From positions 1 to 64,000 of the forward strand of contig JAKAPL010000012.1 of the NCBI GenBank assembly GCA_021807105.1: a stretch of 64,000 nt of DNA, read 5' to 3'. The translations under genes were made by a program, and so were the position numbers. Of the stretch, positions 1 to 64,000 are shown piece after piece. How positions within the stretch are numbered: position 1 is the first letter of the stretch; each line of letters begins with the position of its first letter. Under the pieces are notes generated by a model, which saw only the letters and a list, made by a program, of their open reading frames with translations, had not been told where the DNA came from and did not search any database. The DNA is from Myxococcales bacterium. GTDB lineage: Bacteria; Myxococcota; Myxococcia; Myxococcales; JAKAPL01.

Positions 1-127
1 CGATCGATCGATGTCACGAGACAAACGATCGAGCAGCCGCGACCCATCGTCGAAGAGCGCCGACAAGAGATCGATCAGAGCTCGCGATCGATCGATGTCA
101 CGGGACAAACGATCGAGCAGCCGCGAC
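1..127. repeat. Two direct copies of a 43-bp GATCG-rich sequence, 84 bp apart
   Basis: Bases 1-43 recur at 85-127 with a single A/G mismatch. The 84-bp spacing is exactly four times the 21-bp period of the minisatellite that follows, so this looks like an older, eroded part of the same array. The copy is cut by the window edge and may continue upstream. Confidence 0.75.
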
Positions 128-143
128 AAATCGTCGATCACGC

Positions 144-731
144 GGTCTCTTTGGTCGGTTGCAAGCTCTCATCGGCCGATCACGCGGTCTCCTCGGTCGA
201 GTGCAAGCTCTCATTTGTCGATTGCGCGGTCTCTTCGGTCGAGTGCAAGCTCTCATTTGTCGATTGCGCGGTCTCTTCGGTCGATTGCACGGTCTCTTTG
301 GTCGAGTGCAAGCTCTCATTTGTCGATTGCACGGTCTCTTTGGTCGATCGCACGGTCTCCTCGGTCGAGTGCAAGGTCTCTTCGGTCGATCGCGCGGTCT
401 ACTTGGTCAAGTGCACGGTCTCCTCGGTCGAGTGCAAGCTCTCATTTGTCGATTGCACGGTCTCTTTGGTCGATTGCACGGTCTCTTTGGTCGATCGCAC
501 GGTCTCTTTGGTCGATTGCACGGTCTCTTTGGTCGATTGCACGGTCTCCTCGGTCGAGTGCAAGGTCTCTTCGGTCGATCGCGCGGTCTACTTGGTCAAG
601 TGCGCGGTCTCCTTGGTCGAGTGCGCGGTCTCCTCGGTCGAGTGCGTGGTCTCCTTGGTCAAGTGCAAGGTCTCTTTGGTCGAGTGCAAGGTCTACTTGG
701 CCGAGTGCGCGGTCTACTTGGTCGATCCTCC
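144..731. repeat. Minisatellite of 28 units of 21 bp
   Basis: The sequence can be cut into 28 consecutive 21-bp units of the type GGTCTCTTTGGTCGATTGCAC with a handful of variable positions and no indel. Because 21 is a multiple of three, several frames stay open on both strands and produce artificial ORFs (11..1372 +, 151..954 +, 159..959 +, 442..762 -). The minus-frame reading has a hydrophobic residue every seven positions (DQRDRAI), like a coiled-coil heptad, but no complete gene with a ribosome site could be recognised. Two further loci in this window carry 21-bp arrays of different sequence. Confidence 0.9.
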
Positions 732-819
732 CACCTCCGCCGATCTCTGTCCCCGACGACACCCCCGCGGTCGCCCCTCGAGACCCTCGCGTGTCCAGAA
801 TTTGGACGATCGTCCGTCC

Positions 820-964
820 CCACCCCTACAACGACATGGGGGGGGGTGCTCGCTCCTTCCTCCTGCGGCGTGCTTTACGCACGCCTCGTCGGTCGTCGCT
901 CTCGCTTGCCCTTCTCGGCTGCGGTCTCGAACGCCTCGCTACGCCGTACCGTGAATTAGACGGG
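820..964 (-). mobile_element. Truncated copy of MITE family 1
   Basis: Read on the minus strand this begins with CCCGTCTAATTCACGG, the 16-bp terminal repeat of the family with one substitution. It follows the family sequence, including the CCCCCATGTCGTTGTAGGGG block seen in the copy at 19514, and stops about two thirds of the way through. It sits directly against the 3' fragment of an Rpn-like gene (after ...GCTCAG on the minus strand), so it appears to have inserted into that gene; the other half is lost. Confidence 0.8.
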
Positions 965-1017
965 CTGAGCGACGTACTTGCGGGCAAACTCGCTCTGGTA
1001 CTCGTACCCTTCGAATC
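965..1017 (-). pseudogene. Rpn-like (PD-(D/E)XK nuclease / Transposase_31-type) gene, C-terminal fragment
   Basis: On the minus strand this reads FEGYEYQSEFARKYVAQ. I recognise the EYQSEFARKY element as the segment that ends the conserved part of Rpn-like / DUF4351-type proteins common in myxobacteria. The reading frame joins perfectly to the fragment at 4578-4647 (..MQSGF) if the intervening DNA and one copy of the 5-bp duplication GATTC are removed, which makes the assignment stronger than similarity alone. It is cut at its 3' end by the truncated MITE. The family name is from memory of such proteins and was not checked. Confidence 0.5.
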
Positions 1018-1043
1018 CAGACCTCCTGACCTACCCATCGTGT
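1018..1043. mobile_element. Orphan 26-bp left end of the IS at 2048
   Basis: The sequence CAGACCTCCTGACCTAC plus the next nine bases is identical to the left end of the IS at 2048, and the five bases before it (GAATC) are also the same. The rest of the IS is missing; the broken methyltransferase begins right after it and its TAG stop lies inside this sequence. It may be a deletion remnant of the copy that first entered the Rpn-like gene. Confidence 0.75.
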
Positions 1044-1285
1044 GCGATGAGCATCTCGTCCGAGAGGTCGACCGCCGTGAAGATCCCTTCGCCGCCGAGG
1101 GCGTCGAGCACGGGCAGCGTGTAGTAGCCGGTCCCGGCGCCGAGGTCGACGTAGCGCATCCCCTTCCACGGCGCGAGGGCTGCGAGGAACGCGGCGGGCG
1201 GGAAGCGCTCGATCCGCTCGGGCGAGAAGAGCAGGTGGCGGCGGGCGGCGTCGAAGACCTTGCCGTGGGCGTGGGGGTGGGGCAT
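1031..1285 (-). pseudogene. Class I SAM-dependent methyltransferase, 3' truncated
   Basis: The 84-residue reading frame begins at an ATG (MPHPHAHG) and contains the SAM-binding glycine motif VDLGAGTGYYT near residue 50, followed by an acidic-loop segment AVDLSDEML. It then ends abruptly at IAHDG-stop, where the sequence enters the IS end at 1018-1043. Class I methyltransferases of this type usually exceed 180 residues, so more than half of the fold, including the later strands, is gone. The substrate cannot be guessed. The gene diverges from the small membrane gene at 1400. It is most likely non-functional. Confidence 0.8.
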
Positions 1286-1399
1286 GGACGGCTCTCCGGA
1301 GGGGGTCGATCGTGGGAGCCGCGGGGCGCGGAAACGTTGCCGAGAACCGTCTCCGACCGTCCGGGGCTCTGACGAGCATACCGCCAAAGGAGACGCGCC

Positions 1400-1606
1400 A
1401 TGGAAAAGAAAGCTGGATGTGAGGGCGGCTGGGACCGTGGAATCCGGTTGCTCGTGGGTCTTGGACTGCTCGCGCTGGTCTTCGTCGGGCCGCGCACGCC
1501 GTGGGGCTGGCTGGGCCTCGTCCCGCTCGTCACCGGTCTGTGGGGCTTCTGCCCGCTCTACCGGCTGATCGGCGTCTCGACCTGCCCCGCGCCGAAGAGG
1601 ACGTGA
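1400..1606 (+). CDS. DUF2892 (YgaP-type) inner membrane protein, 68 aa
   Basis: This short protein has the organisation of DUF2892 membrane proteins: a conserved N-terminal DRGIRLLVG segment, a first hydrophobic helix, the P-x-TPWGWLGLVPL block leading into a second helix, and the terminal GFCPLYRLIGVSTCP motif with two cysteines. Length (68 aa) is normal for the stand-alone family. An AAGGAGA ribosome site lies at the correct distance from the ATG. The molecular function of the family is unknown; in some bacteria the domain is fused to rhodanese (YgaP). It is the only intact gene between the two broken genes of the IS-bounded segment. Confidence 0.85.
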   Translation: MEKKAGCEGGWDRGIRLLVGLGLLALVFVGPRTPWGWLGLVPLVTGLWGFCPLYRLIGVSTCPAPKRT

Positions 1607-1655
1607 TCCACGCCGTTGTTGCGGCCGGCGCCCCCAGTGGGGTAATTCCCGCCGG

Positions 1656-2047
1656 GTGAGCGACGACCGCGACGACGACCTCCTGGAAGCCGCCCGCCGC
1701 GGCGACCGTTCGGCCCTCGAGACGCTGCTGCAGCGGTACGAGGCCCAGATCCTCCGCTTCGGCCGCAAGATGTGCGGCAACGTCGACGACGCCCAGGACG
1801 TCCTTCAGGAGACCCTGATCGCGATGGCGCGCTCGGTGCGGGACTTCCGCGGCGCCTCGTCGATGTCGACCTGGGCCTAGACGATCGCCCGGAGCTTCTG
1901 CATCAAGAAGCGACGCCGCAGCAAGTTCGCCCCGCCCGAGGAGAAGTCGATCGACGAGGCGGCGACGCGCGCGGCGCTGCCGCCCGACGCGGCGCCCGGT
2001 CCCGAGGAGCGACTCGCCGGCAAGGAGCTCCAGCGCGCCCCCGAATC
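1656..2047 (+). pseudogene. ECF-type RNA polymerase sigma factor, nonsense mutation plus 3' truncation
   Basis: From a GTG start the frame encodes sigma region 2: LLEAARRGDRSALETLL, then the core-binding DDAQDVLQETLIAMAR and the -10 recognition part FRGASSMSTW. After STWA there is an in-frame TAG at 1878-1880, where intact relatives usually have a residue followed by TIARSFCIKKRRR; that continuation is present here in the same frame. The frame then runs until LAGKELQRA and is cut at 2047 by the IS, so region 4, which binds the -35 element, is absent. Two independent lesions argue for a dead gene rather than a sequencing error alone. Confidence 0.85.
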
Positions 2048-4577
2048 CAGACCTCCTGACCTACCCATCGTGTAATGTGTCCGCTTCCACGTTCGGCATC
2101 GGGGCCTCGGCCATCTCGTAGTGCAGGATCTTGTCCGTCCCAGGGAAGGGCGGCGCGTCGGCATTGAGGGCCTGGCAGATGGTGGCAATCGCCCGAGAGC
2201 GATGCGGGGAGCTGAGCGGCGCGAGGGTCACGCGAAGGCGGTGGTCGGTGGGCGCGAGCGCGGCAGCCGACTGGAGGGCAGTCTGGACGAGGGTTCGCCC
2301 CTCGTCCTCGACGCGGGCGTATTCGTCGCGGAGGAGACCGAGCAAGTCGCTCTCGATCTGGTAGGCGACCATCTTGAGGACGGTCGTCAGGTGCTTCCGT
2401 TCGGCGGCGAGTTTGACGACAGGCCTGCCGCCGAGGGCCTCGACCACGGGGACACGCTCGGGGAGGGCGGCGCGCTGCTGCCGGAGTGCCGCGATTCGTT
2501 GGGTGGCCTTGCGGAGGGCGTTGCCGATCTTGCCATGGGCGATCTTGAAGCCTCGCGCCGTCGGGCGCTTGGCTTCAGGGTTGTCGAGCGCCGCGCGGCC
2601 GTACTTCTGGGCGAGCTTCGTCTCCTCGGCGCGTGCGGCCTTGAGCTGGGTGTCGAGGTCGCGACGAGCCGGATTCGGGACGGTTCGGGTCGGATCGTCG
2701 GGCTCGACGGCGTGCTCAGCCAGCGCGTCGATTTCGAACTCGTCGCGCATGTACTTGAAGAAGTTCTCCTGCCGCCAGCGCTCGAACATGCGGTAGGCGA
2801 CCTCGACTGTCTCGAGGTCGAGCCGGCTCGTGAGGATCGTCGTCTGGTGGCCATCGTCACAGAGCCTCGTCACTTGCCGCAGGCGGAGGTGACCCTGGAG
2901 GAGCGGGACTCGCTTGTCGTGCATGCGGTACTTGACCGCGCGTCCATCGATCCGAGCCCGGTGTATGCGGAACAGCTTCTTCGGGATCTCCTCGACGCGC
3001 CCCTTTCGATAGGTGAGCACGTCGAAACCAAGCGCGAGGAACTCGCGTGAACAGCTTTGGGGACCAGCCGCCTCGGTCGAAGACGATCGTCGGCCGTCGC
3101 TTCTTCCCGACGATCGCGCGTATGTCTGGCGCGAGGGTAAGGAGCATCTTGACCATGCCCGCGTTCGCCTCGGCGGTGACCACGAAGAGAGGATCGCCGT
3201 GCTTGTCGTTGACGTAATAGTCCGTCGTACCCGGGACGGCGAGCCGTAGCTGTGCGACGTGCGCCTTCGGAATCTTGTGCTTCCCATGGTAGACGCGGAC
3301 GTGGCCGTCCACGTAGAGGAAGCCGAGCATGCGACCGCGCTGGGCGACTCGGCGCCGGGCGAGATCGCACCCGAGTTGCTCCGCGCCGCCCTGACTTGCG
3401 AGAAGGGCGAGCTTCTTGCGGAGCGTCTTCACCTCGAAGACGCGGTCGAGCCCGAGGATCCTTCCGAGATCCGGGGGTGCATGCTCCTTGAGCGCCTCCG
3501 GACGCTTGATCCTGAGCAGGGCCAGGAGCACGAACGCGACCACGGTTGTGCGCAGGCCGTAGAGCGCGGGGGCGAGAGCTCGCTCGCCGTAGACGGCGCG
3601 AGCGGCCTCGACCACGCCGCTCTCGACGAGACCCGGGATTGCGAGCAGGACACCGGCGCGCGGTACGTTCGCAGCCGGCGCGAAGATAGGCGTCGCGTCG
3701 TCCAGGAGGCCGAGGCGTGCGAAGAGACGATCGCCGCTCCGGTCGAGCGGGTCCAGGGCGACGCTTGGCGTCGGATGGATGGTCTCGGTGGCAGATGCGG
3801 ACGGCATCGGTGAGGGCGCGGTCAGTTCGGCCGGCGAAGCTTCGGCGGCAGCTTCACTCTCGAACAGATCCCGCTGCAGGTTCGGTGCGATCCACCCAGA
3901 CCGCTTCAGCCGCTTTCGCACCGCCGTCTCGCTAATCCCGAGACGCCGAGCGATCTCGCAGTTGCTGAGCCCCTCAGCCTTCATGCCGCGCGCGACCCGA
4001 TCGCGCCGCCCGCCGGGCTTCCCGCGAGGCCGCACCCCTACAGGGCGTCCCGCTATCCGCCCGAGCGCTTCGATCCCGCCCTCGTCGAACCGCGCCTCAT
4101 GGCGCCGGAGCGTGCGTGTGCTGCACCCGAAGGCGCGCGCCACATCGTTCTGGTCGGCGAACTTCGCTTCGATAAGGTTCAGCATGGCGTATGCCTCGGC
4201 CGCGCGGTCGCCGACGGCGTAGTGGTGCACCGGAAGACCCGCGACGATGACCACGCGCTGCCCGGCGTGCGTGCGGACCGCAACACAGTCGTTGACGACG
4301 ACGGCCTCCTGATCGTCTCGGGGTCGTGCTGCGAACAGCTCGCGCTGCGACGGCGCCTCGGTGCTCGCGGTCATGGCCGCCATCGAACCGCAACGCCCGC
4401 ACGAGGCCGAGCCCAAAAGCGGACAGGTTCTGGGTTCGAGCTCCGCTGCCGAAAATCCCAGGAATCGCGCGGCCCCAGGCCGTCGCCGTCAGAAAAGCGG
4501 ACACATTATAGGTTCGACCCTCCGCTGAGCCGACCCGCCTCGCTACAGAGATCGCGCGCAGTAGGTCAGGAGGTCTG
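2048..4577. mobile_element. Insertion sequence, 2530 bp, 17-bp perfect terminal inverted repeats, 5-bp duplication GAATC
   Basis: The left end CAGACCTCCTGACCTAC (2048-2064) and the right end GTAGGTCAGGAGGTCTG (4561-4577) are perfect inverted repeats. GAATC flanks both sides (2043-2047 and 4578-4582). A second, subterminal inverted pair TAATGTGTCCGCTT (2073-2086) / AAGCGGACACATTA (4494-4507) lies further in, at different distances from the two ends. The element carries one long transposase gene on the minus strand, broken by a frameshift. The family could not be assigned with confidence; an ISNCY-like DDE group is possible. Confidence 0.85.
2061..4383 (-). pseudogene. DDE-type IS transposase, split by a frameshift into two ORFs
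   Basis: The upstream ORF (start at 4383, MAAMTAST; an ATG nine bases further in is an alternative) has two helix-turn-helix units, VARAFGCSTRTLRRHEARF and CEIARRLGISETAVRKRLKR. A catalytic-core start follows, with LYVDGHVRVYHG and VFDRGGWSPKLF as candidate first and second acidic positions. Near 3050 the frame changes by +1 and the downstream ORF continues with FLALGFDVLTYRKG and later RWRQENFFKYM, whose glutamate is a plausible third catalytic residue. The last codons HDG-TAG lie inside the terminal repeat. The shift could be a simple mutation or programmed. Total length about 770 residues if joined. Confidence 0.75.
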
Positions 4578-4647
4578 GAATCCCGACTGCATCAGCGCCT
4601 CCTGCACCTGGTCGCTCCTTGAGGATCTCGTGAAGCGCGCTCGGCAT
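4578..4647 (-). pseudogene. Rpn-like gene, 5' fragment with internal deletion
   Basis: The ATG opens MPSALHEILKE, which I recognise as a typical start of the myxobacterial Rpn-like family. After about eleven codons the frame jumps and the sequence reads SDQVQEALMQSGF, matching the region just before the EYQSEFARKY segment found at 965-1017. So most of the gene was deleted first, and the remnant was then opened by the IS, whose target duplication GATTC is seen at both breakpoints. On the minus strand the gene follows a family-1 MITE terminus (4712), as if it were cargo of a larger relative of that MITE. Confidence 0.5.
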
Positions 4648-4689
4648 GGCTGCTTAAGCAGGGACGCAGAGCTCATGCCAGAGCTCGGC

Positions 4690-4712
4690 TGCCGGACCGT
4701 GAATAAGACGGG
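4690..4712 (+). mobile_element. Isolated right terminus of MITE family 1 / related larger element
   Basis: The last 22 bases, GCCGGACCGTGAATAAGACGGG, are identical to the right end of the complete MITEs. Inward of this point the sequence differs from the MITE and leads into the start of the Rpn-like gene fragment. This suggests a longer element that shares ends with the MITE but carries a gene. Confidence 0.6.
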
Positions 4713-4714
4713 TT

Positions 4715-4780
4715 GAGCTGTACTTGCATGGCCTGGCGCGCGGCGACTTCGAGCTCGCGCCACGCGCGAGGGCGACCAGG
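4715..4780 (+). pseudogene. Fragment of an IS256 (Mutator)-type transposase
   Basis: The plus strand reads ELYLHGLARGDFELA directly after the MITE terminus. This resembles the ELYLHGL-x-x-GDF segment near the N-terminal part of IS256-family transposases. The frame decays within about twenty codons and no other part of the gene is nearby. The call rests on this one motif. Confidence 0.45.
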
Positions 4781-4843
4781 TGCTCCTCGCGCTGACCAGC
4801 GGCCAGCGCGAGAGCGCGGAGGGCCCAGCGAGCCGAAGATCCC

Positions 4844-5950
4844 CTATCCGAACCGCCGCATCTGGACGTTCATGACGAGCCCGACGGCGAGCAACAGGGT
4901 CAGGAGGCTCGACCCGCCGTAGCTCATCAGGGGGAGGGTGACCCCGACGATCGGCAGGAGGCCGCTGACCATGCCAATGTTGATGAAGACATGCCAGGCG
5001 ACGAGGCCGGCGACGCCCGCGGCGAGGTAGCTGCCGAAGCGATCCCGGGCGACGCCCGCCACCCAGAGCGCCCAGAGGACCAGGGCGAGGTAGAGGAGCA
5101 CGAGGAGCGCGCAGGCGATGAAGCCGTGTTCCTCGGCCCAGACCGAGAAGATGAAGTCCGTGTGCTGCTCGGGCAGGAACGAGAGCTGCGTCTGCGTGCC
5201 CTGGCCCCAGCCCTTGCCCGTCACCCGGCCGCTGCCAACCGCGATGATCGACTGCGCCGCGTGGTAGCCGGCGCCGAGCGAGTCGCCCGCGGGGTTCAGG
5301 AACGTCTCGATCCGCCGCTTCTGGTATCCCTTGAGGAAGTGCTGCCAGGCGCCGCCGGCCGCCGTGACGCCGGCGAGGGCCAAGATCACGAGCGTCGTCC
5401 GGCGAATCCCGGCGAAGACGCAGAGCGTGAGCCCGACGGCCGCGACGATGAGCGCGGTGCCGAGATCCGGCTGCTTCACGACGAGCGCCACCGGCAGGAG
5501 GATCAACGCGAAGGGGAGCAGGAGCTGGTGCAGCCGCAGCCCGCGCCGGGGCGGGGGCGACTCGTGGAAGTGGCGGGCGAGGACGAGGAGCACGGCGAGC
5601 TTGGCCAGCTCGGACGGCTGGAGGTGGACGGGCCCCACGTCGAGCCAGCGGCGGGCACCCATGATCGTCCGCCCGTGCACGGCGACGGCGAGGAGCAGGA
5701 GGATCACCACGGCGTACGCCGGGTAGGCGAGCCACGCCAGGTGCCGATAGTCCCAGAGCGCGAAGAGCAGCACGGCCGCGAGCCCCCCGGCGAACCAGAG
5801 GAGCTGCGAGAGCCAGAGGCTGCCCTGCACGTTGCGAGACGCCGAGGCTAGGTTCCAGACGCCCAGCCCCGTGATCGCGCACGTGAGCAGGAGGGGGCTC
5901 AGCGGGAAGCGCGCGAAGAGCCGGCGGCGGGTGGGCGCGGTCAGCTCCAC
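4844..5950 (-). CDS. rodA: RodA, SEDS-family peptidoglycan glycosyltransferase
   Basis: RodA polymerises lipid II into glycan strands during cell elongation and works with the transpeptidase PBP2. The 368-residue protein has about ten hydrophobic helices and the family signatures LQPSELAKLAVLLVLARHF (about residues 112-130), the GSGRVTGKGWGQGTQT loop, LPEQHTDFIFSVWAEEHGF, and the C-terminal LPIVGVTLPLMSYGGSSLL. Length is normal. The start overlaps the end of mrdA by 10 bp, consistent with translational coupling. It is the last gene of the mreC-mreD-mrdA-rodA operon; old mobile debris lies immediately downstream. Confidence 0.95.
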   Translation of the reverse strand: MELTAPTRRRLFARFPLSPLLLTCAITGLGVWNLASASRNVQGSLWLSQLLWFAGGLAAVLLFALWDYRHLAWLAYPAYAVVILLLLAVAVHGRTIMGARRWLDVGPVHLQPSELAKLAVLLVLARHFHESPPPRRGLRLHQLLLPFALILLPVALVVKQPDLGTALIVAAVGLTLCVFAGIRRTTLVILALAGVTAAGGAWQHFLKGYQKRRIETFLNPAGDSLGAGYHAAQSIIAVGSGRVTGKGWGQGTQTQLSFLPEQHTDFIFSVWAEEHGFIACALLVLLYLALVLWALWVAGVARDRFGSYLAAGVAGLVAWHVFINIGMVSGLLPIVGVTLPLMSYGGSSLLTLLLAVGLVMNVQMRRFG

Positions 5951-8070
5951 CGCGGCTCCCTTCGGTCCGCGAGCCGGGTCCGGGCGAGCGGCGGATCGCC
6001 AGGGGAGGCAGACCGGCGGGCGGGCGTGGCCCGCCGCACCCGAGCCGCTCCCCGTCCTCCTGTCTTCCCGAGAGCCCAGGCTCCCGCCTTCCGGCGAGGC
6101 GGCCGTGGAGGCATCGCGCCCACCTCCTTCTTGCCCGGGGGCGCGGGCGGCGCCTGGTCGTCGTGGGACGGCCTCGCCGGCGGCGGCAGCGGCTCAGGGT
6201 CCGCCTGGTCCTGCTTCTTCTCCTCGAAGAAGGCCTGGATGACCGCCATCGCCGTCGGCGCCGCGGCGCTCCCGCCGTGGCCGGCGTGCTCGTTGAGGAC
6301 CGCGACGGCGATCTGCGGGTCCTGGGCCGGCGCGAACGCCACGAACCAGCCGTGGTCGTTGCGCCAGTAATCGAGCTTCGCGTGCAGGTCCGCGCCGTAG
6401 GCCACGACCGCCGCGGTCCCCGTCTTGCCCGCGACGACCACGTCCGGCAGCCGGTGCGGGTACGCCGTCCCGCCGGGTTCGTTGACCACGCCGGTCAGGC
6501 CGTCCACGACCACCGCCAGATCCTTCGGGTCGATGGAGAGCTTCGCGTGGATCCGGGGCTCGAAGAGCTGGATCGTCTTGCCCTCGGGGTCCTCGATCCG
6601 CCGGACGACCTGCGGCCTCCAGAGCGTCCCGCCGTTGCCGACGGCCGCGTAGGCGAGCGCGAGCTGGAGCGGGGTCACGTTCACGTCGCCCTGCCCGATG
6701 GCCGCGTTGAGCGCGAAGCCACGCTGGTAGCCGCCCGGCGTCACGCGGTCGTGCCACGCCTCGTCGGGGATGACGCCCGGGCTCTCGGTGTCGAGCCCGA
6801 TCCCGGTGGGGTTGCCGAGCCCGAGCAGGCGCGCCTCGGCCGCGATCCGATCCAGGCCCAGCCGGTCGCCGACCCAATAAAAGAACGTGTCGCACGAGTG
6901 GACGATCGCGCGATGCAGGTCCACCAGCCCGTGTCCCTGGTCCTTCCAGCAGCGCCACCGGCGCCGGCCGAGCGTGTAGCCGCCCGTGCAGACGGTGTGG
7001 CTCGCGGGCGTGATGACGTGGTAGCGCAGTCCGGCGAGCGCGGTCACCGTCTTGAAGGTCGAGCCGGGGTGGTACTGTCCCTGGAGCGGCCGGAACAGCT
7101 CGGGCTTGTAGGGGTCCGCGGCGAGCGCGGCGAGCTGGGCCCGGGTCACCCGGCCCGTCAGGAGGTTCCCGTCCAGCTCGGGGTGGGAGACGAGGGCGAG
7201 GACGAAGCCGGTCTGGGGGTCGAGCGCCACCACCGCCCCCGCCTTCCCCGGGAAGCTCTCTTCGGCCACCTTCTGGAGCCGCGCGTCGATCGAGAGGACG
7301 ACATTGTCCCCCGGCCTCGGCAGCCGGATCCGGTCCGCCGCCGGTATGAGATCGGTTCGGCCGGGCAGCCGCCGTCCCTTGGCGTCCACGGCTACCCGCT
7401 CGGCGCCGTCCACGCCGCGCAGGTACGGCTCGAACGCCCGCTCGACGCCGCGCCGGCCGATGTAATCGCCCTCGTGGTAGTCCTTGCCCGCCGCCTGGAG
7501 CGCCGAAAGCTCCGCCGGGCCGACCTCGGAAAGGTAGCCGAGCAGGTGGCCCGCGAGCGTCCCGAGCCGGTAGGCGCGGTGCGGCGTCGGCACGAGGTCG
7601 ACGCCGTCGAGCTCCGTCTTGCGCGCCTCGAACACGTCGACCGCGTCGCGGCCGATGTCCACCTCGACGAGGAACGGCTGGAAGCGCGAGAGTCCCCTGC
7701 TCGCCGCGAGTCGCTCGCGCACCCTCGCCTGCGTCTCGCCGTCGAGACCGAGGTAGGCTGACAGCCTCCCCACGACCTCGTCGCACTTCCTTCCGCAGAA
7801 GTAAGGGGTCAGGTAGAGATCGTAGGAGGGGCGGCTGTCCGCGAGGACCGTCCCGCGCCGGTCGAGCAGCAGCCCCCGGTCCGCCGGGATCTTCTGGTCC
7901 TTGACGAAATTGTTGACGGACCGCTCATAGTATTCCTTCCCCTGGGTGACCTGGAGCCGGTAGAGCCGGCCGAGCAGCAGGAGAAAGGCCGCGCCCACGA
8001 GCGCCCCGAAGAGGGCGAGGCGCGGCCAGAAGTCGCGGGCGGAGGTCCGTTCCGGGAGAGTTTCGACCAA
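5941..8070 (-). CDS. mrdA: Penicillin-binding protein 2 (peptidoglycan D,D-transpeptidase)
   Basis: This is the class B PBP that crosslinks glycan made by RodA. One membrane anchor lies at about residues 17-38, followed by the PBP dimerisation region (DQKIPADRGLLLDRRG) and the transpeptidase domain. The serine nucleophile is in HPGSTFK (Ser about 337), the second motif is SCD (about 392), and the third is KTGTA (about 550). A proline- and arginine-rich tail of roughly 90 residues follows the catalytic domain, is longer than in E. coli PBP2 and looks disordered. The ATG is 3 bp after the mreD stop. Confidence 0.95.
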   Translation of the reverse strand: MVETLPERTSARDFWPRLALFGALVGAAFLLLLGRLYRLQVTQGKEYYERSVNNFVKDQKIPADRGLLLDRRGTVLADSRPSYDLYLTPYFCGRKCDEVVGRLSAYLGLDGETQARVRERLAASRGLSRFQPFLVEVDIGRDAVDVFEARKTELDGVDLVPTPHRAYRLGTLAGHLLGYLSEVGPAELSALQAAGKDYHEGDYIGRRGVERAFEPYLRGVDGAERVAVDAKGRRLPGRTDLIPAADRIRLPRPGDNVVLSIDARLQKVAEESFPGKAGAVVALDPQTGFVLALVSHPELDGNLLTGRVTRAQLAALAADPYKPELFRPLQGQYHPGSTFKTVTALAGLRYHVITPASHTVCTGGYTLGRRRWRCWKDQGHGLVDLHRAIVHSCDTFFYWVGDRLGLDRIAAEARLLGLGNPTGIGLDTESPGVIPDEAWHDRVTPGGYQRGFALNAAIGQGDVNVTPLQLALAYAAVGNGGTLWRPQVVRRIEDPEGKTIQLFEPRIHAKLSIDPKDLAVVVDGLTGVVNEPGGTAYPHRLPDVVVAGKTGTAAVVAYGADLHAKLDYWRNDHGWFVAFAPAQDPQIAVAVLNEHAGHGGSAAAPTAMAVIQAFFEEKKQDQADPEPLPPPARPSHDDQAPPAPPGKKEVGAMPPRPPRRKAGAWALGKTGGRGAARVRRATPARRSASPGDPPLARTRLADRREPRWS

Positions 8071-8073
8071 GGA

Positions 8074-8667
8074 TCACCGCCGCCGGCGGTTGCCCCGCCC
8101 CGGCCGCCGCCGCCGCCCCTCCGGGGCGCGCAGGAGCGCCGCGCCCGCGCCGAGCGGCCGCTCTTCCCGCCGCAGGGCGAGCGAGACCCGGCCGAGGAGG
8201 AGGAAGAGCGGCCCGCCGGCCGCCGCGGTCAGGGCGGCTCCCCAGAGGACGCCGCCCCAGACGACCGGAGGCTCCGGCCGTCCGACGGCGTAAAGAAGGA
8301 TGCGGGCGAAGAGCGCCTCGACCAGCGACCCGAGGGCGCAGAGCGCCGCGAAGGAGGCAGCTCCCCGCACGTCCAACGCGCTCGCCCCGACGCGGGCGAG
8401 CACGAAGAGGACCATGGCGAGCAGGGTGAAGAGCCCCGGGTGGACCCAGTAGAGGAAGTCCGCGATCGTACCGCAAGCGAAGGCCCCGATCGCCCCCTCG
8501 ATGACGCCCGCCGGCCCCACCGCGAGCCAGAGGACCGCGGCGAGCGGCACGTCCGCCCGCGCCGTGGCCAGGGCCCCGGCGGGCAGCGCTCCGAACAGCG
8601 GCAGCAGCGCCGCCTCGACGGGCAGGAGCAGCAGGCAGGCGGCGACGGCGGAGAGCGCGTTCGGCAT
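8074..8667 (-). CDS. mreD: Rod shape-determining protein MreD
   Basis: MreD is the small integral membrane partner of MreC and RodA in the elongasome. The protein (197 aa) has five or six hydrophobic segments and the usual ADFLYWVHPGLF region in the middle. Sequence conservation in this family is low, so the call leans on position between mreC and mrdA and on the topology. The C-terminus is an arginine-rich tail (EGRRRRPGRGNRRRR) that is longer than usual. Its ATG directly abuts the mreC stop codon. Confidence 0.88.
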   Translation of the reverse strand: MPNALSAVAACLLLLPVEAALLPLFGALPAGALATARADVPLAAVLWLAVGPAGVIEGAIGAFACGTIADFLYWVHPGLFTLLAMVLFVLARVGASALDVRGAASFAALCALGSLVEALFARILLYAVGRPEPPVVWGGVLWGAALTAAAGGPLFLLLGRVSLALRREERPLGAGAALLRAPEGRRRRPGRGNRRRR

Positions 8668-9522
8668 CTACCGGCTCGCCGCCGGCGCATCCGGACCGGC
8701 ACGCGTGCCCAGGACGATCATCACCTCTTCCAGCCGGCGCACATCGACCGCCGGCACGACCGACGCCCGCAGGAACATGCCCGAGCTGCTGCGGGCGAGG
8801 CTCGCGACCTTCCCGATCGGCAGCCCGGGAGGGAAGATGCCGTCCGTGCCGCTCGTCGCGAGCGCGTCGCCCTCCTCGATGTCGTCCGACCGGAGCGCGT
8901 AGTCGAGCCGGCAGCGGCCTTCGGCGCCCGTCCCGGAGACCGTCGCCCGCGCCCGGGAGCGTACGACGCGCGCCGCCACCGCGCTGTCCGGGTCCACGAG
9001 CAGCTCGACGTCCGCGGCGGAAGGGAAGACCGCGAGCACCCGCCCCACGATGCCGGACGGGGCGACGACCGCCATGTCGCGCCGTACGCCGCGGTCCTCT
9101 CCGGCGCCGACCCGGATCACGTGGGCCATCGCGCCCGGCGCGAGGCTGTCGCCGATGACCCGCGCGCCGAGGAGATCGAGCGGCTGCGCCCGGGCGAGGG
9201 AGAGCAGGTCGCGCAGCCGGGCGTTCTCCTCGGCGGCGGCGGAGAGACGCGCGTTCTCGACCTCGAGCGCGGCGATCCGCCGCTGGAGAACCACGTTCCG
9301 CTCGCGCACGTGGTGGAGGGCGAGGTACGACTGAACCAGGTCAATCGCGCCGCCCGCCGCCCCGACGACCGCCCGCTCGATCGGCGCCGTCAGGAAGACC
9401 ACCGCCCGGTCGAGCCGGCTTCGCGGATCCGCTCGATCCCGCCGCGCGAGGAACGAGAGCACCGCCGCGGAGAGCAGCGCAAGGAGGGCCAAGACCTCGC
9501 GATACTTGCGCAGGAAACCCAC
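8668..9522 (-). CDS. mreC: Rod shape-determining protein MreC
   Basis: MreC is a bitopic membrane protein that binds PBP2 in the periplasm. It has one N-terminal transmembrane helix after FLRKYREVL, a coiled coil (VLQRRIAALEVENARL), and the beta-rich domain with RVIGDSLAPGA and the GVRRDMAVVAPSGIVGRV core. The ORF track begins at 9573, but a promoter-like TTGACT-18-GACAAT (9572-9601) would start transcription inside that extension. I therefore prefer the GTG at 9522 (MGFLRKYREV), which has a GGAG eight bases upstream and gives the usual short cytoplasmic tail. mreB is not adjacent. Confidence 0.88.
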   Translation of the reverse strand: MGFLRKYREVLALLALLSAAVLSFLARRDRADPRSRLDRAVVFLTAPIERAVVGAAGGAIDLVQSYLALHHVRERNVVLQRRIAALEVENARLSAAAEENARLRDLLSLARAQPLDLLGARVIGDSLAPGAMAHVIRVGAGEDRGVRRDMAVVAPSGIVGRVLAVFPSAADVELLVDPDSAVAARVVRSRARATVSGTGAEGRCRLDYALRSDDIEEGDALATSGTDGIFPPGLPIGKVASLARSSSGMFLRASVVPAVDVRRLEEVMIVLGTRAGPDAPAASR

Positions 9523-9571
9523 GTCGCTCGCTCCGGCGGCCAGCCGCTCTCGACCCCGCTCGGATACTTGC

Positions 9572-9601
9572 ATTGTCGCGTTGTTTCCCCTACGTAGTCA
9601 A
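9572..9601 (-). promoter_or_regulatory. Candidate sigma70-type promoter of the mreCD-mrdA-rodA operon
   Basis: On the minus strand TTGACT (9596-9601) and GACAAT (9572-9577) are separated by 18 bp. Transcription would begin near 9565, about 40 bases before the preferred mreC GTG. Confidence 0.5.
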
Positions 9602-9630
9602 GCCTTCAGCCGGGGAAAGGCAAGGACGAG

Positions 9631-11205
9631 ATGCTCGACAACATGAGAACCGCCAGCGCCTCGACGGCGGGCAAGTTCGTGATGGCGTTCCTCTTCTCTC
9701 TGCTCGCCGTGGCCTTCGGCATCAGCTTCGGGCCCGGCTGGCGCGGGCTGACGGGCTCCGGTTCAGGCCCCCAGTGGGCCGCCAAGGTGAACGGGGAGAC
9801 GATCGGCGTCCCGGAGTTCGAGCGCTACTATTGGCGGACCGTCCGGCGCTTCGGCGACATGGACCGCAACCTCATCGACCAGTACTTCCCCCGCTCGCGA
9901 GCCCTGGACGAGCTGATCGCCGATCGCCTGGTCGCGGCGGAGGCGCGCCGGCAGGGCGTCGCCGTCGGGGACCGGGAGCTGGCCGACGCGATCACGAAGA
10001 ACGCCGCGTTCCAGGAGGATGGCAGGTTCTCCGAGCAGCGATACCGGCTCATGCTGGAGCGCTCCCTCGGCCTGACCGAGCAGGACTTCGAGAACGAGAT
10101 GCGGCGGGGCATGCTCGTGGGCAAGATGTCCGCCCTCGTCCGGCAGACCGCCAAGGTCACCGACGGAGAGCTCGAACAACAGTTCCGCGACGACAATGAG
10201 AAGGTCTCGCTCGCCTTCGTCCGGTTCGCGCCCGCGTTCTACGCGAGCCAGGCCTCGCCTTCCGACGCGGAGGTCGGCGCGTTCATCAAGGATCACGCGG
10301 ACCAGATCACCGCCGAGTACGGCAAGGAGACCTGGCGCTATCACCTCCCCCGGCGTGTGCAGGCGCGCCACCTGCTCTTCAGAGTCGCCGCGGCCACGGA
10401 TGGAACGAAGGCGAAGGAGGCGGCCCTCGCCGCGCGCGCCCGTGCCGTCAAGGGCGAGGACTTCGGCGCGCTCGTCAAGAGCCTTTCGCAGGCCGGCGAC
10501 GCGGCTTCGGGCGGCGAGCTCGGGGAGATCCGCGAGCACGACCGGCTCTTCGACCCAGCGCTCGAACAAGCCGCCCTCGCACTCGCCGAGGGCGAGGTGA
10601 GCGAGCCCGTTCGCAGCGCGCACGGCTGGGAGCTCGTCCAGGCGGAGAAGGTCCTCCCCGCCGAGAACAAGAGCCTCGATCAGGTCCGCGGCGACCTCGC
10701 CCGGGAGATGCTGACCCGGCAGCGCGAGGGGACTCTGGCCAAGGCCGCGGCCGAGGCCGCGCAGGCGAAGCTCGCCGCCGGGGCGAAGCTGTCGGATCTT
10801 TTCCCCCCCGCCGCGGGGCCCGTGGGTGACGAGCCGGCGAAGTTCGCGCCTCCGCCCGAGCATCCAGCGACCGAGACGACCGGGCTCTTTGCGCGCTCGG
10901 CCGTGGGCTACGTCCCGAAGATCGGCCAGAGCCTCCCGCTCCAGACCGCGGCCTTCGCGCTCGCGACTCCCGGGACGGCGGCGAAGCAGCCGTTCCAGGT
11001 CGGGGAGAACTGGGTCGTCGTCCAGCTCGCCGAGCACGACGCGCCGGACATGAAGGAGTTCGCGAAGAAGAAGGACGAGCTGCGGGAGAACGCGCAGCGC
11101 CAGGCCGAGATCGAGCTGATGGGGGGCTGGCGCAAGACGCTCCTCTCCCAGGCGGTGATCGAGCGAAACATGGCCCTCATCGCCCCGCAGAAGCCGCAGA
11201 GCTGA
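9631..11205 (+). CDS. PpiD/SurA-like periplasmic peptidyl-prolyl isomerase (parvulin)
   Basis: The 524-residue protein has one N-terminal membrane anchor (about 15-35), a SurA_N/PpiD-type chaperone domain beginning with VNGETIGVPEFERYYWR, and a rotamase (parvulin) domain. The latter carries the signature VQARHLLFRV at about 235 and GELGEIREHDRLFDPALEQAALAL at about 290-313. A C-terminal domain resembling the second PpiD chaperone part follows. It would be anchored in the inner membrane and assist folding of exported proteins. It is divergent from the mre operon and stands alone. PpiD is the closest match by architecture; paralogy with SurA cannot be excluded. Confidence 0.85.
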   Translation: MLDNMRTASASTAGKFVMAFLFSLLAVAFGISFGPGWRGLTGSGSGPQWAAKVNGETIGVPEFERYYWRTVRRFGDMDRNLIDQYFPRSRALDELIADRLVAAEARRQGVAVGDRELADAITKNAAFQEDGRFSEQRYRLMLERSLGLTEQDFENEMRRGMLVGKMSALVRQTAKVTDGELEQQFRDDNEKVSLAFVRFAPAFYASQASPSDAEVGAFIKDHADQITAEYGKETWRYHLPRRVQARHLLFRVAAATDGTKAKEAALAARARAVKGEDFGALVKSLSQAGDAASGGELGEIREHDRLFDPALEQAALALAEGEVSEPVRSAHGWELVQAEKVLPAENKSLDQVRGDLAREMLTRQREGTLAKAAAEAAQAKLAAGAKLSDLFPPAAGPVGDEPAKFAPPPEHPATETTGLFARSAVGYVPKIGQSLPLQTAAFALATPGTAAKQPFQVGENWVVVQLAEHDAPDMKEFAKKKDELRENAQRQAEIELMGGWRKTLLSQAVIERNMALIAPQKPQS

Positions 11206-11439
11206 AGTCGGCAAGCTCCTGCGCAAGCGTGATCCTGCCCCCGCGCCGCCTCCCGGCTGGGTCGGGGGAAGGCCCATGGTCGTCCCGCTGGACCGGGCGG
11301 CGTGCGCGACGCCCGACTTGCCCTCGGCGGCGACTCCCTGCGCGGCCGCCCGCGGAGGTCTGCTCGACGGCTTCGCAGCGCGGCCCATCATCGCCACGAC
11401 TCAATGCGCCAAGGGGCTGGCCGCAGTGCGGGAGGTGCG
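11206..11439. other. Intergenic region without recognised gene
   Basis: The 300 bp between the foldase gene and the SDR gene contain only short GC-driven ORFs. A plus-frame reading CGRCGKWH looks like a zinc knuckle but has no gene context. The end of the interval holds the palindromic operator described next. Confidence 0.5.
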
Positions 11440-11460
11440 GCAAGTGGCACTTGCTACTGT
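11440..11460. promoter_or_regulatory. Palindromic operator GCAAGTG-G-CACTTGC upstream of the SDR/thiolase block
   Basis: A perfect 7-1-7 palindrome at 11440-11454 is followed by TACTGT. Twenty of 21 bases (GCAAGTGGCACTTGCTACTRT) recur in front of the MerR-type gene at 17779-17793 on the opposite strand. Such an operator next to a -10-like hexamer fits control by the MerR-type protein encoded at 16988-17761. Confidence 0.75.
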
Positions 11461-11506
11461 CTGGCCGCCTTGACTCGACCGGCGGGGGCGGCGTAGGTAC
11501 GGATGC

Positions 11507-12646
11507 ATGCCTCCTTCGGTCTCCTCCGGCGGCGGGCGGACGGTCCTCGTGGCCGGCGCGGCCGGCTTCATCGGGTCGCACGTGGTCGAGCGTCTCCGGG
11601 CGGCGGGCCACGCGGTCCGCGCGATCGACCGGCCGGGAGCGGACCTCTCCGCCGCCCGCGCGGCGGGGGCGCAGGCGCTCTCCTTCGACCTCGGCGAGGC
11701 CGGGAAGCTGCGCGAGGCGCTCGCGGGCTGCGACGTCGCGGTCAACGGGACCGGCCTCTTCGACCTCGCGGCGACCGAGGAGGAGCTTCGGGCGGCCAAC
11801 GTGACCGCCGCGGTCGCCTTCGCCGAGGCCGCGCGCGAGGCGGGAGTCGGGCGGCTGGTGCACCTCTCCTCGGCCTCGGTCTACGGCAAACCCGCCCGCT
11901 CGCCGCAGGACGAGGAAGGGCCGTTCCATCCCCGCAACCTCTACGAGATCACCAAGCTCGAGGGGGAGAGGGCGGTTCAGGAGCGGCACGGGCGCGGGAT
12001 CGAGGTCGCGGTGCTCCGGCCGACGCTCGTCTATGGGCCGCGGTCGCGCTACGGCCAGGCGCTCTTCGTCGCCCTGCTCGCCCAGCTCCGCGCCTTCGGC
12101 CGGCGCCGCTTCCCGCTGCTGGCCGGCGGTCCGCTCGGCCAGCACGTCCACGTCGCCGACGTCGCCGGCGCCGCCGTCCTCTGTGCGACCCACCCGGACG
12201 CGGCGGGCCGCGCCTTCAACGTCGCCGACCGCGAGCCGCTCGGCCTCGGGGAGACCTTCGGCGCGCTCATCGGGGCCGTCGGCATGACCGCCGCGCCGAA
12301 GCTCTCCGGGCGGCTCTTCTGGGGCGCGACCCTCTTCGTCCTCGCCCACCTCCCGGCGAGAGTCCTGCGCGAGTTCAACCGGCGGCTCCAGAAGGGCCAC
12401 GAGATCCTCGTCTCCCGCGGCCTGCCGGACAGGCTCGTGCCGCGACTCGACCGCGACTGGATCGGCTACTTCAGCGGCGACTTCGTCTTCGACGTGCGGC
12501 GGCTCGCGTCGCTGGGTTTCTCGTGGGAACACCCGGACTTCCGCCGCTCGATCGGCGGCGTCGTCGAGTGGTACCGGGGCGCAGGCTGGCTCCCGGCGCC
12601 GGACAGCGCGGCCCCGGGCGCGGCGCGGGCGGTGGAGACGCCCTGA
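11507..12646 (+). CDS. NAD(P)-dependent epimerase/dehydratase, extended SDR family
   Basis: The Rossmann motif is VLVAGAAGFIGSHVVERL near residue 15. The catalytic triad includes the serine in HLSSASVYGK and the YEITK (YxxxK) motif at about 147-151, followed by the family block RPTLVYGPRSRYG. The C-terminal half (about 250-379) is the variable substrate domain. Size (379 aa) and the internal hydrophobic stretch resemble 3-beta-hydroxysteroid dehydrogenase-like SDRs, but the substrate is not determined by the sequence. It is the first gene after the MerR-type operator and heads the acyl-CoA gene block. Confidence 0.85.
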   Translation: MPPSVSSGGGRTVLVAGAAGFIGSHVVERLRAAGHAVRAIDRPGADLSAARAAGAQALSFDLGEAGKLREALAGCDVAVNGTGLFDLAATEEELRAANVTAAVAFAEAAREAGVGRLVHLSSASVYGKPARSPQDEEGPFHPRNLYEITKLEGERAVQERHGRGIEVAVLRPTLVYGPRSRYGQALFVALLAQLRAFGRRRFPLLAGGPLGQHVHVADVAGAAVLCATHPDAAGRAFNVADREPLGLGETFGALIGAVGMTAAPKLSGRLFWGATLFVLAHLPARVLREFNRRLQKGHEILVSRGLPDRLVPRLDRDWIGYFSGDFVFDVRRLASLGFSWEHPDFRRSIGGVVEWYRGAGWLPAPDSAAPGAARAVETP

Positions 12647-12766
12647 TCTTCGACCGAGAGAGATGATCGCGAAGGAGCACGGGATGGCAGGAGGAGGGAA
12701 ACGCGAGGGCCCCACATTCGCGCCTTCCGGGGAGAGAAGAGCTCACTCGCCGGACGGGCGCCGATC

Positions 12767-13945
12767 ATGAAGGCCGTGGTCGCGGGCGCCGCCGCCATCC
12801 CGGTGCGCCGCAAGCTCGAACGGCCGGTCCGCGACACCGCGGCGGAGCTCGCCTTCGCGGCCGCGGCGGACGCGGGCCTTCCGCTCTCCCGGATCGACGG
12901 GCTCTTCGTCTCGCCGCCGGCGCTCGGCGGGGTCCCCGGCTTCATGTGGAGCTGCACGCTCGCCCACCACCTGGGCCTCGCGACGCGGTCGCAGGCGCTC
13001 GTCGAGTGCGGCGGCCTGACCGCCGCGGTCGCCTTCAAGCTCGCGGTGCAGGAGGTGCGTGCCGGCCGGATCTCGGCGGCGCTGGTGATCGCGATGGACG
13101 TGCGGGCCGACGACCGCGCGGAGGACTTCGAGTTCTTCATCCGGAACATGACGGAGGACCTGCTCGGCCTCTACGGCCCCTACGACGCGCTCTACGGAAT
13201 CGCCGCGCCCATCCCCTACTACGCCATGAGCGCCCAGCGCTATCTCCACGAGCACGAGCTCACGCGCGCGGACCTCGCGCCGGTCGCCGTGGCGCTCCGG
13301 CGCAACGCCGAGAAGAATGAGCGGGCCGAGCTGCGCAAGCCGATCTCCGTGGAGGACGTCCTCGCCGCCCCGATGATCTGCCCGCCGCTCGGCCTGCTCG
13401 ACTGTTCGGCGTTCGCGAGCGGGGCGGCGGCGGTGGTGGTCGCGCGCGAGGAGGTCGCGCGGGAGGCGGGCCGGCCGCTCGTGTTCGTGCGCGCCCTCGG
13501 GGAGGCGCACGAGGCGGCCCACTTCGCCCCGCTGCGCGCGCCGCTCTCCTCCTTCCCCTCGGCCCGGGCCGCGGCGGCCGAGGCGTTCTCCGGCGCGCGT
13601 CTCGCCCCCGGGGACGTGGACGTGGCCGAGGTCTACGGGGTCTTCTCCGCGACCGAGCTGATGCTCTACGAGAGCCTCGGCTTCTTCCCAGAGGGGCGCG
13701 GCGCGGCCGCGGTCCGCGAAGGGTTGACGAGCGGCACGGGGTCGACGGTCTTCGACCCTTCCGGCGGGCGGCTCTCGCTCGGCCATCCCGCGGGCGCGAC
13801 GCCGCTCTACAGCGTGGTGGAGATCGTCGAGCAGCTTCGCGGGACGGCGGGGGCGCGGCAGGTGAAGGACGCGGTGGTCGGCCTCTTCCACGCCGAGCAC
13901 GGGATGCTCAATGGGAGCCTGGTCGGCCTGTTGGAGGCGGGGTGA
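12767..13945 (+). CDS. Thiolase-like protein (SCP-x / lipid-transfer thiolase type)
   Basis: The 392-residue protein has the thiolase fold. There is an N-terminal Cys in ECGGLTAAVAF (about residue 81) where the acyl-accepting cysteine lies in active enzymes, and a well preserved GHPAGAT loop at about 340. The usual C-terminal Cys-Gly-Gly motif is replaced by HAEHGMLNG. Thiolases of this subgroup normally pair with a DUF35 OB-fold protein, which is the next gene here. A role in C-C bond cleavage or formation on acyl-CoA or sterol side chains is the usual assignment; whether this one is catalytically competent is open. Confidence 0.8.
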   Translation: MKAVVAGAAAIPVRRKLERPVRDTAAELAFAAAADAGLPLSRIDGLFVSPPALGGVPGFMWSCTLAHHLGLATRSQALVECGGLTAAVAFKLAVQEVRAGRISAALVIAMDVRADDRAEDFEFFIRNMTEDLLGLYGPYDALYGIAAPIPYYAMSAQRYLHEHELTRADLAPVAVALRRNAEKNERAELRKPISVEDVLAAPMICPPLGLLDCSAFASGAAAVVVAREEVAREAGRPLVFVRALGEAHEAAHFAPLRAPLSSFPSARAAAAEAFSGARLAPGDVDVAEVYGVFSATELMLYESLGFFPEGRGAAAVREGLTSGTGSTVFDPSGGRLSLGHPAGATPLYSVVEIVEQLRGTAGARQVKDAVVGLFHAEHGMLNGSLVGLLEAG

Positions 13946-14084
13946 CCGTGCCTCCGAACCCACGGGACTTCCCCCGGAGACGCCGGAGGACCGGGACCGC
14001 GTCCGCGCTTCTTCTGCCTCCCTCCGCGCGGCCAACCTCTCCCGCGTCGCGGGGGGTCCCCCCGGCGATGAAAGGGGCTCCGGC

Positions 14085-14525
14085 GTGAAGGACATCATCG
14101 ACGCGGCGACGAAGGATGCGCTCTCCGTCTTCGGGGGCCGGGCGACGGAGGAGTTCCAGCGCCGGCTCGCGCAAGGGCGGCTGTGCAGCACACGCTGCCG
14201 GGCGTGCCACGCCGTCGCCTTCCCGCCGCGGGAGTTCTGCCCCGACTGCCACGGCCGGGAGGTCGAGTGGATCGAGCTGCCCAAGGAGGCGACGCTCTAC
14301 GCCTTCACGCAGCAGCAGCGCGGCCTCCGCTTCCTCGCCCCGGATGTCATCGGCCTCGTCGAGGTCCAGGGCGTCGGCCACTTCCTGTCGCGAATCGACG
14401 CGCCCTTCGAGTCGCTTGCCATCGGCATGCGCCTCGCCGTAGGCTTCCTACAGATCGCCCCCGGCATCTGGGTCCACCAGTACCGGCCGGCCCGTGGGGT
14501 CCCCGATGGTCCGCACGATCCCTGA
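14085..14525 (+). CDS. Zn-ribbon OB-fold protein (DUF35), thiolase partner
   Basis: The GTG at 14085 (MKDIIDAATKDA, preceded by AAAGGGG) is preferred over the longer ORF start because the upstream extension is low-complexity. The rubredoxin-like zinc ribbon is CRACHAVAFPPREFCPDCHG (about residues 37-56), followed by a small OB-fold domain. Such proteins bind acyl-CoA and form complexes with SCP2-type thiolases, which matches the preceding gene. The end overlaps the start of the acyl-CoA ligase gene by 20 bp, suggesting coupled translation. Confidence 0.85.
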   Translation: MKDIIDAATKDALSVFGGRATEEFQRRLAQGRLCSTRCRACHAVAFPPREFCPDCHGREVEWIELPKEATLYAFTQQQRGLRFLAPDVIGLVEVQGVGHFLSRIDAPFESLAIGMRLAVGFLQIAPGIWVHQYRPARGVPDGPHDP

Positions 14526-16344
14526 GCTGCTCGACGCTCGCGCCGCCGAGGCGCCCCATCTGCTCTCCTTCGAGCAGACGGTCAACGGCCGCTCCGACCG
14601 CGCCACCTGGTCCGAGTTCAAACAGCGCTGCGACGCGCTTTCGCTCGCGCTGGAGGAGCTGGGCCTCCGCCCCGGAGAGAGCGCCGGCGTCATCGGGCAG
14701 ACGACCGGCGAATGGGCGACCACCGACCTCGGGATCCTCGGAGCGGGCGGGGTGTCGGTCGGCATCTACCCGACGCTCACCCCCGCGCAGGTCGCCTATC
14801 TGCTCTCCGACTGCGCCGCGCGCTTCGTCGTCGCCGGCGGGAAGGCCGAGCTTTCTACGCTGCGCGCCGCGCTCACCGAGGTCGAGAAACCGCCGGTGGT
14901 GATCGGCTGGGGCGAGGCGGAGGGGGAGGCCGGCGTCCTCGGCCTCTCCGCGCTGATCTCGCGCGGCCGCGAGCTGCTCGCCCGCAAGCCGGGCCGGATC
15001 ACCGAGCTGCGCGCCCGCGCGAAGCCCGAGGACCTCGCCGTGCTCATCTACACCTCGGGGACGACCGGCGTCCCCAAGGGCGCGATGATCTCGCACGGGA
15101 ACTGCCTCTCCCTCCTCTCCGAGCTCAAGAAGCTGCTGCCCGCGGACGTCTCCGGCGCCGACGTCACCGTCTCATTCCTGCCGATGGCCCACGTGGCCGA
15201 GCACGTCATCGGGTTCTACGGGCGGATCAGTGCGGGCTACGCCGCCCGATACGTGGGGAGCCTCGACAGCCAGGCGGTGCTCGGCGCGGTGGGACAGACA
15301 CGCCCGACCCTCTTCGGATCGGTGCCGCGCATCTTCGAGAAGGCGTACGCGAAGATCCGCGCGACGGTCGCCGAGGCGAACCCGCGGCGGCAGGCGATCT
15401 TCGCCTGGGCCGAGCGGACGGGCCGCGCCTGGTCGCGCCACCAGCTCGGCGGTCTGCCGCCCCCGCTCTCCTTGCGGCTCTCGCACGCGCTCGCCGACCG
15501 GCTCGTGCTCCGCCGCATCCGCGAGGCGTTCGGCGGGCGGGTCCGGTACTTCGTCTCCGGCGCGGCCCCGATCGACCCCGAGATCCTGGAGTTCTTCGAC
15601 GGCTGCGGCATGCGAGTGGTCGAGGTCTACGGGATGACCGAGTGCTGCGGCATCGCGACCGTGAACAGCCCGGAGCGCCCGCGCTTCGGGACGGTAGGCA
15701 GGCCCGTGCCGGGCATGGAGCTGCGCCTCGCCGACGACGGCGAGATCCTCCTGCGCGGGCCGTCGGTCTTCCTGGGCTACTGGAACAGGAAGGAGGCGAC
15801 CGCGGAGGCGATCGACGCGGACGGCTGGCTGCACACCGGCGACATCGGGGTCCTCGACGCCGACGGGTTCCTGAAGATCACCGACCGGAAGAAGAACCTG
15901 ATCGTCACCTCCGGCGGGAAGAAGGTGGCGCCCGCCCCCATCGAGGCGATCCTCGGGAGCGACCCGGTGCTCGGGCCCTCGCTGGTGGTCGGGGAGGCAC
16001 GACCCTACCTGACCGCCCTCTTGACCCTCGATCTAGAGGGGGCCCGAGAGGCGGCCGGCGCGCCCTCGGCGTCGGTCGGGGAGCTCTCGCGCCATCCGGA
16101 GGTCCGCCGCCGCGCGCTCGTCGCAGTGGAGAAAGCCAACGCCCACCTCGCCCGCTTCGAGCAGATCCGTCGCTTCCGCATCCTGGAAGAGGAGCTCCCG
16201 CTCGGAGGCGAGGAGCTGACGCCGACGATGAAGCTGCGGCGCAAGGCGATGACCCGGCGGTTCGCGGCGGAGATCGAATCGCTCTATGCGACCCCCGCCC
16301 CCGCGGAGGTCATCGAGGCGTCGGCCGCGGCGAGCGCGGCTTGA
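14506..16344 (+). CDS. Long-chain acyl-CoA synthetase (AMP-forming)
   Basis: The enzyme activates a carboxylic acid to acyl-AMP and then to the CoA thioester. The ATP-binding loop is YTSGTTGVPKGAM (about 185), followed by VYGMTECCG (about 375), the GWLHTGDIG hinge region and DRKKNLIVTSGGKKV near the C-terminal catalytic lysine region. Length (612 aa) and the insertion between the first two motifs fit the FAA1/bubblegum-type long-chain group. I chose the ATG at 14506 (MVRTIPELL); the ORF track starts at a GTG four codons upstream. It shares an operon with the thiolase and DUF35 genes. Confidence 0.9.
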   Translation: MVRTIPELLDARAAEAPHLLSFEQTVNGRSDRATWSEFKQRCDALSLALEELGLRPGESAGVIGQTTGEWATTDLGILGAGGVSVGIYPTLTPAQVAYLLSDCAARFVVAGGKAELSTLRAALTEVEKPPVVIGWGEAEGEAGVLGLSALISRGRELLARKPGRITELRARAKPEDLAVLIYTSGTTGVPKGAMISHGNCLSLLSELKKLLPADVSGADVTVSFLPMAHVAEHVIGFYGRISAGYAARYVGSLDSQAVLGAVGQTRPTLFGSVPRIFEKAYAKIRATVAEANPRRQAIFAWAERTGRAWSRHQLGGLPPPLSLRLSHALADRLVLRRIREAFGGRVRYFVSGAAPIDPEILEFFDGCGMRVVEVYGMTECCGIATVNSPERPRFGTVGRPVPGMELRLADDGEILLRGPSVFLGYWNRKEATAEAIDADGWLHTGDIGVLDADGFLKITDRKKNLIVTSGGKKVAPAPIEAILGSDPVLGPSLVVGEARPYLTALLTLDLEGAREAAGAPSASVGELSRHPEVRRRALVAVEKANAHLARFEQIRRFRILEEELPLGGEELTPTMKLRRKAMTRRFAAEIESLYATPAPAEVIEASAAASAA

Positions 16345-16432
16345 CCCAGCAACCCCGAGACCGAGGCCCTCGCTCCTGCCCCGGTGAGCGGGCCAGGGGG
16401 AGAGATCCGCGGGCGACCTTCAGGAGGAAACC

Positions 16433-17002
16433 ATGGTCCAGATCGACGTCCTGATGTCCTCGGCGGTGGGAGCGACCCTCGCGAACGCCGCCCGCGGCAG
16501 GCTGCGCCGCGAGCCTCGCCTCTGGCACAACGGGCCGCTCGCGGCGGCCACGATCTTCGCGGCCTTCTTCCTCGTGCCGGGCCTCCTCTTCTTCCTGTGC
16601 ACCTGGCCGTCCTGGGACACGATGTACTGGTTCGACGGACCGACCCTGCCCGGCTGGTTCGTGGCCGTCGCCGCGGTCCTCGTGCTCGCCGCCTTCGCGC
16701 TCGGCTTCGCCGCGGTCCACGCGCTCATCCGAAGGGGGGCCGACACGGCGGCGCTCTCCCTGCCGGCCATCCTCCTCGCCCCGACCGCCGTGGTCCTCGC
16801 GATCTGGCACGACCGCTTCCTGCACGTCGGCACCCGGGCGAGCCTCGCCGCCGGCGCCCCGCCGAACCTCCTGTCGTCCTCCGTGCTCTGGGGCCTGCTC
16901 GTCGTCATCCCCGTCTGGGTCGGCGTTCCTCTCGTGATCCTCGTCGTACGTTGGGCGAAGGCCTCGGCGGCCGATCCGCGCGCCCAGTCACGCCGCGTGT
17001 GA
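16433..17002 (+). CDS. Predicted four-helix membrane protein of unknown function
   Basis: The 189-residue protein has four strongly hydrophobic segments, at about 36-58, 75-100, 108-125 and 145-165. A loop containing WPSWDTMYWFDGPTLPG and a conserved-looking WHDRF follow helices one and three. A strong AGGAGG ribosome site lies before the ATG. I do not recognise the family. It follows the acyl-CoA ligase in the same direction, and its 3' end overlaps the end of the convergent MerR gene by 15 bp, so it is probably the last gene of the lipid operon. Confidence 0.65.
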   Translation: MVQIDVLMSSAVGATLANAARGRLRREPRLWHNGPLAAATIFAAFFLVPGLLFFLCTWPSWDTMYWFDGPTLPGWFVAVAAVLVLAAFALGFAAVHALIRRGADTAALSLPAILLAPTAVVLAIWHDRFLHVGTRASLAAGAPPNLLSSSVLWGLLVVIPVWVGVPLVILVVRWAKASAADPRAQSRRV

Positions 17003-17761
17003 CCGACCCAGCAGCGGGTCGAGGGCATCGGTCCGGGCGGTGCGCAGGAGCATGTCATTGATCAGCTTCTTGCGCAGCGCGACGAGCAGCGAGGTGGCGC
17101 CGTCGATCCCGGCGCGGGCGAGCTTGGCCGCCTCGTCCGGTCCCTTTTTCCCGATGACCACCCGAAGGAACGTCTCGACCTCCAACGCGAGCAGACCCTC
17201 GAGTGCCTTGCGGTACATGAGCAGATCGTTCGGCCGGAAGCCCGCGCGCTCGGTGATGCCGAGCCGCTTCAAGTGCCCGATCGCCGCGAGCACCTCGACG
17301 TCCGGCCCGGAGAAGAGCTTCGGTCCGTCCTTCTCCCGCCGCGCGGAGACGAACCCGAGCCGTTCGAGCTTCGCGACGAGCGCCCGGGGCAGGCCGAAAG
17401 CCCGGGCGGCGTCCTCGGCGCCGATGGAGGCGGCCTGGTCGGGGGCGCCGAGCGTCCCGAGCGCCGCCTGCTGGACCTCCAGCGCCGCCTTCGCCTGGGC
17501 GCCCGATCCCTTGCCGGCGACGAGGCGCCGGATCACCGAGAGCGGCAGGAAGCGCTGCCGCTGCAGATCCTTGATGAGCCGGATCCGGTCGACGCAGGCG
17601 GCGTCGTAGAGCGCCATGTTCCGGTGGGTCTTCACCGGGCGGGGCAGCAGCCCCTCCCGCACGTAGTGCTGGATGGTCCCGCGGGCCACGCCCGCCCGGC
17701 GGGCGAGCTGGCCGATCTTGAGAAGCTCGCGGGCCGGACTTCGATCGCGGCGGTTGGACAT
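16988..17761 (-). CDS. MerR-family transcriptional regulator
   Basis: The N-terminal winged helix begins KIGQLARRAGVARGTIQHYVREGLLP, a standard MerR DNA-binding start, with DRIRLIKDLQRQRFLPLSVIRR following. A second MerR-like helix-turn-helix appears at about 125-185 (GLPRALVAKLERLGFVSAR, then DVEVLAAIGHLKRLG). No cysteine pattern for metal sensing is visible, so an organic or acyl effector is more likely. The start at MSNRRDRSP was chosen because a TATACT hexamer lies only 8 bases upstream, implying an almost leaderless mRNA, and the 17803 start would lie inside the operator. Confidence 0.88.
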   Translation of the reverse strand: MSNRRDRSPARELLKIGQLARRAGVARGTIQHYVREGLLPRPVKTHRNMALYDAACVDRIRLIKDLQRQRFLPLSVIRRLVAGKGSGAQAKAALEVQQAALGTLGAPDQAASIGAEDAARAFGLPRALVAKLERLGFVSARREKDGPKLFSGPDVEVLAAIGHLKRLGITERAGFRPNDLLMYRKALEGLLALEVETFLRVVIGKKGPDEAAKLARAGIDGATSLLVALRKKLINDMLLRTARTDALDPLLGRSHAA

Positions 17762-17769
17762 GGGGGAAT

Positions 17770-17793
17770 AGTATAGTAGCAAGTGCCACTTGC
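17770..17793 (-). promoter_or_regulatory. MerR-gene promoter with the same palindromic operator
   Basis: On the minus strand GCAAGTGGCACTTGC (17779-17793) leads into TACTATACT, giving a TATACT -10 hexamer (17770-17775) just before the regulator's ATG. The site lies between the regulator and the divergent SCP2 gene, so one site could serve autoregulation and control of 17888-19513. Confidence 0.7.
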
Positions 17794-17811
17794 TGGGAAG
17801 CACGAACGACG

Positions 17812-17841
17812 TTGACTCCTTCGACCGTCCCGCGGTAGGAA
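17812..17841 (+). promoter_or_regulatory. Weak candidate promoter of the SCP2 / acyl-CoA dehydrogenase genes
   Basis: TTGACT at 17812-17817 is a good -35 hexamer; the -10 (TAGGAA after 18 bp) is poor, which would suit an activator-dependent promoter. Confidence 0.35.
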
Positions 17842-17887
17842 CGCGTCAACGTCCGGTCGACGGACGCCTCGACTAGGAGAGAACGCC

Positions 17888-18232
17888 ATGGAAATCACCC
17901 CGCAGGAAGTTTTCGAGAAGAGGATCCCCGAGGCCATCGGGAAGAACCCCGCGCTGGCCAAGGACGTGAACGCGGTCTTCCAGTTCGACGTGGCCGGCCC
18001 GGCGGGCGGCAAGTGGGTCCTGGATCTGACCAAGGCCGAGAAGTGGGTCTCCGTCGGCGAGGCGCCGACCCCGGCGATGACCATCTCGGTCACCGACGAG
18101 AACTTCATCGCCATCGTCACCGGCAAGCTCAACGGCCAGATGGCGTTCATGAGCGGCAAGATCAAGTTCAAGCCGATGAACATCGCCCTGGCGACGAAGC
18201 TCTCGAAGGTCCTCGCCGCAGGCCGCGGCTAG
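17888..18232 (+). CDS. SCP2 sterol-binding domain protein, 114 aa
   Basis: The whole protein is one SCP2 domain: the NAVFQFDVAGPAGGKWVLDLT strand region, the SVGEAPTPAMTISVTDENFIAI segment and the C-terminal GKLNGQMAFMSGKIKFKPMNIALA helix. Such small proteins bind lipids or acyl-CoA in a hydrophobic tunnel and act as carriers. A GGAGAG ribosome site precedes the ATG. It is followed by an acyl-CoA dehydrogenase and divergent from the MerR regulator, supporting a role in fatty acid or sterol handling in the cytoplasm. Confidence 0.92.
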   Translation: MEITPQEVFEKRIPEAIGKNPALAKDVNAVFQFDVAGPAGGKWVLDLTKAEKWVSVGEAPTPAMTISVTDENFIAIVTGKLNGQMAFMSGKIKFKPMNIALATKLSKVLAAGRG

Positions 18233-18310
18233 ACGGCCGGGCGAAGGCGCCCGGCGGCAGGGCGAACCGCCGGGCGTCCGCTCTCCCCTCGCCCGAGAGG
18301 AGGCCGCGCC

Positions 18311-19513
18311 ATGGCCTTGAGCTTCGATTTCTCCGAGGAGCAGCAGCAGACCCGCGCCGCCACCGAGCGGCTCCTGCGGCGCTTCGAGTCGCGCCGCGAG
18401 GAACTGAAGCGGATGATTCTCAAGGAGCAGAGGTTTCCCCAGGAGATGTGGGACGCCTTCGCCGAGGCCGGCATCCTGGGAGCACTCGTCCCCGAGGAGT
18501 ACGGCGGCAGCAACGCCGGACTCCTGTCGATGGCGATCGCCCTCGAGGAGATGGGCGCCCACGGCTTCGGGTCCGCGCTCCTCATCCTGACGGCGATGGA
18601 CACCGCCTGCCTCGTGCGCAACGCGACCGAGGCGATGAAGAAGGAGGTGCTCCCCGAGGTGGCAGCGGGCAAGCTCAAGCTCTGCTTCGCGGTCACCGAG
18701 CCGAACGCCGGTTCGAACACCTTCCGGATCACCACCACGGCCAAGAAGACCGCGGACGGCAAGCATTACCGGCTCAACGGGGAGAAGACCTTCATCACCG
18801 GCGCCGACGTCGCCGACCGGATGCTGCTCGTCGTCCGGACGACGACGCTGGCCGAGTGCAAGGCCGCAGGGCTGCCCAAGGCCGTCGGCCTCTCGCTGCT
18901 GCTCATCGACCCGCACGGCCCCGGGATTACCCTGACCCCGCTGCCGACCCGCGGCATCGAGGGCTTCCGGCAGTTCAGCGTGGTCTTCGAGGACGCGCTC
19001 GTGCCCGCCGACACGCTCGTCGGCGAGCAGGACGGGGGCGCCATCGCCCTGTTCACCTCGCTCAACCCCGAGCGGATCCTCGCTGGCGCGCTCGCGGTCG
19101 GCCTCGCCCAGCACGTGAACAACAAGGCCGCCGCCTACGCGATGGACCGCAAGGTATTCGGGGACGAACCCATCGCCACCCACCAGGCCATCTCGCACCC
19201 GCTCGCCGAGATCCAGATCGAGATCGAGGCGACGAGAAATTTGGTGTACGAGGCCGCCTGGGCGTTCGACAAGGGGCTGGAGCCGGGCGAGGTCGGCTAC
19301 TACGCCAACTGCGCGAAGTTCAAGGCTGCGCGGCTCGCCCTCCACGCCGTGGACCGGGCGATCCAGACGCACGGTGGCGGCGGCTTCTCCGAGGACATGG
19401 GGATCATCTACTACTGGGAGAGCGTGCGTCTGCTGAAGACCGCGCCGATCACCGAGGAGATGATCCTGAACTACGTGGCCGAGCACAAGCTCGGCATGCC
19501 GCGCTCCTATTAG
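18311..19513 (+). CDS. Acyl-CoA dehydrogenase
   Basis: The 400-residue flavoprotein has the standard three-domain order. The N-terminal helical domain starts FDFSEEQQQTRAATERLL; the FAD/substrate motif FAVTEPNAGSNT is at about 139-150; and the C-terminal helical domain carries QTHGGGGFSEDM and the terminal ITEEMILNYVAEH, whose glutamate is a candidate for the catalytic base of this group. It oxidises an acyl-CoA at the alpha-beta position, passing electrons to ETF. It lies downstream of the SCP2 gene with its own GGAGG site. The TAG stop is part of the 5-bp target duplication of the adjoining MITE. Confidence 0.93.
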   Translation: MALSFDFSEEQQQTRAATERLLRRFESRREELKRMILKEQRFPQEMWDAFAEAGILGALVPEEYGGSNAGLLSMAIALEEMGAHGFGSALLILTAMDTACLVRNATEAMKKEVLPEVAAGKLKLCFAVTEPNAGSNTFRITTTAKKTADGKHYRLNGEKTFITGADVADRMLLVVRTTTLAECKAAGLPKAVGLSLLLIDPHGPGITLTPLPTRGIEGFRQFSVVFEDALVPADTLVGEQDGGAIALFTSLNPERILAGALAVGLAQHVNNKAAAYAMDRKVFGDEPIATHQAISHPLAEIQIEIEATRNLVYEAAWAFDKGLEPGEVGYYANCAKFKAARLALHAVDRAIQTHGGGGFSEDMGIIYYWESVRLLKTAPITEEMILNYVAEHKLGMPRSY

Positions 19514-19724
19514 CCCGTCTTATTCACGGTACGGCGTAGCGAGACGTTCGAGACCGCGAGCCGAGAAGGGCAAGCGAGAGCGACGACCGACGAGGCGTCG
19601 CGTGAAGCCCGCCGCAGGAGGTAAGGAGCGAGCAGCCCCCCCATGTCGTTGTAGGGGTGGCAAGCCCCCCCTTCGGGAGGCGCGGGATCGGACGCCGCAG
19701 CAGCCGGACCGTGAATAAGACGGG
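19514..19724 (+). mobile_element. MITE family 1, complete copy A (211 bp)
   Basis: Ends are CCCGTCTTATTCACGG and CCGTGAATAAGACGGG, a perfect 16-bp inverted repeat. The flanks are ATTAG on both sides (19509-19513 and 19725-19729), a 5-bp target duplication. The left duplication contains the TAG stop codon of the acyl-CoA dehydrogenase. This is the longest copy; it has an extra CCCCCCCATGTCGTTGTAGGGGTGG block missing from the other three complete copies. Confidence 0.9.
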
Positions 19725-19767
19725 ATTAGGGAACCTCTCGAACCTCGCGAGGCACTCAGGACTCAGG

Positions 19768-21759
19768 CTACGGTCCCGGAATCTTCGTCTCGAAGCTCGC
19801 CAGGTAGGCACCCGCCTGTGCGCGCGCCGGCGGGAGGTAGCCGAACAGGGAGTGAGGCTGATCGACGGCCGGGTCGAGGCCATACTTCGCGAGATCCCAC
19901 TTCCAGATGCCGTTCACGCCGGCGGGGTCCTGGGAAGGCGCCGCGAGCGCCGGGAAGCCGAGGGCCGCGGCGAGCGCGTCGGTCGTCGCGTTCGGCATGA
20001 TCGTGTCTTCGAGCCCCTCGTCGATGAGCGCGTGCGCCGACGCGGGAAAGAACGCCGCGTGGTTGATCGGGTCGGCCGACTCGACGATCGCCTGGGCGAG
20101 GACCATCACGATCGGCAGCGCCGCCGAGAAGCCCGGTTCCAGCCCGCCGTCCGCCCCCACGTAGCCGAGGCCCAGCTCGGCGGAGAGCAGGAGATCAACC
20201 TCCGAGCCGAGCACCGGCGACTGCACGATGTCCGTGAGGCCGCCGCCGGGGACGAGCAGGACGCCGCCCTTCTGGCGCGGGTCCAGGGTGAGCAGCGATG
20301 CGCCCTCGACGCTCCCCATGCTCTGCCCGACGTAGGAGACCCGCGAGGGATCGATCGTCACGCCGTAACGACCGGGCGGCCAGGACGCGAGGAGCCGGGA
20401 GAGCTGCATCTCGTCGAAGATCATCTCGCGGACGTAGTCACGGGTGACGGACATGTCGTCGAGGTCGAAGAACGCGAGCGGGCTGCCGCGGCTCTGGTGG
20501 CTCGGCGCGTCGATGCCGATGCAGCCGTAACCGTTCTGGGCGAGGAACTCGGCCATCGCGAGGCAGAAGGTGGGCAGGACATCTCCGTTCCCGTCCTCGT
20601 GGATGCTGTTGCCGCCGCCGAGGCCGTGGCCGGCGACGACCATCGGCCAGCCCGCCTCCGGCATCCGGACCTTCGCCGGATCGGGAACGGCGAGCACGAA
20701 CTGCCGCGCCACCTGCCGGCCCGCGCCGGGATCCGCGACCGCGGCGGCCGTGAAGTGGCCCTGCTCGCCATCGCGCGCGTCGGCGAGCGTGACGTCGCCG
20801 ATGACCACCGTGCCCACGTCCGCCGGCGGATCCTCCCATCCCTCCGAGTAGAACCAGCCGGCGAGGACGTTCGCCACGCCGCCGTCCGCGTCGAAGACGC
20901 CCCGCGGGCACTGCTGGGAGAGAGACGCACCGGCGCAGCCAGCCGTCACCGGCGTCGCGGCGACCGTGACGGGGAGCGCTCCCGGCAGCGGCTTGGCCAC
21001 CCAGGAGGCGAGCGCCGCGAGATCGTGCCGGACGTCTTCCGTCGTGAAGAAGCTCGCGAAGACGATCGTGTCCGGGTCCGTGGAGAGCGCCGCGGCCACC
21101 TCCTTCACCGCGCTCGCTCCGCCGCCCTGCGCCCAGGCGTCGAAGTCCGGCGCGCGAACGAGCGGCGCTCCCGCCGCGAGCGCCGCCGAGGTCAGGACGA
21201 GCGCGTAGGGCGTCGCGGGTGAGAGCGGCGCTCCGGGCCGGACGAGCGCGTAGTCGAGGCCCGCGTCGTAGGTCACCCCGGGCGCGGCCTTTTCCGCCGC
21301 CGCGAGCGGGGCCAGCCGCACGAAGACGAACGCCGCCGAGAGGCTCGCCGCGTCGACGGGCCCCGAGAAGCGGACGAGCTGTCCGCCGTAGTTTCCGAAC
21401 CCGGAGACCGTCGCGAACGTCTGCCCGAGCCTGCCGAAGTAGCCGTCGAGCAGCGGATCGCCCTCGGTCTCGTCCGACGCGGGGAGGAAAGGCGTCCAGA
21501 AGCGCGGGCGCACGCCGTTGCCCCCGTCGGGGGAGGCGAGCCGGCCGTCGGGGAACGGGTTGTCGAGGCTCTCGGGGTCCTCGCTCCAGAGCGCGTGCGG
21601 CCCCCGCGGCGCGCCGGGGCTCCCGGCGTCGCTGCCGGCGTCGCTGCCGGCGTCGCCGGTCTCCCCGGCGAATGGGAGCGGCGCACCCGCCTTGGGCGAC
21701 CCGCAGGCAAGGAGTGTGGCGAACGTCAGCCAGGCGGGCCATCGAGACGACCGAGCCAT
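19768..21759 (-). CDS. Alpha/beta-hydrolase lipoprotein with lipase N-terminal-type domain
   Basis: A signal peptide ends in the lipobox LLACG, so the protein should be lipid-anchored at the cell surface or periplasm. After an Asp/Ser-rich linker (GDAGSDAGSDAG) there is an N-terminal domain (about 50-240) like that of the bacterial virulence-factor lipase / VolA group. An alpha/beta-hydrolase domain follows, with the oxyanion region VAGHGLGGG and the nucleophile elbow GQSMGS (about 435). A C-terminal histidine candidate lies in the region around QPHSLF. At 663 residues it fits the group. The substrate is not predictable; a secreted lipase or esterase is the best guess. Confidence 0.72.
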   Translation of the reverse strand: MARSSRWPAWLTFATLLACGSPKAGAPLPFAGETGDAGSDAGSDAGSPGAPRGPHALWSEDPESLDNPFPDGRLASPDGGNGVRPRFWTPFLPASDETEGDPLLDGYFGRLGQTFATVSGFGNYGGQLVRFSGPVDAASLSAAFVFVRLAPLAAAEKAAPGVTYDAGLDYALVRPGAPLSPATPYALVLTSAALAAGAPLVRAPDFDAWAQGGGASAVKEVAAALSTDPDTIVFASFFTTEDVRHDLAALASWVAKPLPGALPVTVAATPVTAGCAGASLSQQCPRGVFDADGGVANVLAGWFYSEGWEDPPADVGTVVIGDVTLADARDGEQGHFTAAAVADPGAGRQVARQFVLAVPDPAKVRMPEAGWPMVVAGHGLGGGNSIHEDGNGDVLPTFCLAMAEFLAQNGYGCIGIDAPSHQSRGSPLAFFDLDDMSVTRDYVREMIFDEMQLSRLLASWPPGRYGVTIDPSRVSYVGQSMGSVEGASLLTLDPRQKGGVLLVPGGGLTDIVQSPVLGSEVDLLLSAELGLGYVGADGGLEPGFSAALPIVMVLAQAIVESADPINHAAFFPASAHALIDEGLEDTIMPNATTDALAAALGFPALAAPSQDPAGVNGIWKWDLAKYGLDPAVDQPHSLFGYLPPARAQAGAYLASFETKIPGP

Positions 21760-21849
21760 GATCGCTTAAACTAGCCTGCCTGTCGGGCGAACCGCAATCG
21801 TGTCGCCGGCCGCGGGGAGGAGACGTCCCGCCGCCGGAGCCCGGGACCA

Positions 21850-21899
21850 GGCATCCCCTCCCCATCGGCTCCTCGCCGCCCGAACGGAGGGGGGATGCC
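21850..21899. promoter_or_regulatory. Long GC-rich inverted repeat in a divergent intergenic region
   Basis: GGCATCCCCTCC (21850-21861) pairs with GGAGGGGGGATGCC (21886-21899) with a bulged G and a 24-base loop. It lies between the divergent hydrolase and phosphatase genes, about 130 bp before the latter. A leader structure or the footprint of an old element are both possible. Confidence 0.5.
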
Positions 21900-22031
21900 C
21901 CCGTCTCGGGAACCCCGGCGCGCACCCCTTCCGCCGTGGTACGCTGGTTCACCGCGGACGAGGAGACCGCCCGGCCAGCCGGCTGCGCCCTATCTTCATC
22001 CGCGGAATTGAGCGCGGCCCGATCCTACCCC

Positions 22032-22802
22032 ATGCCCCTCGACGATCTCGTCAAGAGCGCCATCGCGACCGCCCTGGCCGGGGGGCGGGTCGCGCTCGCC
22101 CACTTCCGCGATCCCAACCTCCAGGTGGAGACCAAGGCCGACGGTACGCCCGTGACCGAGGGCGACCTGCGCGCCGAGGAGGCGGCGCTCTCCGTGCTGC
22201 GCGGCCTCCATCCCGGCCACGCCATCCTCACCGAGGAGACCGGCGAGCGCGCGGGCGACCCCGGCCACCGCTGGACGCTCGACCCGATCGACGGCACGCG
22301 CAGCTATTGCCGCGGCCTCTGTGCGTGGGCGACCCTCGTCGGCCTCGTCGTCGACGGCGAGCCGACGGTCGGCGCCGTCTACGCGCCCGCGCTGGATCAG
22401 CTCGCCGTCGCCTGGCGCGGCGGCGGCGCGTGGCTCAACGGCCAGCCCATCCGGGTGAGCGACCGCGCGCGCGTCGAGGACGCCGTCCTCTCCATCGGCT
22501 CGCTCGACCTGCTCCCCGGCCTCCCCTGGGGCGAGCGTGCCTTCCGGCTCATGGGCCGCGCCTTCGCCTGCCGCGGCTTCTCCGACGCCATCGCCCACCT
22601 CGAGGTCGCGCGCGGCCACGCCGACGCGATGATCGACCCGCGCGGCAAGCCCTGGGACTTCGCGCCCATCGCCATCCTGATCCGCGAGGCCGGCGGACGC
22701 TTCACCTCGCTCTCCGGAGACCCCGGCTTCGATCAGGGCGACGCCCTCGTCTCGAACGGCGCCCTGCACGACGAGCTCCTGCGCGCGCTCGCGGCGGGTT
22801 GA
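22032..22802 (+). CDS. Inositol-monophosphatase-family phosphatase (HisN-like)
   Basis: The metal-dependent phosphatase motifs are all present: the glutamate in ILTEETGE (about residue 65), the core WTLDPIDGTRSYCRG (about 78-92), and the C-terminal WDFAPIAILIREAGG (about 210). Size (256 aa) and the R-S-Y after DGT resemble HisN-type histidinol-phosphatases, which use the IMPase fold, but inositol or other sugar phosphates are equally possible. I chose the ATG MPLDDLVK because the upstream part of the ORF is low in coding character. No his genes are adjacent. Confidence 0.8.
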   Translation: MPLDDLVKSAIATALAGGRVALAHFRDPNLQVETKADGTPVTEGDLRAEEAALSVLRGLHPGHAILTEETGERAGDPGHRWTLDPIDGTRSYCRGLCAWATLVGLVVDGEPTVGAVYAPALDQLAVAWRGGGAWLNGQPIRVSDRARVEDAVLSIGSLDLLPGLPWGERAFRLMGRAFACRGFSDAIAHLEVARGHADAMIDPRGKPWDFAPIAILIREAGGRFTSLSGDPGFDQGDALVSNGALHDELLRALAAG

Positions 22803-22971
22803 CGCGCGGGACCGACCCCTTCCCGGCGGTCCGGACGCCGCGGCGCGGCGGCGGGCCTCGGACAACGTCGCGGGAGCCCCTGCGCGGCAGGATCCGTTCC
22901 TGTTCCCTTCCCGAGCAACGTTCCCGAGGTCCCGTGCCCGATGGGGTATACTCGCCTCGCCCTCGGCCGCC

Positions 22972-23409
22972 ATGCGCCCCATCGCCCTCGTCCTCCTCGC
23001 CGTCGCTGCCTGCGGTCCTCCCGCGGCCCCGGCCGTCTCGACCGTGCGGCCGCCGGTCGGGGCCATGAGCGGCGGCGGCGGGAGCGGGAGCAGGGGCGGC
23101 GGGAGCAAGAGCTTCGAGTGCAAGGAGAAGACGGGCTGCACGGTCACCGTCTCTGGACAACCCACCGCGGTCGCTTACGGATCCTACGCCCCCGTGGCCT
23201 GCGGCCCCGGCATCGTCGTCCTCGGCTGCGGATGTGGCTACGTGGCTCCGGCCTCCTGCGGCTGCGGCCCGGTCACGACGCCGCTCCCCTCCTGCAGCCC
23301 CGCCCCTCCGCCCTCGTGCGGCGGCGGGCCTGCGTGCGGCTCGGCCGGCTCCTGCGGCGGCGGCTGCGGCGGCTCCGGCTGCGGCGGCGGCTGCGGCGGC
23401 TGCGCCTGA
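22972..23409 (+). CDS. Small Cys/Gly-rich lipoprotein
   Basis: A short signal peptide ends in the lipobox VAACG, then comes a Gly/Ser-rich linker. The C-terminal half is packed with cysteines in GCGCGY, GCG and CGGGCGG motifs, ending CGGCA; roughly one residue in five is Cys there. No domain is recognised. A TATACT -10-like hexamer lies about 20 bases upstream of the ATG. Metal binding or a disulfide-rich surface protein are possible; nothing in the neighbourhood decides it. The repetitive composition makes it a less certain gene, but the lipobox supports it. Confidence 0.6.
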   Translation: MRPIALVLLAVAACGPPAAPAVSTVRPPVGAMSGGGGSGSRGGGSKSFECKEKTGCTVTVSGQPTAVAYGSYAPVACGPGIVVLGCGCGYVAPASCGCGPVTTPLPSCSPAPPPSCGGGPACGSAGSCGGGCGGSGCGGGCGGCA

Positions 23410-23459
23410 CCCTCGGCCTTCGGGCGCGGTGCATAGCTTCGCGGGCGAGGGAGATCCCC

Positions 23460-24461
23460 ATGCGGGCGAACGCCGCCCTCGCCATCCTCGGGCTTCTCAT
23501 CGCGCCGGCCGCGCGCGCCACCGTGGTCATCAAGCTCGCGAGCCTCGCGCCGCGCGGGTCGGCGTACTCGGAGAGCCTCGAGGAGATGGCGCTGGACTTT
23601 CGCGCCCTCTCGGGCGGCGCGGTCGAGTTGCGGCTCTACCTCGACGGCGTCGCCGGCAGCGAGGAGGACATGGTCCGCAAGATGGGAGTGGGCCAGATTC
23701 AGGCCGCCTCGCTGACCACGATCGGCATGCACGACATCGCGCCCGAGCCGGAGGCGCTCACCGTGCCCGGGCTCATCCGCACGCCCGGCGAGTTCGACTA
23801 CGTGCTCGCACACGTGCAGGGGCGCCTCAACGCCGCGCTCGCCGCCCGCGGGTTCGTCGCGATCGGCTGGGCGGAGGTCGGGACGGCGCGGTTCTTCTCG
23901 ACGTTCCCCTTGCGCGAGCCCGCCGACGCCGCCAAGGCGCGCATCTACTGCTGGCAGGGCGACCCCGGGATGGCCCGGGCCTGGCAGGCGCTCGGCTTCT
24001 CGCCGGTCGTCCTCGCCCCGTCCGACATCCTGCCCGCGCTCGCCAGCGGGATGATCAACGCGGTCGCCGAGCCGCCGCTCTTCCCCTTCGTCTCGCGCTC
24101 GTTCGAGAGGACCCACCACATGCTCGACTTCGACTGGGCGCTCGTCTCGGGGGCGACGGTCGTCCGCGGGGAGACCTGGGCGCGGATCCCGGCCGCCCTG
24201 CGGCCCGCCCTCGCGCGGGCGGCCGTCCTGGCCGGGCGGCGGATGTCCGAGCGGGCGCTCGCCCTCGACGAGCAGGCGGTCCGCGAGATGCGCGTCCAGG
24301 GCCTCACGGTGGACGAGCCCGCGAGCGTCGCCGACTGGCAGGGGTTCGCGGCCCGGAGCTGGCCTTCCTTGCGCGGCCGCGTGATCCCCGCCGATCTCTT
24401 CGATCGGATCGAGACGCTCGTCGGCGAGTGGCGCGCCGCGCACCCCGACCACGCCCGGTGA
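23460..24461 (+). CDS. TRAP-type (DctP family) solute-binding protein
   Basis: A signal peptide (ALAILGLLIAPAARA) precedes the DctP fold: VVIKLASLAPRGSAY at the mature N-terminus, LRLYLDGVAGSEEDMVRKM, and ALASGMINAVAEPP, the usual region before the conserved arginine/trp positions. The ATG at 23460 was chosen to give this signal peptide; the ORF track starts much further upstream. Length (333 aa) is typical. No DctQ/DctM permease genes are adjacent, so it may be an orphan binder or serve another transporter. The ligand cannot be predicted. Confidence 0.83.
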   Translation: MRANAALAILGLLIAPAARATVVIKLASLAPRGSAYSESLEEMALDFRALSGGAVELRLYLDGVAGSEEDMVRKMGVGQIQAASLTTIGMHDIAPEPEALTVPGLIRTPGEFDYVLAHVQGRLNAALAARGFVAIGWAEVGTARFFSTFPLREPADAAKARIYCWQGDPGMARAWQALGFSPVVLAPSDILPALASGMINAVAEPPLFPFVSRSFERTHHMLDFDWALVSGATVVRGETWARIPAALRPALARAAVLAGRRMSERALALDEQAVREMRVQGLTVDEPASVADWQGFAARSWPSLRGRVIPADLFDRIETLVGEWRAAHPDHAR

Positions 24462-24623
24462 TCGACGGCCGGCGACCTCCGGGAGCCGGGTAACGCCGTA
24501 AGGTGGGCGCGAAGCCCCCCGCCAGGGGACCGCCGCGAGGCCGTCCGGACCTCGTGGCGCGGGGGAGCGGCGAGGCGGCGCCGGGCGATGGCCTTCGGGG
24601 GCCGGGCTGCGTAGACTCCCGCC

Positions 24624-25604
24624 ATGCGCGCGGTCGTGTTCGACAAGGCCGGGGGCCCCGAGGTCCTGCGGCTCGCGGAGATCGAGCCACCCGAGCCGGC
24701 GGCGGGCGAGGTCCGGGTCGCGGTGCGCGCGGCCGGCCTCAACCGCGCCGATCTCCTCCAGCGGCTCGGACTCTATCCGGCCCCGGCAGGGGCGCGAAGC
24801 GACGTCCTCGGCCTGGAGTTCGCGGGCGAGGTCGAGCGGACGGGGCCAGGCAGCCGCGCGTGGAAGATCGGCGACCGGGTGATGGCCATCACGTCGGGCG
24901 CGGCCCAGGCGGAGCTCTGCATCTGCCACGAGCGAATGCTGCTGCCGATCCCCGCGAAGCTCTCCTTCGAGGAGGCGGCCGCCGTCCCGGAGGCGTTCAT
25001 CACCGCGCACGACGCGCTATTCCGGCTGGGCGGCCTCGGCGTCGGGGAGGCCGTCCTCATCCACGCGGCCGGCAGCGGCGTCGGCACGGCCGCCATCCAG
25101 CTCGCGCGCGCGGCCTCGTGCCTGACGATCGGCACCTCCCGGACGCCCGCGAAGATCGAACGCGCGCGACCGCTCGGGCTCGACCACGGGCTCGTGGTCG
25201 CGGGCGGCCAGTTCTCGAAGCGCGTCCTCGAGCTGACCGCTGGGCACGGCGTGGCGGTCGCCGCCGATTTCGTGGGCGCGGCCTACCTCGAGGAGAACCT
25301 CGACGCGCTGGCCCAAGGCGGGCGGCTCGTGGTCATCGGCCTGCTCGGCGGGGCGCGGGGCGAGGTGGACCTCGGCCGGCTGCTCTCACGCCGGCTGCAG
25401 ATCGCCGGGACGACCCTGCGCGGGCGGCCCCTGGAGGAGAAGATCGCCGCCACGCAGGCCTTCGCCCGCGAGGGGCTCCCGCTCCTGGAGCGGGGCCGGG
25501 TCAGGCCGGTCGTCGACCGCGTCTTCCCGCTCGCCCAGGTGCGCGCCGCCCACGAACTGCTCGGCAAGAACGAGGTCTTCGGCAAGCTCGTGCTGCGGTT
25601 CTGA
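24624..25604 (+). CDS. NAD(P)H:quinone oxidoreductase-type medium-chain dehydrogenase
   Basis: The protein is a zinc-independent MDR of the PIG3 / Qor type. It has an N-terminal catalytic domain starting MRAVVFDKAGGPEVL, the RAAGLNRADLLQR motif, the GDRVMAI loop and the Rossmann motif HAAGSGVGTAAIQLARA (about 150-166). The C-terminal end AHELLGKNEVFGKLVL is characteristic of this subgroup. Length (326 aa) is right. It would reduce quinones or enals with NADPH in the cytoplasm. It is a single gene ended by a strong hairpin. Confidence 0.88.
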   Translation: MRAVVFDKAGGPEVLRLAEIEPPEPAAGEVRVAVRAAGLNRADLLQRLGLYPAPAGARSDVLGLEFAGEVERTGPGSRAWKIGDRVMAITSGAAQAELCICHERMLLPIPAKLSFEEAAAVPEAFITAHDALFRLGGLGVGEAVLIHAAGSGVGTAAIQLARAASCLTIGTSRTPAKIERARPLGLDHGLVVAGGQFSKRVLELTAGHGVAVAADFVGAAYLEENLDALAQGGRLVVIGLLGGARGEVDLGRLLSRRLQIAGTTLRGRPLEEKIAATQAFAREGLPLLERGRVRPVVDRVFPLAQVRAAHELLGKNEVFGKLVLRF

Positions 25605-25793
25605 TCCGCCGTCGAGAACGCCCGGTCCCACGGAGGGTCCGCGTCCGGTTCCCTTCGATTGTTCCGGGAGTTGTCAACGAGTTGCCCGCCCGCGAGACGG
25701 ATGCAATCGCGCACGCAGAAGGCCGCACGCGCACGGAAGGCCGCGAATCCAGAGGCCCCGTCTTTTCTCCACGCTCCAGGGGCGACGGGCCAG

Positions 25794-25818
25794 CCAACTT
25801 CCGAACTGCGGAAGTTGG
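25794..25818. terminator. Bidirectional terminator-type hairpin
   Basis: CCAACTTCCG-AACTG-CGGAAGTTGG is a perfect 10-bp stem with a 5-base loop. It lies between two convergent genes and ends one base before the stop codon of the minus-strand gene. No U-tract follows on either strand. Confidence 0.7.
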
Positions 25819-25819
25819 G

Positions 25820-26395
25820 CTAGCGCGCCGTGACGACCGCCTGCACGATGGTGGAGGCGGCCGTGGCGTCCTTGACCCTGGTTTCGCGAGGGCGCTCGAC
25901 GACGAGCCGGTAGTCACCCGCCGCGAGGTCCCCCACCCCGACCCACTGGGTCGTGCCATCCTCCGCGAGCGACGGCGTACAGGCGGTCCGCCCGCCAAAG
26001 ACGCGCCCTTTGATCGCCTGGTAGCCGTCCCACTGTGCCGGGGTCATCACCATGACGTTGACCGGCCTGGGCGAGGCCGTCAGCGAGACCTCGACGTGCG
26101 CCGCCTGCACGAGCGTGAAGGCGTGGTCCCCGACGTCCCCCTCCGCCAGCTCGAATTGCTGCGAGAGAACCGTCCGGCGGCCGGTGAGGCTCGCGTTGCG
26201 CGCCCCCAGGCGGTCGTGCAGCCCGCTGAAGAGGGTGACGACCTTGTAGGCGACGAAGAGGGCGACGAGGGCGGCGGCGACGTTGCGGACCAAAGGCCAG
26301 GTCGGCCGCCAGGAATCGGTCGCGCGCGGGATGGCCGGGACGGCCCGGAGTCCTTCCGGCTTCGGCCACCCTCGGGACGGTCGTCGCGTCGCCAT
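25820..26395 (-). CDS. Hypothetical single-pass membrane protein
   Basis: The 191-residue protein has a basic N-terminus, one transmembrane segment (about 37-55, NVAAALVALFVAYKVVTLF) and an extracytoplasmic beta-rich domain of about 130 residues containing FTLVQAAHVEVSLTASPRPVNVMVM and YRLVVERP. The domain reads like a small jelly-roll or PPC-like sandwich, but no family is recognised. It is transcribed toward the quinone oxidoreductase gene and isolated. A mobile/minisatellite zone lies upstream. Confidence 0.6.
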   Translation of the reverse strand: MATRRPSRGWPKPEGLRAVPAIPRATDSWRPTWPLVRNVAAALVALFVAYKVVTLFSGLHDRLGARNASLTGRRTVLSQQFELAEGDVGDHAFTLVQAAHVEVSLTASPRPVNVMVMTPAQWDGYQAIKGRVFGGRTACTPSLAEDGTTQWVGVGDLAAGDYRLVVERPRETRVKDATAASTIVQAVVTAR

Positions 26396-26494
26396 GGGAC
26401 GAAGAGTTTGTACGGCGAAGGGGCAGAACGCGTCAAGGGATCAGGGCGAGGAGCCCGAGGGCCACGGGCAAAGTCGCGGCGCGCGAACCTGGCT

Positions 26495-26548
26495 ATGAGG
26501 AATCCATGAAACCAGGAGGTTTTCTTCCTGCCTTCCTGGTTTCCTCAT
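26495..26548. repeat. Bulged inverted repeat (possible short palindromic element)
   Basis: ATGAGG (26495-26500) and AAACCAGGA (26509-26517) pair with TCCTGGTTT (26534-26542) and CCTCAT (26543-26548). The two stem parts are separated by an 8-base bulge on one side only. No protein reading explains it. Confidence 0.55.
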
Positions 26549-26658
26549 CCAAGTTTCGCTCGCTGCACGACTTGGCCGGGGCCCTGGCGAGGAGCCACGC
26601 CATGTTTCTTGAGCCATCCGCTCGATCCCTGGACCCGTTCCGGCTCCCCTTCCTGCCC

Positions 26659-26784
26659 TCCGATCGGAGCCCTGGAAGCTGCGATCGGTGCCCTGGGAGC
26701 TGCGATCGAAGGCTTGGAGGCTGCGACGGAAGGCTTGGAGGCTGCGGACGGGGCCCTGGAAGCTTTCGATCGGAGACCCGGTTC
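26659..26784. repeat. 21-bp minisatellite, five units plus one degenerate unit
   Basis: Units of the type TGCGATCGAAGGCTTGGAGGC repeat every 21 bp from 26659 to 26763, with a sixth eroded unit. The plus frame reads GLEAATEGLEAADGALEAF with a leucine every seventh residue. The array lies in the upstream region of thiL and generates a false N-terminal extension of that ORF. Confidence 0.8.
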
Positions 26785-26820
26785 CCGGCCTCGGCGGCCC
26801 TTTGGGGGGCAACGACACGC

Positions 26821-26838
26821 GGGGGGGGGGGGGGGGGG
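26821..26838. repeat. Homopolymer of 18 G
   Basis: An uninterrupted run of 18 G lies 85 bp upstream of thiL, after CAACGACACGC. A similar CAACGACATGGGGGGGGG is part of the truncated MITE at 820. Run length may be inaccurate in assembly. Confidence 0.85.
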
Positions 26839-26923
26839 CGAAACTTGGGTCAGCTCGACATCAGGGCAGCCGGGCTCGCGGCGTCTTGCGCTCGGCGCGC
26901 GGGCCGTGGTCGGATGCGCAGCC

Positions 26924-27841
26924 ATGGACGAGTGGGAGGCCATCGGACGGTTTACCGGCCGCTTCCGCGGCGGAGCGGGACTACGCCTCGGGCCGGGCGA
27001 CGACTGCGCGCTCCTCGCCCCCACGCCAGGCCGCGACCTGTGCGCGACCACGGACGCCGTCGTCGAAGGGGTGCACTTCGGGCCGGCCTTCACGCCGGAG
27101 GAGGTCGGCCACAAGGCGCTCGCGGTCAACCTCTCGGACCTCGCGGCGATGGGGGCGCGGCCCCGCTGGTTCCTCGTCGCGATCGCGCTGCCCGCCGGGC
27201 CCCACCCGCGGCTCGTCGATGGCCTGGCGAGGGGGATGGCGGCGCTCGCGCGCCGCTTCTCCTGCGTGCTCGCGGGAGGGAACTTCAGCCGCGGGCCCGG
27301 CCTCGCCGTCACCGTCACCGCGCTGGGAGAGGTCGCCGCTGGGACGGCCCTGCGGCGCGACGGCCTCGCGCCCGGCCACCTGCTCGCGGTCACGGGGACG
27401 CTCGGCGCCGCGGCCCTCGCGCTCCAGCGCGCCCGCCCCGGGCGAGCGCAACGCCGTCCCGAGCCGCGCGTGGCCGCCGGCCTCGCCGCCCGCGCCATCG
27501 CCCGCGCGGCGATCGACCTGTCGGACGGGCTCGCGGGCGACCTGCGCCACATGTGCGCCGCGTCGGGCTGCGGCGCCGAGGTCTGGGAGGACCGGCTCCC
27601 GATGGCCCGCGGCGTGCGCGGCCGTCCCGACGCGCTCGATCTCTGCCTCTCGGGCGGCGAGGACTACGAGCTGCTCTTCGGCGTCGCCGAGCATGACTGG
27701 CCCCAGCTCCGCCGGCGCGTGGCGGCCACGGGCACCCCGATCGCCCTCATCGGCCGCGCCACGACGGGCGGCCTCCGCCTCGCCCGCGCCGAGGGGGCCG
27801 CGGCGCGTCCGCTCCCCGCCGGGGGCTTCAGCCACTTCTGA
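26924..27841 (+). CDS. thiL: Thiamine-monophosphate kinase
   Basis: ThiL phosphorylates thiamine phosphate to the cofactor thiamine diphosphate. The 305-residue protein has the family order: N-terminal IGRFTGRF, the metal-binding GPGDDCALL (about residue 27), TTDAVVEGVHF, KALAVNLSDLAAMGA, the VLAGGNFSRG and SDGLAGDLRHM regions, and GGEDYELLF near the C-terminus. The ATG MDEWEAIG was chosen because everything upstream is minisatellite and G-tract. No other thiamine genes are adjacent. Confidence 0.93.
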   Translation: MDEWEAIGRFTGRFRGGAGLRLGPGDDCALLAPTPGRDLCATTDAVVEGVHFGPAFTPEEVGHKALAVNLSDLAAMGARPRWFLVAIALPAGPHPRLVDGLARGMAALARRFSCVLAGGNFSRGPGLAVTVTALGEVAAGTALRRDGLAPGHLLAVTGTLGAAALALQRARPGRAQRRPEPRVAAGLAARAIARAAIDLSDGLAGDLRHMCAASGCGAEVWEDRLPMARGVRGRPDALDLCLSGGEDYELLFGVAEHDWPQLRRRVAATGTPIALIGRATTGGLRLARAEGAAARPLPAGGFSHF

Positions 27842-27923
27842 TCCACCGGGGAGCTCGTCTTCGCGGCAGGCCCACCGCGAGCCGTGTTCGCCGCGTGGGC
27901 GCGTTCTGGTATCGTCCCGCCCG

Positions 27924-30047
27924 ATGCGGCCCGCCCTGCCCCTCGCCCTCGCCCTCGCCGCGGCCGCGCCGCCGCCGGACCTGCCGGGGGAGCTGCGCGC
28001 GCTCGTCGCGAAGGGGCCGCTCTCGCGCAGCCGCGCGGGGATCGAGGTCGTGGACCTCGCGACGGGCCGCGCCGTGTACGCGCGCCACGCCTTCGAGGAG
28101 CTGAACCCCGCCTCCAATTCCAAGATCTTCACCTCCGCCGCGGCGCTCGCGCGGCTCGGGCCCGACTTCCGCTGGACGACCGACGTGCTGCTCGGCGCGC
28201 CGATGACGGGCGGCACGGTCCAGGGCGACCTCTACCTTCGCGGCCGGGGCGACCCGACGCTGACCTCCGAGCGGATGTGGGAGATCGCGGGCGAGCTGTG
28301 GCACCGGGGCCTGCGCCAAGTCGAGGGCGACCTCGTCCTCGACGACTCCTGGTTCGACGACGTCGAGCAGGGGCCGGGCTGGGAGCAGGAGGAGACCGAT
28401 CGGTCTTACCTCGCGCCGGTGAGCGCGCTCGCCAGCAACTGGGGGAGCTTCGCCATCTACGTCTCGCCGGGCGATCGGCCAGGCGCGAGGGCGCGCGTCG
28501 AGCTGGAGCCGATGAGCCCTTACTTCCGGCTCGAGAACCGCGTGGTCACGACGGACCATCGCCGGCGCTGGATCCGGACGAGCGGGGCCGCGGCGCGGGG
28601 CGGCTACCGCGTCCGCGTCTCGGGCCACCTCGGCGTCCACGCGGGGACGCTCGTCCTCTGGCGCCACGCCGGCGAGGCGACGAGCTACACCGGCGAGACG
28701 TTCCGGCAGATGCTCGCCGCGCGCGGCATCCCGATCCGCGGCCGGGTGCGGCGCGCGGTCTGCCCGCCGCGGGCGCGGCTCTTCTTCGCGGCGCAGAGCG
28801 AGAGCCTCGACCTCGTCCTCAAGGAACTCAACAAGCACAGCAGCAACTTCGTGGCCGAGATGCTGGTGAAGACGCTGGGGGCGCAGGAGCGCGGCCCGCC
28901 GGGGACGTGGGAGAGCGGGATCGACGTGATCGAGGAGTTCCTCGATAAGGAGGTGGGCATCCCGCGCGGCACGTACGTGATGCGCAACGGCAGCGGCCTC
29001 AACGACGTGAACCGCTTCTCGGCCGACCAGGTCGTCCGGGTCCTCGCCTACGTCTATCCGCGGATGACGCTCGCGCCCGAGTTCCTCTCGTCGCTGCCCA
29101 TCGCGGCGCGCGACGGGACGATCCGCTTCCGGATGCAGGAGACGCCCGCCGCGGGGCGGGTGCGCGCGAAGACCGGCACGCTCGACGACGTCTCCGCGCT
29201 CTCGGGGTACGTGGACAGCCTCGACGGACGGCGGTACGCCTTCGCGATCCTCGTCAACGACTACCCCTCCTCGCTCCACCAGGCCATCGCCGCCGAGGAC
29301 TCCGTCGCCGAGGCGCTCGCCGCGGGCGGCTCCCCCGCGCCGCCGGCGGCCGGCGCGCTCCCGGACGACGCCGCCGCGCGCCGCGGGCGCGCCGAGGACT
29401 ACGCGAAGGCCGCGGAGCGGGCGGACCCCGACGACGTGCCGCGGCTGGTCTCGGCGCTCGGGCGCGAGCGCGACCCCGCGCTCCGGGCCCTCGCGGCGGA
29501 GGCGCTCTGGCGGTGCGCCCCCGACGACGCCGACGCGGCCGACGCGCTCGCCGACGACATGCCCGCCTCGCCCGCGGATCTCGACCGGCTGCTCGCGCTC
29601 GCGCAGGACCTCGCCCTGCCGCCGCCGCTCGTGTCGTCCCTCGTTGATCTCGCCGGCGACGGCAATGCCCGCGGCCTGCGCGCCCTGCTCGACCTGGCCG
29701 CCGGCGAGGACGGGGACTCGCGGCGGCAGGCGTGGAACCTCGCCCTCGCCGCGGGGCTCGCCGAGATCGCCCAGCAGATGCCCCGCCAGCTCCTCGACGC
29801 GCTCGCCTCCGGCGATCGGGCGCGCGCGCTGCGGGACGTGCGGCGCCTCGCCGCGGGGCTCGCTGAAAACCCCGACGCGGCCGCGCGCTTCTCCGGCGTG
29901 CTCACCGAAGCGAGCTCCTCCGCGTCTCCGCTGGCGGGCTTTGCCCGCGCCGTCGCCGCCGCGCTCGCCCAGGGGCCGGAGGCGCCGCCGCCCGGCAAGA
30001 TCGTGAACCGCGCGATCCCGGCGCTGCCCGCGCACCACGGAGGGTGA
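27924..30047 (+). CDS. dacB: D-alanyl-D-alanine carboxypeptidase/endopeptidase (PBP4, peptidase S13) with C-terminal extension
   Basis: The S13 domain (about 20-460) carries all three penicillin-binding motifs: SNSK (Ser about 64), SSN in NKHSSNFVAEM, and KTGT. A short signal peptide precedes it. Beyond about residue 465 there is an extra region of some 240 residues, alanine/leucine/aspartate-rich and probably all-helical with HEAT-like pairing (DVPRLVSALGRERDPALRALAAEAL). It is not part of standard PBP4. The ATG MRPALPLALA was chosen for the signal peptide. The glycosyltransferase gene begins 3 bp after the stop, indicating an operon. Confidence 0.88.
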   Translation: MRPALPLALALAAAAPPPDLPGELRALVAKGPLSRSRAGIEVVDLATGRAVYARHAFEELNPASNSKIFTSAAALARLGPDFRWTTDVLLGAPMTGGTVQGDLYLRGRGDPTLTSERMWEIAGELWHRGLRQVEGDLVLDDSWFDDVEQGPGWEQEETDRSYLAPVSALASNWGSFAIYVSPGDRPGARARVELEPMSPYFRLENRVVTTDHRRRWIRTSGAAARGGYRVRVSGHLGVHAGTLVLWRHAGEATSYTGETFRQMLAARGIPIRGRVRRAVCPPRARLFFAAQSESLDLVLKELNKHSSNFVAEMLVKTLGAQERGPPGTWESGIDVIEEFLDKEVGIPRGTYVMRNGSGLNDVNRFSADQVVRVLAYVYPRMTLAPEFLSSLPIAARDGTIRFRMQETPAAGRVRAKTGTLDDVSALSGYVDSLDGRRYAFAILVNDYPSSLHQAIAAEDSVAEALAAGGSPAPPAAGALPDDAAARRGRAEDYAKAAERADPDDVPRLVSALGRERDPALRALAAEALWRCAPDDADAADALADDMPASPADLDRLLALAQDLALPPPLVSSLVDLAGDGNARGLRALLDLAAGEDGDSRRQAWNLALAAGLAEIAQQMPRQLLDALASGDRARALRDVRRLAAGLAENPDAAARFSGVLTEASSSASPLAGFARAVAAALAQGPEAPPPGKIVNRAIPALPAHHGG

Positions 30048-30050
30048 GCC

Positions 30051-31472
30051 ATGAGCCCTCGCCGCCTCGCCGCAGCCGAGTGGGGCGCCGCCTTCCTGCT
30101 CGGCGCCGCGCTGCTCACCCTCCCCTGGCGCGGTCACCTCGACGACGCCGACGCCCACCTCTACCAGGTCGTCGTGCGCCGCATCGCGGGGGGGGAGGGC
30201 TGGTTCGACCTGCGGTATCTCCCCGGGGCCTACGACCATTTCCGCGAACACCTCCCGTTCGGCTTCTGGCCCGCGGCGCTCGCGGCCCGCGTCTTCGGGG
30301 AATGGGCGCTCGGGCCGCTCGCCGCGATCGAGAGCCTCGCGACGCTCGCCCTCGTCGGCTTCCTCGGGACCCGGCAGGCCGGGCGCCGGGCCGCGCTCGT
30401 CGCGGTGCTCGTCCTCGGGGCGACCGAGTCGTTCTGGCGCTACGGAGGCCGGATGCTCCTCGATCCCCTCCTCGTGCTGCTCGGCTTCGCGTCGGCCGTG
30501 CCCGTCCTGCTCCCGAGGCCCCGCGCGGGGAGCTGGCTCCTCGCGACGGCGCTCGCCGCGGCGGGTGGGCTCGTCAAGGGTCCCTTCGGCCTGCTCCCGC
30601 TGCCTTGCGCGGCCTTTGCCGCCGCCATCGCCTACCGGGACCGCCGGCGCGCCCTCCTCGGGGCCGTCGCGGCGCTCTCGGCCGCGCTCCCCGTCGCGGG
30701 GTTCCTGGTCGCCGACCGGTTCGCCGGCGACGGCAGTTGGTGGGCGGGCTACGCGCGCGCACAGCTCTGGGCCTCGGCCTCGGGCGCGCGCGCCGACGGC
30801 CACCTCGTCTGGTGGTATCCCCTCCGAATCGCCGCCGGCCGCTTCTGGCCAGGGCTGCCGCTCGTGCTGCTCGGCGGCTACTCCCTGCTGCGCCAGCCCG
30901 GGAAGGAAGAAGCGCGAGACCCGCCGGCGGCGCTCCTCTTCGGGGTCTTCGCCGTCGCCCTGCTCGCCGGACTCTCGATCCCGAGTCGCAAGTGCTGGAA
31001 CCACGAGCTGATCGCCTTCCCCGCCCTCGCCCTGCTCGCCGGCGCGGGCGCCGGACCGCCGCTCGCCCGCTGGCTCGACGCTCGGGCGGGACGGGAGCGA
31101 TGGGCAGCGGCCGCCCTCTGGCTCGTCGCCCTCACCGCCGCCGCATCCTCCGCCGCGGGCTTCGGCGCGCGACTCCTGCCCCCACCCTGCGTCGCCTCAC
31201 GCGAGTTCGCGAAGGAGCTCGACGGGGCAGCCGCCGGGACGCCGGTCCTCGTCGTCGCCCGGTCCGTTCCCTGGGACATGCTCGGCAGCCTCTCCGCCGA
31301 GCGCCGGCTCGACGCCTGGCCCGTGCCGCGCCTGCCCGACGGTCCCCATCGGGCGGGTCCGGGACCGGACGCGGCGACGATCGCGCTCCTCTCGATCGGC
31401 GAGGCCGAGCCCCACCCGCCCTGGCGCGAGGTCGCCCGCGCGCGCGGCTGGCTCCTCCTCGAGCGGCCCTGA
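30051..31472 (+). CDS. ArnT/PMT-type membrane glycosyltransferase
   Basis: This polytopic protein (473 aa, about ten hydrophobic segments) has the layout of polyprenyl-phosphate sugar glycosyltransferases of the ArnT/PMT (GT39/GT83) type. The first periplasmic loop has HLDDADAHLYQ, with the DD/DE-type acidic pair after helix one, followed by EHLPFGFWPAALAARVFGEWALG. A conserved FWRYGGRMLLDPLL and GLVKGPFGLLPL lie further on. It would transfer a sugar from a lipid carrier on the periplasmic face. GGAGG precedes the ATG and the gene is coupled to the PBP4 gene. Confidence 0.8.
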   Translation: MSPRRLAAAEWGAAFLLGAALLTLPWRGHLDDADAHLYQVVVRRIAGGEGWFDLRYLPGAYDHFREHLPFGFWPAALAARVFGEWALGPLAAIESLATLALVGFLGTRQAGRRAALVAVLVLGATESFWRYGGRMLLDPLLVLLGFASAVPVLLPRPRAGSWLLATALAAAGGLVKGPFGLLPLPCAAFAAAIAYRDRRRALLGAVAALSAALPVAGFLVADRFAGDGSWWAGYARAQLWASASGARADGHLVWWYPLRIAAGRFWPGLPLVLLGGYSLLRQPGKEEARDPPAALLFGVFAVALLAGLSIPSRKCWNHELIAFPALALLAGAGAGPPLARWLDARAGRERWAAAALWLVALTAAASSAAGFGARLLPPPCVASREFAKELDGAAAGTPVLVVARSVPWDMLGSLSAERRLDAWPVPRLPDGPHRAGPGPDAATIALLSIGEAEPHPPWREVARARGWLLLERP

Positions 31473-31559
31473 GCCGTCGCGCCCGTCAGACCCGTCTGTT
31501 AAGGTTCCGATCGGCACGCTGGTTGGAGGCTTCGATCGGCAAACGACGAGGAGGTCGTC

Positions 31560-31994
31560 ATGGCAGGAAGCGTGAACAAGGTGATCTTGATTGGCAACCT
31601 GGGGGCGGACCCCGAGACCCGCCGCAGCCCGGACCGCGAACCCATCTGCAACTTCCGGATCGCGACCACCCGCAAGTGGAAGGACAAGAACGGGGCCTCC
31701 CAGGAACGGACCGAGTGGCACCGGATCGCGACCTTCGGCAAGCTCGCGGAGCTCTGTGATCAGTACCTCGCGAAGGGGCGGCAGGTCTATGTCGAGGGGC
31801 GGCTCCAGACCCGTGAGTGGACGGACAAGGAGAACCAGAAGCGCTGGACGACGGAGATCATCGCCGAGCAGGTGACGTTCCTGGGCGCCCGCGAAGGCGC
31901 TCCCCGGCACGGCGACAGCCCCCCGCCCGATTTCAACGGGGCGCCCGACGCTCCGGACGCCCCGGCCACGCCGGGCGACGACATCCCGTTCTAG
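31560..31994 (+). CDS. ssb: Single-stranded DNA-binding protein
   Basis: The OB-fold is clear: [50 protein letters not shown] and the [18 protein letters not shown] hairpin. A short Pro-rich linker leads to the acidic tip GDDIPF, which recruits repair and replication proteins. At 144 residues it is of usual length, and GAGGAGG precedes the ATG. The TAG stop is formed by the first bases of the small CTAGGAGGCT element that follows. Confidence 0.95.
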
Positions 31995-32040
31995 GAGGCT
32001 CGGTGTGAAGCGTCCCCGCGGAAAAACAGCAGCCTCCTAG
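31991..32040. mobile_element. 50-bp deletion derivative of repeat family 2 at the ssb stop codon
   Basis: It starts CTAGGAGGCTCGGTGTGAA and ends AGCCTCCTAG; the ends are a perfect 10-bp inverted repeat and could act as a hairpin terminator between the convergent ssb and actF genes. The left-end sequence CTAGGAGGCTCGGTGTGAA is shared with the element at 62423. The CTAG provides the TAG stop of ssb. Confidence 0.75.
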
Positions 32041-32128
32041 CCGCCGGGGCCGGACCGGGCGCCGCGCCTGCCCCGCCTTCGGGAGGAGCCCTCTCTTCGC
32101 GTGGTGCGAGAGGGTCGGAGGCCGTCGA

Positions 32129-33181
32129 TCAGGCGCGGGCCGCCGCCGTCGCGAAGAGACCAGCCAAGCCGGCGAGGAGGACCGCGCCGAGGACGAAGTC
32201 CGGGACCCCGCCGGGCAGGTGGAGCGGCGGCAGGACTAGGACGAGGCACTGGAGCAACACACCGGAAAGCGCGCTCGCCGTGGCGATCCCGAGCAGCACG
32301 CGCTGCCGCTTGGCCCACTCGGTGAGCAGGACTCCAAAGGGGACGGCGCCCACGGTCCCGAGGACGGCGAGGAGGAGCGATCGCCAGGGACCGTGCCAGC
32401 GGGCGAAGATCAGCGCGGTCTCGTCGGGGATGTTCTCGTACCAGGTGGGCAGGAACTCGGCGAAGAGGAGGTAGCCCCAGAACGAGACGAAGCCGAAGAC
32501 CAGCTTGCCCGCGTCGTAGCGGACGGCGGGGTCGCTGTCGGGGGCGAGGACGAGCCGCAGCGTCGCGAGGCAGAGGCCGGCGACGAAGACGCTGATGAAG
32601 TAGACGGCCGGCATCACGGTCGACGGCGCCCAGGGGCCGAGCCCCATCGCCAGGTCGACCGCCCAGGACGAGAGGACCGCCACGTAGAGAAGCTCGTAGA
32701 CGATCCCGAGCGCGGCCGAGCGCCGGCGCAGGTACGCGCAGCCGGCGAGGAGGAGCAGCGCGGCGCCGGCGAGGTCGCGGGCCGCCCGGGGCGCGGAGGG
32801 GCGGCCGAGGTCGGGCATCCACGCGTGCGGCATGAGAACGAGCAGGGCGAGGGGGACGAGGGCGGGCAGGAGGAACCCGAAGGGGGCCTCGGCGTGTGCG
32901 AGGAGGCTGGCCGCCCACCCGCCCAGCGCGAGTCGGATCGCGATCGAGACCGCGAGGCCGCCGGCCGCGACGCCCGCGAAGAACAGGAACCCCGCGTCGA
33001 GGACCCCGAGCGTAGTGCGGCCGCGGCCGAGCGCGAGCCCGAGGACGAGGGCCACGCCGCCGGCCACGGCGAGGAGCGCGCCGCCGCGCGACATCCCGCG
33101 TTTCCGGGGGCTCCGTGGCGTCGCGCCCGCCGGGCCCCCACCTCCCCGGACCTCTGCCTCCGGCGGTCGATCGGACGTCAC
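32129..33181 (-). CDS. actF: Alternative complex III subunit ActF (membrane)
   Basis: ActF is one of the integral membrane subunits of the quinol:electron-acceptor oxidoreductase (ACIII). The 350-residue protein has about ten helices and the ActF-type patterns SSWAVDLAMGLGPWAPSTVMP, YDAGKLVFGFVSFWGYLLFAEF and LPTWYENIPDE, which are close to the quinol-facing NrfD-like partner ActC. The start is the GTG whose last two bases form the actE TGA stop (GTGA overlap); the ORF track extends far into actE. It is the last gene of the operon. Confidence 0.88.
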   Translation of the reverse strand: MTSDRPPEAEVRGGGGPAGATPRSPRKRGMSRGGALLAVAGGVALVLGLALGRGRTTLGVLDAGFLFFAGVAAGGLAVSIAIRLALGGWAASLLAHAEAPFGFLLPALVPLALLVLMPHAWMPDLGRPSAPRAARDLAGAALLLLAGCAYLRRRSAALGIVYELLYVAVLSSWAVDLAMGLGPWAPSTVMPAVYFISVFVAGLCLATLRLVLAPDSDPAVRYDAGKLVFGFVSFWGYLLFAEFLPTWYENIPDETALIFARWHGPWRSLLLAVLGTVGAVPFGVLLTEWAKRQRVLLGIATASALSGVLLQCLVLVLPPLHLPGGVPDFVLGAVLLAGLAGLFATAAARA

Positions 33182-33657
33182 GGCGCACCCCCGGCCTGGA
33201 GGGTTCGGACGAAGTTCACGACATCCCAGCGCTCCTCGCGGGTGAGTCCCTCCGGGTAGGGAGGCATGGCCCGGCCGCCGAAGGTGATCGTCCCGAAGAG
33301 GTAGCCGTCGGTGCGAGCGCGCACCGTCGAGGAGGTCAGGTCGGTCGCCTGCGGGAAGACCTTGCTGACCGGGCCATCTCCCCGGCCCTTCGGCCCGTGA
33401 CAGCAGAGGCAGCGTTCGCCGAAGATCGCCGCCCCGTTCGCCACGGAGCCCGAGGCGCGTGGGACGGGGTCTCGCAGCCCGGCGGCCTCGTCGCGGTCCG
33501 CCAGCACCGGCGGCGCGCCGAGCGGGACGGAATCCGCCGGGGGAGGCCGCGCCGGAGCCTCGAAGGGCTGGACCGCGGGCTGGTACCACATGTCCGTTCG
33601 CCAATCGTTCTCGCACGCGGCGAGCAGGAGGAGCGGCAGGACGACCCTAGCCGACAT
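33178..33657 (-). CDS. actE: Alternative complex III subunit ActE (monohaem cytochrome c lipoprotein)
   Basis: The signal sequence ends in the lipobox LLAACE. The mature part has one haem site, CLCCH, in ERCLCCHGPKGRGDGP, and a distal methionine candidate in GGRAMPPYPEGL, with the C-terminal helix RWDVVNFVRTLQ typical of ActE. At 159 residues the length is normal. It should sit at the periplasmic face of ACIII and pass electrons to the soluble carrier or oxidase. The start overlaps actD by 11 bp. The ATG MSARVVLPLLLL gives the lipoprotein signal. Confidence 0.9.
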   Translation of the reverse strand: MSARVVLPLLLLAACENDWRTDMWYQPAVQPFEAPARPPPADSVPLGAPPVLADRDEAAGLRDPVPRASGSVANGAAIFGERCLCCHGPKGRGDGPVSKVFPQATDLTSSTVRARTDGYLFGTITFGGRAMPPYPEGLTREERWDVVNFVRTLQAGGAP

Positions 33658-34150
33658 ACCGGACCTCCTCCGCGCCTTCCTCGCGCAGCACCCGCTCGGC
33701 GACGGCCGGGTCGCCGGCCGTGAAGACTCCGATCCGGTCCTCGCAGAAGCGGGGATCGCGGATCGGGACGATCTCGCGGCTCCGGCTGAGCGCGGTCTGG
33801 AGGGCGAGCAGGCCGTGCGTCGTGAGGCCGCCGACGAGCACCGCGACCTCGAAGCCGATGACCGTGAAGGCTGGCCAGGAGAGGATCGGCTTGCCGCCGG
33901 TGACGAGCGGCCAGTCGGTCGAGGTCCACGCGCAGAGCCCGTATCCAGCGATGACCCCCGCCACGGTCCCGAAGAAGACGCCGAACCCCAGCCGGCTGCG
34001 CGGATGTCCGAGGGCTTCGGTGACCGCCGGGAACGGCGCGGGCATCGCGGCGCGGACGTCGGAGAGCCCGCTCGCGCGCAGCGCACGGATGGCCCGGGCG
34101 GCGCGCGCGGGGTCGTCGAAGTAGCCCAAGACGCCGCGCGGATCAGTCAC
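33647..34150 (-). CDS. actD: Alternative complex III subunit ActD (DUF3341)
   Basis: The DUF3341 protein (167 aa) starts GVLGYFDDPARAARAIRAL, a typical ActD beginning. It contains two membrane helices (about 55-75 and 92-115) around the TSTDWPLVTGGKPILSWPAF loop that is well conserved in the family. The C-terminal cytoplasmic or periplasmic part ends EGAEEVRYVG. ActD is a structural membrane subunit without cofactors. It overlaps actC by 8 bp and actE by 11 bp. Confidence 0.92.
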   Translation of the reverse strand: MTDPRGVLGYFDDPARAARAIRALRASGLSDVRAAMPAPFPAVTEALGHPRSRLGFGVFFGTVAGVIAGYGLCAWTSTDWPLVTGGKPILSWPAFTVIGFEVAVLVGGLTTHGLLALQTALSRSREIVPIRDPRFCEDRIGVFTAGDPAVAERVLREEGAEEVRYVG

Positions 34151-35476
34151 CGGAGCGCCCCATCTGCGCCGGCGTGCCGGCGTGCCCCGCCTCCTCCTTC
34201 AACTCGGAGATCGAGATCGCCGGCAGCAGCTTCACGAACAGGAGGAACCAGAAGAAGAACCAGCCGAACGCGCCCACCGTGATCGCCCACTCCACCGGTC
34301 GCGGGTGGTAGACGCGGCGCAGATAGGGCAGGCGGTCGTTGGCGAGAGAGGCCGTGATGATCACGAACCGTTCGAGCCACATGCCGACGTTGACGCCGAC
34401 GGCGATCGGCAGCAGCGCGGCCGGGCTGCGGCGGATCCGGGGGGCGAAGAGGAGGAGCGGGACGACGCTGTTGCCCGCGATCATGATCCAGAACTGCCAC
34501 GCGGTCGGTCCGGTCGCCCGATAGATCAGGGTGGCGCGCTCGGCCGACGGCGGGCCCCAGAAGGCGAGCGAGAACTCCAGGATGTACGCGTAGGTGACGA
34601 TGAGGCTCGTGAGCAGGATGACGCGGCCGAGCATGTCCAGGTGGCGGGGCCCGATGACGTCCTCGAGCCCCAGCGCCTTTCGCAACGGGACGAGGAGCGT
34701 CACCACCATCGCGACCCCCGAGAAGATCGCGCCGGCGACGAAGTACGGCGGGAAGAGCGTCGAGTGCCAGCCGGGCAGCATCGCGACCGCGAAGTCCCAG
34801 GAGACGACGCTGTGGACCGAGATGACGAGCGGGGTGGCGAGGGCGGCGAAGAAGAGGTAGGCGCGGGTGAAGTGGCGCCATTCGCCGGTGGTCCCGCGCC
34901 AGCCTACCGAGAGGAGCGAATAGAGGGTCCGCCGCCACCCCTTCGCCGGACCGCGCAGCGCGGCGGCGTCGGGGACCATCCCGACGAAGAGGAACGTCGC
35001 GCTGATGATGAAGTAGGTCGAGACGGCGAAGACGTCCCAGAGGAGCGGGGAGCGGAAGTTCACCCAGAGATGGCGCTGGTTCGGGTAGGGGAAGAGCCAG
35101 TAGGCGAACCATGGCCGCCCGAGGTGGATGATCGGGAAGAGGCCGGCGGTCATGACGCCGAAGACCGTCATCGCCTCGGCGACGCGATAGACCGCGGTCC
35201 GGAAGCGGGCGCGGAACAGGAAGAGGATGGCGCTGATCAGGGTCCCGGAGTGGGCGATCCCGACCCAGAAGACGAAGTTCGTGATGTAGACGCCCCAGGC
35301 GACCGGCCGCATCAGGCCAGTGCCGACCATGCCGTGGCGGATCTGCCAGGCCCACGCGTAGGCGCCCACGAGGACCGCGGCGAACGAGAGGAGGAGCAGC
35401 AGGAGGTGGCCGAGGCCGAGCCGTGACTGCACCGCGACCGCGAGCGCCTGAGCCTTCCGGATCTCCGCCGGGGCGC

Positions 35477-35480
<4 letters not shown>
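34143..35480 (-). CDS. actC: Alternative complex III subunit ActC (NrfD-like, quinol-binding)
   Basis: ActC is the NrfD-family membrane subunit that oxidises menaquinol and has about ten helices. Visible signatures are VYITNFVFWVGIAHSGTLISAILFLF, GRPWFAYWLFPYPN, LWVNFRSPLLWDVFAVSTYF and SVHSVVSWDFAVAMLPGWHST, plus the C-terminal ERFVIITASLANDRLPY. The GTG start at 35480 shares its TG with the TGA of actB (GTGA overlap); the ORF track starts inside actB. At 445 residues the length is typical. Confidence 0.93.
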
Positions 35481-38359
<2,879 letters not shown>

Positions 38360-38542
38360 GCTCTAATCCCTCCGAGAGGAATGGGGACCCTGCGAGGCGC
38401 GCCCCTGGCCGTCGAGAACGGTGCAGACGCCGGGCGCGACGGAGCGAGGACCGGAACCGTACAATGGATGGACGGTGAGGACCGCGGCGACCGAGCAACG
38501 CGGCGGATAGGCCGTTATCGACGGATCAGGGCCCACGGGTCC

Positions 38543-39025
38543 TCACTTGTGACAGGTCAGGCAGTCGGTGGGGGCCGCCCGCTCCCGATGGCAGTCGACG
38601 CACCAGCCCATCGTCACCGGGTGGGTCCGGGCGGTCACCTCCATCGTCTCGACCGGTCCATGGCACTTCTGGCAGGCGAGGCCGGCCGCGACGTGCCGCT
38701 CGTGCGTGAAGTAGACGTGATCGGGCAGCCGCCAGACGCGGTCCCAGACGAGCGGCCGGCCGGCGGCGAACGCCGCGTTGACCTTCTTCACCTCCGGCTT
38801 GTCCGTGGCGACGAACTTGTGACAGGCGTTGCAGCGCGCGGTCGTGGGGATGCCGGCGACCGGCCCGCGTCGCGCGTAGGCGTGGCAGAGCGTACAGCCA
38901 ATCTCGTACTTGCCCGCGTGGAGCTGGTGGCTGAACGGGATGGGCTGGACGGGCGCGCGCGGGGTCGGGTACCCGCAAGCTCCGAGGCCCGCCGCGACCA
39001 GCCACGAGGACAAGCCGCGTCTCAC
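38543..39025 (-). CDS. actA: Alternative complex III subunit ActA (pentahaem cytochrome c)
   Basis: The 160-residue protein has five c-type haem sites in order: CTLCH, CNACH, CQKCH, CVDCH and CLTCH, with spaced histidines (SHQLHAG, THERHVA) as probable second ligands. The N-terminus MRRGLSSWLVAAGLGACGYP is a short lipoprotein-like signal. ActA passes electrons from the ActB clusters to ActE or the acceptor. The GTG start overlaps the TGA of the cupredoxin gene (GTGA), so the long ORF of the track was trimmed. Confidence 0.92.
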   Translation of the reverse strand: MRRGLSSWLVAAGLGACGYPTPRAPVQPIPFSHQLHAGKYEIGCTLCHAYARRGPVAGIPTTARCNACHKFVATDKPEVKKVNAAFAAGRPLVWDRVWRLPDHVYFTHERHVAAGLACQKCHGPVETMEVTARTHPVTMGWCVDCHRERAAPTDCLTCHK

Positions 39026-39621
39026 CGCGTCAGGGAGAACGAGACCCGGGCCGTCTTCCCCGCCGCGACCGTGACCGGCTGCGCGGCGGCCTTCAGGTGC
39101 ACGCTCCAGATCGCGACCTGCCAGTCGCCCGCGGGGACGTCGCGGATCCTGAACGTGCCGTCCGGCTGGACGACGGCGTGGTACGGGGTCGGCGCGACGT
39201 AGACATAGGCGAGCATCTCGGGGTGGAGGCTGCAGAGCTGGGTGTAGGCGCCGGGCTGGTCGAAGGTGTGGGTCCGGCTCTCGCCGGGCTTGAACGTCCC
39301 GAGGTTGTAGGGGCTGATGTCCGGGGAGAAGACGTTGTGGGAGACCGTGTCGCTGTTCTCGTACTTCACACTGTCCCCGACCGTGACGGCAAGGACGTGA
39401 GGGATGAAGCGCAGATGCTTCTGGTTCATGACCGCGGTCTTCGGCGTGCCCGCGCCGGGGCTCCCGCCGGTGAGGTAGACCACGGTCTCCTTCAGCTCCT
39501 TCGCGGGATTCGCCTCGACCTTGCCGGCGACCGTCCCCCCCTCGGCGAAGGCCGGCCCGGCGACGGCGAGACACCAGAAGACGAGGGGGCCGGCGGCGGA
39601 CCGAGCGGGAGAGAGACGCAT
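39022..39621 (-). CDS. Cupredoxin-domain (plastocyanin-like) protein, first gene of the ACIII operon
   Basis: A signal peptide (AVAGPAFA) leads into a cupredoxin domain. Type 1 copper ligands are visible as the His of VSHNVFSP and the Cys-His-Met set of YTQLCSLHPEMLAYV (about 125-140). A C-terminal beta-sandwich of about 55 residues (GTFRIRDVPAGDWQVAIWS) resembles a carboxypeptidase-regulatory-like domain. The gene overlaps actA by 4 bp and heads the operon, so it is a strong candidate electron acceptor of, or accessory to, ACIII. No promoter was defined with confidence. Confidence 0.85.
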   Translation of the reverse strand: MRLSPARSAAGPLVFWCLAVAGPAFAEGGTVAGKVEANPAKELKETVVYLTGGSPGAGTPKTAVMNQKHLRFIPHVLAVTVGDSVKYENSDTVSHNVFSPDISPYNLGTFKPGESRTHTFDQPGAYTQLCSLHPEMLAYVYVAPTPYHAVVQPDGTFRIRDVPAGDWQVAIWSVHLKAAAQPVTVAAGKTARVSFSLTR

Positions 39622-39883
39622 ATCGACCTCACCAGGGGAAGCGGCTCATCGGCCGCGCTTCATGAGTGGAGCGCGCGTGCCCCCGAACCAAGGACCCAGA
39701 TGGGTCAGCGCGGCGCGCCCTCACGTCACGAGCGCGTGAGGGGGCCCCCGCGACGCCCGGATGCGTGACCAGCGGCTGCGACCCGCCCGATGCAACGGCG
39801 ACCTACCCCGCCCCCGCGCCACGGCCGCCTCGTGGCCGCCCCCGACCTCCGCCCGGCCGCCACGTGAGGGACGGCGCCGTCTC

Positions 39884-41080
39884 CTACTTCAAGTCCAGCC
39901 GATAGATCCCAAACTCCTGTCGGTTCTTGAGCGCCATCCAGAAGAGGCTCCTTCCGTTGCCGAGAAGCCAGTTCCAGACCTCGCCGTCCACCGTGGCGAG
40001 CACGGTCGCCGATCCGCCATCGACGGGAACCGCGGAGATCACGTCCGCCGAGGCCCCTGCCGCGTAGTAGGCCGTCTCTCCAACGATCGCGAAAGCCCAA
40101 CTCCCGAGGCCGGATGCCACGGTCACCGGAGCTCCACCGCCGATAGGAACCCTCATCAGCGCAAGCTCGGTCGAGCCCGCGCCGGGAATGCGTTCCGTCC
40201 AGTAGACGCTCGTCGAATCCACCGCCAGACTGGCGCCGAACCCCGCATCGCTGCTCGCGAGAAGCGCCGGGACCCCGCCATCGGCCGACACCTGCATCAA
40301 TGTGCTCGGGCCCTTGTCCCCGGCCCACCCCCAGCCCGTTGTCCAGTATACGTTCCGGTTATCCGCTGCCAGCGTCCAGACTATAATTCCGCCATCAAAA
40401 TCGGGGACAGTCGCGAGAGTCGTCGTCTCCTGCCCGCTGACAGCCGTCTTCTCGACGGTCGACGCCGGCGGCACCCTGGGTGGTGGGCGATCAGCCGGGT
40501 AGCCAAGATCGCCCCAGTAAACGCTGTTCCCGGCCACCGCTACTTGGTACGGCCACTCGCCAGACACCAAAGTCGTTGCCGCGCCACCGGCCGCTGGCGC
40601 CTTCATTAACACGCCGCCTCCACCCAGACTCGTCCAGTAGACGTTCGTGCCATCGGACGCGAGCCCCTGGGGAGCCAGGCACTCTATCCCCGAGGCAAAG
40701 GTGACCACCTCCCCTCCTGCCACCGGCGCAGCCATGATCAAGCCGTTGAACCCGCGCGTGTTTACCCCCCAGTAGACGTATGTCGAATCCACTGCCATTG
40801 CCTGGACAGGCCCGACTGCGGGATCCAATCGCGCGACCAAGACCGGCCCCCCCGTGCCCGAGCTGCTCCCGGACGATGCCATCCCCGAGGAACTCCCGCT
40901 CGATCCGCTGCTCCCCGAGGCACCGCCCGTCGATCCGCTGCCCGACGCACTTCCGCTCGATGCATTCCCGGCGTCCCCGCTCCCCCCCCCGTCGCCGCCC
41001 TCGCCGGCGGGCTGGAAGGCGCACGCCGCGAGCCCGATCGCGCACGCAATCGCCCTCGTCGCAATCCTGCCGCGAGCCAT
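39884..41080 (-). CDS. Propeller-type surface lipoprotein with YVYW repeats (copy 1 of a tandem pair)
   Basis: The protein starts MARGRIATRAIACAIGLAACAF with lipobox LAAC, then a Ser/Gly linker of about 55 residues (GSGSTGGASGSSGSSGSS). The rest is a chain of about six propeller-like repeats with VAVAGNSVYWGD, SDGTNVYWTS and VDSTYVYWG motifs, as in DUF5050-type six-bladed propellers frequent in myxobacteria. It ends IYRLDLK. It should be displayed on the outer membrane; binding partner unknown. A paralogue with the same start and end sits immediately upstream. Confidence 0.8.
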   Translation of the reverse strand: MARGRIATRAIACAIGLAACAFQPAGEGGDGGGSGDAGNASSGSASGSGSTGGASGSSGSSGSSSGMASSGSSSGTGGPVLVARLDPAVGPVQAMAVDSTYVYWGVNTRGFNGLIMAAPVAGGEVVTFASGIECLAPQGLASDGTNVYWTSLGGGGVLMKAPAAGGAATTLVSGEWPYQVAVAGNSVYWGDLGYPADRPPPRVPPASTVEKTAVSGQETTTLATVPDFDGGIIVWTLAADNRNVYWTTGWGWAGDKGPSTLMQVSADGGVPALLASSDAGFGASLAVDSTSVYWTERIPGAGSTELALMRVPIGGGAPVTVASGLGSWAFAIVGETAYYAAGASADVISAVPVDGGSATVLATVDGEVWNWLLGNGRSLFWMALKNRQEFGIYRLDLK

Positions 41081-41221
41081 CGTAAGCGACTCTACCGTAT
41101 TCGCGCGCGGCCCGCGAGCGTCTCCCGGCTTGTCGCTCCAACCCACGAGATGCAGCCGTGAGCCGCCGCAACCCGCCGCGGCGCCTCCGCCCGGCCGCCA
41201 CGTGAGGGAGGGCGCCGTCTC

Positions 41222-42379
41222 CTACTTCAAGTCCAGCCGATAGATCCCGAAGTCACTGCCGCCCTTTAGCTCCAACCAGAACAGGCTCTTCCCGTTGCCG
41301 AGCAGCCAGTCCGACACCTCGCCGTCCGCCACGGCGAGCACGACCGGCGAACCGCCATCGATGGAAACCGACGAGATCACGTTTCCCGAAGGCCCCGCCG
41401 CGTAATAGGCCGTCTTTCCAACGATCGCGAAAGGGTAATTCCCGAGGTTGGAGGCTACCGTCGCCGGCTCTCCGCCCCCGATGGGGACCCTCAGGAGGGC
41501 CGCCGCGGTCGGTCCCGCGTCCGGGAGCGGCTCTGTCCAGTAGACGCTCGTCGTATCCACCGCGAGGCTGGCGCCAAACATGTCGCCGCTCGCGAGAACC
41601 AGCGGCGCCCCGCCGCCGGCCGGGGCCTGCATCAACGTGGTCGGGCCGGCTTGCCACCACGCCTTCACGGCCGCGAGCCAGTAGACGTTCGTGCCATCCG
41701 CCGCGACTGCCCAGACGGACTCTCCGGCGTCGGGGACAGTCGCAAGAGTCTCGGTCTCCTGCCCGCTGGCAGCAGTCTTCTCGATCGTCGAGACCACGGG
41801 CTCCGGCTGCGTCTGCGTGGGGTATGGATGCCCCATATTGCTCCAGTACACACTGTTCCCAGCAACGGCGATCGCGAACGGCGCCTCGCGCGACACCAGA
41901 GTCGTCGCCACGCCGCCCGCTATCGGCGCCTTCATTACCAGGCCGCTGCTAGGACTGGTCCAGTAGACGTTCGTGCCATCGGATGCCAATCCCTGAATAA
42001 AGTCGCAGCTCCTTCCCGAGACCACGGTGATCTCTTTCCCTCCCCCCACCGGTACGGCCATGATCGACCCACTCGTCCCCTCGCTCGCTACCGCCCAATA
42101 AACGTACGTAGAATCCACGGCCATCGCCCGAACAGACTCTACTTTCGAGTCGAATCGCGCGACCAACATCGGTCCCCCATCGATCGAGCCACTCCCCGAC
42201 GAGCCTGCCCCCGATCCGCTGCTTCCCGAGGCACCGCCCGTCGATCCGCTGCCCGACACGTCCCCGCTCGCGCCCCCCCCGTCGCGGCCCTCGCCGGCGG
42301 GCTGGAAGGCGCACGCCGCGAGCCCGAACATCCCGATCGCGCACGCAATCGCCCTCGTCGCAATCCTGCCGCGAGCCAT
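41222..42379 (-). CDS. Propeller-type surface lipoprotein with YVYW repeats (copy 2 of a tandem pair)
   Basis: The gene shares its signal peptide (MARGRIATRAIACAIG), its last residues (FGIYRLDLK) and its repeat organisation with the gene at 39884, while the Ser/Gly linker is shorter and the blades have diverged. Repeats read STYVYWAV, GTNVYWTS, GNSVYWSN, TSVYWTE and TAYYAAG. Non-coding flanks before the start and after the stop are also shared, so the pair arose by a direct tandem duplication of about 1.34 kb. Surface location is inferred from the lipobox LAAC. Confidence 0.8.
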   Translation of the reverse strand: MARGRIATRAIACAIGMFGLAACAFQPAGEGRDGGGASGDVSGSGSTGGASGSSGSGAGSSGSGSIDGGPMLVARFDSKVESVRAMAVDSTYVYWAVASEGTSGSIMAVPVGGGKEITVVSGRSCDFIQGLASDGTNVYWTSPSSGLVMKAPIAGGVATTLVSREAPFAIAVAGNSVYWSNMGHPYPTQTQPEPVVSTIEKTAASGQETETLATVPDAGESVWAVAADGTNVYWLAAVKAWWQAGPTTLMQAPAGGGAPLVLASGDMFGASLAVDTTSVYWTEPLPDAGPTAAALLRVPIGGGEPATVASNLGNYPFAIVGKTAYYAAGPSGNVISSVSIDGGSPVVLAVADGEVSDWLLGNGKSLFWLELKGGSDFGIYRLDLK

Positions 42380-42394
42380 CGTAAGCGACTCTAC

Positions 42395-42560
42395 CGTATT
42401 CGCGAGCAGCCCGCGAGCGTCGCGCTCTCCCAGCGCTCCACCTGTCGCGAGCAGGTACACGTACCCGTCGAGTCGTCGCAGCATTCGCCGTTACGGCAGT
42501 CGCTCTGGAACGCGCAACTGCCGCCGGCAGAGGAAAGTGGGCGGGGGGAAGAAGGGCGGT
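42395..42560 (-). pseudogene. Remnant of a cysteine-rich protein gene
   Basis: On the minus strand one frame reads SSAGGSCAFQSDC, then RNGECCDDSTGTCTCS, and a stop follows at about 42395. This density of Cys in a C-x5-C-x4-CC-x6-C-x-C pattern, on a Ser/Gly background, is typical of the secreted Cys-rich lipoproteins seen elsewhere in the window. There is no start codon with a ribosome site and the 5' part runs into the minisatellite zone. It is probably the 3' end of a lost gene. Confidence 0.45.
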
Positions 42561-42710
42561 GATCGCACCCACGGAATCGGCCGCACGCGCTCGTCCATGA
42601 GGGCCGAGCCCGCCGTCATCGGCCTCGCGTGCTCCACGATGAGCAGCGGGCCCTCCATCGCCAGCCTCCGCACCTCCTCGACGAGGAACCGAGGGTGGAC
42701 GTCGAGGGAC

Positions 42711-43151
42711 GCGGGGCCGGCCATGGATGACGCGGGAACCAGCATGAGGGGCGCGGGAACCAGCATGGATGACGCGGGGCCGAGCCTGGATGCCGCAGGG
42801 CCGAGCCTGGAGGTCGCAGGGCCAAGCCTGGAGGTCGCGGGGCCGAGCCTGGATGACGCGGGGCCGAGCCTGGATGCCGCGGGGCCGAGCCTGGATGGCG
42901 CGGGGCCGAGCCTGGATGCCACGGGGCCGAGCCTGGATGCCACGGGGCCGAGCCTGGATGCCGCAGGGCCGAGCCTGGATGCCACGGGGCCGAGCCTGGA
43001 GGTCGCGGGGCCGAGCCTGGATGCCACGGGGCCGAGCCTGGATGCCACGGGGCCGAGCCTGGATGCCGCAGGGCCGAGCCTGGATGTCGCGGGGCCGAGC
43101 CTGGATGCCACGGGGCCGAGCCTGGATGCCACGGGGCCGAGCCTGGATGGC
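42711..43151. repeat. Minisatellite of 21 units of 21 bp
   Basis: Units of the type GCGGGGCCGAGCCTGGATGCC repeat 21 times without indels, with a further eroded unit to 43172. Variation is limited to a few positions (GATGCC/GAGGTC/GATGAC and GCGGGG/ACGGGG/GCAGGG). The ORFs that cover it (42537..43376 + and 42491..43207 -) are by-products of the period. A complete MITE begins 56 bp further on. Confidence 0.9.
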
Positions 43152-43207
43152 GCGAGGCCGAGCATCGGCCGGCGCCCCCTCGTCGCGAGGGAGCGCCTTC
43201 TCATCAT

Positions 43208-43382
43208 CCCGTCTTATTCACGGGACGGCGTAGCGAGACGTTCGAGACCGCAGCCGAGAAGGGCGAGCGAGAGCGACGACCGACGAGGCGGGCTAAAGCC
43301 CGCCGCAGGAGGGAGGAGCGAGCAGCCCCTTCGGGAGGCGCGGGATCGGACGTCGCAGCAGCCGGACCGTGAATAAGACGGG
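43208..43382 (+). mobile_element. MITE family 1, complete copy B (175 bp)
   Basis: The element has the 16-bp ends CCCGTCTTATTCACGG / CCGTGAATAAGACGGG and the duplication ATCAT on both sides (43203-43207 and 43383-43387). It lies between the minisatellite and the CDF gene and, unlike the other complete copies, does not touch a stop codon of a recognised gene. Confidence 0.9.
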
Positions 43383-43624
43383 ATCATGGAGGTCCAGGGC
43401 GCGTCGGCGAGCGGGACGGGCGCGGGCTCCGGCGGGAGCGGCAGCTCGGGCATTGCCGCCGGGGAAGCAGGGGATGGCCGGGGCGATCCTGGGGCGTCCC
43501 GCGCCTCGCGATCAGCGGGCGGTCCGCCCGGCGATCCGGCGAGCGAACCCGCTGTCGGGCTCGACGTCTTCGGTGCTCGCCGGAGAGATCTTCGCACCGC
43601 ACGAGCGTCCTCGGAGGTCGCAGA

Positions 43625-44542
43625 TCAGTGGACATCTCCCACGTGCGCGTAGACCTCGCTCTCGATCTGGAGGGTGGTGTGATCGATCCCGAACCTCTCC
43701 CGCAGGCCGGTCTTGACCGCGGCGAGGATGGCGTCGTTCTGCGCCGCGTCGTGGCCGCGGACGACGAGGTGGGCCGAGAGCGCGTAGAGCCCGTTCCCGA
43801 TCGTCCAGAGGTGGAGGTCGTGGATGGCCTGGACCCCCTCCGCGCGCACCATCTGGGCGAGGATCTCCGAGAGGTCCAGGTGGCCGGGGACCGCCTCGAG
43901 GAGGATGTCGATGGCCTCGGCGAGCAGGCGGACCGCGCCGTACACGATGGCCAGGGCGATCGCCGCGGAGAGCAGCGGATCGACGTACCACGCGCGCGTG
44001 AGCCCCATGATCGCGGCCGCGACCACGACGCCGGCGCCGGAGAGCGTGTCGCCGAGCAGGTGGAGGAGCGCGGCCCGCACGTTCAGGGTGCGCGCGGGCG
44101 AGCGGCGGAGCAGGACGAACCCGGTGACGTTGGCCGCGAGGCCGGCCGCGCCGGTGAGGGCCATCGCCCGCAGATCGATCGGCGCGTGGGCGCGGAGGCG
44201 GCCCCACGCCTCGAACAGGATGAAGCCCGCGATGCCGACGAGCGCCATCCCGTTCGCCGCCGCCGCGAGGATCTCCAGGCGGTAGTAGCCGAACGTCCGC
44301 CGGACGTCCGGAGGCCGCCCGCAGAGCCAGACGGCCACGAGCGACAGGACGAGGGCCGAAGCGTCGGTGAGCATGTGCCCCGCGTCGGCCTCCAGGGCGA
44401 GGCTGCCGGACAGGAAGCCGCCCACGCCCTCGACGGCCATGATGAGGAGCGTGACGGCGAGCGCCGCGGCGAGGGGCCGGGCCTCCCGCCCGCGGCCGGA
44501 GGGCGCGTGAGAGTGGAAGTGGGCGGGGGCGTTCGCCGTCAT
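43625..44542 (-). CDS. Cation diffusion facilitator (CzcD/ZitB-type) metal exporter
   Basis: The 305-residue protein has six helices. The metal site is in helix 2 (EADAGHMLTDASALVLSL: HxxxD) and helix 5 (LLHLLGDTLSGAGVVVAA: HxxxD), the classic Zn/Cd/Co pattern. The cytoplasmic C-terminal domain includes the conserved HDLHLWTIGNGLYALSAHLVV. A short His-containing N-terminus (HFHSHAPSG) may bind metal. The ATG MTANAPAHF was chosen over the ORF track's upstream start. It is a single gene. Confidence 0.92.
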   Translation of the reverse strand: MTANAPAHFHSHAPSGRGREARPLAAALAVTLLIMAVEGVGGFLSGSLALEADAGHMLTDASALVLSLVAVWLCGRPPDVRRTFGYYRLEILAAAANGMALVGIAGFILFEAWGRLRAHAPIDLRAMALTGAAGLAANVTGFVLLRRSPARTLNVRAALLHLLGDTLSGAGVVVAAAIMGLTRAWYVDPLLSAAIALAIVYGAVRLLAEAIDILLEAVPGHLDLSEILAQMVRAEGVQAIHDLHLWTIGNGLYALSAHLVVRGHDAAQNDAILAAVKTGLRERFGIDHTTLQIESEVYAHVGDVH

Positions 44543-44726
44543 CGCCGCGCGGCCCTGGAGGGCCGAAAACCCAACGCGGCCGCGCCGCACCGTCCGGACG
44601 GCCTCACGCCGGTCCCCCGCGGGGGGAGCCGGGCGCCCCCCGCACGCCCCATCCCACCTCGTCTTTGCAGGAGCGTCGCTGAATCCTCGCGCGGCACGGA
44701 CATTCTCGGAAGCAGTCGATCAGGAT

Positions 44727-44915
44727 TCCAGGAGGCTCGTGTCCCACGGGCGCCGTCGCGAGGAAGCCGAGATCGAGGCGAGACGGGCACCCGAGGAGTG
44801 AACCGCGTCAAACGTACTCTTTGCAGTACGTTTTGCAGCGAAGCGACGAGGCCGCCCGTCGCGAGCGAAGGGCTCGGCTTTCGCGGTCGGCAGCCATTGA
44901 AGCCCAGCCTCCTAG
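44727..44915. mobile_element. Repeat family 2, full-length copy (about 188 bp)
   Basis: The ends are CCAGGAGGCT and AGCCTCCTAG. The interior is about 80% identical by eye to the copy at 61077, including GTCCCACGGGCGCCGTCGCGAG, AAACGTACTCTTTGC, GCGAAGCGACGAGGCCG and GGCTCGGCTTTCGC. An imperfect internal hairpin surrounds ACGTACTCTTTGCAGTACGT. No reading frame is convincing. The rest of the 520-bp gap before xseB holds only its promoter. Confidence 0.8.
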
Positions 44916-45016
44916 CGCGCCAGACCGAGCGGCGGCGGCCGGTGAGCCCGCCGCCGGGCCGTCTCTCCCTGCTCCGGTGTCATCGCGAGCGAAGGCTACC
45001 ACAAACGACGTTCGCG

Positions 45017-45045
45017 TTGACTTCCGCGCGCCCGCGATCTTTAAC
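45017..45045 (+). promoter_or_regulatory. Candidate sigma70-type promoter for the xseB-isoprenoid operon
   Basis: TTGACT (45017-45022), a 17-bp spacer and TTTAAC (45040-45045) lie 18 bp before the xseB ATG. Confidence 0.55.
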
Positions 45046-45062
45046 TGCGCGAGGAGCCGCGA

Positions 45063-45392
45063 ATGGCGAATCGATCGAACGACGGCGCTGCCAAGGAGCG
45101 GCCTTACGACGACCTGATCGCGGACCTCGAGATCTGCGTCAAGGAGCTCGAGGAGGGCCGGCTGCCGCTCGAACGGGCCATCGACCGTTTCAAGGAGGGC
45201 ATCGCCCTCGTGAAGGCGGCCGAGCGCCGGCTGCAGGAGGCCGAGGGACAGGTGAACCTGCTGCTGCGGGCCGAGGACGGGACGGAGACCGTGGTGCCCT
45301 TCCCCGCCGCCCCCTCCGAGACCCCCCGCGGGCCGCGGCTCGCGACCTCCGCGCCGAAGCCCGGCGCCGGCGGAGACGACATCCCCTTTTGA
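45063..45392 (+). CDS. xseB: Exodeoxyribonuclease VII small subunit
   Basis: XseB wraps the large subunit XseA as helical hairpins. The conserved part is YDDLIADLEICVKELEEGRLPLERAIDRFKEGI followed by ALVKAAERRLQEAEGQVNLLL (about 17-70). The protein is about 30 residues longer than E. coli XseB because of a Pro/Ala-rich tail that ends GGDDIPF, practically the same tip as SSB of this organism. xseA is not adjacent. A GAGGAG site precedes the ATG, and the promoter lies just upstream. It begins the operon with ispA and dxs, as in many bacteria. Confidence 0.92.
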   Translation: MANRSNDGAAKERPYDDLIADLEICVKELEEGRLPLERAIDRFKEGIALVKAAERRLQEAEGQVNLLLRAEDGTETVVPFPAAPSETPRGPRLATSAPKPGAGGDDIPF

Positions 45393-45462
45393 CGGGCCTC
45401 GATTGGGCGGGCCCGAGGACCGGATCACGGCGGCGGACACGCCCCCGCGTTAGCTTTTCGGC

Positions 45463-45846
45463 ATGGCGAAGCGCAAGGTCATCATCGTCGACGACGACCG
45501 CGACACGCGGGACATGTTGACCCTGGCCCTCCAGCTCGAGGGATACGAGGCCACGCAGGCGGCCAACGGCTTGCGCCTGATCTCGACGCTCCACGTCGAC
45601 AAGCCGGACCTCATCGTCCTGGACGTCATGATGAGCTGGATCGACGGCTTCGAGCTCTGCCGTTCCATCAAGAAGAACGAGCAGTTCAGGGACATCCCGG
45701 TGCTCTTCCTCTCGGCCCGCAAGTCCGCCGACGATCAGCGGCGCGGGCTGGAGGCCGGCGCGGCGGACTACTTCACCAAGCCGGTCCAGGTCGAGCAACT
45801 GCTCGCCCGGGTGAGCGAGCTGATCGGCCCGGCCGAGCGCCCGTGA
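45463..45846 (+). CDS. Single-domain response regulator (CheY-like receiver)
   Basis: The 127-residue protein is a bare receiver domain: the acidic pocket VDDD (10-12), the phosphoacceptor Asp54 in LIVLDVMM, the conserved Ser in LFLSARKS and the Lys in YFTKPV. There is no output domain, so it probably acts by protein contact. It lies between xseB and ispA, and its TGA overlaps the GTG start of ispA (GTGA), so it is co-translated with an isoprenoid enzyme. No histidine kinase is adjacent. Confidence 0.92.
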   Translation: MAKRKVIIVDDDRDTRDMLTLALQLEGYEATQAANGLRLISTLHVDKPDLIVLDVMMSWIDGFELCRSIKKNEQFRDIPVLFLSARKSADDQRRGLEAGAADYFTKPVQVEQLLARVSELIGPAERP

Positions 45847-46721
45847 GCGCGGAGGAGATCCTCGACGTCTCGCGCGCGGCCGTCGAGACGGAGTTGGCTC
45901 GCGGACTCGAAGAGGCGCTGCGCGAGGTCCCCGTGGGCCTGAAGGAGGCGATGCGGTACGCGGTGCTGCCCGGCGGGAAGCGGCTGCGCCCGGCGGTGGT
46001 CCTCGCCGTCGCGCGAGCCGTCTCGGGCAAGCCTCCCGCGCCGGCGGCCCTCCGCTTCGCCGCGGCCGTCGAGCTCGTCCATTGTTACTCCCTCATCCAC
46101 GACGATCTGCCCGCGATGGACGACGACGACCTCCGGCGCGGCCGCCCGACCGTGCACCGCGCCTTCGGGGAGGCCGCCGCCATCCTCGCCGGCGACGCGC
46201 TCCTCACCGAGGCGTTCGCCTGGACGGCCGCCATCCCGGAGATCGGCGCCGCGCTCACGGTGGAGCTGGCGCAGGCGGCCGGGGCGGCCGGGATGGTCGG
46301 CGGCCAGGCCCTCGACGTGGCCACGACCGGCAACCGCGCCCCGGCCATGGAGATGGTCACCCGCATCCACGAGGGGAAGACGGGTGCGCTCTTCGCCGCC
46401 GCGGCGGCCGGCGGCGCGCGTTGCGGCGACGGCTCCGCGGAATGGGTGGAGCGGATGCGGCGTTACGGCCTGGCGCTCGGGATGGCGTTCCAGGCGTCCG
46501 ACGATCTGCTCGACATCACCGGGAACCCGGCGCTGCGCGGCAAGCGGGTGGGGCGGGACGCCGAGCGGCAGAAGCCGACGCTCGTCGCCGCCGTCGGCCT
46601 CCCGAAGGCGCGCGCGCGGGCGGAGGAGCTCTCGCGCGCGGCGAGCGAGTGGGTGGCGGGCCTGCCGGGGCGGGCGCCGCTCATCGAGCTGGCGCTGTAC
46701 GCGGCGGGCCGTTCCAGGTAA
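45843..46721 (+). CDS. ispA: Polyprenyl (farnesyl/geranylgeranyl) diphosphate synthase
   Basis: The enzyme condenses isopentenyl diphosphate with allylic diphosphates. The first aspartate-rich motif is DDLPAMDDDDLRRG (about 82-95) and the second is FQASDDLLDITG (about 219-230); GGKRLRP lies near residue 43. At 292 residues it matches IspA-type short-chain synthases. Product chain length (C15 or C20) is not settled by reading. GTG start overlapping the receiver gene; dxs follows after 144 bp, a common xseB-ispA-dxs arrangement. Confidence 0.9.
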   Translation: MSAEEILDVSRAAVETELARGLEEALREVPVGLKEAMRYAVLPGGKRLRPAVVLAVARAVSGKPPAPAALRFAAAVELVHCYSLIHDDLPAMDDDDLRRGRPTVHRAFGEAAAILAGDALLTEAFAWTAAIPEIGAALTVELAQAAGAAGMVGGQALDVATTGNRAPAMEMVTRIHEGKTGALFAAAAAGGARCGDGSAEWVERMRRYGLALGMAFQASDDLLDITGNPALRGKRVGRDAERQKPTLVAAVGLPKARARAEELSRAASEWVAGLPGRAPLIELALYAAGRSR

Positions 46722-46865
46722 AAGACAGGGTCGTCGCCGGAGGACGCGGGCTCTCCGGCTCCCGGGGAGGCAGGAGCGCGGGAACGGACGCGGCTGCACC
46801 CGTCCCTGCCCTCCTGCTCGCCGGTCAGGGATCCTCGAAGCCCGCGGGACGATGACGGAAGACCC

Positions 46866-48773
46866 ATGGCGCGGCTCCTAGACACCATCGACGATCCGCG
46901 GGCGCTCAAGGGCCTGTCCATCTCCGACCTCCCGGCGCTCGCCCGCGAGCTGCGCGAGGAGATCATCGCGACCTGCGCCCAGAGCGGCGGCCACCTCGGC
47001 GCCTCGCTCGGCGCGGTCGAGATCGGCGTCGCCCTCCACTATGTCTTCGACTCGCCGATCGATCGGATCGTCTGGGACGTCGGCCACCAGGCCTACGCGC
47101 ACAAGCTCCTGACCGGCCGGCGGGATCGCTTCCGGACGCTGCGCCAGGAAGGCGGGCTGTCGGGCTTTCCGAGCCGGGCGGAGAGCGAGCACGACGCCTT
47201 CGGCACCGGCCACGCATCGACCTCCATCAGCGCCGCACTCGGCATGGTCGAGGCGCGCCGGCAGACCGGCGAGCGCGGGCGCGTCGTCGCGGTCATCGGC
47301 GACGGCGGCCTGACCGGCGGGATGGCGTTCGAGGCGCTCAACCATGCCGGCCACCTCGGCCGCAACCTGATCGTCGTCCTCAACCACAACGAGCAGTCGA
47401 TCAGCCCGAACGTCGGCGCCCTCTCCCGCTGGTTCTCCAAGAAGCTCACCGGTCGGACGTTCGGCGCCTGGCGGCGCGGCATCAAGGACGCCCTCTCCGC
47501 GCTGCCCCGCGGCGACAAGGCGATCGCCGCCGTCCGCCACGCCCTCTCCTCCACCAAGGCGCTCCTGACCCCCGGGATGCTCTTCGAGGGGCTCGGCTTC
47601 GAGTACGTCGGCCCCATCGACGGCCACGACGTCGGGGGGGAGCTCGAGACGCTCGACCGCGTCCGGGCGCTCGACGGACCGGTGCTCGTCCACGTGGTGA
47701 CGGAGAAGGGGAAGGGCTACGGCCCCTCGGAGGCGGATCCGGTGACCCGCGGCCACGCGATGGGACCGTTCGACATCGCGACCGGCAAGAGCACCGCCCT
47801 CGCGCCGGCGATCAAGCCCTGGCAGGACTTCTTCGCCGACGGGGTGATCGAGCTGATGCGCAAGGACCGCCGCGTCGTCGCGATCACCGCGGCGATGCTC
47901 GAGGGGACCGGCCTCGCCCGCGTCCAGCGCCTCTTCCCCGACCGGGTCTACGACGTCGGGATCGCCGAGCAGCACGCGGTCACCTTCGCCGCCGGCCTCG
48001 CCTGCGAGGGGCTGCGACCCATCGTGGCGATCTACTCGACGTTCCTCCAGCGGGCCTACGACCAGGTCATCCACGACGTCTGCCTCCAGAAGCTGCCGGT
48101 GACGTTCGCCCTCGACCGCGGCGGCCTCGTCGGCGCGGACGGCGCGACGCACCAGGGCCTCTACGACCTCGCCTACCTCCGCGTCGTCCCGAACCTCACC
48201 GTCATGGCGCCCTCCGACGAGAACGAGCTGCGCCGGATGCTCCGGACGGCGCTCGCCCTCGACGGCCCGTCGGCCATCCGCTTCCCGCGCGGCGCCGGCG
48301 TGGGCGTCTCCCTCGACGAGGAGCTGCTTCCCCTCCCCGCCGGCAAGGGACGAATCGTCCACGGCGATCCCGCCCGCGCGGACGTGGCCCTCCTCGCGAT
48401 CGGGGCGATGGTCCCCCCGGCGCGGGCGGCGGCGGCGGCGCTCGCCGGCCGGGGCCTGCGCGCGCTGGTCGCCGACGCGCGGTTCGTCAAGCCGCTCGAC
48501 GAGGCGCTGGTCCGCGACCTCGCCTCCGCCGCCCGCCGCATCCTCACGGTGGAGGAGGCGGCGCTCGCGGGCGGCTTCGGCTCCGCGGTCCTCGAGGCGC
48601 TCCAGGCGGCGGGCGTCCGCGCGGACGTGAAGCGCCTCGGCCTGCCGGACCTCGTCGTCCCCCACGGCGACCCCGCGCGGCAGCGGGCCCGCTTCGGCCT
48701 GGACGCGGCGGGCATCGCCGCGGCCGCGGAGGCCCTCTGCGCCTCGCGGCCGAAGATCCTCTCGGCGGGGTGA
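46866..48773 (+). CDS. dxs: 1-deoxy-D-xylulose-5-phosphate synthase
   Basis: DXS makes the first intermediate of the MEP isoprenoid pathway from pyruvate and glyceraldehyde 3-phosphate using TDP. Signatures include SGGHLGASLGAVE near residue 40, VWDVGHQAYAHK, the TDP/Mg motif GDGGLTGGMAFEALNHAG (about 141-158), the NEQSISPNVGALS loop, and YDVGIAEQHAVTFAAGLA and FALDRGGLVGADGATHQG in the second half. Full length (635 aa). It is followed 60 bp later by tlyA. Confidence 0.97.
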   Translation: MARLLDTIDDPRALKGLSISDLPALARELREEIIATCAQSGGHLGASLGAVEIGVALHYVFDSPIDRIVWDVGHQAYAHKLLTGRRDRFRTLRQEGGLSGFPSRAESEHDAFGTGHASTSISAALGMVEARRQTGERGRVVAVIGDGGLTGGMAFEALNHAGHLGRNLIVVLNHNEQSISPNVGALSRWFSKKLTGRTFGAWRRGIKDALSALPRGDKAIAAVRHALSSTKALLTPGMLFEGLGFEYVGPIDGHDVGGELETLDRVRALDGPVLVHVVTEKGKGYGPSEADPVTRGHAMGPFDIATGKSTALAPAIKPWQDFFADGVIELMRKDRRVVAITAAMLEGTGLARVQRLFPDRVYDVGIAEQHAVTFAAGLACEGLRPIVAIYSTFLQRAYDQVIHDVCLQKLPVTFALDRGGLVGADGATHQGLYDLAYLRVVPNLTVMAPSDENELRRMLRTALALDGPSAIRFPRGAGVGVSLDEELLPLPAGKGRIVHGDPARADVALLAIGAMVPPARAAAAALAGRGLRALVADARFVKPLDEALVRDLASAARRILTVEEAALAGGFGSAVLEALQAAGVRADVKRLGLPDLVVPHGDPARQRARFGLDAAGIAAAAEALCASRPKILSAG

Positions 48774-48833
48774 GCGTATGGGCCGGGGAAGCGTGATCCA
48801 CGCGCTCCCACGCCGCGGGCGGCGGCCGCGCGC

Positions 48834-49577
48834 ATGACCCGGCTCCGCGCCGACCGGCTGCTCCTCGCCCGCGGCCTCGCGAAGAGCCGCACCCAGGCGC
48901 AGGCGCTCGTCATGGCCGGGCAGGTCGTCTCCGGAGAGACACGGATCGACAAGCCCGGCCAGCTCCTCGCCGAGGACGCGCCGCTGCGGCTCAAGGAGGG
49001 CGCACTGCCCCGTTACGTCTCCCGCGGCGGGGAGAAGCTCGCGGCGGCGCTCGGCGCGTTCCGGATCGACCCCACCGGCCTCGCCTGCGCCGATCTCGGC
49101 GCCTCGACCGGCGGCTTCACCGACTGCCTGCTCCAGCACGGCGCGGCGCGGGTGCACGCCTGCGACGTGGGGCGCGGGCAGCTCGACCCCCGGATCGCGC
49201 GCGACCCCCGGGTCGTCGTCCACGACCGGGTGAACGTCCGGGCCTTGCGCCCGGAGGAGCTGGGCGAGCAGGTCGCGCTCTGCACCCTCGATCTCTCGTT
49301 CATCTCGCTGCGGCTCGTCTTCCCGGCCGTCGCGGCCCTCCTCGCCTCCGGCGGCCGGATGGTCGCCCTCGTGAAGCCCCAGTTCGAGGTCGGCCGCGCG
49401 AGGGTCGGCAGGGGTGGGGTGGTGCGCGACCCAGAAGCCCGCGCACAGGCCATCCGGGAGGTCGCCGCCGCGGCGGAGCAGCGACGCTTCGTCGTCGAGG
49501 GCGTCATCGATTCCCCCTTGCGCGGCCCGGCGGGCAACCTCGAAGCGTTGCTCGTCGCGCGGCGGGCGATCGAGTAA
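48834..49577 (+). CDS. tlyA: TlyA-family rRNA 2'-O-methyltransferase
   Basis: An N-terminal S4 RNA-binding domain (RADRLLLARGLAKSRTQAQ, LVMAGQVVSG) is followed by an FtsJ-like methyltransferase. The latter has YVSRGGEKLAAAL, the SAM motif ADLGASTGGFTDCLLQHGA (about 85-103) and ALVKPQFEVGR with the catalytic lysine. At 247 residues it matches TlyA, which methylates ribosomal RNA in relatives and is often annotated as haemolysin. It ends the dxs operon. Its TAA stop lies inside the 5-bp target duplication of the next MITE. Confidence 0.92.
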   Translation: MTRLRADRLLLARGLAKSRTQAQALVMAGQVVSGETRIDKPGQLLAEDAPLRLKEGALPRYVSRGGEKLAAALGAFRIDPTGLACADLGASTGGFTDCLLQHGAARVHACDVGRGQLDPRIARDPRVVVHDRVNVRALRPEELGEQVALCTLDLSFISLRLVFPAVAALLASGGRMVALVKPQFEVGRARVGRGGVVRDPEARAQAIREVAAAAEQRRFVVEGVIDSPLRGPAGNLEALLVARRAIE

Positions 49578-49578
49578 C

Positions 49579-49751
49579 CCCGTCTTATTCACGGTACGGC
49601 GTAGCGAGGCGTTCGAAACCGCAGCCGAGAAGGGCAAGCGCAGCGACGACCGACGAGGCGTGCTGAAGCACGCCGCAGGAGGAAGGAGCGAGCACGCCCT
49701 TCGCAGGCGCGGGATCGGACGCCGCAGCAGCCGGACCGTGAATAAGACGGG
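49579..49751 (+). mobile_element. MITE family 1, complete copy C (173 bp)
   Basis: The 16-bp inverted ends are intact and GTAAC flanks both sides (49574-49578 and 49752-49756). The left duplication contains the TAA stop of tlyA. The 200 bp from here to chrA contain no recognised gene. Confidence 0.9.
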
Positions 49752-49955
49752 GTAACCGCTCCCGGCGACCCGCGGGGCCCCGGGCCCGCGGGCAAGGACG
49801 CGACAGCCCAGGGGAAGAGCCCGATTCGCGCCATCGCCGGCCCCACGAGAACGTGAGGGTGGCTCCCATGTGGGGACCGTTGCGCGGTCCGGCCGATCGA
49901 TGTAATCGAACTCCTCGCGAGCGTGCGGCGATCCCTGGACATTCGAGGCGGGCAG

Positions 49956-51155
49956 ATGGCCGCGGGCCCACCTCTCGGCGGGCTCGTCCGGCTTGCGCTC
50001 TGGCTCGGCATCGCCGGCTTCGGCGGCGGCTTCTCGGTGCTCGCGCAGATGCGGCGCGACCTCGTCGACCGGCGCCGCTGGGTGGAGGCCGAATCCTTCT
50101 TCGAGATGCTCGAGGTGGCGAAGGTCCTGCCGGGGACGAGCGCGACGAACCTGTTCACGTTGATCGGCGAGCGCGAGCACGGGACCGCCGCGGGCGTCCT
50201 CCTGGGCGCGGCGTTCCTCTTGCCGAGCGCTGCCACGATGGTCCTGCTCGGCGCGCTCTATCCGGTCATCCGGCGCATGCCGGACATGGGCGCGTTCCTG
50301 GACGGCCTCGGGGTGGCGATGGTGCCGATCGTCGGCGCGGTCGTCTACGAGATCGGCAAGGACGCCCTGCGCAGCCTGGCCGACGTCGGGCTCGCCCTGC
50401 TCTGCTGCGCGGCGATGGCCTGGGCGGGGATCGGCCTCCTCGAGCTGGCGCTCGCCGCGGCGGCGCTGGGCGCGGGGACCGCGATCTGGCAGGAGCAGTC
50501 CCGGGCGCGGGCCGCCCGGATCGCCCGCCCGCCCGCCAGGCATGGGGGAGAGGGACCACCGCCGGCGGCGGGAGTCGCGCTGTTCCCCTGGATGAAGGCG
50601 GCGCTCGTCGGCGCCGGGCTCGCCACGCTGCCCAGCCTCGCCCACGTGTTCGCGAAGATCGGCGCGGCCACGTTCGGGGGCGGCCTGGTGATGATCCCGG
50701 CCATCGAGCAGCAGGTGGTCCACCTGCGCCATTGGCTCACGCCGGCGGAGTTCTCGGACGCGATCGCGTTCGGGCAGATCACGCCGGGGCCGGTGGCGAT
50801 CTCGGCGACGTTCATCGGGTACCGGGTGGCGGGCCTCTCGGGCGCGCTGGCCTCGACGGTCGCCATGTTCGCGCCGCCGATGGCGATGACGCTGCTGGCC
50901 GGGCGCGGCCTGGGTGAGTTCCGGCAGAGCCCGGTGCTGCGCGGAGCGATCCGCACGCTCGGGCCGGCGGTGATCGGGATGCTGCTCGCGGCGATGGTCA
51001 GCCTCGCGCGGGTGTCGGTGGCCTCGCCGGTGAGCATCCTGATCGTCGCGGCGGGGCTGCTCGTGCTGATGGTCTTCCGGGTGAACCCGTTGTGGGTGCT
51101 CCTCGGCGGGGGCCTCGCTACGCTCGGCGCGAGCGGGATCTCCTGCCTGCGATGA
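49956..51155 (+). CDS. chrA: Chromate ion transporter (CHR family)
   Basis: The protein has the two-fold repeated architecture of long-chain CHR proteins. The first half begins LALWLGIAGFGGGFSVLAQMRRDLVDRR with AKVLPGTSATNLF. The second half repeats it as FAKIGAATFGGGLVMIPAIEQQVV with AFGQITPGPVAISATFIGYRVAG, and has about ten helices overall. At 399 residues it is full length. I chose the ATG MAAGPPLGG after GAGGCGGG; a GTG eleven codons upstream is the alternative. It may export chromate or sulfate-like anions; no regulator gene is adjacent. Confidence 0.9.
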   Translation: MAAGPPLGGLVRLALWLGIAGFGGGFSVLAQMRRDLVDRRRWVEAESFFEMLEVAKVLPGTSATNLFTLIGEREHGTAAGVLLGAAFLLPSAATMVLLGALYPVIRRMPDMGAFLDGLGVAMVPIVGAVVYEIGKDALRSLADVGLALLCCAAMAWAGIGLLELALAAAALGAGTAIWQEQSRARAARIARPPARHGGEGPPPAAGVALFPWMKAALVGAGLATLPSLAHVFAKIGAATFGGGLVMIPAIEQQVVHLRHWLTPAEFSDAIAFGQITPGPVAISATFIGYRVAGLSGALASTVAMFAPPMAMTLLAGRGLGEFRQSPVLRGAIRTLGPAVIGMLLAAMVSLARVSVASPVSILIVAAGLLVLMVFRVNPLWVLLGGGLATLGASGISCLR

Positions 51156-51238
51156 ACCCCACGCCTCCACCGGGAAGAGCCGGCCGGCCGCCGAGGAGCG
51201 GTCCCCCCGGAAACGAGAGCGCCGGTGAAAGCTGACCG

Positions 51239-52216
51239 ATGAGCCCCCGCCCTCGCCGAGAGATCGCCGCGGCGCGCGCGCGCCTCTACTCCCTGGTCCG
51301 CGCGGAGCTCTCCGGGCGCGGCTACGCCGAGGTCGAGACGCCCTGCCTGCTGCCCGCGCCCGGCATGGAGCCGCAGATCACCGCGTTCGAGAGCAAATGG
51401 CGCCCCGAGATGCCGGGGCCCGCCGCCCGGCGCCTCTTCCTCCAGACCTCGCCCGAGTACGCCATGAAACGGCTGCTCGCCGACGGGTTCGGCCACGTCT
51501 TCCAGATCTGCAAGGCGTTCCGCAACGGGGAGGCCGCGCCCCGGCACAACCCCGAGTTCACGCTGCTCGAGTTCTACCGCTCGCCGGGCGGAGCCGAGGA
51601 GATCCGGCGCGACCTCGAGGCGCTCGTGCACGCGGCCGCCGCGGCGTTCGGCGCGCCCGCGCTCGCGGAGCCCGTTCAGACGCTCTCCGTGCGCGAGGCG
51701 TTCCGCTCCCGGCTCGGCATCGACCTCGCGGCCTGTCGCGACGGCGCCGCCCTAGCCGCGGCGGCGGCGGCCCGCGGGCTCCCCGCCGCCTCCGCGGACC
51801 GCTTCGACGACGTGTTCTTTGCCCTCTTCCTCTCGGGCATCGAACCGACCCTGACCTCGCCCGTCTTCCTCACCGAGTGGCCGGCCTCGATGGCCGCGCT
51901 CGCCAGGATCCTCCCCGGTGATCCGCCGGTGGCCGATCGCTTCGAGCTGTATGCCGCCGGCCTGGAGCTCGCGAACGGCTTCGGCGAGTTGAACGACGCC
52001 GCCGAGCAGCGCCGCCGGCTCCTCGCCGAGCAGGACGAGCGGCGCGCCGCCGGCCGCCCCGCGTATCCTCTCGACGAGCGTTTCCTCGAGGCCGTGGGCA
52101 GGATGCCGCCGTCGGCCGGCGTCGCGATCGGCCTCGACCGGCTCCTCATGCTCCTGCTCGGCGCGGAGCGGATCGACGAGGTGCTCCTGTTCCCCGCGAG
52201 CGCCGAGTGGCGTTGA
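51239..52216 (+). CDS. epmA: EF-P lysyl-lysine ligase EpmA (GenX/PoxA), LysRS-like
   Basis: This class II aaRS-like protein lacks the anticodon-binding domain: 325 residues starting ARLYSLVRAELSGRGYAEVETPCL. It has motif 2 QICKAFRNGEAAPRHNPEFTLLEFYR (about 87-112), FELYAAGLELANGFGELND (about 234) and motif 3 AIGLDRLLMLLLG. EpmA attaches beta-lysine to elongation factor P. The efp and epmB genes are not in the window. A short gap separates it from chrA; co-transcription is possible. Confidence 0.92.
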   Translation: MSPRPRREIAAARARLYSLVRAELSGRGYAEVETPCLLPAPGMEPQITAFESKWRPEMPGPAARRLFLQTSPEYAMKRLLADGFGHVFQICKAFRNGEAAPRHNPEFTLLEFYRSPGGAEEIRRDLEALVHAAAAAFGAPALAEPVQTLSVREAFRSRLGIDLAACRDGAALAAAAAARGLPAASADRFDDVFFALFLSGIEPTLTSPVFLTEWPASMAALARILPGDPPVADRFELYAAGLELANGFGELNDAAEQRRRLLAEQDERRAAGRPAYPLDERFLEAVGRMPPSAGVAIGLDRLLMLLLGAERIDEVLLFPASAEWR

Positions 52217-52322
52217 ACGCCCGCGCGCCCGCCGGCCACCGAAGGGGGAGGATGGAGCCGCGCGTGACGGCTCGAAGCGGAGCGGCCATCCGGACTTCAG
52301 CGCTCGCCAAGGAGGAGTGGAG

Positions 52323-53033
52323 ATGGACTTGCCGAAACTCGCCGCCGTGGGCCTCGCCGTGGGGCTCGCCGCCTGCATGAACCCGGATCCGGGCGGCTCA
52401 CCGAACGAGAGCCCGCCGGACGGTGCGACCGGGACGGCCGGCACGAGCGGCAGCGCGGGAAGCGGCGCGTCCGGCGCTGGCGGCTCCAGCGGCACCTCTG
52501 GACAGAGCGCTTCGGGCGGCTCACCCGACGGCGGCATCGCCTGCAGCGGCGACTGGCGGAACGGCTGCGAAAACTGCCCGCCGCCCAACGTCTGCTGGCT
52601 CGGGTCGCTTTGTGAGCCGCCGTGCGCCACCTACGAGGACTGCGAGATCGACGAGACCTGCATCTCCGGTCACTGCGCGCCCACCACCTGCGCGAACGCG
52701 GACACCTCGCCCCACGACTGCACCGCCGCCGATGGGCAGCACGGGACCTGCGTTCCGATCTCCGGCACCGGGGTCTGCGTGCCGGCCGCCGGGCAGCCGG
52801 CCCCCGAATGGAGCCCCTGCTCGCCTCCCGCCGCGCCGCAAGCAACGCCCTGCTGGAGCGCGTTCTCCCGGGGCGGCGCGATCTGCGGCACGAACCAGCT
52901 CTGCAGCGCGCTCACCCGCAGCGACGAGGGAGTCTGCGTCCAGCTCTGTGGCGGCGGCGGCCCGTGCCCGACCGGCCAGAGCTGCGTGACCGACTTCGCC
53001 GGCGTCCCCTATTGCGCGCGCAACGGCGGCTGA
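52323..53033 (+). CDS. Cysteine-rich secreted lipoprotein
   Basis: The signal peptide ends in lipobox GLAACM. A Gly/Ser/Thr linker (about 25-75) leads to a Cys-rich domain with about 20 cysteines in short loops: GCENCPPPNVCW, CATYEDCEIDETC, CANADTSPHDC and PCPTGQSCVTDF. Such EGF-like or Dickkopf-like modules are frequent in myxobacterial surface proteins; I cannot name the family. The ATG at 52323 was chosen because AAGGAGG lies seven bases upstream. Confidence 0.72.
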   Translation: MDLPKLAAVGLAVGLAACMNPDPGGSPNESPPDGATGTAGTSGSAGSGASGAGGSSGTSGQSASGGSPDGGIACSGDWRNGCENCPPPNVCWLGSLCEPPCATYEDCEIDETCISGHCAPTTCANADTSPHDCTAADGQHGTCVPISGTGVCVPAAGQPAPEWSPCSPPAAPQATPCWSAFSRGGAICGTNQLCSALTRSDEGVCVQLCGGGGPCPTGQSCVTDFAGVPYCARNGG

Positions 53034-53645
53034 GGCGCTCGCTGGGCTCGCCGGCGATGCGGCGGTCCGCGGCGGTCCGCCGGCGGTCCGCCGGTCGACA
53101 ACGCCCGGCGCTTCGTGTACGGTGTTTCCCTAGGACGTTGAGGTCATGGCGGTACGGCGAATTTCGCGCTTCTTCTGGACGGTCTGGCTCCCGAGTGGCC
53201 TCGATACCGCCGGCACCCTCGCTCTCGATGACGCTGTTGACCTACGGACTCCCGATTGGGCCACCCGCCCGAACCCGAGGCCCCCGCACCCCCGGCCATC
53301 GCGGGGACTCCTGGGGATCCGAGGTTTGCCCGGCCGGCCGCCGCCTGCGCGGTCCTGTGCGAGTCCTGCGGTTCCGCCGACGAGACCCTCCGCCGGGGGG
53401 CCCTCGCGACCCACCGGACCGACCCTCGTGGTCCTCGCCGCTTCGGTCACCTCCCTTGCCTGCTCGACGTCGGCGCGCGCCTCACCCCGGTCCCAAGCTG
53501 CTCAGCGGCCCCCGGTTCGGGCGTGCCGCGTGTTCTCGACGCCGCACCGATGACTAGCGCGATGTACTCTCCCGATCTTCCACAAAGCAAGCACCATGTG
53601 CCACCCCAGCGAATGCTGCTTCCACGACTATCGAAAGGCCACAAA
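53034..53645. other. 612-bp region without a recognised gene
   Basis: The first part has a tight CGGCGGTCCG repeat (53062-53100). Beyond that several overlapping ORFs (53146..53553 +, 53130..53450 -, the 5' part of 53256..55061 +) are Pro/Arg-rich readings of GC-rich DNA with no recognisable motif. The composition becomes visibly more AT-rich near 53560, where the next gene's leader begins. Confidence 0.5.
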
Positions 53646-55061
53646 ATGCCCCCCCCCCGGCGAGTACTGAGAGCAGCGAGCTTCCTCCTCCTTGGCGTTC
53701 TCATGGTTAGCTGGCGCGCCAACGCCCAGTCATGTAACTATTACACCCAGTCCTGTTCCAACGCGGCATACCAGTATCTCAATACTTCCGCCTCCGGGTT
53801 CGCGAGCCTCGTTGGTGGCGATCCGAACAACTGCACCTCTGGCTACGGTGTCTACGGCGCCGTAGCGTCCTCGAACACTTCCCCAGCAGTTTACGGCTAC
53901 TCCGCGAATACCACAACACAAGGAGTCGCCGTCGAAGGAGAAGTCGACGGGGCAGGCAATGGCGTTGCAGCAATTAACGACTCCTCCGGTTACGGCCTCT
54001 ACGCGTGGTCAGGATCCGGAACGGCAGTCGACGCTGTCGCTTACTCTTCGTGCACGGCGCCGGCGACCTGCTACGGCGTCAATGCGTCATCGCCCGGCAC
54101 CGCAATCAATGCTCACGGTACCACCGGGGCAGGTGTCATCAGTCAAGGCGCAGTTGGCGTTCAGGGCACTGGGAACCTCTACTACGGGGTCTCGGGCTTT
54201 GCCAACGACAGCTTCCCCGGGGTCTACGGCCAGGGCTCGGACGACGGGGTCGACGGCTACGGCTTGACCCAGAACGGGGTTTACGGCACCACCGACGCCA
54301 CCGACACGAACTACTCCGGAGTACTTGGCGTCGCCGACAACGTCACGGGCGTTTACGGATACTCTTCAAATAACGGCGCCGGCGTGGTCGGCCGGAGCGT
54401 CAACATGGACGGCGTACAGGGCTATTCGGCGTCCGCGTCGAACTCCGGCGTTTATGCCAACAACAGCAACAATGGATATGGCATTTACGCCACGGCCGGC
54501 AGTGGCTACGCAGGCTATTTTACGGGGCAGGTGTACGTCAGCGGCTACCTCTGGAAGTCCGGGGGCGGGTTCTTGATCGACCATCCGCTCGATCCCGCGA
54601 ACCGCTACCTTTATCATTCGTTCGTCGAGTCACCCGAAATGAAGAACGTCTACGATGGAGTGGCGACGCTCGATGCCAACGGCGAAGCGGTGGTTGCAAT
54701 GCCAGACTACTTTCAGGCTGAGAATGCCGAGTATCGGTACCAACTCACGCCGATCGGCCGCTTTGCGCCAGTCTATGTTGCCGACGAGATATCAAACAAC
54801 CAGTTCAAGATTGCGGGCGGAGCACCGGGCCAGAGGATCTCCTGGCAGGTCACCGGCGTCCGCGTGGATTCATATGCCAAGGGGCATCCGTTCGTCGCCG
54901 AGGTCGACAAGGCGGCCGGAGAACGGGGGAAGTACCTTCACCCCCAGGAGGTCGCGGGACTCGTGCCGTCGGCCGGGACCCAGATCCGCTGGATGGAGCC
55001 GCCGAAGGCATGGTCGCCGCCGCCGCGGAGGACCGCCGTCAGGTTTGGTGTCTGCCAATAG
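53646..55061 (+). CDS. Secreted protein with repetitive GVYGYS beta-repeats and a conserved C-terminal domain
   Basis: A signal peptide (SFLLLGVLMVSWRANA) is followed by about 270 residues of Gly/Tyr/Ser/Asn-rich repeats (GVYGYS, GVYGQGSDDGVDGYG, GYGIYATAGSGYAGYF), which look like a beta-helical or trimeric fibre. The C-terminal 150 residues start FLIDHPLDPANRYLYHSFVESPEM and include YRYQLTPIG and FKIAGGAPGQRISWQVTG. I know this block as a conserved end of many bacterial secreted fibre-like proteins. The start was set at the ATG (MPPPRR) before the signal. Codon use is less GC-rich than the neighbours. Confidence 0.72.
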   Translation: MPPPRRVLRAASFLLLGVLMVSWRANAQSCNYYTQSCSNAAYQYLNTSASGFASLVGGDPNNCTSGYGVYGAVASSNTSPAVYGYSANTTTQGVAVEGEVDGAGNGVAAINDSSGYGLYAWSGSGTAVDAVAYSSCTAPATCYGVNASSPGTAINAHGTTGAGVISQGAVGVQGTGNLYYGVSGFANDSFPGVYGQGSDDGVDGYGLTQNGVYGTTDATDTNYSGVLGVADNVTGVYGYSSNNGAGVVGRSVNMDGVQGYSASASNSGVYANNSNNGYGIYATAGSGYAGYFTGQVYVSGYLWKSGGGFLIDHPLDPANRYLYHSFVESPEMKNVYDGVATLDANGEAVVAMPDYFQAENAEYRYQLTPIGRFAPVYVADEISNNQFKIAGGAPGQRISWQVTGVRVDSYAKGHPFVAEVDKAAGERGKYLHPQEVAGLVPSAGTQIRWMEPPKAWSPPPRRTAVRFGVCQ

Positions 55062-55073
55062 CTGGAGGTATCC

Positions 55074-55727
55074 TTGCGTTTTCTGCGGACAGCAACACTC
55101 AGGTTTCGCGTGTTGACGCTGTGCATTCTGGGGCTTGCGGTCTCGTGCATCGACGCCGTCGGGGAGCAAGGCGCCGATGGCGTCGACGCGTCGGTGGCCC
55201 CTGGGCGCGGCGGATCGGGAACGACGTCGGGCGCCGGTGGTGCGGGTAGCTCAAGCACCAGTGGTGAGCCGGGCGGTTCGAGCAGTTCTGGGGGCGTAAG
55301 CAGCAGCGGTGCGAGCGGCGGTAGCCTAAACAGTTCGGGTTCGATACCCTGCGGATGGAGTGAGATCTGCGGCACATGTGGAAGACATTGTACCGGTGGC
55401 CAGGACTGCTCCCAGGGGCTTTGTTGTCCCCGCGGATGGATCGCTTGCCCGATTCCGGATGGCGTTGGGTGCACATACACAAGGATCGATTCGTCGAACT
55501 GTGGCGCATGTAGTAGGAGGTGCGCAGCCGGCCAGCAATGTTCTGCAGCGCATTGCATCGCGACGTGCGGGTCAGAGTACGGAGATTCGCTCTTCACCTG
55601 TCCGCTGCCTGACGGCGGGATCTCGTGTACCGATTTGCTGTGGGATTTTTCAAACTGTGGATACTGTGGCAACACCTGTGCGCCAGGGCAGGAGTGCGGT
55701 GGGGGAAGCTGCGGTCCGTCGGGTTGA
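55074..55727 (+). CDS. Cysteine-rich secreted lipoprotein, TTG start
   Basis: A TTG start preceded by GGAGG gives a signal peptide ending LAVSC, a lipobox. A long Ser/Gly linker (GGAGSSSTSGEPGGSSSSGG) follows, then a domain of about 18 cysteines (CGWSEICGTCGRHC, CGACSRRCAAGQQC, CGYCGNTCAPGQEC), whose repeated NCGxCxxxC pattern is that of a short Cys-rich module common in myxobacterial extracellular proteins. It starts 12 bp after the fibre-like protein and is probably co-expressed with it. Function unknown. Confidence 0.72.
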   Translation: MRFLRTATLRFRVLTLCILGLAVSCIDAVGEQGADGVDASVAPGRGGSGTTSGAGGAGSSSTSGEPGGSSSSGGVSSSGASGGSLNSSGSIPCGWSEICGTCGRHCTGGQDCSQGLCCPRGWIACPIPDGVGCTYTRIDSSNCGACSRRCAAGQQCSAAHCIATCGSEYGDSLFTCPLPDGGISCTDLLWDFSNCGYCGNTCAPGQECGGGSCGPSG

Positions 55728-56112
55728 TCGATGCCATCGCCCAATCTTGGTCCGCGGGGCTTGCGTGGTGACGGATAGCTGACTTCACCTGCAAACACAC
55801 CGGGTTGGCGGACGTCAGGGTGGAATCCTGGAGCGGACTACGCGGGGGGGGCAAGTGACCCCGCCGCCCCCCGCGTGGTCCGGGTGAGCCCCTTCGGGGA
55901 CCGCCGCTCGCCGGCCTGTTCGGGCAACCGTCAGGCGGTCGTGGAGAACGTCCTCTCGACCAGCTCGCGCGAGCGCCGGACGAGCGCCAGGGCGGCCTCG
56001 CCGGCAGCGGCCTCGCCGGCGCGTTGACAGGCCGGGGGCCGCGTGCGACGCTCCTCTGGGCCCGCTCGGGCCCGGAGGGTTTCGCCGGACGCTTCCCGCG
56101 CTGATCGCCACC
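55728..56112. other. Intergenic region with a terminator-like hairpin
   Basis: Near 55838-55880 ACTACGCGGGGGG and CCCCCCGCGTGGT can pair around GCAAGTGACCCCGCCG, a strong stem downstream of the secreted-protein genes without a U-tract. The remaining 230 bp before the Sel1 gene show no recognised gene. Confidence 0.55.
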
Positions 56113-57462
56113 GTGGCCGTCGCCGTTTCCGCGCAGGACGTGGCGGCGGCGAAGCGGCTGTTCCAGCAGTCGAGGCAGGAGTACGACCTCGCCGATTTCG
56201 ACCGCGCGCTCGGCGACGCTGAGGAGGCCTACCGCCTCGATCCATTGCCGGCCATGCTCTTCGATCTGGGGCAGTGCCACCGGACGCTACGCCACTGGGA
56301 CAAGGCCGCCTTCTTCTTCGAGCGCTATCTCGCCCGGGTGCCGAACGCGCCGAACCGGAAGCTCGCCGCCCAGCTCCTCGCCGAGGCTCGGGTCAAGGGA
56401 GACGAGGCGGCCCGGGAGAGGAGCTCCTCGCGCGCCTCGAACGCGGCGGCGTCCCCTTCCCCGGCCGCGCGCCCGGAGCGGCCGGCGGCTTCGGGCGCCG
56501 CGCCGGCCGCGTGCGCGTCCCTCGCCGCCTGCCGGGCGGCGTGCAAGCTCGGCGACCTCGTTGCCTGCAAGGACCTCGGCGTCCTCTTCGAGCAGGGCAA
56601 GAGCGTCGGGAAGGACTACGGCGAAGCCTTGACGCTCTACGAACGCGCCTGCGCGGGCAAGGTGAGCTGGGCCTGCGTCGAGGCCGGCTTGATGTACGAA
56701 CAGGGAAGGGGCGCCGCCCGCGACGACGCGCGGGCAGCGCGCCGCTACGCGAAGGGCTGTGTCGCCGGGAGCGGCTGGGGTTGCCTCGACCTCGGCCGCT
56801 TCTTCGAGGCCGGACGGGGCGTCGCCCGTGACTACGGCAAGGCCGGGGAGCTCTACGAGAAGGTCTGCCGCGCCGGGCTCGGCGCCGCCTGCACGGACCT
56901 CGGAATCCTGCACGAATTCGGGCGCGGTTTCGTGCGAGACTGCGCGGCGGCGTTCCCGCTGTACACCAAGGGATGCAACGGCGGCGACCCGCCCGGCTGC
57001 ACGAACCTCGCCTCCCTTTTCGAGCGCGGCTGCGGCACGCCGGTCGACCTGGCCTCGGCGGTCAAGCTCTACGACCAGGGCTGCCGCGGCGGGAACGCAC
57101 TGGCCTGCCAGGACCTCGGCCTGCTGTACGAGAACGGCAAGGGCGTGGGGCAAGACTTCGGCCAGGCTCTGGTGCTCTACCGGCAGGCGTGCTCGGGTGG
57201 CTCCGCCTGGGCCTGCGTCCAGGCCGGCATCTTCTACGAGGAGGCGAAGGGCACCACCCTCGATTTCCGTCAGGCTGCCGGCCTCTTCGCGAAGGGCTGC
57301 GACACCGGGGAGATGGTCGGCTGCAACAACCTGGGCGCGCTGTACCAGGAAGGGAAAGGCGTGCCCAGGGACCCGACACGGGCCTCGCACCTCTTCCGGC
57401 AGGCGTGTCGGGGCGGCGACCAGCAGACCTGCCGATGGCTGGAGAAGCATCCCGGTCCGTGA
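56113..57462 (+). CDS. Sel1-like / Hcp-like cysteine-rich repeat protein
   Basis: After a hydrophobic N-terminus (AVAVSAQ) there is a TPR-like start (FQQSRQEYDLADFDRALGDAEEAY), a Ser/Ala linker and about eight Sel1 repeats (about 130-445) of the pattern ACxDLGxLxExGxGVxxDxxxAxxLYxxAC. Most repeats contain a cysteine pair as in Helicobacter Hcp proteins, suggesting a disulfide-stabilised periplasmic scaffold. The GTG start gives a signal peptide that is too short; a non-standard CTG about 20 codons upstream would supply LPALIATVAVAVSAQ, so the true start is uncertain. Confidence 0.75.
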   Translation: MAVAVSAQDVAAAKRLFQQSRQEYDLADFDRALGDAEEAYRLDPLPAMLFDLGQCHRTLRHWDKAAFFFERYLARVPNAPNRKLAAQLLAEARVKGDEAARERSSSRASNAAASPSPAARPERPAASGAAPAACASLAACRAACKLGDLVACKDLGVLFEQGKSVGKDYGEALTLYERACAGKVSWACVEAGLMYEQGRGAARDDARAARRYAKGCVAGSGWGCLDLGRFFEAGRGVARDYGKAGELYEKVCRAGLGAACTDLGILHEFGRGFVRDCAAAFPLYTKGCNGGDPPGCTNLASLFERGCGTPVDLASAVKLYDQGCRGGNALACQDLGLLYENGKGVGQDFGQALVLYRQACSGGSAWACVQAGIFYEEAKGTTLDFRQAAGLFAKGCDTGEMVGCNNLGALYQEGKGVPRDPTRASHLFRQACRGGDQQTCRWLEKHPGP

Positions 57463-57633
57463 GCGGCCGCGGGGGTGGCAGACCAGACGCCGGGCCCCGC
57501 CTCACGACCGTCGAATCCTATCGCCGCCTCCACTCGTTGGAGCCCGGACACCTCCAGTCCAGACTAATGACCCGGCTGCCCTCGAGGATTCGGTCGAAGA
57601 AACCCGCGGGGAGCCGAGCCGGATCAGCCGGTC

Positions 57634-57801
57634 TCACCGGTGGTTCAGGAACCGGAGGTAGAACGCCCCGAACACCAGGACGATCCCGATGTTCACCGCC
57701 AGCCGCTCGTAGATCCGGTTCCTGAAGAACAGGATGTCCACGCCGACCACGACGGCGACCATCGCGAGCACGTAGAGCACGACGAAGGGGTGCGTTGCCA
57801 T
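57634..57801 (-). CDS. Small two-helix membrane protein, 55 aa (not in the ORF track)
   Basis: The minus strand encodes MATHPFVVLYVLAMVAVVVG, a hydrophobic helix, then VDILFFRNRIYERLAVN as a basic loop and IGIVLVFGAFYLRFLNHR as a second helix, ending in TGA. A GGAGGA motif abuts the ATG. The alternation of helix, RNR-x-YERL loop and helix is characteristic of real small membrane proteins rather than noise, and I believe similar proteins are widespread. The ORF track only shows the antisense shadow at 57640. Function unknown. Confidence 0.72.
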   Translation of the reverse strand: MATHPFVVLYVLAMVAVVVGVDILFFRNRIYERLAVNIGIVLVFGAFYLRFLNHR

Positions 57802-57890
57802 TCCTCCATCCTACGCCCGCGCCCCCCGTCGCGGGAGGGCTCGCTTGACGCCTCCAGCAACGAGAGGTTACCTGGAGACGCTCCACTTCC

Positions 57891-58562
57891 ATGGTCCCGT
57901 GTCATGCACAGATCCACCGCCGGTCTGCCGTCGCCGCGCTCGCCGTCTACTTCGCCGCCTGCGGCGGCCCCGCGAGCTCCCCCGCAAGCTCCCCCGCCGG
58001 CTCAATCGACGACCGCGGGGCGGCCGGACCGGGGGGAGCCACGGACGCCACGATCGCACCGGATGGAGGTGCGACACCCGACGCGGGTACAGCCGACGCG
58101 GCGACACCTGACGCGGGGACACCTGGCGCGGGTACAGCCGACGCAGGCGAGACCTGCCCGCGCGGAGAGCAGTCCTGCGCCGTCGCCGACGCCGGCAGCC
58201 GGGTGACCTTCGGCTTCGTCGAACAGAACGTCATCCAGGGCGAGAACTGCACCAATTGCCATGGCCAGAGCGCTGGACCGGGGGTCGGGAACCTCGACCT
58301 CGTCACCCATCCGTATGGGGCCCTGGTGGGCGTCCCGGCGATCAATCGGTACGGCAGCGTCCACGAGCAGGCGGACGGCGGCCCGCTCCTGCGGGTTTCA
58401 CCCGGCGACCCCTCGGAGAGCCTCTTCTACATCAAGCTCGGGCTCTCCACCGCCAGCAGCCAGTGGGGGCAGCCGATGCCAATGTCCTCTCCGCACTCGA
58501 CCCCAGCCTCCCTGATGAACGCGGTCCAGACGTGGATCGCGGCCGGCGCCCCCAACGACTGA
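57891..58562 (+). CDS. Lipoprotein with one c-type haem motif
   Basis: The signal region ends in lipobox FAACG. A linker of about 60 residues is built from AGT-x-DA repeats (TPDAGTADAATPDAGTPGAG). The C-terminal domain has CTNCHG (haem site, about 123) within VIQGENCTNCHGQSAG, and later QPMPMSSPHSTP with candidate Met ligand, ending LMNAVQTWIAAGAPND, a helix as in cytochrome-c-like domains of the planctomycete type. It should be a surface or periplasmic monohaem cytochrome. It diverges from the 55-aa membrane gene. Confidence 0.75.
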   Translation: MVPCHAQIHRRSAVAALAVYFAACGGPASSPASSPAGSIDDRGAAGPGGATDATIAPDGGATPDAGTADAATPDAGTPGAGTADAGETCPRGEQSCAVADAGSRVTFGFVEQNVIQGENCTNCHGQSAGPGVGNLDLVTHPYGALVGVPAINRYGSVHEQADGGPLLRVSPGDPSESLFYIKLGLSTASSQWGQPMPMSSPHSTPASLMNAVQTWIAAGAPND

Positions 58563-58711
58563 TCGGCCGCTCCCCAGTGATCGGCCGCTCCCGAGGAGGT
58601 TCGTACCGCGCGATGATTCAGGGCGGGCCCCTACGAAGGCTGCGGTGGGATGGGGTGCAGGGGAGCTGAGCGCCTCCCGCCCCGGGGAAATCGGGGCGAA
58701 CCTCCTACGGC

Positions 58712-58788
<77 letters not shown>

Positions 58789-58812
58789 ACGAGGGCGATA
58801 CGTACGTGCGGC

Positions 58813-58841
58813 CTAATAGCCGAAGGGGCCCCTCCGGTCAA
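58813..58841 (-). promoter_or_regulatory. Promoter of tRNA-fMet
   Basis: On the minus strand TTGACC (58836-58841), a 17-bp spacer and TATTAG (58813-58818) precede the tRNA by about 25 bases. Confidence 0.75.
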
Positions 58842-58857
58842 ATCTTTTTTTCGGCGT

Positions 58858-58885
58858 TTGGCGTCCGGCGGCTCTCTGCTACAAT
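58858..58885 (+). promoter_or_regulatory. Promoter of the von Willebrand lipoprotein gene
   Basis: TTGGCG (58858-58863), a 16-bp spacer and TACAAT (58880-58885) lie 38 bp before the TTG start, back to back with the tRNA promoter. Confidence 0.65.
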
Positions 58886-58922
58886 CGGCCGGTCCCGCGT
58901 TAGGGCGGGTCGGAGGCTTTCC

Positions 58923-60245
58923 TTGCGGCGGCTCCTTCTAGCGGCGGCGGCGTTTTCATTCGGGTTCTCGCTCGCCTGCCAGTCCTACGATTTCCGGAAG
59001 GTCACCGGGGTACCGGTGGAGGTGATCCACAAGACCGTCCACCAGCAGGTCTTGCACCTCACGCCGCCGGACATCCTGATCGTCCAGGATCTCTCCGGCT
59101 CCATGTGCGAGCCGATCCAGCAGACCGACCCCGGCGGCAAGTCGTGCCTCGCGACGGACGGAGGCCAGGCGGGCTACTGCTCCGTCTGCCTCCCCGGCGG
59201 AGGCCCCCCGCCGAGCGCGGGGGACTGCGCGACAGGAAGCTCGGCCTGCGCCGCCAAGATCTCCCTCGTGTCCGACGCCATGCAGACGGTGCTGAACGAT
59301 CTCCCCCAGGTCGCGGGTCAGCTCTACCTCGGCCTCGCCTCGTTCCCCTCCGACAGCCAGTGCGGCACCGGGCAGATCGACATCCCGGTCGGCGACGCGA
59401 CCACGACGATCCCGCAGATCGTCTCCTTTTATGGCAGCGCGGCCCCGAACGGCGGCACGCCCACGGCGGCGACGCTGTCCGCGGTCGTCTCCGCGGATCC
59501 CCTCATGTCGAACCCCGACCCGAACAGCCGAAAGTTCATCATCCTGATCACCGACGGCCTGCCGAACTGCAACGGGACGAACCCCTGCGGCTCGGCGCCG
59601 TGGTCGGACGGGCAGGTCCACGCCTGCGAGTCCCCGAGGTACCTCGCGTCGCTCACCGACGGAGGTTTCTCCGCGACCCCGGCCGCGGGCTGCTTCTGCT
59701 CGAACGGCTCCTGCGAGAGCCTCGAAGGCAACCAGGCCGACTGCTGCACCTACGACCCGGCCACCTACCCCCAGATCGCCACCGAGGAATGCCTGGACGA
59801 CGTGAACACGGTCCAGGCCATCGCCGACCTTTACACCCAGCAAGGGATCCGGACCTACGTCGTCGGCATGGGATACGATTACGGGAGCAACCCCGGGATC
59901 CTCGACGAGATGGCCGACGCGGGCGGCGGCAACCCGACCGCGTACAAGGCGACGAGCCCGCAGGGCCTGCTCGCGGCCATCCAATCGGTCGTCAACGCGG
60001 CCGCGGCATCGGTCGGCTGCGTCTTCACCCTCGACGCGCCGGCGGCGAATCCGGCGCTCATCGAGGTGACGTTCAACGGGACGCGACTCTCGCCGCTGCC
60101 GCCGGGCAGCCACGGCACGGGCTACGTCTACCTCCCGCCGCCGCCCGACGGAGGTCCGGCGGCCGTCGACGTCGAGGGCAGCGATTGCGACCTCCTGCTC
60201 GACGGCGGCGCCGCGAACCTCCAGATCACCGAGATCGCCCAGTAG
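58923..60245 (+). CDS. von Willebrand factor A-domain lipoprotein, TTG start
   Basis: The ORF track begins inside the tRNA; the TTG at 58923 has CGGAGG six bases upstream and gives a signal peptide ending FSLACQ (lipobox). The VWA domain starts PDILIVQDLSGSMCEP, with the MIDAS motif DLSGSM (about residue 46), and continues to FIILITDGLPNC (the second MIDAS/TDG region, about 205) and VVGMGYDYG. Additional cysteines (CFCSNGSC, ADCCTY) suggest disulfides. It resembles myxobacterial VWA lipoproteins of unknown role, perhaps adhesion. 440 residues. Confidence 0.85.
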   Translation: MRRLLLAAAAFSFGFSLACQSYDFRKVTGVPVEVIHKTVHQQVLHLTPPDILIVQDLSGSMCEPIQQTDPGGKSCLATDGGQAGYCSVCLPGGGPPPSAGDCATGSSACAAKISLVSDAMQTVLNDLPQVAGQLYLGLASFPSDSQCGTGQIDIPVGDATTTIPQIVSFYGSAAPNGGTPTAATLSAVVSADPLMSNPDPNSRKFIILITDGLPNCNGTNPCGSAPWSDGQVHACESPRYLASLTDGGFSATPAAGCFCSNGSCESLEGNQADCCTYDPATYPQIATEECLDDVNTVQAIADLYTQQGIRTYVVGMGYDYGSNPGILDEMADAGGGNPTAYKATSPQGLLAAIQSVVNAAAASVGCVFTLDAPAANPALIEVTFNGTRLSPLPPGSHGTGYVYLPPPPDGGPAAVDVEGSDCDLLLDGGAANLQITEIAQ

Positions 60246-60295
60246 ACCAGCCTCCCGCCCACCGCCGGGAGGACAAGAGTCGTGGAGCTTTAAAC

Positions 60296-60471
60296 CCGTC
60301 TTATTCACGGGACGGCGTAGCGAGGCGTTCGAGACCGCGAGCCGAGAAGGGCAAGCGAGAGCGACGACCGACGAGGCGTGCGTAGAGCACGCCGCAGGAG
60401 GAAGGAGCGAGCACGCCCTTCGGGAGGCGCGGGATCGGACGCCGCAGCAGCCGGACCGTGAATAAGACGGG
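60296..60471 (+). mobile_element. MITE family 1, complete copy D (176 bp)
   Basis: Both 16-bp ends are intact. The flanks are TTAAA and TTAGA, an imperfect 5-bp duplication. The right flank (60472-60476) contains the TTA that is the TAA stop of the minus-strand haem lipoprotein gene. Confidence 0.85.
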
Positions 60472-60831
60472 TTAGAGAGGCGGCGCGATCCGCCGCCCGC
60501 GCCAGCTCTTGCGATACGGGCGCAGGTAGGCGCGATGGCACTCCTTGCAGCCCGCCGAGTACTCGCGGCCCTGGAGCATCCGGTCGACGATCTGCGGCCA
60601 GCCGTAATCGCCGTTGCTCCAGGCCGGGTCGGGCGCCAGCTCGCGCAGCCGAACGAGCGTCTCGCGCAACTCCACCTCGGAGAGCCGCCCCTTCGCGAAC
60701 GGGGCCATCCGGCATCTCATCACCGCGACGAGCGTGTCGAGGTGGCCGGGCGAGCAGTCGAGCGGCGCCTCCACCGGGGCCGCGGGCGGCGCCGGCGCGC
60801 GCTTGCAGCCGGCCAGCGCCAGCGCCGCCAC
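60472..60831 (-). CDS. Small lipoprotein with one c-type haem motif, adjoining tRNA-Leu
   Basis: The protein has lipobox ALAGCK, a Pro/Ala linker and a domain of about 90 residues with CSPGHLDTLVAVMRCRMAPF and the haem site GCKECHRAYL near the C-terminus; the tail KSWRGRRIAPPL is basic. It looks like a short cytochrome c' or related type. The ORF track starts 47 codons upstream across the tRNA; I prefer the GTG at 60831, 16 bases from the tRNA, although the signal peptide is then very short. The first codons may lie in the processed tRNA transcript. Confidence 0.65.
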   Translation of the reverse strand: MAALALAGCKRAPAPPAAPVEAPLDCSPGHLDTLVAVMRCRMAPFAKGRLSEVELRETLVRLRELAPDPAWSNGDYGWPQIVDRMLQGREYSAGCKECHRAYLRPYRKSWRGRRIAPPL

Positions 60832-60846
60832 GACGAGGACGGCAAG

Positions 60847-60930
60847 TGGCCCCCCCCGGAGTCGAACCGGGATGGCCTTGCGACCGGCGGATTTTGAGTC
60901 CGCTGCGTCTACCGATTCCGCCAGGGGGCC
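60847..60930 (-). tRNA. tRNA-Leu (CAA)
   Basis: The 84-base sequence has the GGCCCCC/GGGGGCC acceptor stem, a D-loop with GGAATCGGTAGACGC, an anticodon stem GCGGA-CTCAAAA-TCCGC giving anticodon CAA, a long variable arm and the CCCGG-TTCGACT-CCGGG T-arm. CCA is not encoded. Confidence 0.96.
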
Positions 60931-61076
60931 TTCCTGCTGCCGATGACGACGCACCTGCTTCTCAAGGCTCAAAGCAAAGCCGGGATGTTCCCGCGCGGCT
61001 CACCGTACCCCATGTACGATCCCGCCCCACGCGCCTCGCATCTACCTGCATCCTCCTCGCCCCTCGCGCGAGAGGT

Positions 61077-61262
61077 CTAGGAGGCTAATGTCCCATGGGC
61101 GCCGTCGCGAGACAGCCGAGACCGAAGCGAGACGGACGCCCGAGGAGTGATCAGCGGAAACGTACTCTTTGCCGCACGTTGACCGGCGAAGCGACGAGGC
61201 CGTCCGTCGCGGCGGAGGGTTCGGCTTTCGCAGTAGGCAGCCATGAGACACCAGCCTCCTAG
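61077..61262. mobile_element. Repeat family 2, full-length copy (186 bp)
   Basis: It begins CTAGGAGGCT and ends AGCCTCCTAG, a perfect 10-bp inverted repeat. The interior matches the copy at 44727. If the ends are read as GGAGGCT/AGCCTCC the flanking bases are TA on both sides, which would fit a TA target as used by IS630/mariner-type elements. No gene is encoded. Confidence 0.8.
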
Positions 61263-61294
61263 GTATCTCCCGCCTGGGCCGCGCGTCAAGGTCT

Positions 61295-62005
61295 TCACCT
61301 GCGCTGCCAGACGACGCGGCGGCCGCCGGACAGCTCGGGTGGGGGCTTCTCCAGATGGAACTGGAACCAGGCGGGCTCGTAGGCCCGCATCTTGATCCTC
61401 TTGCCGTTCTGGACCGCCGTGAGGTTTGCCCGCAACCGGTCGTCGGTCGGGTTCACCTCGACGGCCCGCGCGAGCACGGCCTGGGCCTTGGCGTTCTCGC
61501 CCGCCTTCTGCCAGCAGTAGGCGTAGACGCTCCAGGGCAACCCCTCCTTCTTGCCCGCCTTGACCGCCCGCTCGAAGGCCTCGACCATCCGGGCGTGATC
61601 CCTGCGTTGGAAGTAGAGCGCCCCGAGGGTCGCCTGCGCCTGCCAATCCCGGAAGAAGGACTTCTCCAGGTGCGGCAGCGCGTCGTCGAACTCCTTGCGC
61701 GCGTACAGGAGGACGCCGAGCGCGCCGTGGAATTGGGAGGCGAGCAGGAACTGCCGGCCGGCGAGGGCGAAACCCTGGCGCAGCGAGTCGACCGCCTTGT
61801 CCACCCGCCCGGCCGTGAGATCCTTCTGGACGCCGTCCATGAGCGCCTGGACACGGCGGCTCACCTGACGGTTGAGCAGGTAGAAGACGGCGGAGAACGC
61901 GGCCAGGGCCGGCAGGATCAGCAGCAGGAGCGACCATCCGGTCACCAGCTTGAAGACGAGCAGCGCCGCCGCCGCCATAACGATCGAGATCGCGAGGTTG
62001 ATCAC
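61295..62005 (-). CDS. Membrane-anchored TPR protein
   Basis: Two N-terminal hydrophobic helices (about 3-21 and 23-44) are followed by roughly four TPR-type helix pairs (FHGALGVLLYARKEFDDALPHLEK, AQATLGALYFQRRDHARMVEAFERAV, VYAYCWQKAGENAKAQAVLARAVEVNP). The C-terminal 35 residues contain a conserved-looking RAYEPAWFQFHLEKPP. It probably scaffolds a membrane complex; the partner is unknown. The next gene upstream (62051) is a small membrane protein in the same orientation, 45 bp away, so an operon is likely. Confidence 0.8.
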   Translation of the reverse strand: MINLAISIVMAAAALLVFKLVTGWSLLLLILPALAAFSAVFYLLNRQVSRRVQALMDGVQKDLTAGRVDKAVDSLRQGFALAGRQFLLASQFHGALGVLLYARKEFDDALPHLEKSFFRDWQAQATLGALYFQRRDHARMVEAFERAVKAGKKEGLPWSVYAYCWQKAGENAKAQAVLARAVEVNPTDDRLRANLTAVQNGKRIKMRAYEPAWFQFHLEKPPPELSGGRRVVWQRR

Positions 62006-62050
62006 GGCGCGTTCTCTTACCTACCGCCGCCGAACGTCGCAAGCGGCTTT

Positions 62051-62329
62051 TCAGGCAGTCGCTTTGGGGGAGGCCGGCGGCGGCACGCGCCGCCTCGCCC
62101 GGGCGGCCCGCAGATAGAGGTAGAGCCCGGCGAGCGCGACCGCGCCGGCGAGCGCCCCCACCCCTTCCCAGAGCAGCAGCCGCGCGATCGACCAGCTCAC
62201 GGCCGGTCCCACGTCGCAGCCGATGGGGAAGGGCGGAACGGCCCACCAGTGGATGAGCCTCGCGGAGAGGGCCGCGGCCGCGGCCGCTCCCAAGAGCCCT
62301 CCGACGAGAAAGAAGACGAGCAGCCGCAT
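62051..62329 (-). CDS. Hypothetical two- or three-helix membrane protein, 92 aa
   Basis: The protein has hydrophobic segments at about 4-25, 42-60 and 60-78, and a basic C-terminal tail (RAARARRRVPPP). It includes HWWAVPPFPIGCDVGPA, which may be a loop with functional residues, but no family is recognised. The ATG start is reasonable and the reading has good codon usage for the organism. It precedes the TPR gene and could form an operon with it. Confidence 0.65.
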   Translation of the reverse strand: MRLLVFFLVGGLLGAAAAAALSARLIHWWAVPPFPIGCDVGPAVSWSIARLLLWEGVGALAGAVALAGLYLYLRAARARRRVPPPASPKATA

Positions 62330-62382
62330 GCCGTTGCCCTCGCGGTTCCGACCGGGAAAGCGCCAGCTTAGCAGCTTCGTGA

Positions 62383-62415
62383 CGCGGGGGCACGACGTTC
62401 GGCCGTGCCCCCGCG
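62383..62415 (-). terminator. Strong GC hairpin downstream of the CBS gene
   Basis: CGCGGGGGCACG and CGTGCCCCCGCG form a perfect 12-bp stem with a 9-base loop, located between the CBS gene and the next minus-strand gene. No U-tract is visible. Confidence 0.65.
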
Positions 62416-62422
62416 AGACGAC

Positions 62423-62475
62423 CTAGGAGGCTCGGTGTGAACTGGCTGCCTGCTGCGAAAGCCGAACCCTCCTAG
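62423..62475. mobile_element. 53-bp deletion derivative of repeat family 2 at a CBS-gene stop codon
   Basis: The sequence CTAGGAGGCTCGGTGTGAAC, CTGGCTGCCTGCTGCGAAAGCC, GAACCCTCCTAG equals the terminal 45 bases of one end of the full-length element (the minus strand of 61262) closed by a second CTAG. The TAG on the minus strand is the stop codon of the CBS gene, exactly as at ssb. Confidence 0.75.
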
Positions 62476-62894
62476 ATCCGCGCCTCCCGCTCGCTGATCT
62501 GGCGCAGCGTCTGCCATGCGTTCGCCTGCTCCCGCTGGGCGATGTCCGAGAGGCTGATCACGCCCTGGAGACGGCCGCCGCCGTCGAGGCACATGATGCG
62601 CGACTTGTGGTGCTTGGCCATGAGCTGCTCGGCCTCCCGCAGGTCGTCCTTCGGATTGCATCCGACGACCTCGCGGGTCATCACGTCCTCCACGAAGCTG
62701 GCCACCGGCTTCTTGCCCGCGACGAAGCGGATCGCGATGTCCCGGTCGGTCAGGGTCCCGACCACCTTCTTCGACTGATCGCAGACCGGCAGGAAGCCGA
62801 CGTTCTCGTCCCGCATCTTCCGGGCGGCGTCCTCGACCGTATCACGGGGGGAGACGCACTCGAAATCACGCTTCATCAGCTCTTCGCACAACAT
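62472..62894 (-). CDS. Two-CBS-domain protein
   Basis: The 140-residue protein consists of two CBS motifs: MKRDFECVSPRDTVEDAARKMRDENVGFLPVCD with GTLTDRDIAIR, and VMTREVVGCNPKDDLREAEQLMAKHHKSRIMCLD with GVISLSDIAQRE. Such pairs bind adenosyl nucleotides and act as energy or redox sensors, usually by docking on another protein. The ATG MLCEELMK was chosen because GGAGG lies 8 bases upstream; the ORF track includes an unrelated 5' extension. The stop codon is part of the family-2 mini-element. Confidence 0.9.
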   Translation of the reverse strand: MLCEELMKRDFECVSPRDTVEDAARKMRDENVGFLPVCDQSKKVVGTLTDRDIAIRFVAGKKPVASFVEDVMTREVVGCNPKDDLREAEQLMAKHHKSRIMCLDGGGRLQGVISLSDIAQREQANAWQTLRQISEREARI

Positions 62895-63044
62895 TTTGGA
62901 GACCTCCGGAGTGGGGTAGGCGGAGAAGATAGCCACGCCGGACCGAGGGGCGAGGACGGGGAGCTTCCCCGACCCACCTGGGCCGGCGACCCCGGAAGAC
63001 GTCATTGCCACGCCCACGCTCGCGGCGTTAGACTCGCTCCATCT

Positions 63045-63395
63045 ATGCGGGCATGGATTCGGTCTCTCCTGCTGCTGGCGGTGGCCCTCTCCGCGGGGCC
63101 GGCGGTCGCCAAGCCGAAGGCAAAGGCCCAGCTCGTCCTCCAGGTCAAGCCCGCCGGGGCCCGCGTCTACATCGACAACCACGACATGGGCGAGGCGAGC
63201 GCGGGCAGGACCATCGACCTCTCCGCGGGCGTGCACGTCATCCGGCTCGTCTACAAGGGCGACGAGCGCGAAGAACCGATCAAGTTCGAGGCGGGCAGGA
63301 AGACGACATACAGCGTCCATTTCGACGAGGAGCCGAAGGGCGGCAAGAGCGCGGACGACGATCTGGACCTGCCGGGTTCCGTCGACTCGCCATGA
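63045..63395 (+). CDS. Secreted PEGA-like domain protein
   Basis: A signal peptide (LLLLAVALSAGPAVA) precedes one beta-domain with the PEGA pattern: LVLQVKPAGARVYIDNHDMG, then TIDLSAGVHVIRLVYKG and KFEAGRKTTYSVHF. A short acidic tail follows (DDDLDLPG). At 116 residues it has a single domain. PEGA proteins are surface or periplasmic and often bind cell wall. Its TGA overlaps the ATG of the nuclease gene (ATGA). Confidence 0.75.
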   Translation: MRAWIRSLLLLAVALSAGPAVAKPKAKAQLVLQVKPAGARVYIDNHDMGEASAGRTIDLSAGVHVIRLVYKGDEREEPIKFEAGRKTTYSVHFDEEPKGGKSADDDLDLPGSVDSP

Positions 63396-64000
63396 CCCCG
63401 CGGGGGCGCCTATGGCTCGGCGCGCACGAATCGATCGCGGGCGGACCCTCCCGGGCCTTCGAGCGAGCCGCCGCCGACGGCGCCGAAGCCGTCCAGATCT
63501 TCACGAAGAACGCGCGCGGTTGGGCCGCGACGCCGATCCCCCGGGAGGAGCGCGCCCGATTCCGGGCCGCGGCCGCCGCCGCGCGCATCCCGGTGATCGC
63601 CCACGCGAGCTACCTCGTGAACCTCGCCGCCGAGGCCCCCGTCTTGCGGGAGAAGAGCATCGCCGCGATGGCGGAGGAGGTGGCGCGCTGCGAGGCGCTC
63701 GGCATCCCCGACCTCGTGGTCCACCCGGGCAGCCACCCCGATCCCGAGCGCGGCGCCGTTCTCGCCGCGAGCGCCCTGGGCGAGATCCGTCGCCTCTCGC
63801 CCCAGGGCGGGACCCACATCCTCCTCGAGAACAGCGCCGGCCAGGGGCACGGCTTCGGCCGCCGCTTCGAAGATCTCGCGGCCATCCGGCGGGCGGCCGG
63901 GCGCCCGTCCTGGCTCGGGTACTGCCTCGACACCTGTCATCTGTTCGCCGCGGGTTACGACATCGCGAGCGCCGGCGGCTGGCGTGAGGTCGCCGAGACG
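63392..64000 (+). CDS. nfo: Deoxyribonuclease IV (AP endonuclease), truncated by the window end
   Basis: The 203 codons visible show the endonuclease IV fold: LWLGAHESIAGG at the start, VQIFTKNARGW, IPVIAHASYLVNLA, LVVHPGSH, HILLENSAGQG and LGYCLDTCHLFAAGYD, which include the zinc-ligand His/Glu positions (AHES, HAS, HPG, LEN, DTCH). The frame runs off the end, so the C-terminal ligands are not seen; this is why the ORF track does not list it. It repairs abasic sites. ATGA overlap with the PEGA gene. Confidence 0.92.
   Translation, partial: MTPRGRLWLGAHESIAGGPSRAFERAAADGAEAVQIFTKNARGWAATPIPREERARFRAAAAAARIPVIAHASYLVNLAAEAPVLREKSIAAMAEEVARCEALGIPDLVVHPGSHPDPERGAVLAASALGEIRRLSPQGGTHILLENSAGQGHGFGRRFEDLAAIRRAAGRPSWLGYCLDTCHLFAAGYDIASAGGWREVAET

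Follow-up and report, generated by a model that had tools for sequence, protein, structure and literature searches.

A family of short, gene-less repeats with 16-bp inverted ends, carried in the unusually high number of about 195 copies by this draft genome, is very probably a group of non-autonomous MITEs that depend on an IS1380-family DDE transposase of the same genome, which binds and cuts their ends in trans, with insertion at N-T-N-A-N sites and removal of gene-breaking insertions by selection. The family is real, was apparently amplified in this species and is apparently undescribed, and it assigns a repeat of this abundance to IS1380. Common ends, a duplication rule, empty sites, avoidance of genes and an intact-looking IS1380 transposase gene can all be observed directly. 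The copies are short, multi-copy and gene-less, their ends are those of resident insertion sequences, the same 5-bp N-T-N-A-N duplication accompanies both, and empty sites exist, all of which place the family among the type I MITEs. Classification as an IS1380 insertion sequence proper was rejected, since the MITE copies have no transposase gene.

In the proposed mechanism, a DDE transposase of the IS1380 family, with its gene at another place in the genome, would bind and cut the 16-bp MITE ends in trans and carry the element to a 5-bp N-T-N-A-N site, which would become duplicated. Insertions breaking genes would then be removed by selection, so that survivors would be intergenic, and for a MITE placed in a stop codon the duplication could keep a stop.

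Copies in the window

The window, the whole 64-kb stretch of DNA analysed, contains nine exact matches to the 16-bp inverted end CCCGTCTTATTCACGG and one match with a single mismatch, where shuffled sequence leads to an expectation of 0.42 matches at up to three mismatches. Four complete elements of 173-211 bp with perfect 16-bp inverted ends are present, three with exact 5-bp target duplications and the fourth with one mismatch (Table 1). A sequence-only reading of the window had described four complete copies with such ends, and the duplications ATTAG, ATCAT, GTAAC and TTAAA/TTAGA; the end search and the flanks agree with it, as do three of its starts, while the fourth start, given as 60296, is off by one and lies at 60295. 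The truncated copy that it placed at about 820-964 is real, as is its lone end, given as 4690-4712 and now located at 4697-4712 inside a longer repeat. The sole Rfam match in the window is a tRNA gene at 58715-58788 on the minus strand.

Table 1. MITE copies, partial copies and target duplications in the window
Feature	Position	Strand	Remarks
Target duplication ATTAG, left	19509..19513	.	Contains TAG stop codon of acyl-CoA dehydrogenase gene 18311-19513
Complete MITE, 211 bp, perfect 16-bp inverted ends	19514..19724	+	
Target duplication ATTAG, right	19725..19729	.	
Target duplication ATCAT, left	43203..43207	.	
Complete MITE, 175 bp	43208..43382	+	
Target duplication ATCAT, right	43383..43387	.	
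Target duplication GTAAC, left	49574..49578	.	TAA is the stop codon of FtsJ-type methyltransferase gene 48834-49577
Complete MITE, 173 bp, end-to-end single hairpin	49579..49751	+	
Target duplication GTAAC, right	49752..49756	.	
Complete MITE, 177 bp, flanks TTAAA / TTAGA (one mismatch)	60295..60471	+	
Truncated MITE copy	820..964 (left limit approximate)	-	One end at 949-964 with 1 mismatch, other end missing
135-bp repeat finishing in lone MITE end (4697-4712)	4578..4712	-	Second copy at C68:4039-4173, 99% identity

Abundance and structure in the genome

A search of the full genome (a 3.76-Mb draft in 129 contigs) with the 16-bp end, as the sequence-only reading had proposed, returned 323 exact matches and 390 with at most one mismatch, and the reversed end pattern, used as a control, matched nowhere in the whole genome. 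Since 390 ends were found with at most one mismatch, the load is estimated at about 195 copies, or one per 19 kb, which at a mean length of 202 bp make up about 1.05% of the DNA. Pairing, duplications and gene context were counted in 1.70 Mb sampled in stretches, in which 96 paired sets of ends were identified, 92 of them spanning 91-250 bp; most copies belong to size classes of 173-178, 183-191, 205-218 and 238-250 bp, and their orientation is mixed. The copies are alike beside their ends, with TACGGCGTAGCGAG after the left repeat and CCGCAGCAGCCGGA before the right repeat, and differ in central GC-rich modules. The gene-free interior noted earlier is borne out: no transposase can be encoded in 91-250 bp, and the transposases sit on separate elements. 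Among plasmid records, none matches the MITE.

Longer and compound arrangements also occur, including insertions of one MITE into another. At C55:141 and 381, C65:878 and C124:113683-113697, one end is nested immediately inside another (CCCGTCTTATTCAC-CCCGTCTTATTCAC...), as though TTCAC within the inverted repeat had been used as a target. A 773-bp element with MITE ends (L120:4160-4932; C23:44160) has an interior of expanded short GC-rich simple repeats. Another pair of ends, 2.1 kb (2139 bp) apart (L161:12189-14327; C73), surrounds a 451-aa open reading frame. Its candidacy as the parent element was rejected, as the reading frame weakly matches FGE-sulfatase and not a transposase; it represents an old MITE that received an insertion, or else a version that carries cargo.

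Target duplications

The earlier description of a MITE family with 5-bp duplications holds genome-wide, except that not every copy keeps the duplication: exact 5-bp duplications flank 49 of the 96 paired elements, against 4.35 expected with shuffled partners, and exact 4-bp and 6-bp flank matches were each seen once. All 49 exact duplications read N-T-N-A-N, with T at position 2 and A at position 4, and these two bases are retained in 92-94 of the 96 flanks when the whole set, mismatched copies included, is considered.

About half of the sampled copies are without an exact duplication, and both flanks of these mismatched copies still fit N-T-N-A-N. Because T and A are kept at positions 2 and 4, such copies probably represent true insertion sites joined together, either by recombination between copies or by an error of assembly. 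There is an even chance that assembly error, with short-read contigs misjoined in near-identical repeats, produced the mismatched flanks seen in about half of the copies. The draft consists of 129 contigs, many of which start or stop inside a MITE copy, so that many breaks in the assembly can be put down to the MITE; N-T-N-A-N on both sides is what the joining of two true sites would yield; and several mismatched copies have half of a second repeat, family B, on one side only. Real recombination between copies, however, predicts the same pattern, and the divergence of old duplications covers some of the one-mismatch cases. Many of the mismatched flanks are inferred to result from recombination between copies.

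Empty sites in repeat family B

A sequence of about 50 bp was found to be common to 14 MITE flanks and proved to be part of repeat B, a family about 190 bp long, with the ends CTAG/GAGGCTGGTGTGAAATGG ... CCATTTCACACCAGCCTC/CTAG, about 80 half-hits in 1.70 Mb, and copies at or near positions 44728 and 61077 of the window. Repeat B resembles a MITE in its own right, one with a CTAG duplication. Occupied sites read ...GCCGAGAC-CTAAG-MITE-CTAAG-GCGAGACGGG..., and at the same place eight empty copies have a single CTAAG, compared with 13 occupied CTAAG sites. The sequence-only reading had named empty sites with flanks that were never joined as grounds for refutation; examined here on paralogous sites, the flanks are joined at the single CTAAG in these eight copies. 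The remaining B copies mostly have CGAG or CGAA at that place, without T-N-A, and are unoccupied. N-T-N-A-N and other sequences stand at 14:1 among the occupied copies and at 8:42 among the empty ones (Fisher p 7e-8), a contrast that is still clear although the 42 contexts include a few loosely matched ones. Repeat B is a hot spot for the IS1380-type MITE and serves as a natural experiment on its target rule. No orthologous empty sites were recovered in relatives from the genus and the family, where the upstream genes were found without the downstream neighbours next to them.

Gene context and the hairpin fold

Genes were predicted with a home-made codon-usage caller (1416 genes, 84% coding). 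Only 3 of 92 MITE copies overlap a gene, though 78% of N-T-N-A-N sites are genic (p about 1e-54). Eighteen copies, about one in five, sit precisely at a stop codon (TGA 12, TAA 5, TAG 1, as read by script), and 12 of the 18 have an exact duplication, which leaves a stop on both sides. Strong targeting of stop codons was tested and set aside, as the count is only weakly above expectation: 13.1 would be expected from the available non-genic sites (p 0.10), and 11.1 when B-site copies are left out (p 0.02). We read the gene context as the outcome of the target rule and of selection against disrupted genes; any preference for stop codons is mild at most.

Folded end to end, the MITE forms one hairpin (-114.8 kcal/mol, z -12.75), and in each of the 92 copies the last 60 bases pair with 25 or more of the first 40. 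The host might keep the MITE as a transcript hairpin behind genes, a terminator or stability element like REP or ERIC, with its mobility incidental. Such a role, to which the end-to-end hairpin, its pairing in all 92 copies and the 98 of 175 flanking gene sides that are 3' ends would be suited, is very improbable: the target rule and selection largely explain both the avoidance of genes and the stop-codon positions, the orientation is mixed, 19 copies lie between two gene starts, and an Rfam search with the MITE matched no family.

IS1380 transposases in the same genome

Searching the genome itself with DDE_Tnp_1_4 (PF13701) revealed two long transposase genes, so that the long elements with the same ends and a transposase gene, which the sequence-only reading had suggested looking for, are represented by IS1380 elements with near-identical ends on contigs C58 and C23. 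The first (C58:31185-33162) encodes a 474-aa transposase that matches NCBIfam transpos_IS1380 (NF033539) nearly over its full length with 269 bits, the cut-off being 180 bits. Its ends are CCCGGCTTATTCACCG and GCGTGAATAAGACGGG, one identical to the MITE end over 15 bases and the other with two mismatches, and its own flanks, CTGAA and TTAAC, differ. Residues D179, D256 and E369 are invariant among seven relatives and constitute the probable DDE triad; no solved structure resembling the transposase by sequence was found. The second (C23:80604-81995) encodes a C-terminally truncated relative of 388 aa, and each of its ends has one mismatch to the MITE end. Resident IS1380 ends on these two contigs thus match the MITE at 14-15 of 16 bases per end. 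Further single ends of the insertion-sequence type, CCCGTCTTATTCACCG, at C5, C65 and C94 match at 15 of 16 bases and run into sequence like that of the C58 element, and transposase fragments occur at C3, C81, C62, C65 and C126, some of them 91-92% identical to the C58 transposase.

Beyond the ends, the likeness ceases. A blastn comparison of the 245-bp MITE consensus with four IS1380 elements returned only the terminal 12-16 bases and two isolated, chance-level matches to the C58 interior. Derivation of the MITE by deletion from the resident IS1380 copies found no support, its interior not being colinear beyond the inverted repeats; what the MITE shares with these insertion sequences is their ends.

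The same restriction to the ends would suit an arrangement in which the MITE, though of IS1380 type, was amplified by a different IS1380 element that has since been lost or is absent from the draft, with the C58 and C23 copies being only cousins. This is a serious proposal that falls somewhat short of probable. The fragmented assembly, in which many contigs start or stop in repeats, and the several degraded IS1380 pieces, including those 91-92% identical to the C58 transposase, would accommodate it, but the C58 transposase is full length with probable catalytic residues, one C58 end equals that of the MITE over 15 bases, and IS1380 transposases may tolerate the remaining mismatches. Judged from gene and ends, the C58 transposase, or a close copy outside the assembly, appears to have made the movements.

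Just after the transposase gene, inside the intact C58 element, lies an inverted repeat of about 165 bp (L062:2902-3064; GAGCCTGTGAATCAATCC ... GGATTGATTCACAAGCTC), which may be a further small mobile element.

Relatives in other genomes

IS1380 elements of other genomes follow the same rule. An element from the same genus (L070), whose transposase is 64% identical, lies between CCCGTCGTATTCACGC and GCGCGAATAAGACGGG and has CTGAA duplicated exactly; three IS1380 copies in one further genome of the same order (G046) have the duplications GTTAC, CTCAC and ATAAA; and plasmid elements show exact duplications in Celeribacter indicus (TTTAT), Paracoccus aerodenitrificans (TTCAC) and Pseudomonas putida (TTAAA), their ends having been picked by a score that rewards agreement of the duplications and not the N-T-N-A-N form. 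All seven duplications among the relatives examined fit N-T-N-A-N, a target rule common to these IS1380 relatives, and their ends are of the same CCCG..TTATTCA type. Since both ends and target rule agree, the MITE is assigned to this part of the IS1380 family.

The exact 16-mer end is absent from 146 other genomes of the class. In a relative from the genus (G040; L206:1501-1673, L200), a divergent MITE was identified whose body is the same, with up to 91% identity, and the copy at L206 has CTCAG on both sides. The ends of this MITE are altered to CCCGC[AG]TTATTCACGG, which may reflect a change in transposase specificity. Few MITE ends were found in this relative, whose genome is only 69% complete. 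As the same body occurs there with few ends, the family appears to predate the species and to have been amplified here, and the amplification would have happened in this lineage.

Comparison with known systems

The sequence-only reading knew of no named family with these ends; the ends are now placed in the IS1380 family, and the exact MITE family still appears to be undescribed. Like the MITE, members of the IS1380 family, such as IS1247, ISPme1 and ISEcp1, have CCCG ends with TTATTCA, inverted repeats of about 16 bp and 5-bp duplications. The best-known activity of the IS1380 family is the mobilisation of antibiotic-resistance genes by way of ISEcp1. In contrast to these insertion sequences, the MITE measures 91-250 bp, is without a transposase gene and has the ends alone in common with them. 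IS1247 is described with 16-bp repeats that match at 13 positions and a 5-bp duplication (PMC3281130).

Type I bacterial MITEs, such as Chunjie of Geobacter (178-235 bp; PMC10969869) and Correia of Neisseria, are similarly short, gene-less, high-copy, intergenic and variable in size, with inverted ends and duplications. The present family differs from them in its IS1380 parent, its roughly 195 copies in 3.76 Mb and its N-T-N-A-N target. IS1380 goes unmentioned in a 2024 review of prokaryotic MITEs (PMC10969869), and no IS1380-derived MITE was found in the papers searched that name both IS1380 and MITEs. It is tentatively suggested that no IS1380-driven MITE family had been described before this one, and that here the N-T-N-A-N rule, acting in a GC-rich genome, leaves intergenic and stop-keeping insertions and allows an unusually high copy load at little cost.

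ERIC, BOX and RUP are intergenic hairpin repeats present in tens to hundreds of copies, and the pneumococcal ones insert into one another (PMC10969869). They resemble the MITE as intergenic hairpin repeats in high copy. Their parent transposases and targets differ from those of the IS1380-type MITE.

Follow-up and report, generated by a model that had tools for sequence, protein, structure and literature searches.

Results

A deletion derivative at the stop codon of a CBS gene

The 53-bp element at positions 62423-62475 of the window (the whole 64,000-nt stretch of Myxococcales DNA analyzed here) is best explained as an IS1182-type MITE that has been shortened by internal deletion and inserted in the CTAG formed by the native stop of the CBS gene (ATC-TAG), with the supply of CTAG sites and the purging of harmful insertions, rather than recognition of stop codons, placing the copies. 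We give this reading a probability of roughly 0.87. The assignment to the IS1182 type relies on the resemblance of the element ends to those of an IS1182-family insertion sequence, as judged from sequence.

The element (CTAGGAGGCTCGGTGTGAACTGGCTGCCTGCTGCGAAAGCCGAACCCTCCTAG; no strand assigned) can form a hairpin, is bounded by CTAG on both sides and carries an 8-bp perfect terminal inverted repeat (CTAGGAGG/CCTCCTAG). The adjoining gene, on the minus strand (62472-62894), starts at 62894 and encodes a CBS-domain protein of native length (140 aa, MLCEEL...REARI; PF00571, 96 bits). Its 3' end reads GCG CGG ATC TAG, where the TAG (minus strand, 62474-62472) lies within the right-hand CTAG (62472-62475), so that the frame does end REARI-TAG at the element end, as the original prediction had it. 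The interior of the mini-element corresponds to profile positions 139-186 of the full-length family-2 element (nhmmer E-value 2.6e-8, in 0.84 Mb), and its positions 1-48 match other copies with up to 96% identity over 48 bp (BLAST, E-value down to 5e-17). This match to one arm of the full element identifies it as an internal deletion derivative and not a chance hairpin, in agreement with the earlier claim; the mini-element consists of the right arm of the 187-bp element closed by an early CCTCCTAG. The CBS orthologue of the nearest relative has a TGA stop, and the pre-insertion CTAG at the CBS gene is not directly visible. In an Rfam scan of window positions 60000-63000 the sole match above cut-off was a tRNA, leaving the mini-element without a curated RNA family.

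A second family-2-type mini-element, 50 bp long (31991-32040; no strand assigned), lies at the stop of the ssb gene (31572-31994, plus strand), just as had been described: the gene ends DDDIPF-TAG, its stop codon forming part of the element's left CTAG, and the orthologue in a relative of the same genus (G001) has an empty TTC-TAG site. One end of this element (CTAGGAGGCTGCTGTTTTTC) agrees at 18 of 20 bases (90%) with the left end of an IS of the IS1182 family in another genome (locus L181, see below). The other two family-2 copies in the window, a full-length element at 61077-61262 (plus strand) and one with a decayed left end (CCAG) at 44728-44915 (plus strand), are off stop codons. Five copies from two unrelated families were predicted to sit on stop codons in the window, and this count was confirmed, namely 31991 and 62423 for family 2 and 19514, 49579 and 60471 for family 1; the families differ in having IS1182-type and IS1380-type ends, respectively. 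The window also contains 21-bp tandem repeats in long arrays at 7-825 and 42628-43226, and about 1.3 kb of repeat-rich sequence duplicated in tandem at 39846-42421, with copies 82-98% identical.

The full-length element and its genome

The host MAG (3.76 Mb, about 72% G+C) contains at least 40 near-full-length family-2 copies. An alignment of 30 of them gave CTAGGAGGCTGGTGTGAAATGG and its complement as the ends, with terminal repeats of about 22 bp, and the interior of the full element (187 bp) forms a single long imperfect hairpin (-110 kcal/mol, z-score -10.3 versus shuffled sequences). Almost all intact copies are flanked by CTAG. Family 2 thus has the hallmarks of a MITE, i.e. terminal inverted repeats, dispersed copies in high number, the lack of a transposase gene and a length of 50-187 bp, and target duplication is indicated by operon spacings that are restored on excision of the element plus a single CTAG and by the empty ssb site in G001. 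Neighboring elements that abut have one CTAG in common (L008, L157), as predicted by duplication of CTAG or of its central TA. No match to the element was found in plasmid and viral collections. Two CTAG-bounded elements of 120 and 126 bp elsewhere (L050:4714-4833 and L052:16564-16689; G000 C58) have family-2 ends around unrelated, A+T-richer interiors and may be remnants of a lost autonomous IS.

The stop codons are native to the genes

The original prediction held that the TAG is supplied by the element end. Such an element, bringing its own TAG, would truncate or re-end genes near their 3' ends, and the TAG is indeed physically inside the CTAG boundary, with both ends reading TAG outward. 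Comparison with relatives of the same genus (G001) and of the same family (G002) contradicts this. In nearly every comparison, the C-termini of the orthologues coincide or lie no more than a few residues apart; SSB (DDDIPF), YajQ (NFRD), FtsK, Pta and IscX all terminate exactly where their counterparts in the relatives do. Moreover, an element-free C-TAG stop is found in orthologues of ssb, yajQ, mlaE, purS, ftsK, relA, pta and iscX. For SSB, the G001 sequence is CCG TTC TAG CCGGCGG without an element, whereas here CCG TTC TAG is followed by the element and then by CCGCCGG.

The spacing of tightly packed genes tells the same. After subtraction of the element and one CTAG, the stop-to-start distance is 3 nt for nuoK-nuoL, as in both relatives, 0 nt for mlaE-mlaF, like G001, and 3 nt for purS-purQ, like G002. 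Together, the equal C-termini, the element-free C-TAG orthologues and the restored spacing show that the genes had these stop codons already and that CTAG, or its central TA, has been duplicated, 4-bp and 2-bp duplications being indistinguishable in this setting. The side of the gene on which the elements lie (41:1 in the sampled genome and 23:0 in related loci, detailed below) also fits native stops and not random hits near 3' ends. An element-borne stop codon is therefore largely refuted, and we consider it very unlikely.

The preferred reading, insertion into a native C-TAG, has a simple consequence. An IS1182 transposase acting in trans would cut at CTAG and duplicate it. Since CTAG reads TAG on both strands, such an insertion would leave a functional stop on the gene side in either orientation of the element.

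A putative IS1182 partner and occurrence in other genomes

The terminal sequence was searched for in 85,000 species genomes and turned up in further Myxococcota and in Actinobacteria, where it bounds elements 62-259 bp long. At L181 the ends CTAGGAGGGTGGTGTTTTTC and CTAGGAGACTGGTGTGAAATGG are 1.83 kb apart around a 546-aa IS1182 transposase (NF033551, 295 bits versus a cut-off of 270), with the matching ends CTAGGAGRSTGGTGT, and three Myxococcales genomes also contain CTAG-bounded IS1182 copies. An origin from the IS5 group, prompted by the YTAR-like target, was tried as well and rejected, as the transposase of L181 was recognized by the IS1182 model and fell far short of the cut-offs for IS5.

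The window's own MAG (95% complete) contains neither an IS1182 transposase nor a DUF772 match, and an autonomous element with the same ends was not found there. Likewise, a search of this genome with PF01609 and PF05598 yielded no IS1182 partner; one of the PF01609 matches proved to be the IS1380 partner of family 1. Mobilization in the MAG would have been by an IS1182 transposase whose gene may have been lost, may be unassembled, or may be carried by other members of the population.

Element ends on stop codons recur in other lineages. In the Myxococcota IP29b loci 23 ends lie on stops, all 23 on the outer side of the gene; three were found in another Myxococcales MAG and five in Acidimicrobiia loci. 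In G053 and its neighbors (different family, same order) the elements have the family-2 hairpin interior but unrelated ends (TAGTGCCCCGGCCCAGG), and they too are often on TAG stops (12 of 52 end candidates, some false ends included). The hairpin interior of about 130 bp is 70-77% identical between L074-L091 and the window copy at 61077-61262, that is, across genera with entirely different terminal sequences. It seems that the hairpin core has either changed ends or been conserved for its own sake.

Stop-codon occupancy across the sampled genome

A sample of 1.23 Mb (about one-third of the fragmented MAG), read as stretches and biased toward contigs with known copies, was annotated with a simple gene caller based on an iterated codon-usage model, giving 1008 genes and 87% coding sequence. 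Both ends are intact in 32 of the full-length copies in this sample; 21 of these have an end that coincides with the TAG stop of the neighboring gene, 11 are intergenic and none is within a gene. When partial and miniature copies are included, 39 of 63 insertions (62%) are on a TAG stop, a conservative figure since the cut-off missed a few stop copies whose ends have decayed, the two mini-elements of the window among them, and none is in a coding CTAG, with 75 coding sites available. The sample holds 119 C-TAG stops, 42 of which adjoin an element-like end, 41 on the outer side of the gene and one on the inner side. About one-third of the C-TAG stops in the sampled genome thus carry an element end, with the gene unharmed. 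These counts bear out the expectation that family-2 copies lie on stops far above chance genome-wide, and the outcome that would have spoken against it, most copies lying far from gene ends, did not appear. The strand bias relative to the gene that was to be checked is absent, with 11 full-length copies on stops in the same orientation as the gene and 10 in the opposite one.

Two mini-elements between convergent genes (C100:48243-48292 and C8:15353-15516) have each end as the stop of one gene, as expected if both genes once had a single common CTAG. Such a bare CTAG, still common to two convergent stops, was found at C61:32452.

CTAG supply and target choice

CTAG is 8.5-fold depleted (373 occurrences observed versus 3166 expected from base composition). 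Outside recognized element ends it is found at 77 stops, at 127 intergenic sites and at 73-75 coding sites; stops make up about 0.3% of the sequence, yet 27-29% of the free CTAG sites. Coding CTAG sites are never occupied (p = 4e-8), and occupancy is lowest in divergent (promoter) regions. The flanks of occupied sites showed neither a longer target motif nor a palindrome, and an extended target motif was rejected on the same ground. Stop CTAGs are a main source of target sites outside genes and can be occupied almost without harm, insertions within genes being purged.

Availability alone leaves one feature unexplained. Occupancy is higher for stop CTAGs (39/116) than for other intergenic CTAGs (24/151; odds ratio 2.7, p = 0.0008). 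This excess could mean that insertion is steered to stops or gene 3' ends, or that copies are kept there as a hairpin 3'-end element (terminator or mRNA-stabilizing), beyond what CTAG supply provides. The very stable hairpin formed by the full-length element would suit such a role, and IS1182 elements have been reported as over-represented between convergent genes (PMC9208149). However, the stop excess is not significant within one gene arrangement (p = 0.26 for tandem and p = 0.18 for convergent contexts), the even orientation provides no support, no T-run was seen by inspection 3' of the hairpin, and copies interrupt tight operons such as nuoK-nuoL. Steering or retention of this kind appears unlikely, and active targeting of stops is not required for the pattern. 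If it did hold, the host could be using the conserved hairpin core as a 3'-end element. On balance, CTAG supply and the purging of harmful insertions explain most of the stop pattern, while a modest additional preference is possible.

A different route to gene ends is known from the same transposase family, in which IS1272 and TnSha1 target terminators without target duplication (PMC5678879, PMC4923244), and the family-2 element might similarly replace a terminator hairpin just after the gene. The sites do not resemble such targets, though. Joined flanks pair at 2.23 of 8 positions versus 2.31 for bare CTAG sites, with no palindromic excess; relative to empty sites, occupied ones have gained the element plus one CTAG and have lost no hairpin; and a 4-bp duplication has been reported for the IS1182-family element ISPse1 (PMC3281130). 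We regard stem-loop replacement as extremely improbable here. Palindromic targets are cited for some IS1182 members in PMC5678879 and PMC4923244. At L219 (G053 C32) an IS1182 copy has GGCCGC-CTAG on one side and CTAG-GCGGCC on the other, so that its empty site would be a 16-bp palindrome, unlike the MITE sites.

A parallel in family 1

Family 1 is a weaker parallel to family 2 on stops. Its ends are CCCGTCTTATTCACGG, its target is roughly YTNAR, and its duplications are of 5 bp (e.g. CTCAG, CTTAG, CTAAG, TTCAA). In the window (no strand assigned), one gene ends at 19513, and its TAG stop falls in the ATTAG (TTAG-type) duplication of the element at 19514-19724; another ends at 49577, and its TAA stop falls in the GTAAC duplication of the element at 49579-49751. 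The element at 60295-60471 adjoins the TAA stop of a minus-strand gene (60472-60831), and the one at 43208-43382, with the 5-bp duplication ATCAT, is off a stop. Overall, 16 of 109 family-1 ends are on stops, a lower share, as expected from the looser target.

The same genome encodes an IS1380 transposase with similar ends. At L133:985-2409 an IS1380-family transposase (NF033539, 269 bits) is flanked by CCCGTCTTATTCACG and CCCGGCTTATTCACC and likely mobilizes family 1. In one case (L066:16938-17324; G000 C92) a family-1 element has inserted into a family-2 copy and duplicated CTTAG, which makes the empty site directly visible. Another such nesting occurs at C100:19667-20107, and family 1 appears to reuse CTTAG within family 2.

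Comparison with known systems

The pattern joins three facts, namely the avoidance of CTAG in bacterial genomes, TAG stops and a transposon with a CTAG target. As a rule, a palindromic target that holds a stop triplet would find many free sites at stops and would regenerate the stop in either orientation. This accounts for 187-bp elements inside the tight operons nuoK-nuoL and purS-purQ, and predicts pile-up sites for other elements with YTAR-like or CTAG targets. It also means that the annotated ends of these genes can be trusted even though a repeat overlaps the stop. The literature searched contained no description of MITEs gathering on stop codons, which is no proof of absence; a review of MITEs (PMC10969869) mentions neither stop codons nor IS1182.

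Family 2 is like other bacterial MITEs (non-autonomous DDE elements) in being short and non-coding, with terminal inverted repeats, many copies, target duplication and the ends of an IS family. It differs in that its target word largely coincides with stop codons, placing most copies on stops. With the IS1182-family IS (ISPse1, L181 and the Myxococcales copies) it has in common terminal sequences (L181), CTAG boundaries and high-GC hosts, whereas the elements of the window lack a transposase, are 50-187 bp long and have an unrelated hairpin interior. IS1272 and TnSha1 belong to the same transposase family and also insert near gene 3' ends, but they replace hairpins without duplication, whereas family 2 uses CTAG without a hairpin context. 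According to passages of PMC5493358, CTAG is scarce and IS5 of E. coli prefers this under-represented word; these passages do not mention accumulation on stop codons. IS5 is thus like family 2 in its CTAG preference, but is of a different family with a looser target, YTAR. Finally, the IS1380-family MITEs of family 1 are similar in their small size and in a palindromic target of about YTNAR that contains stop triplets, with some copies on stops, but their ends and transposase are unrelated to those of family 2, and fewer of their copies are on stops.
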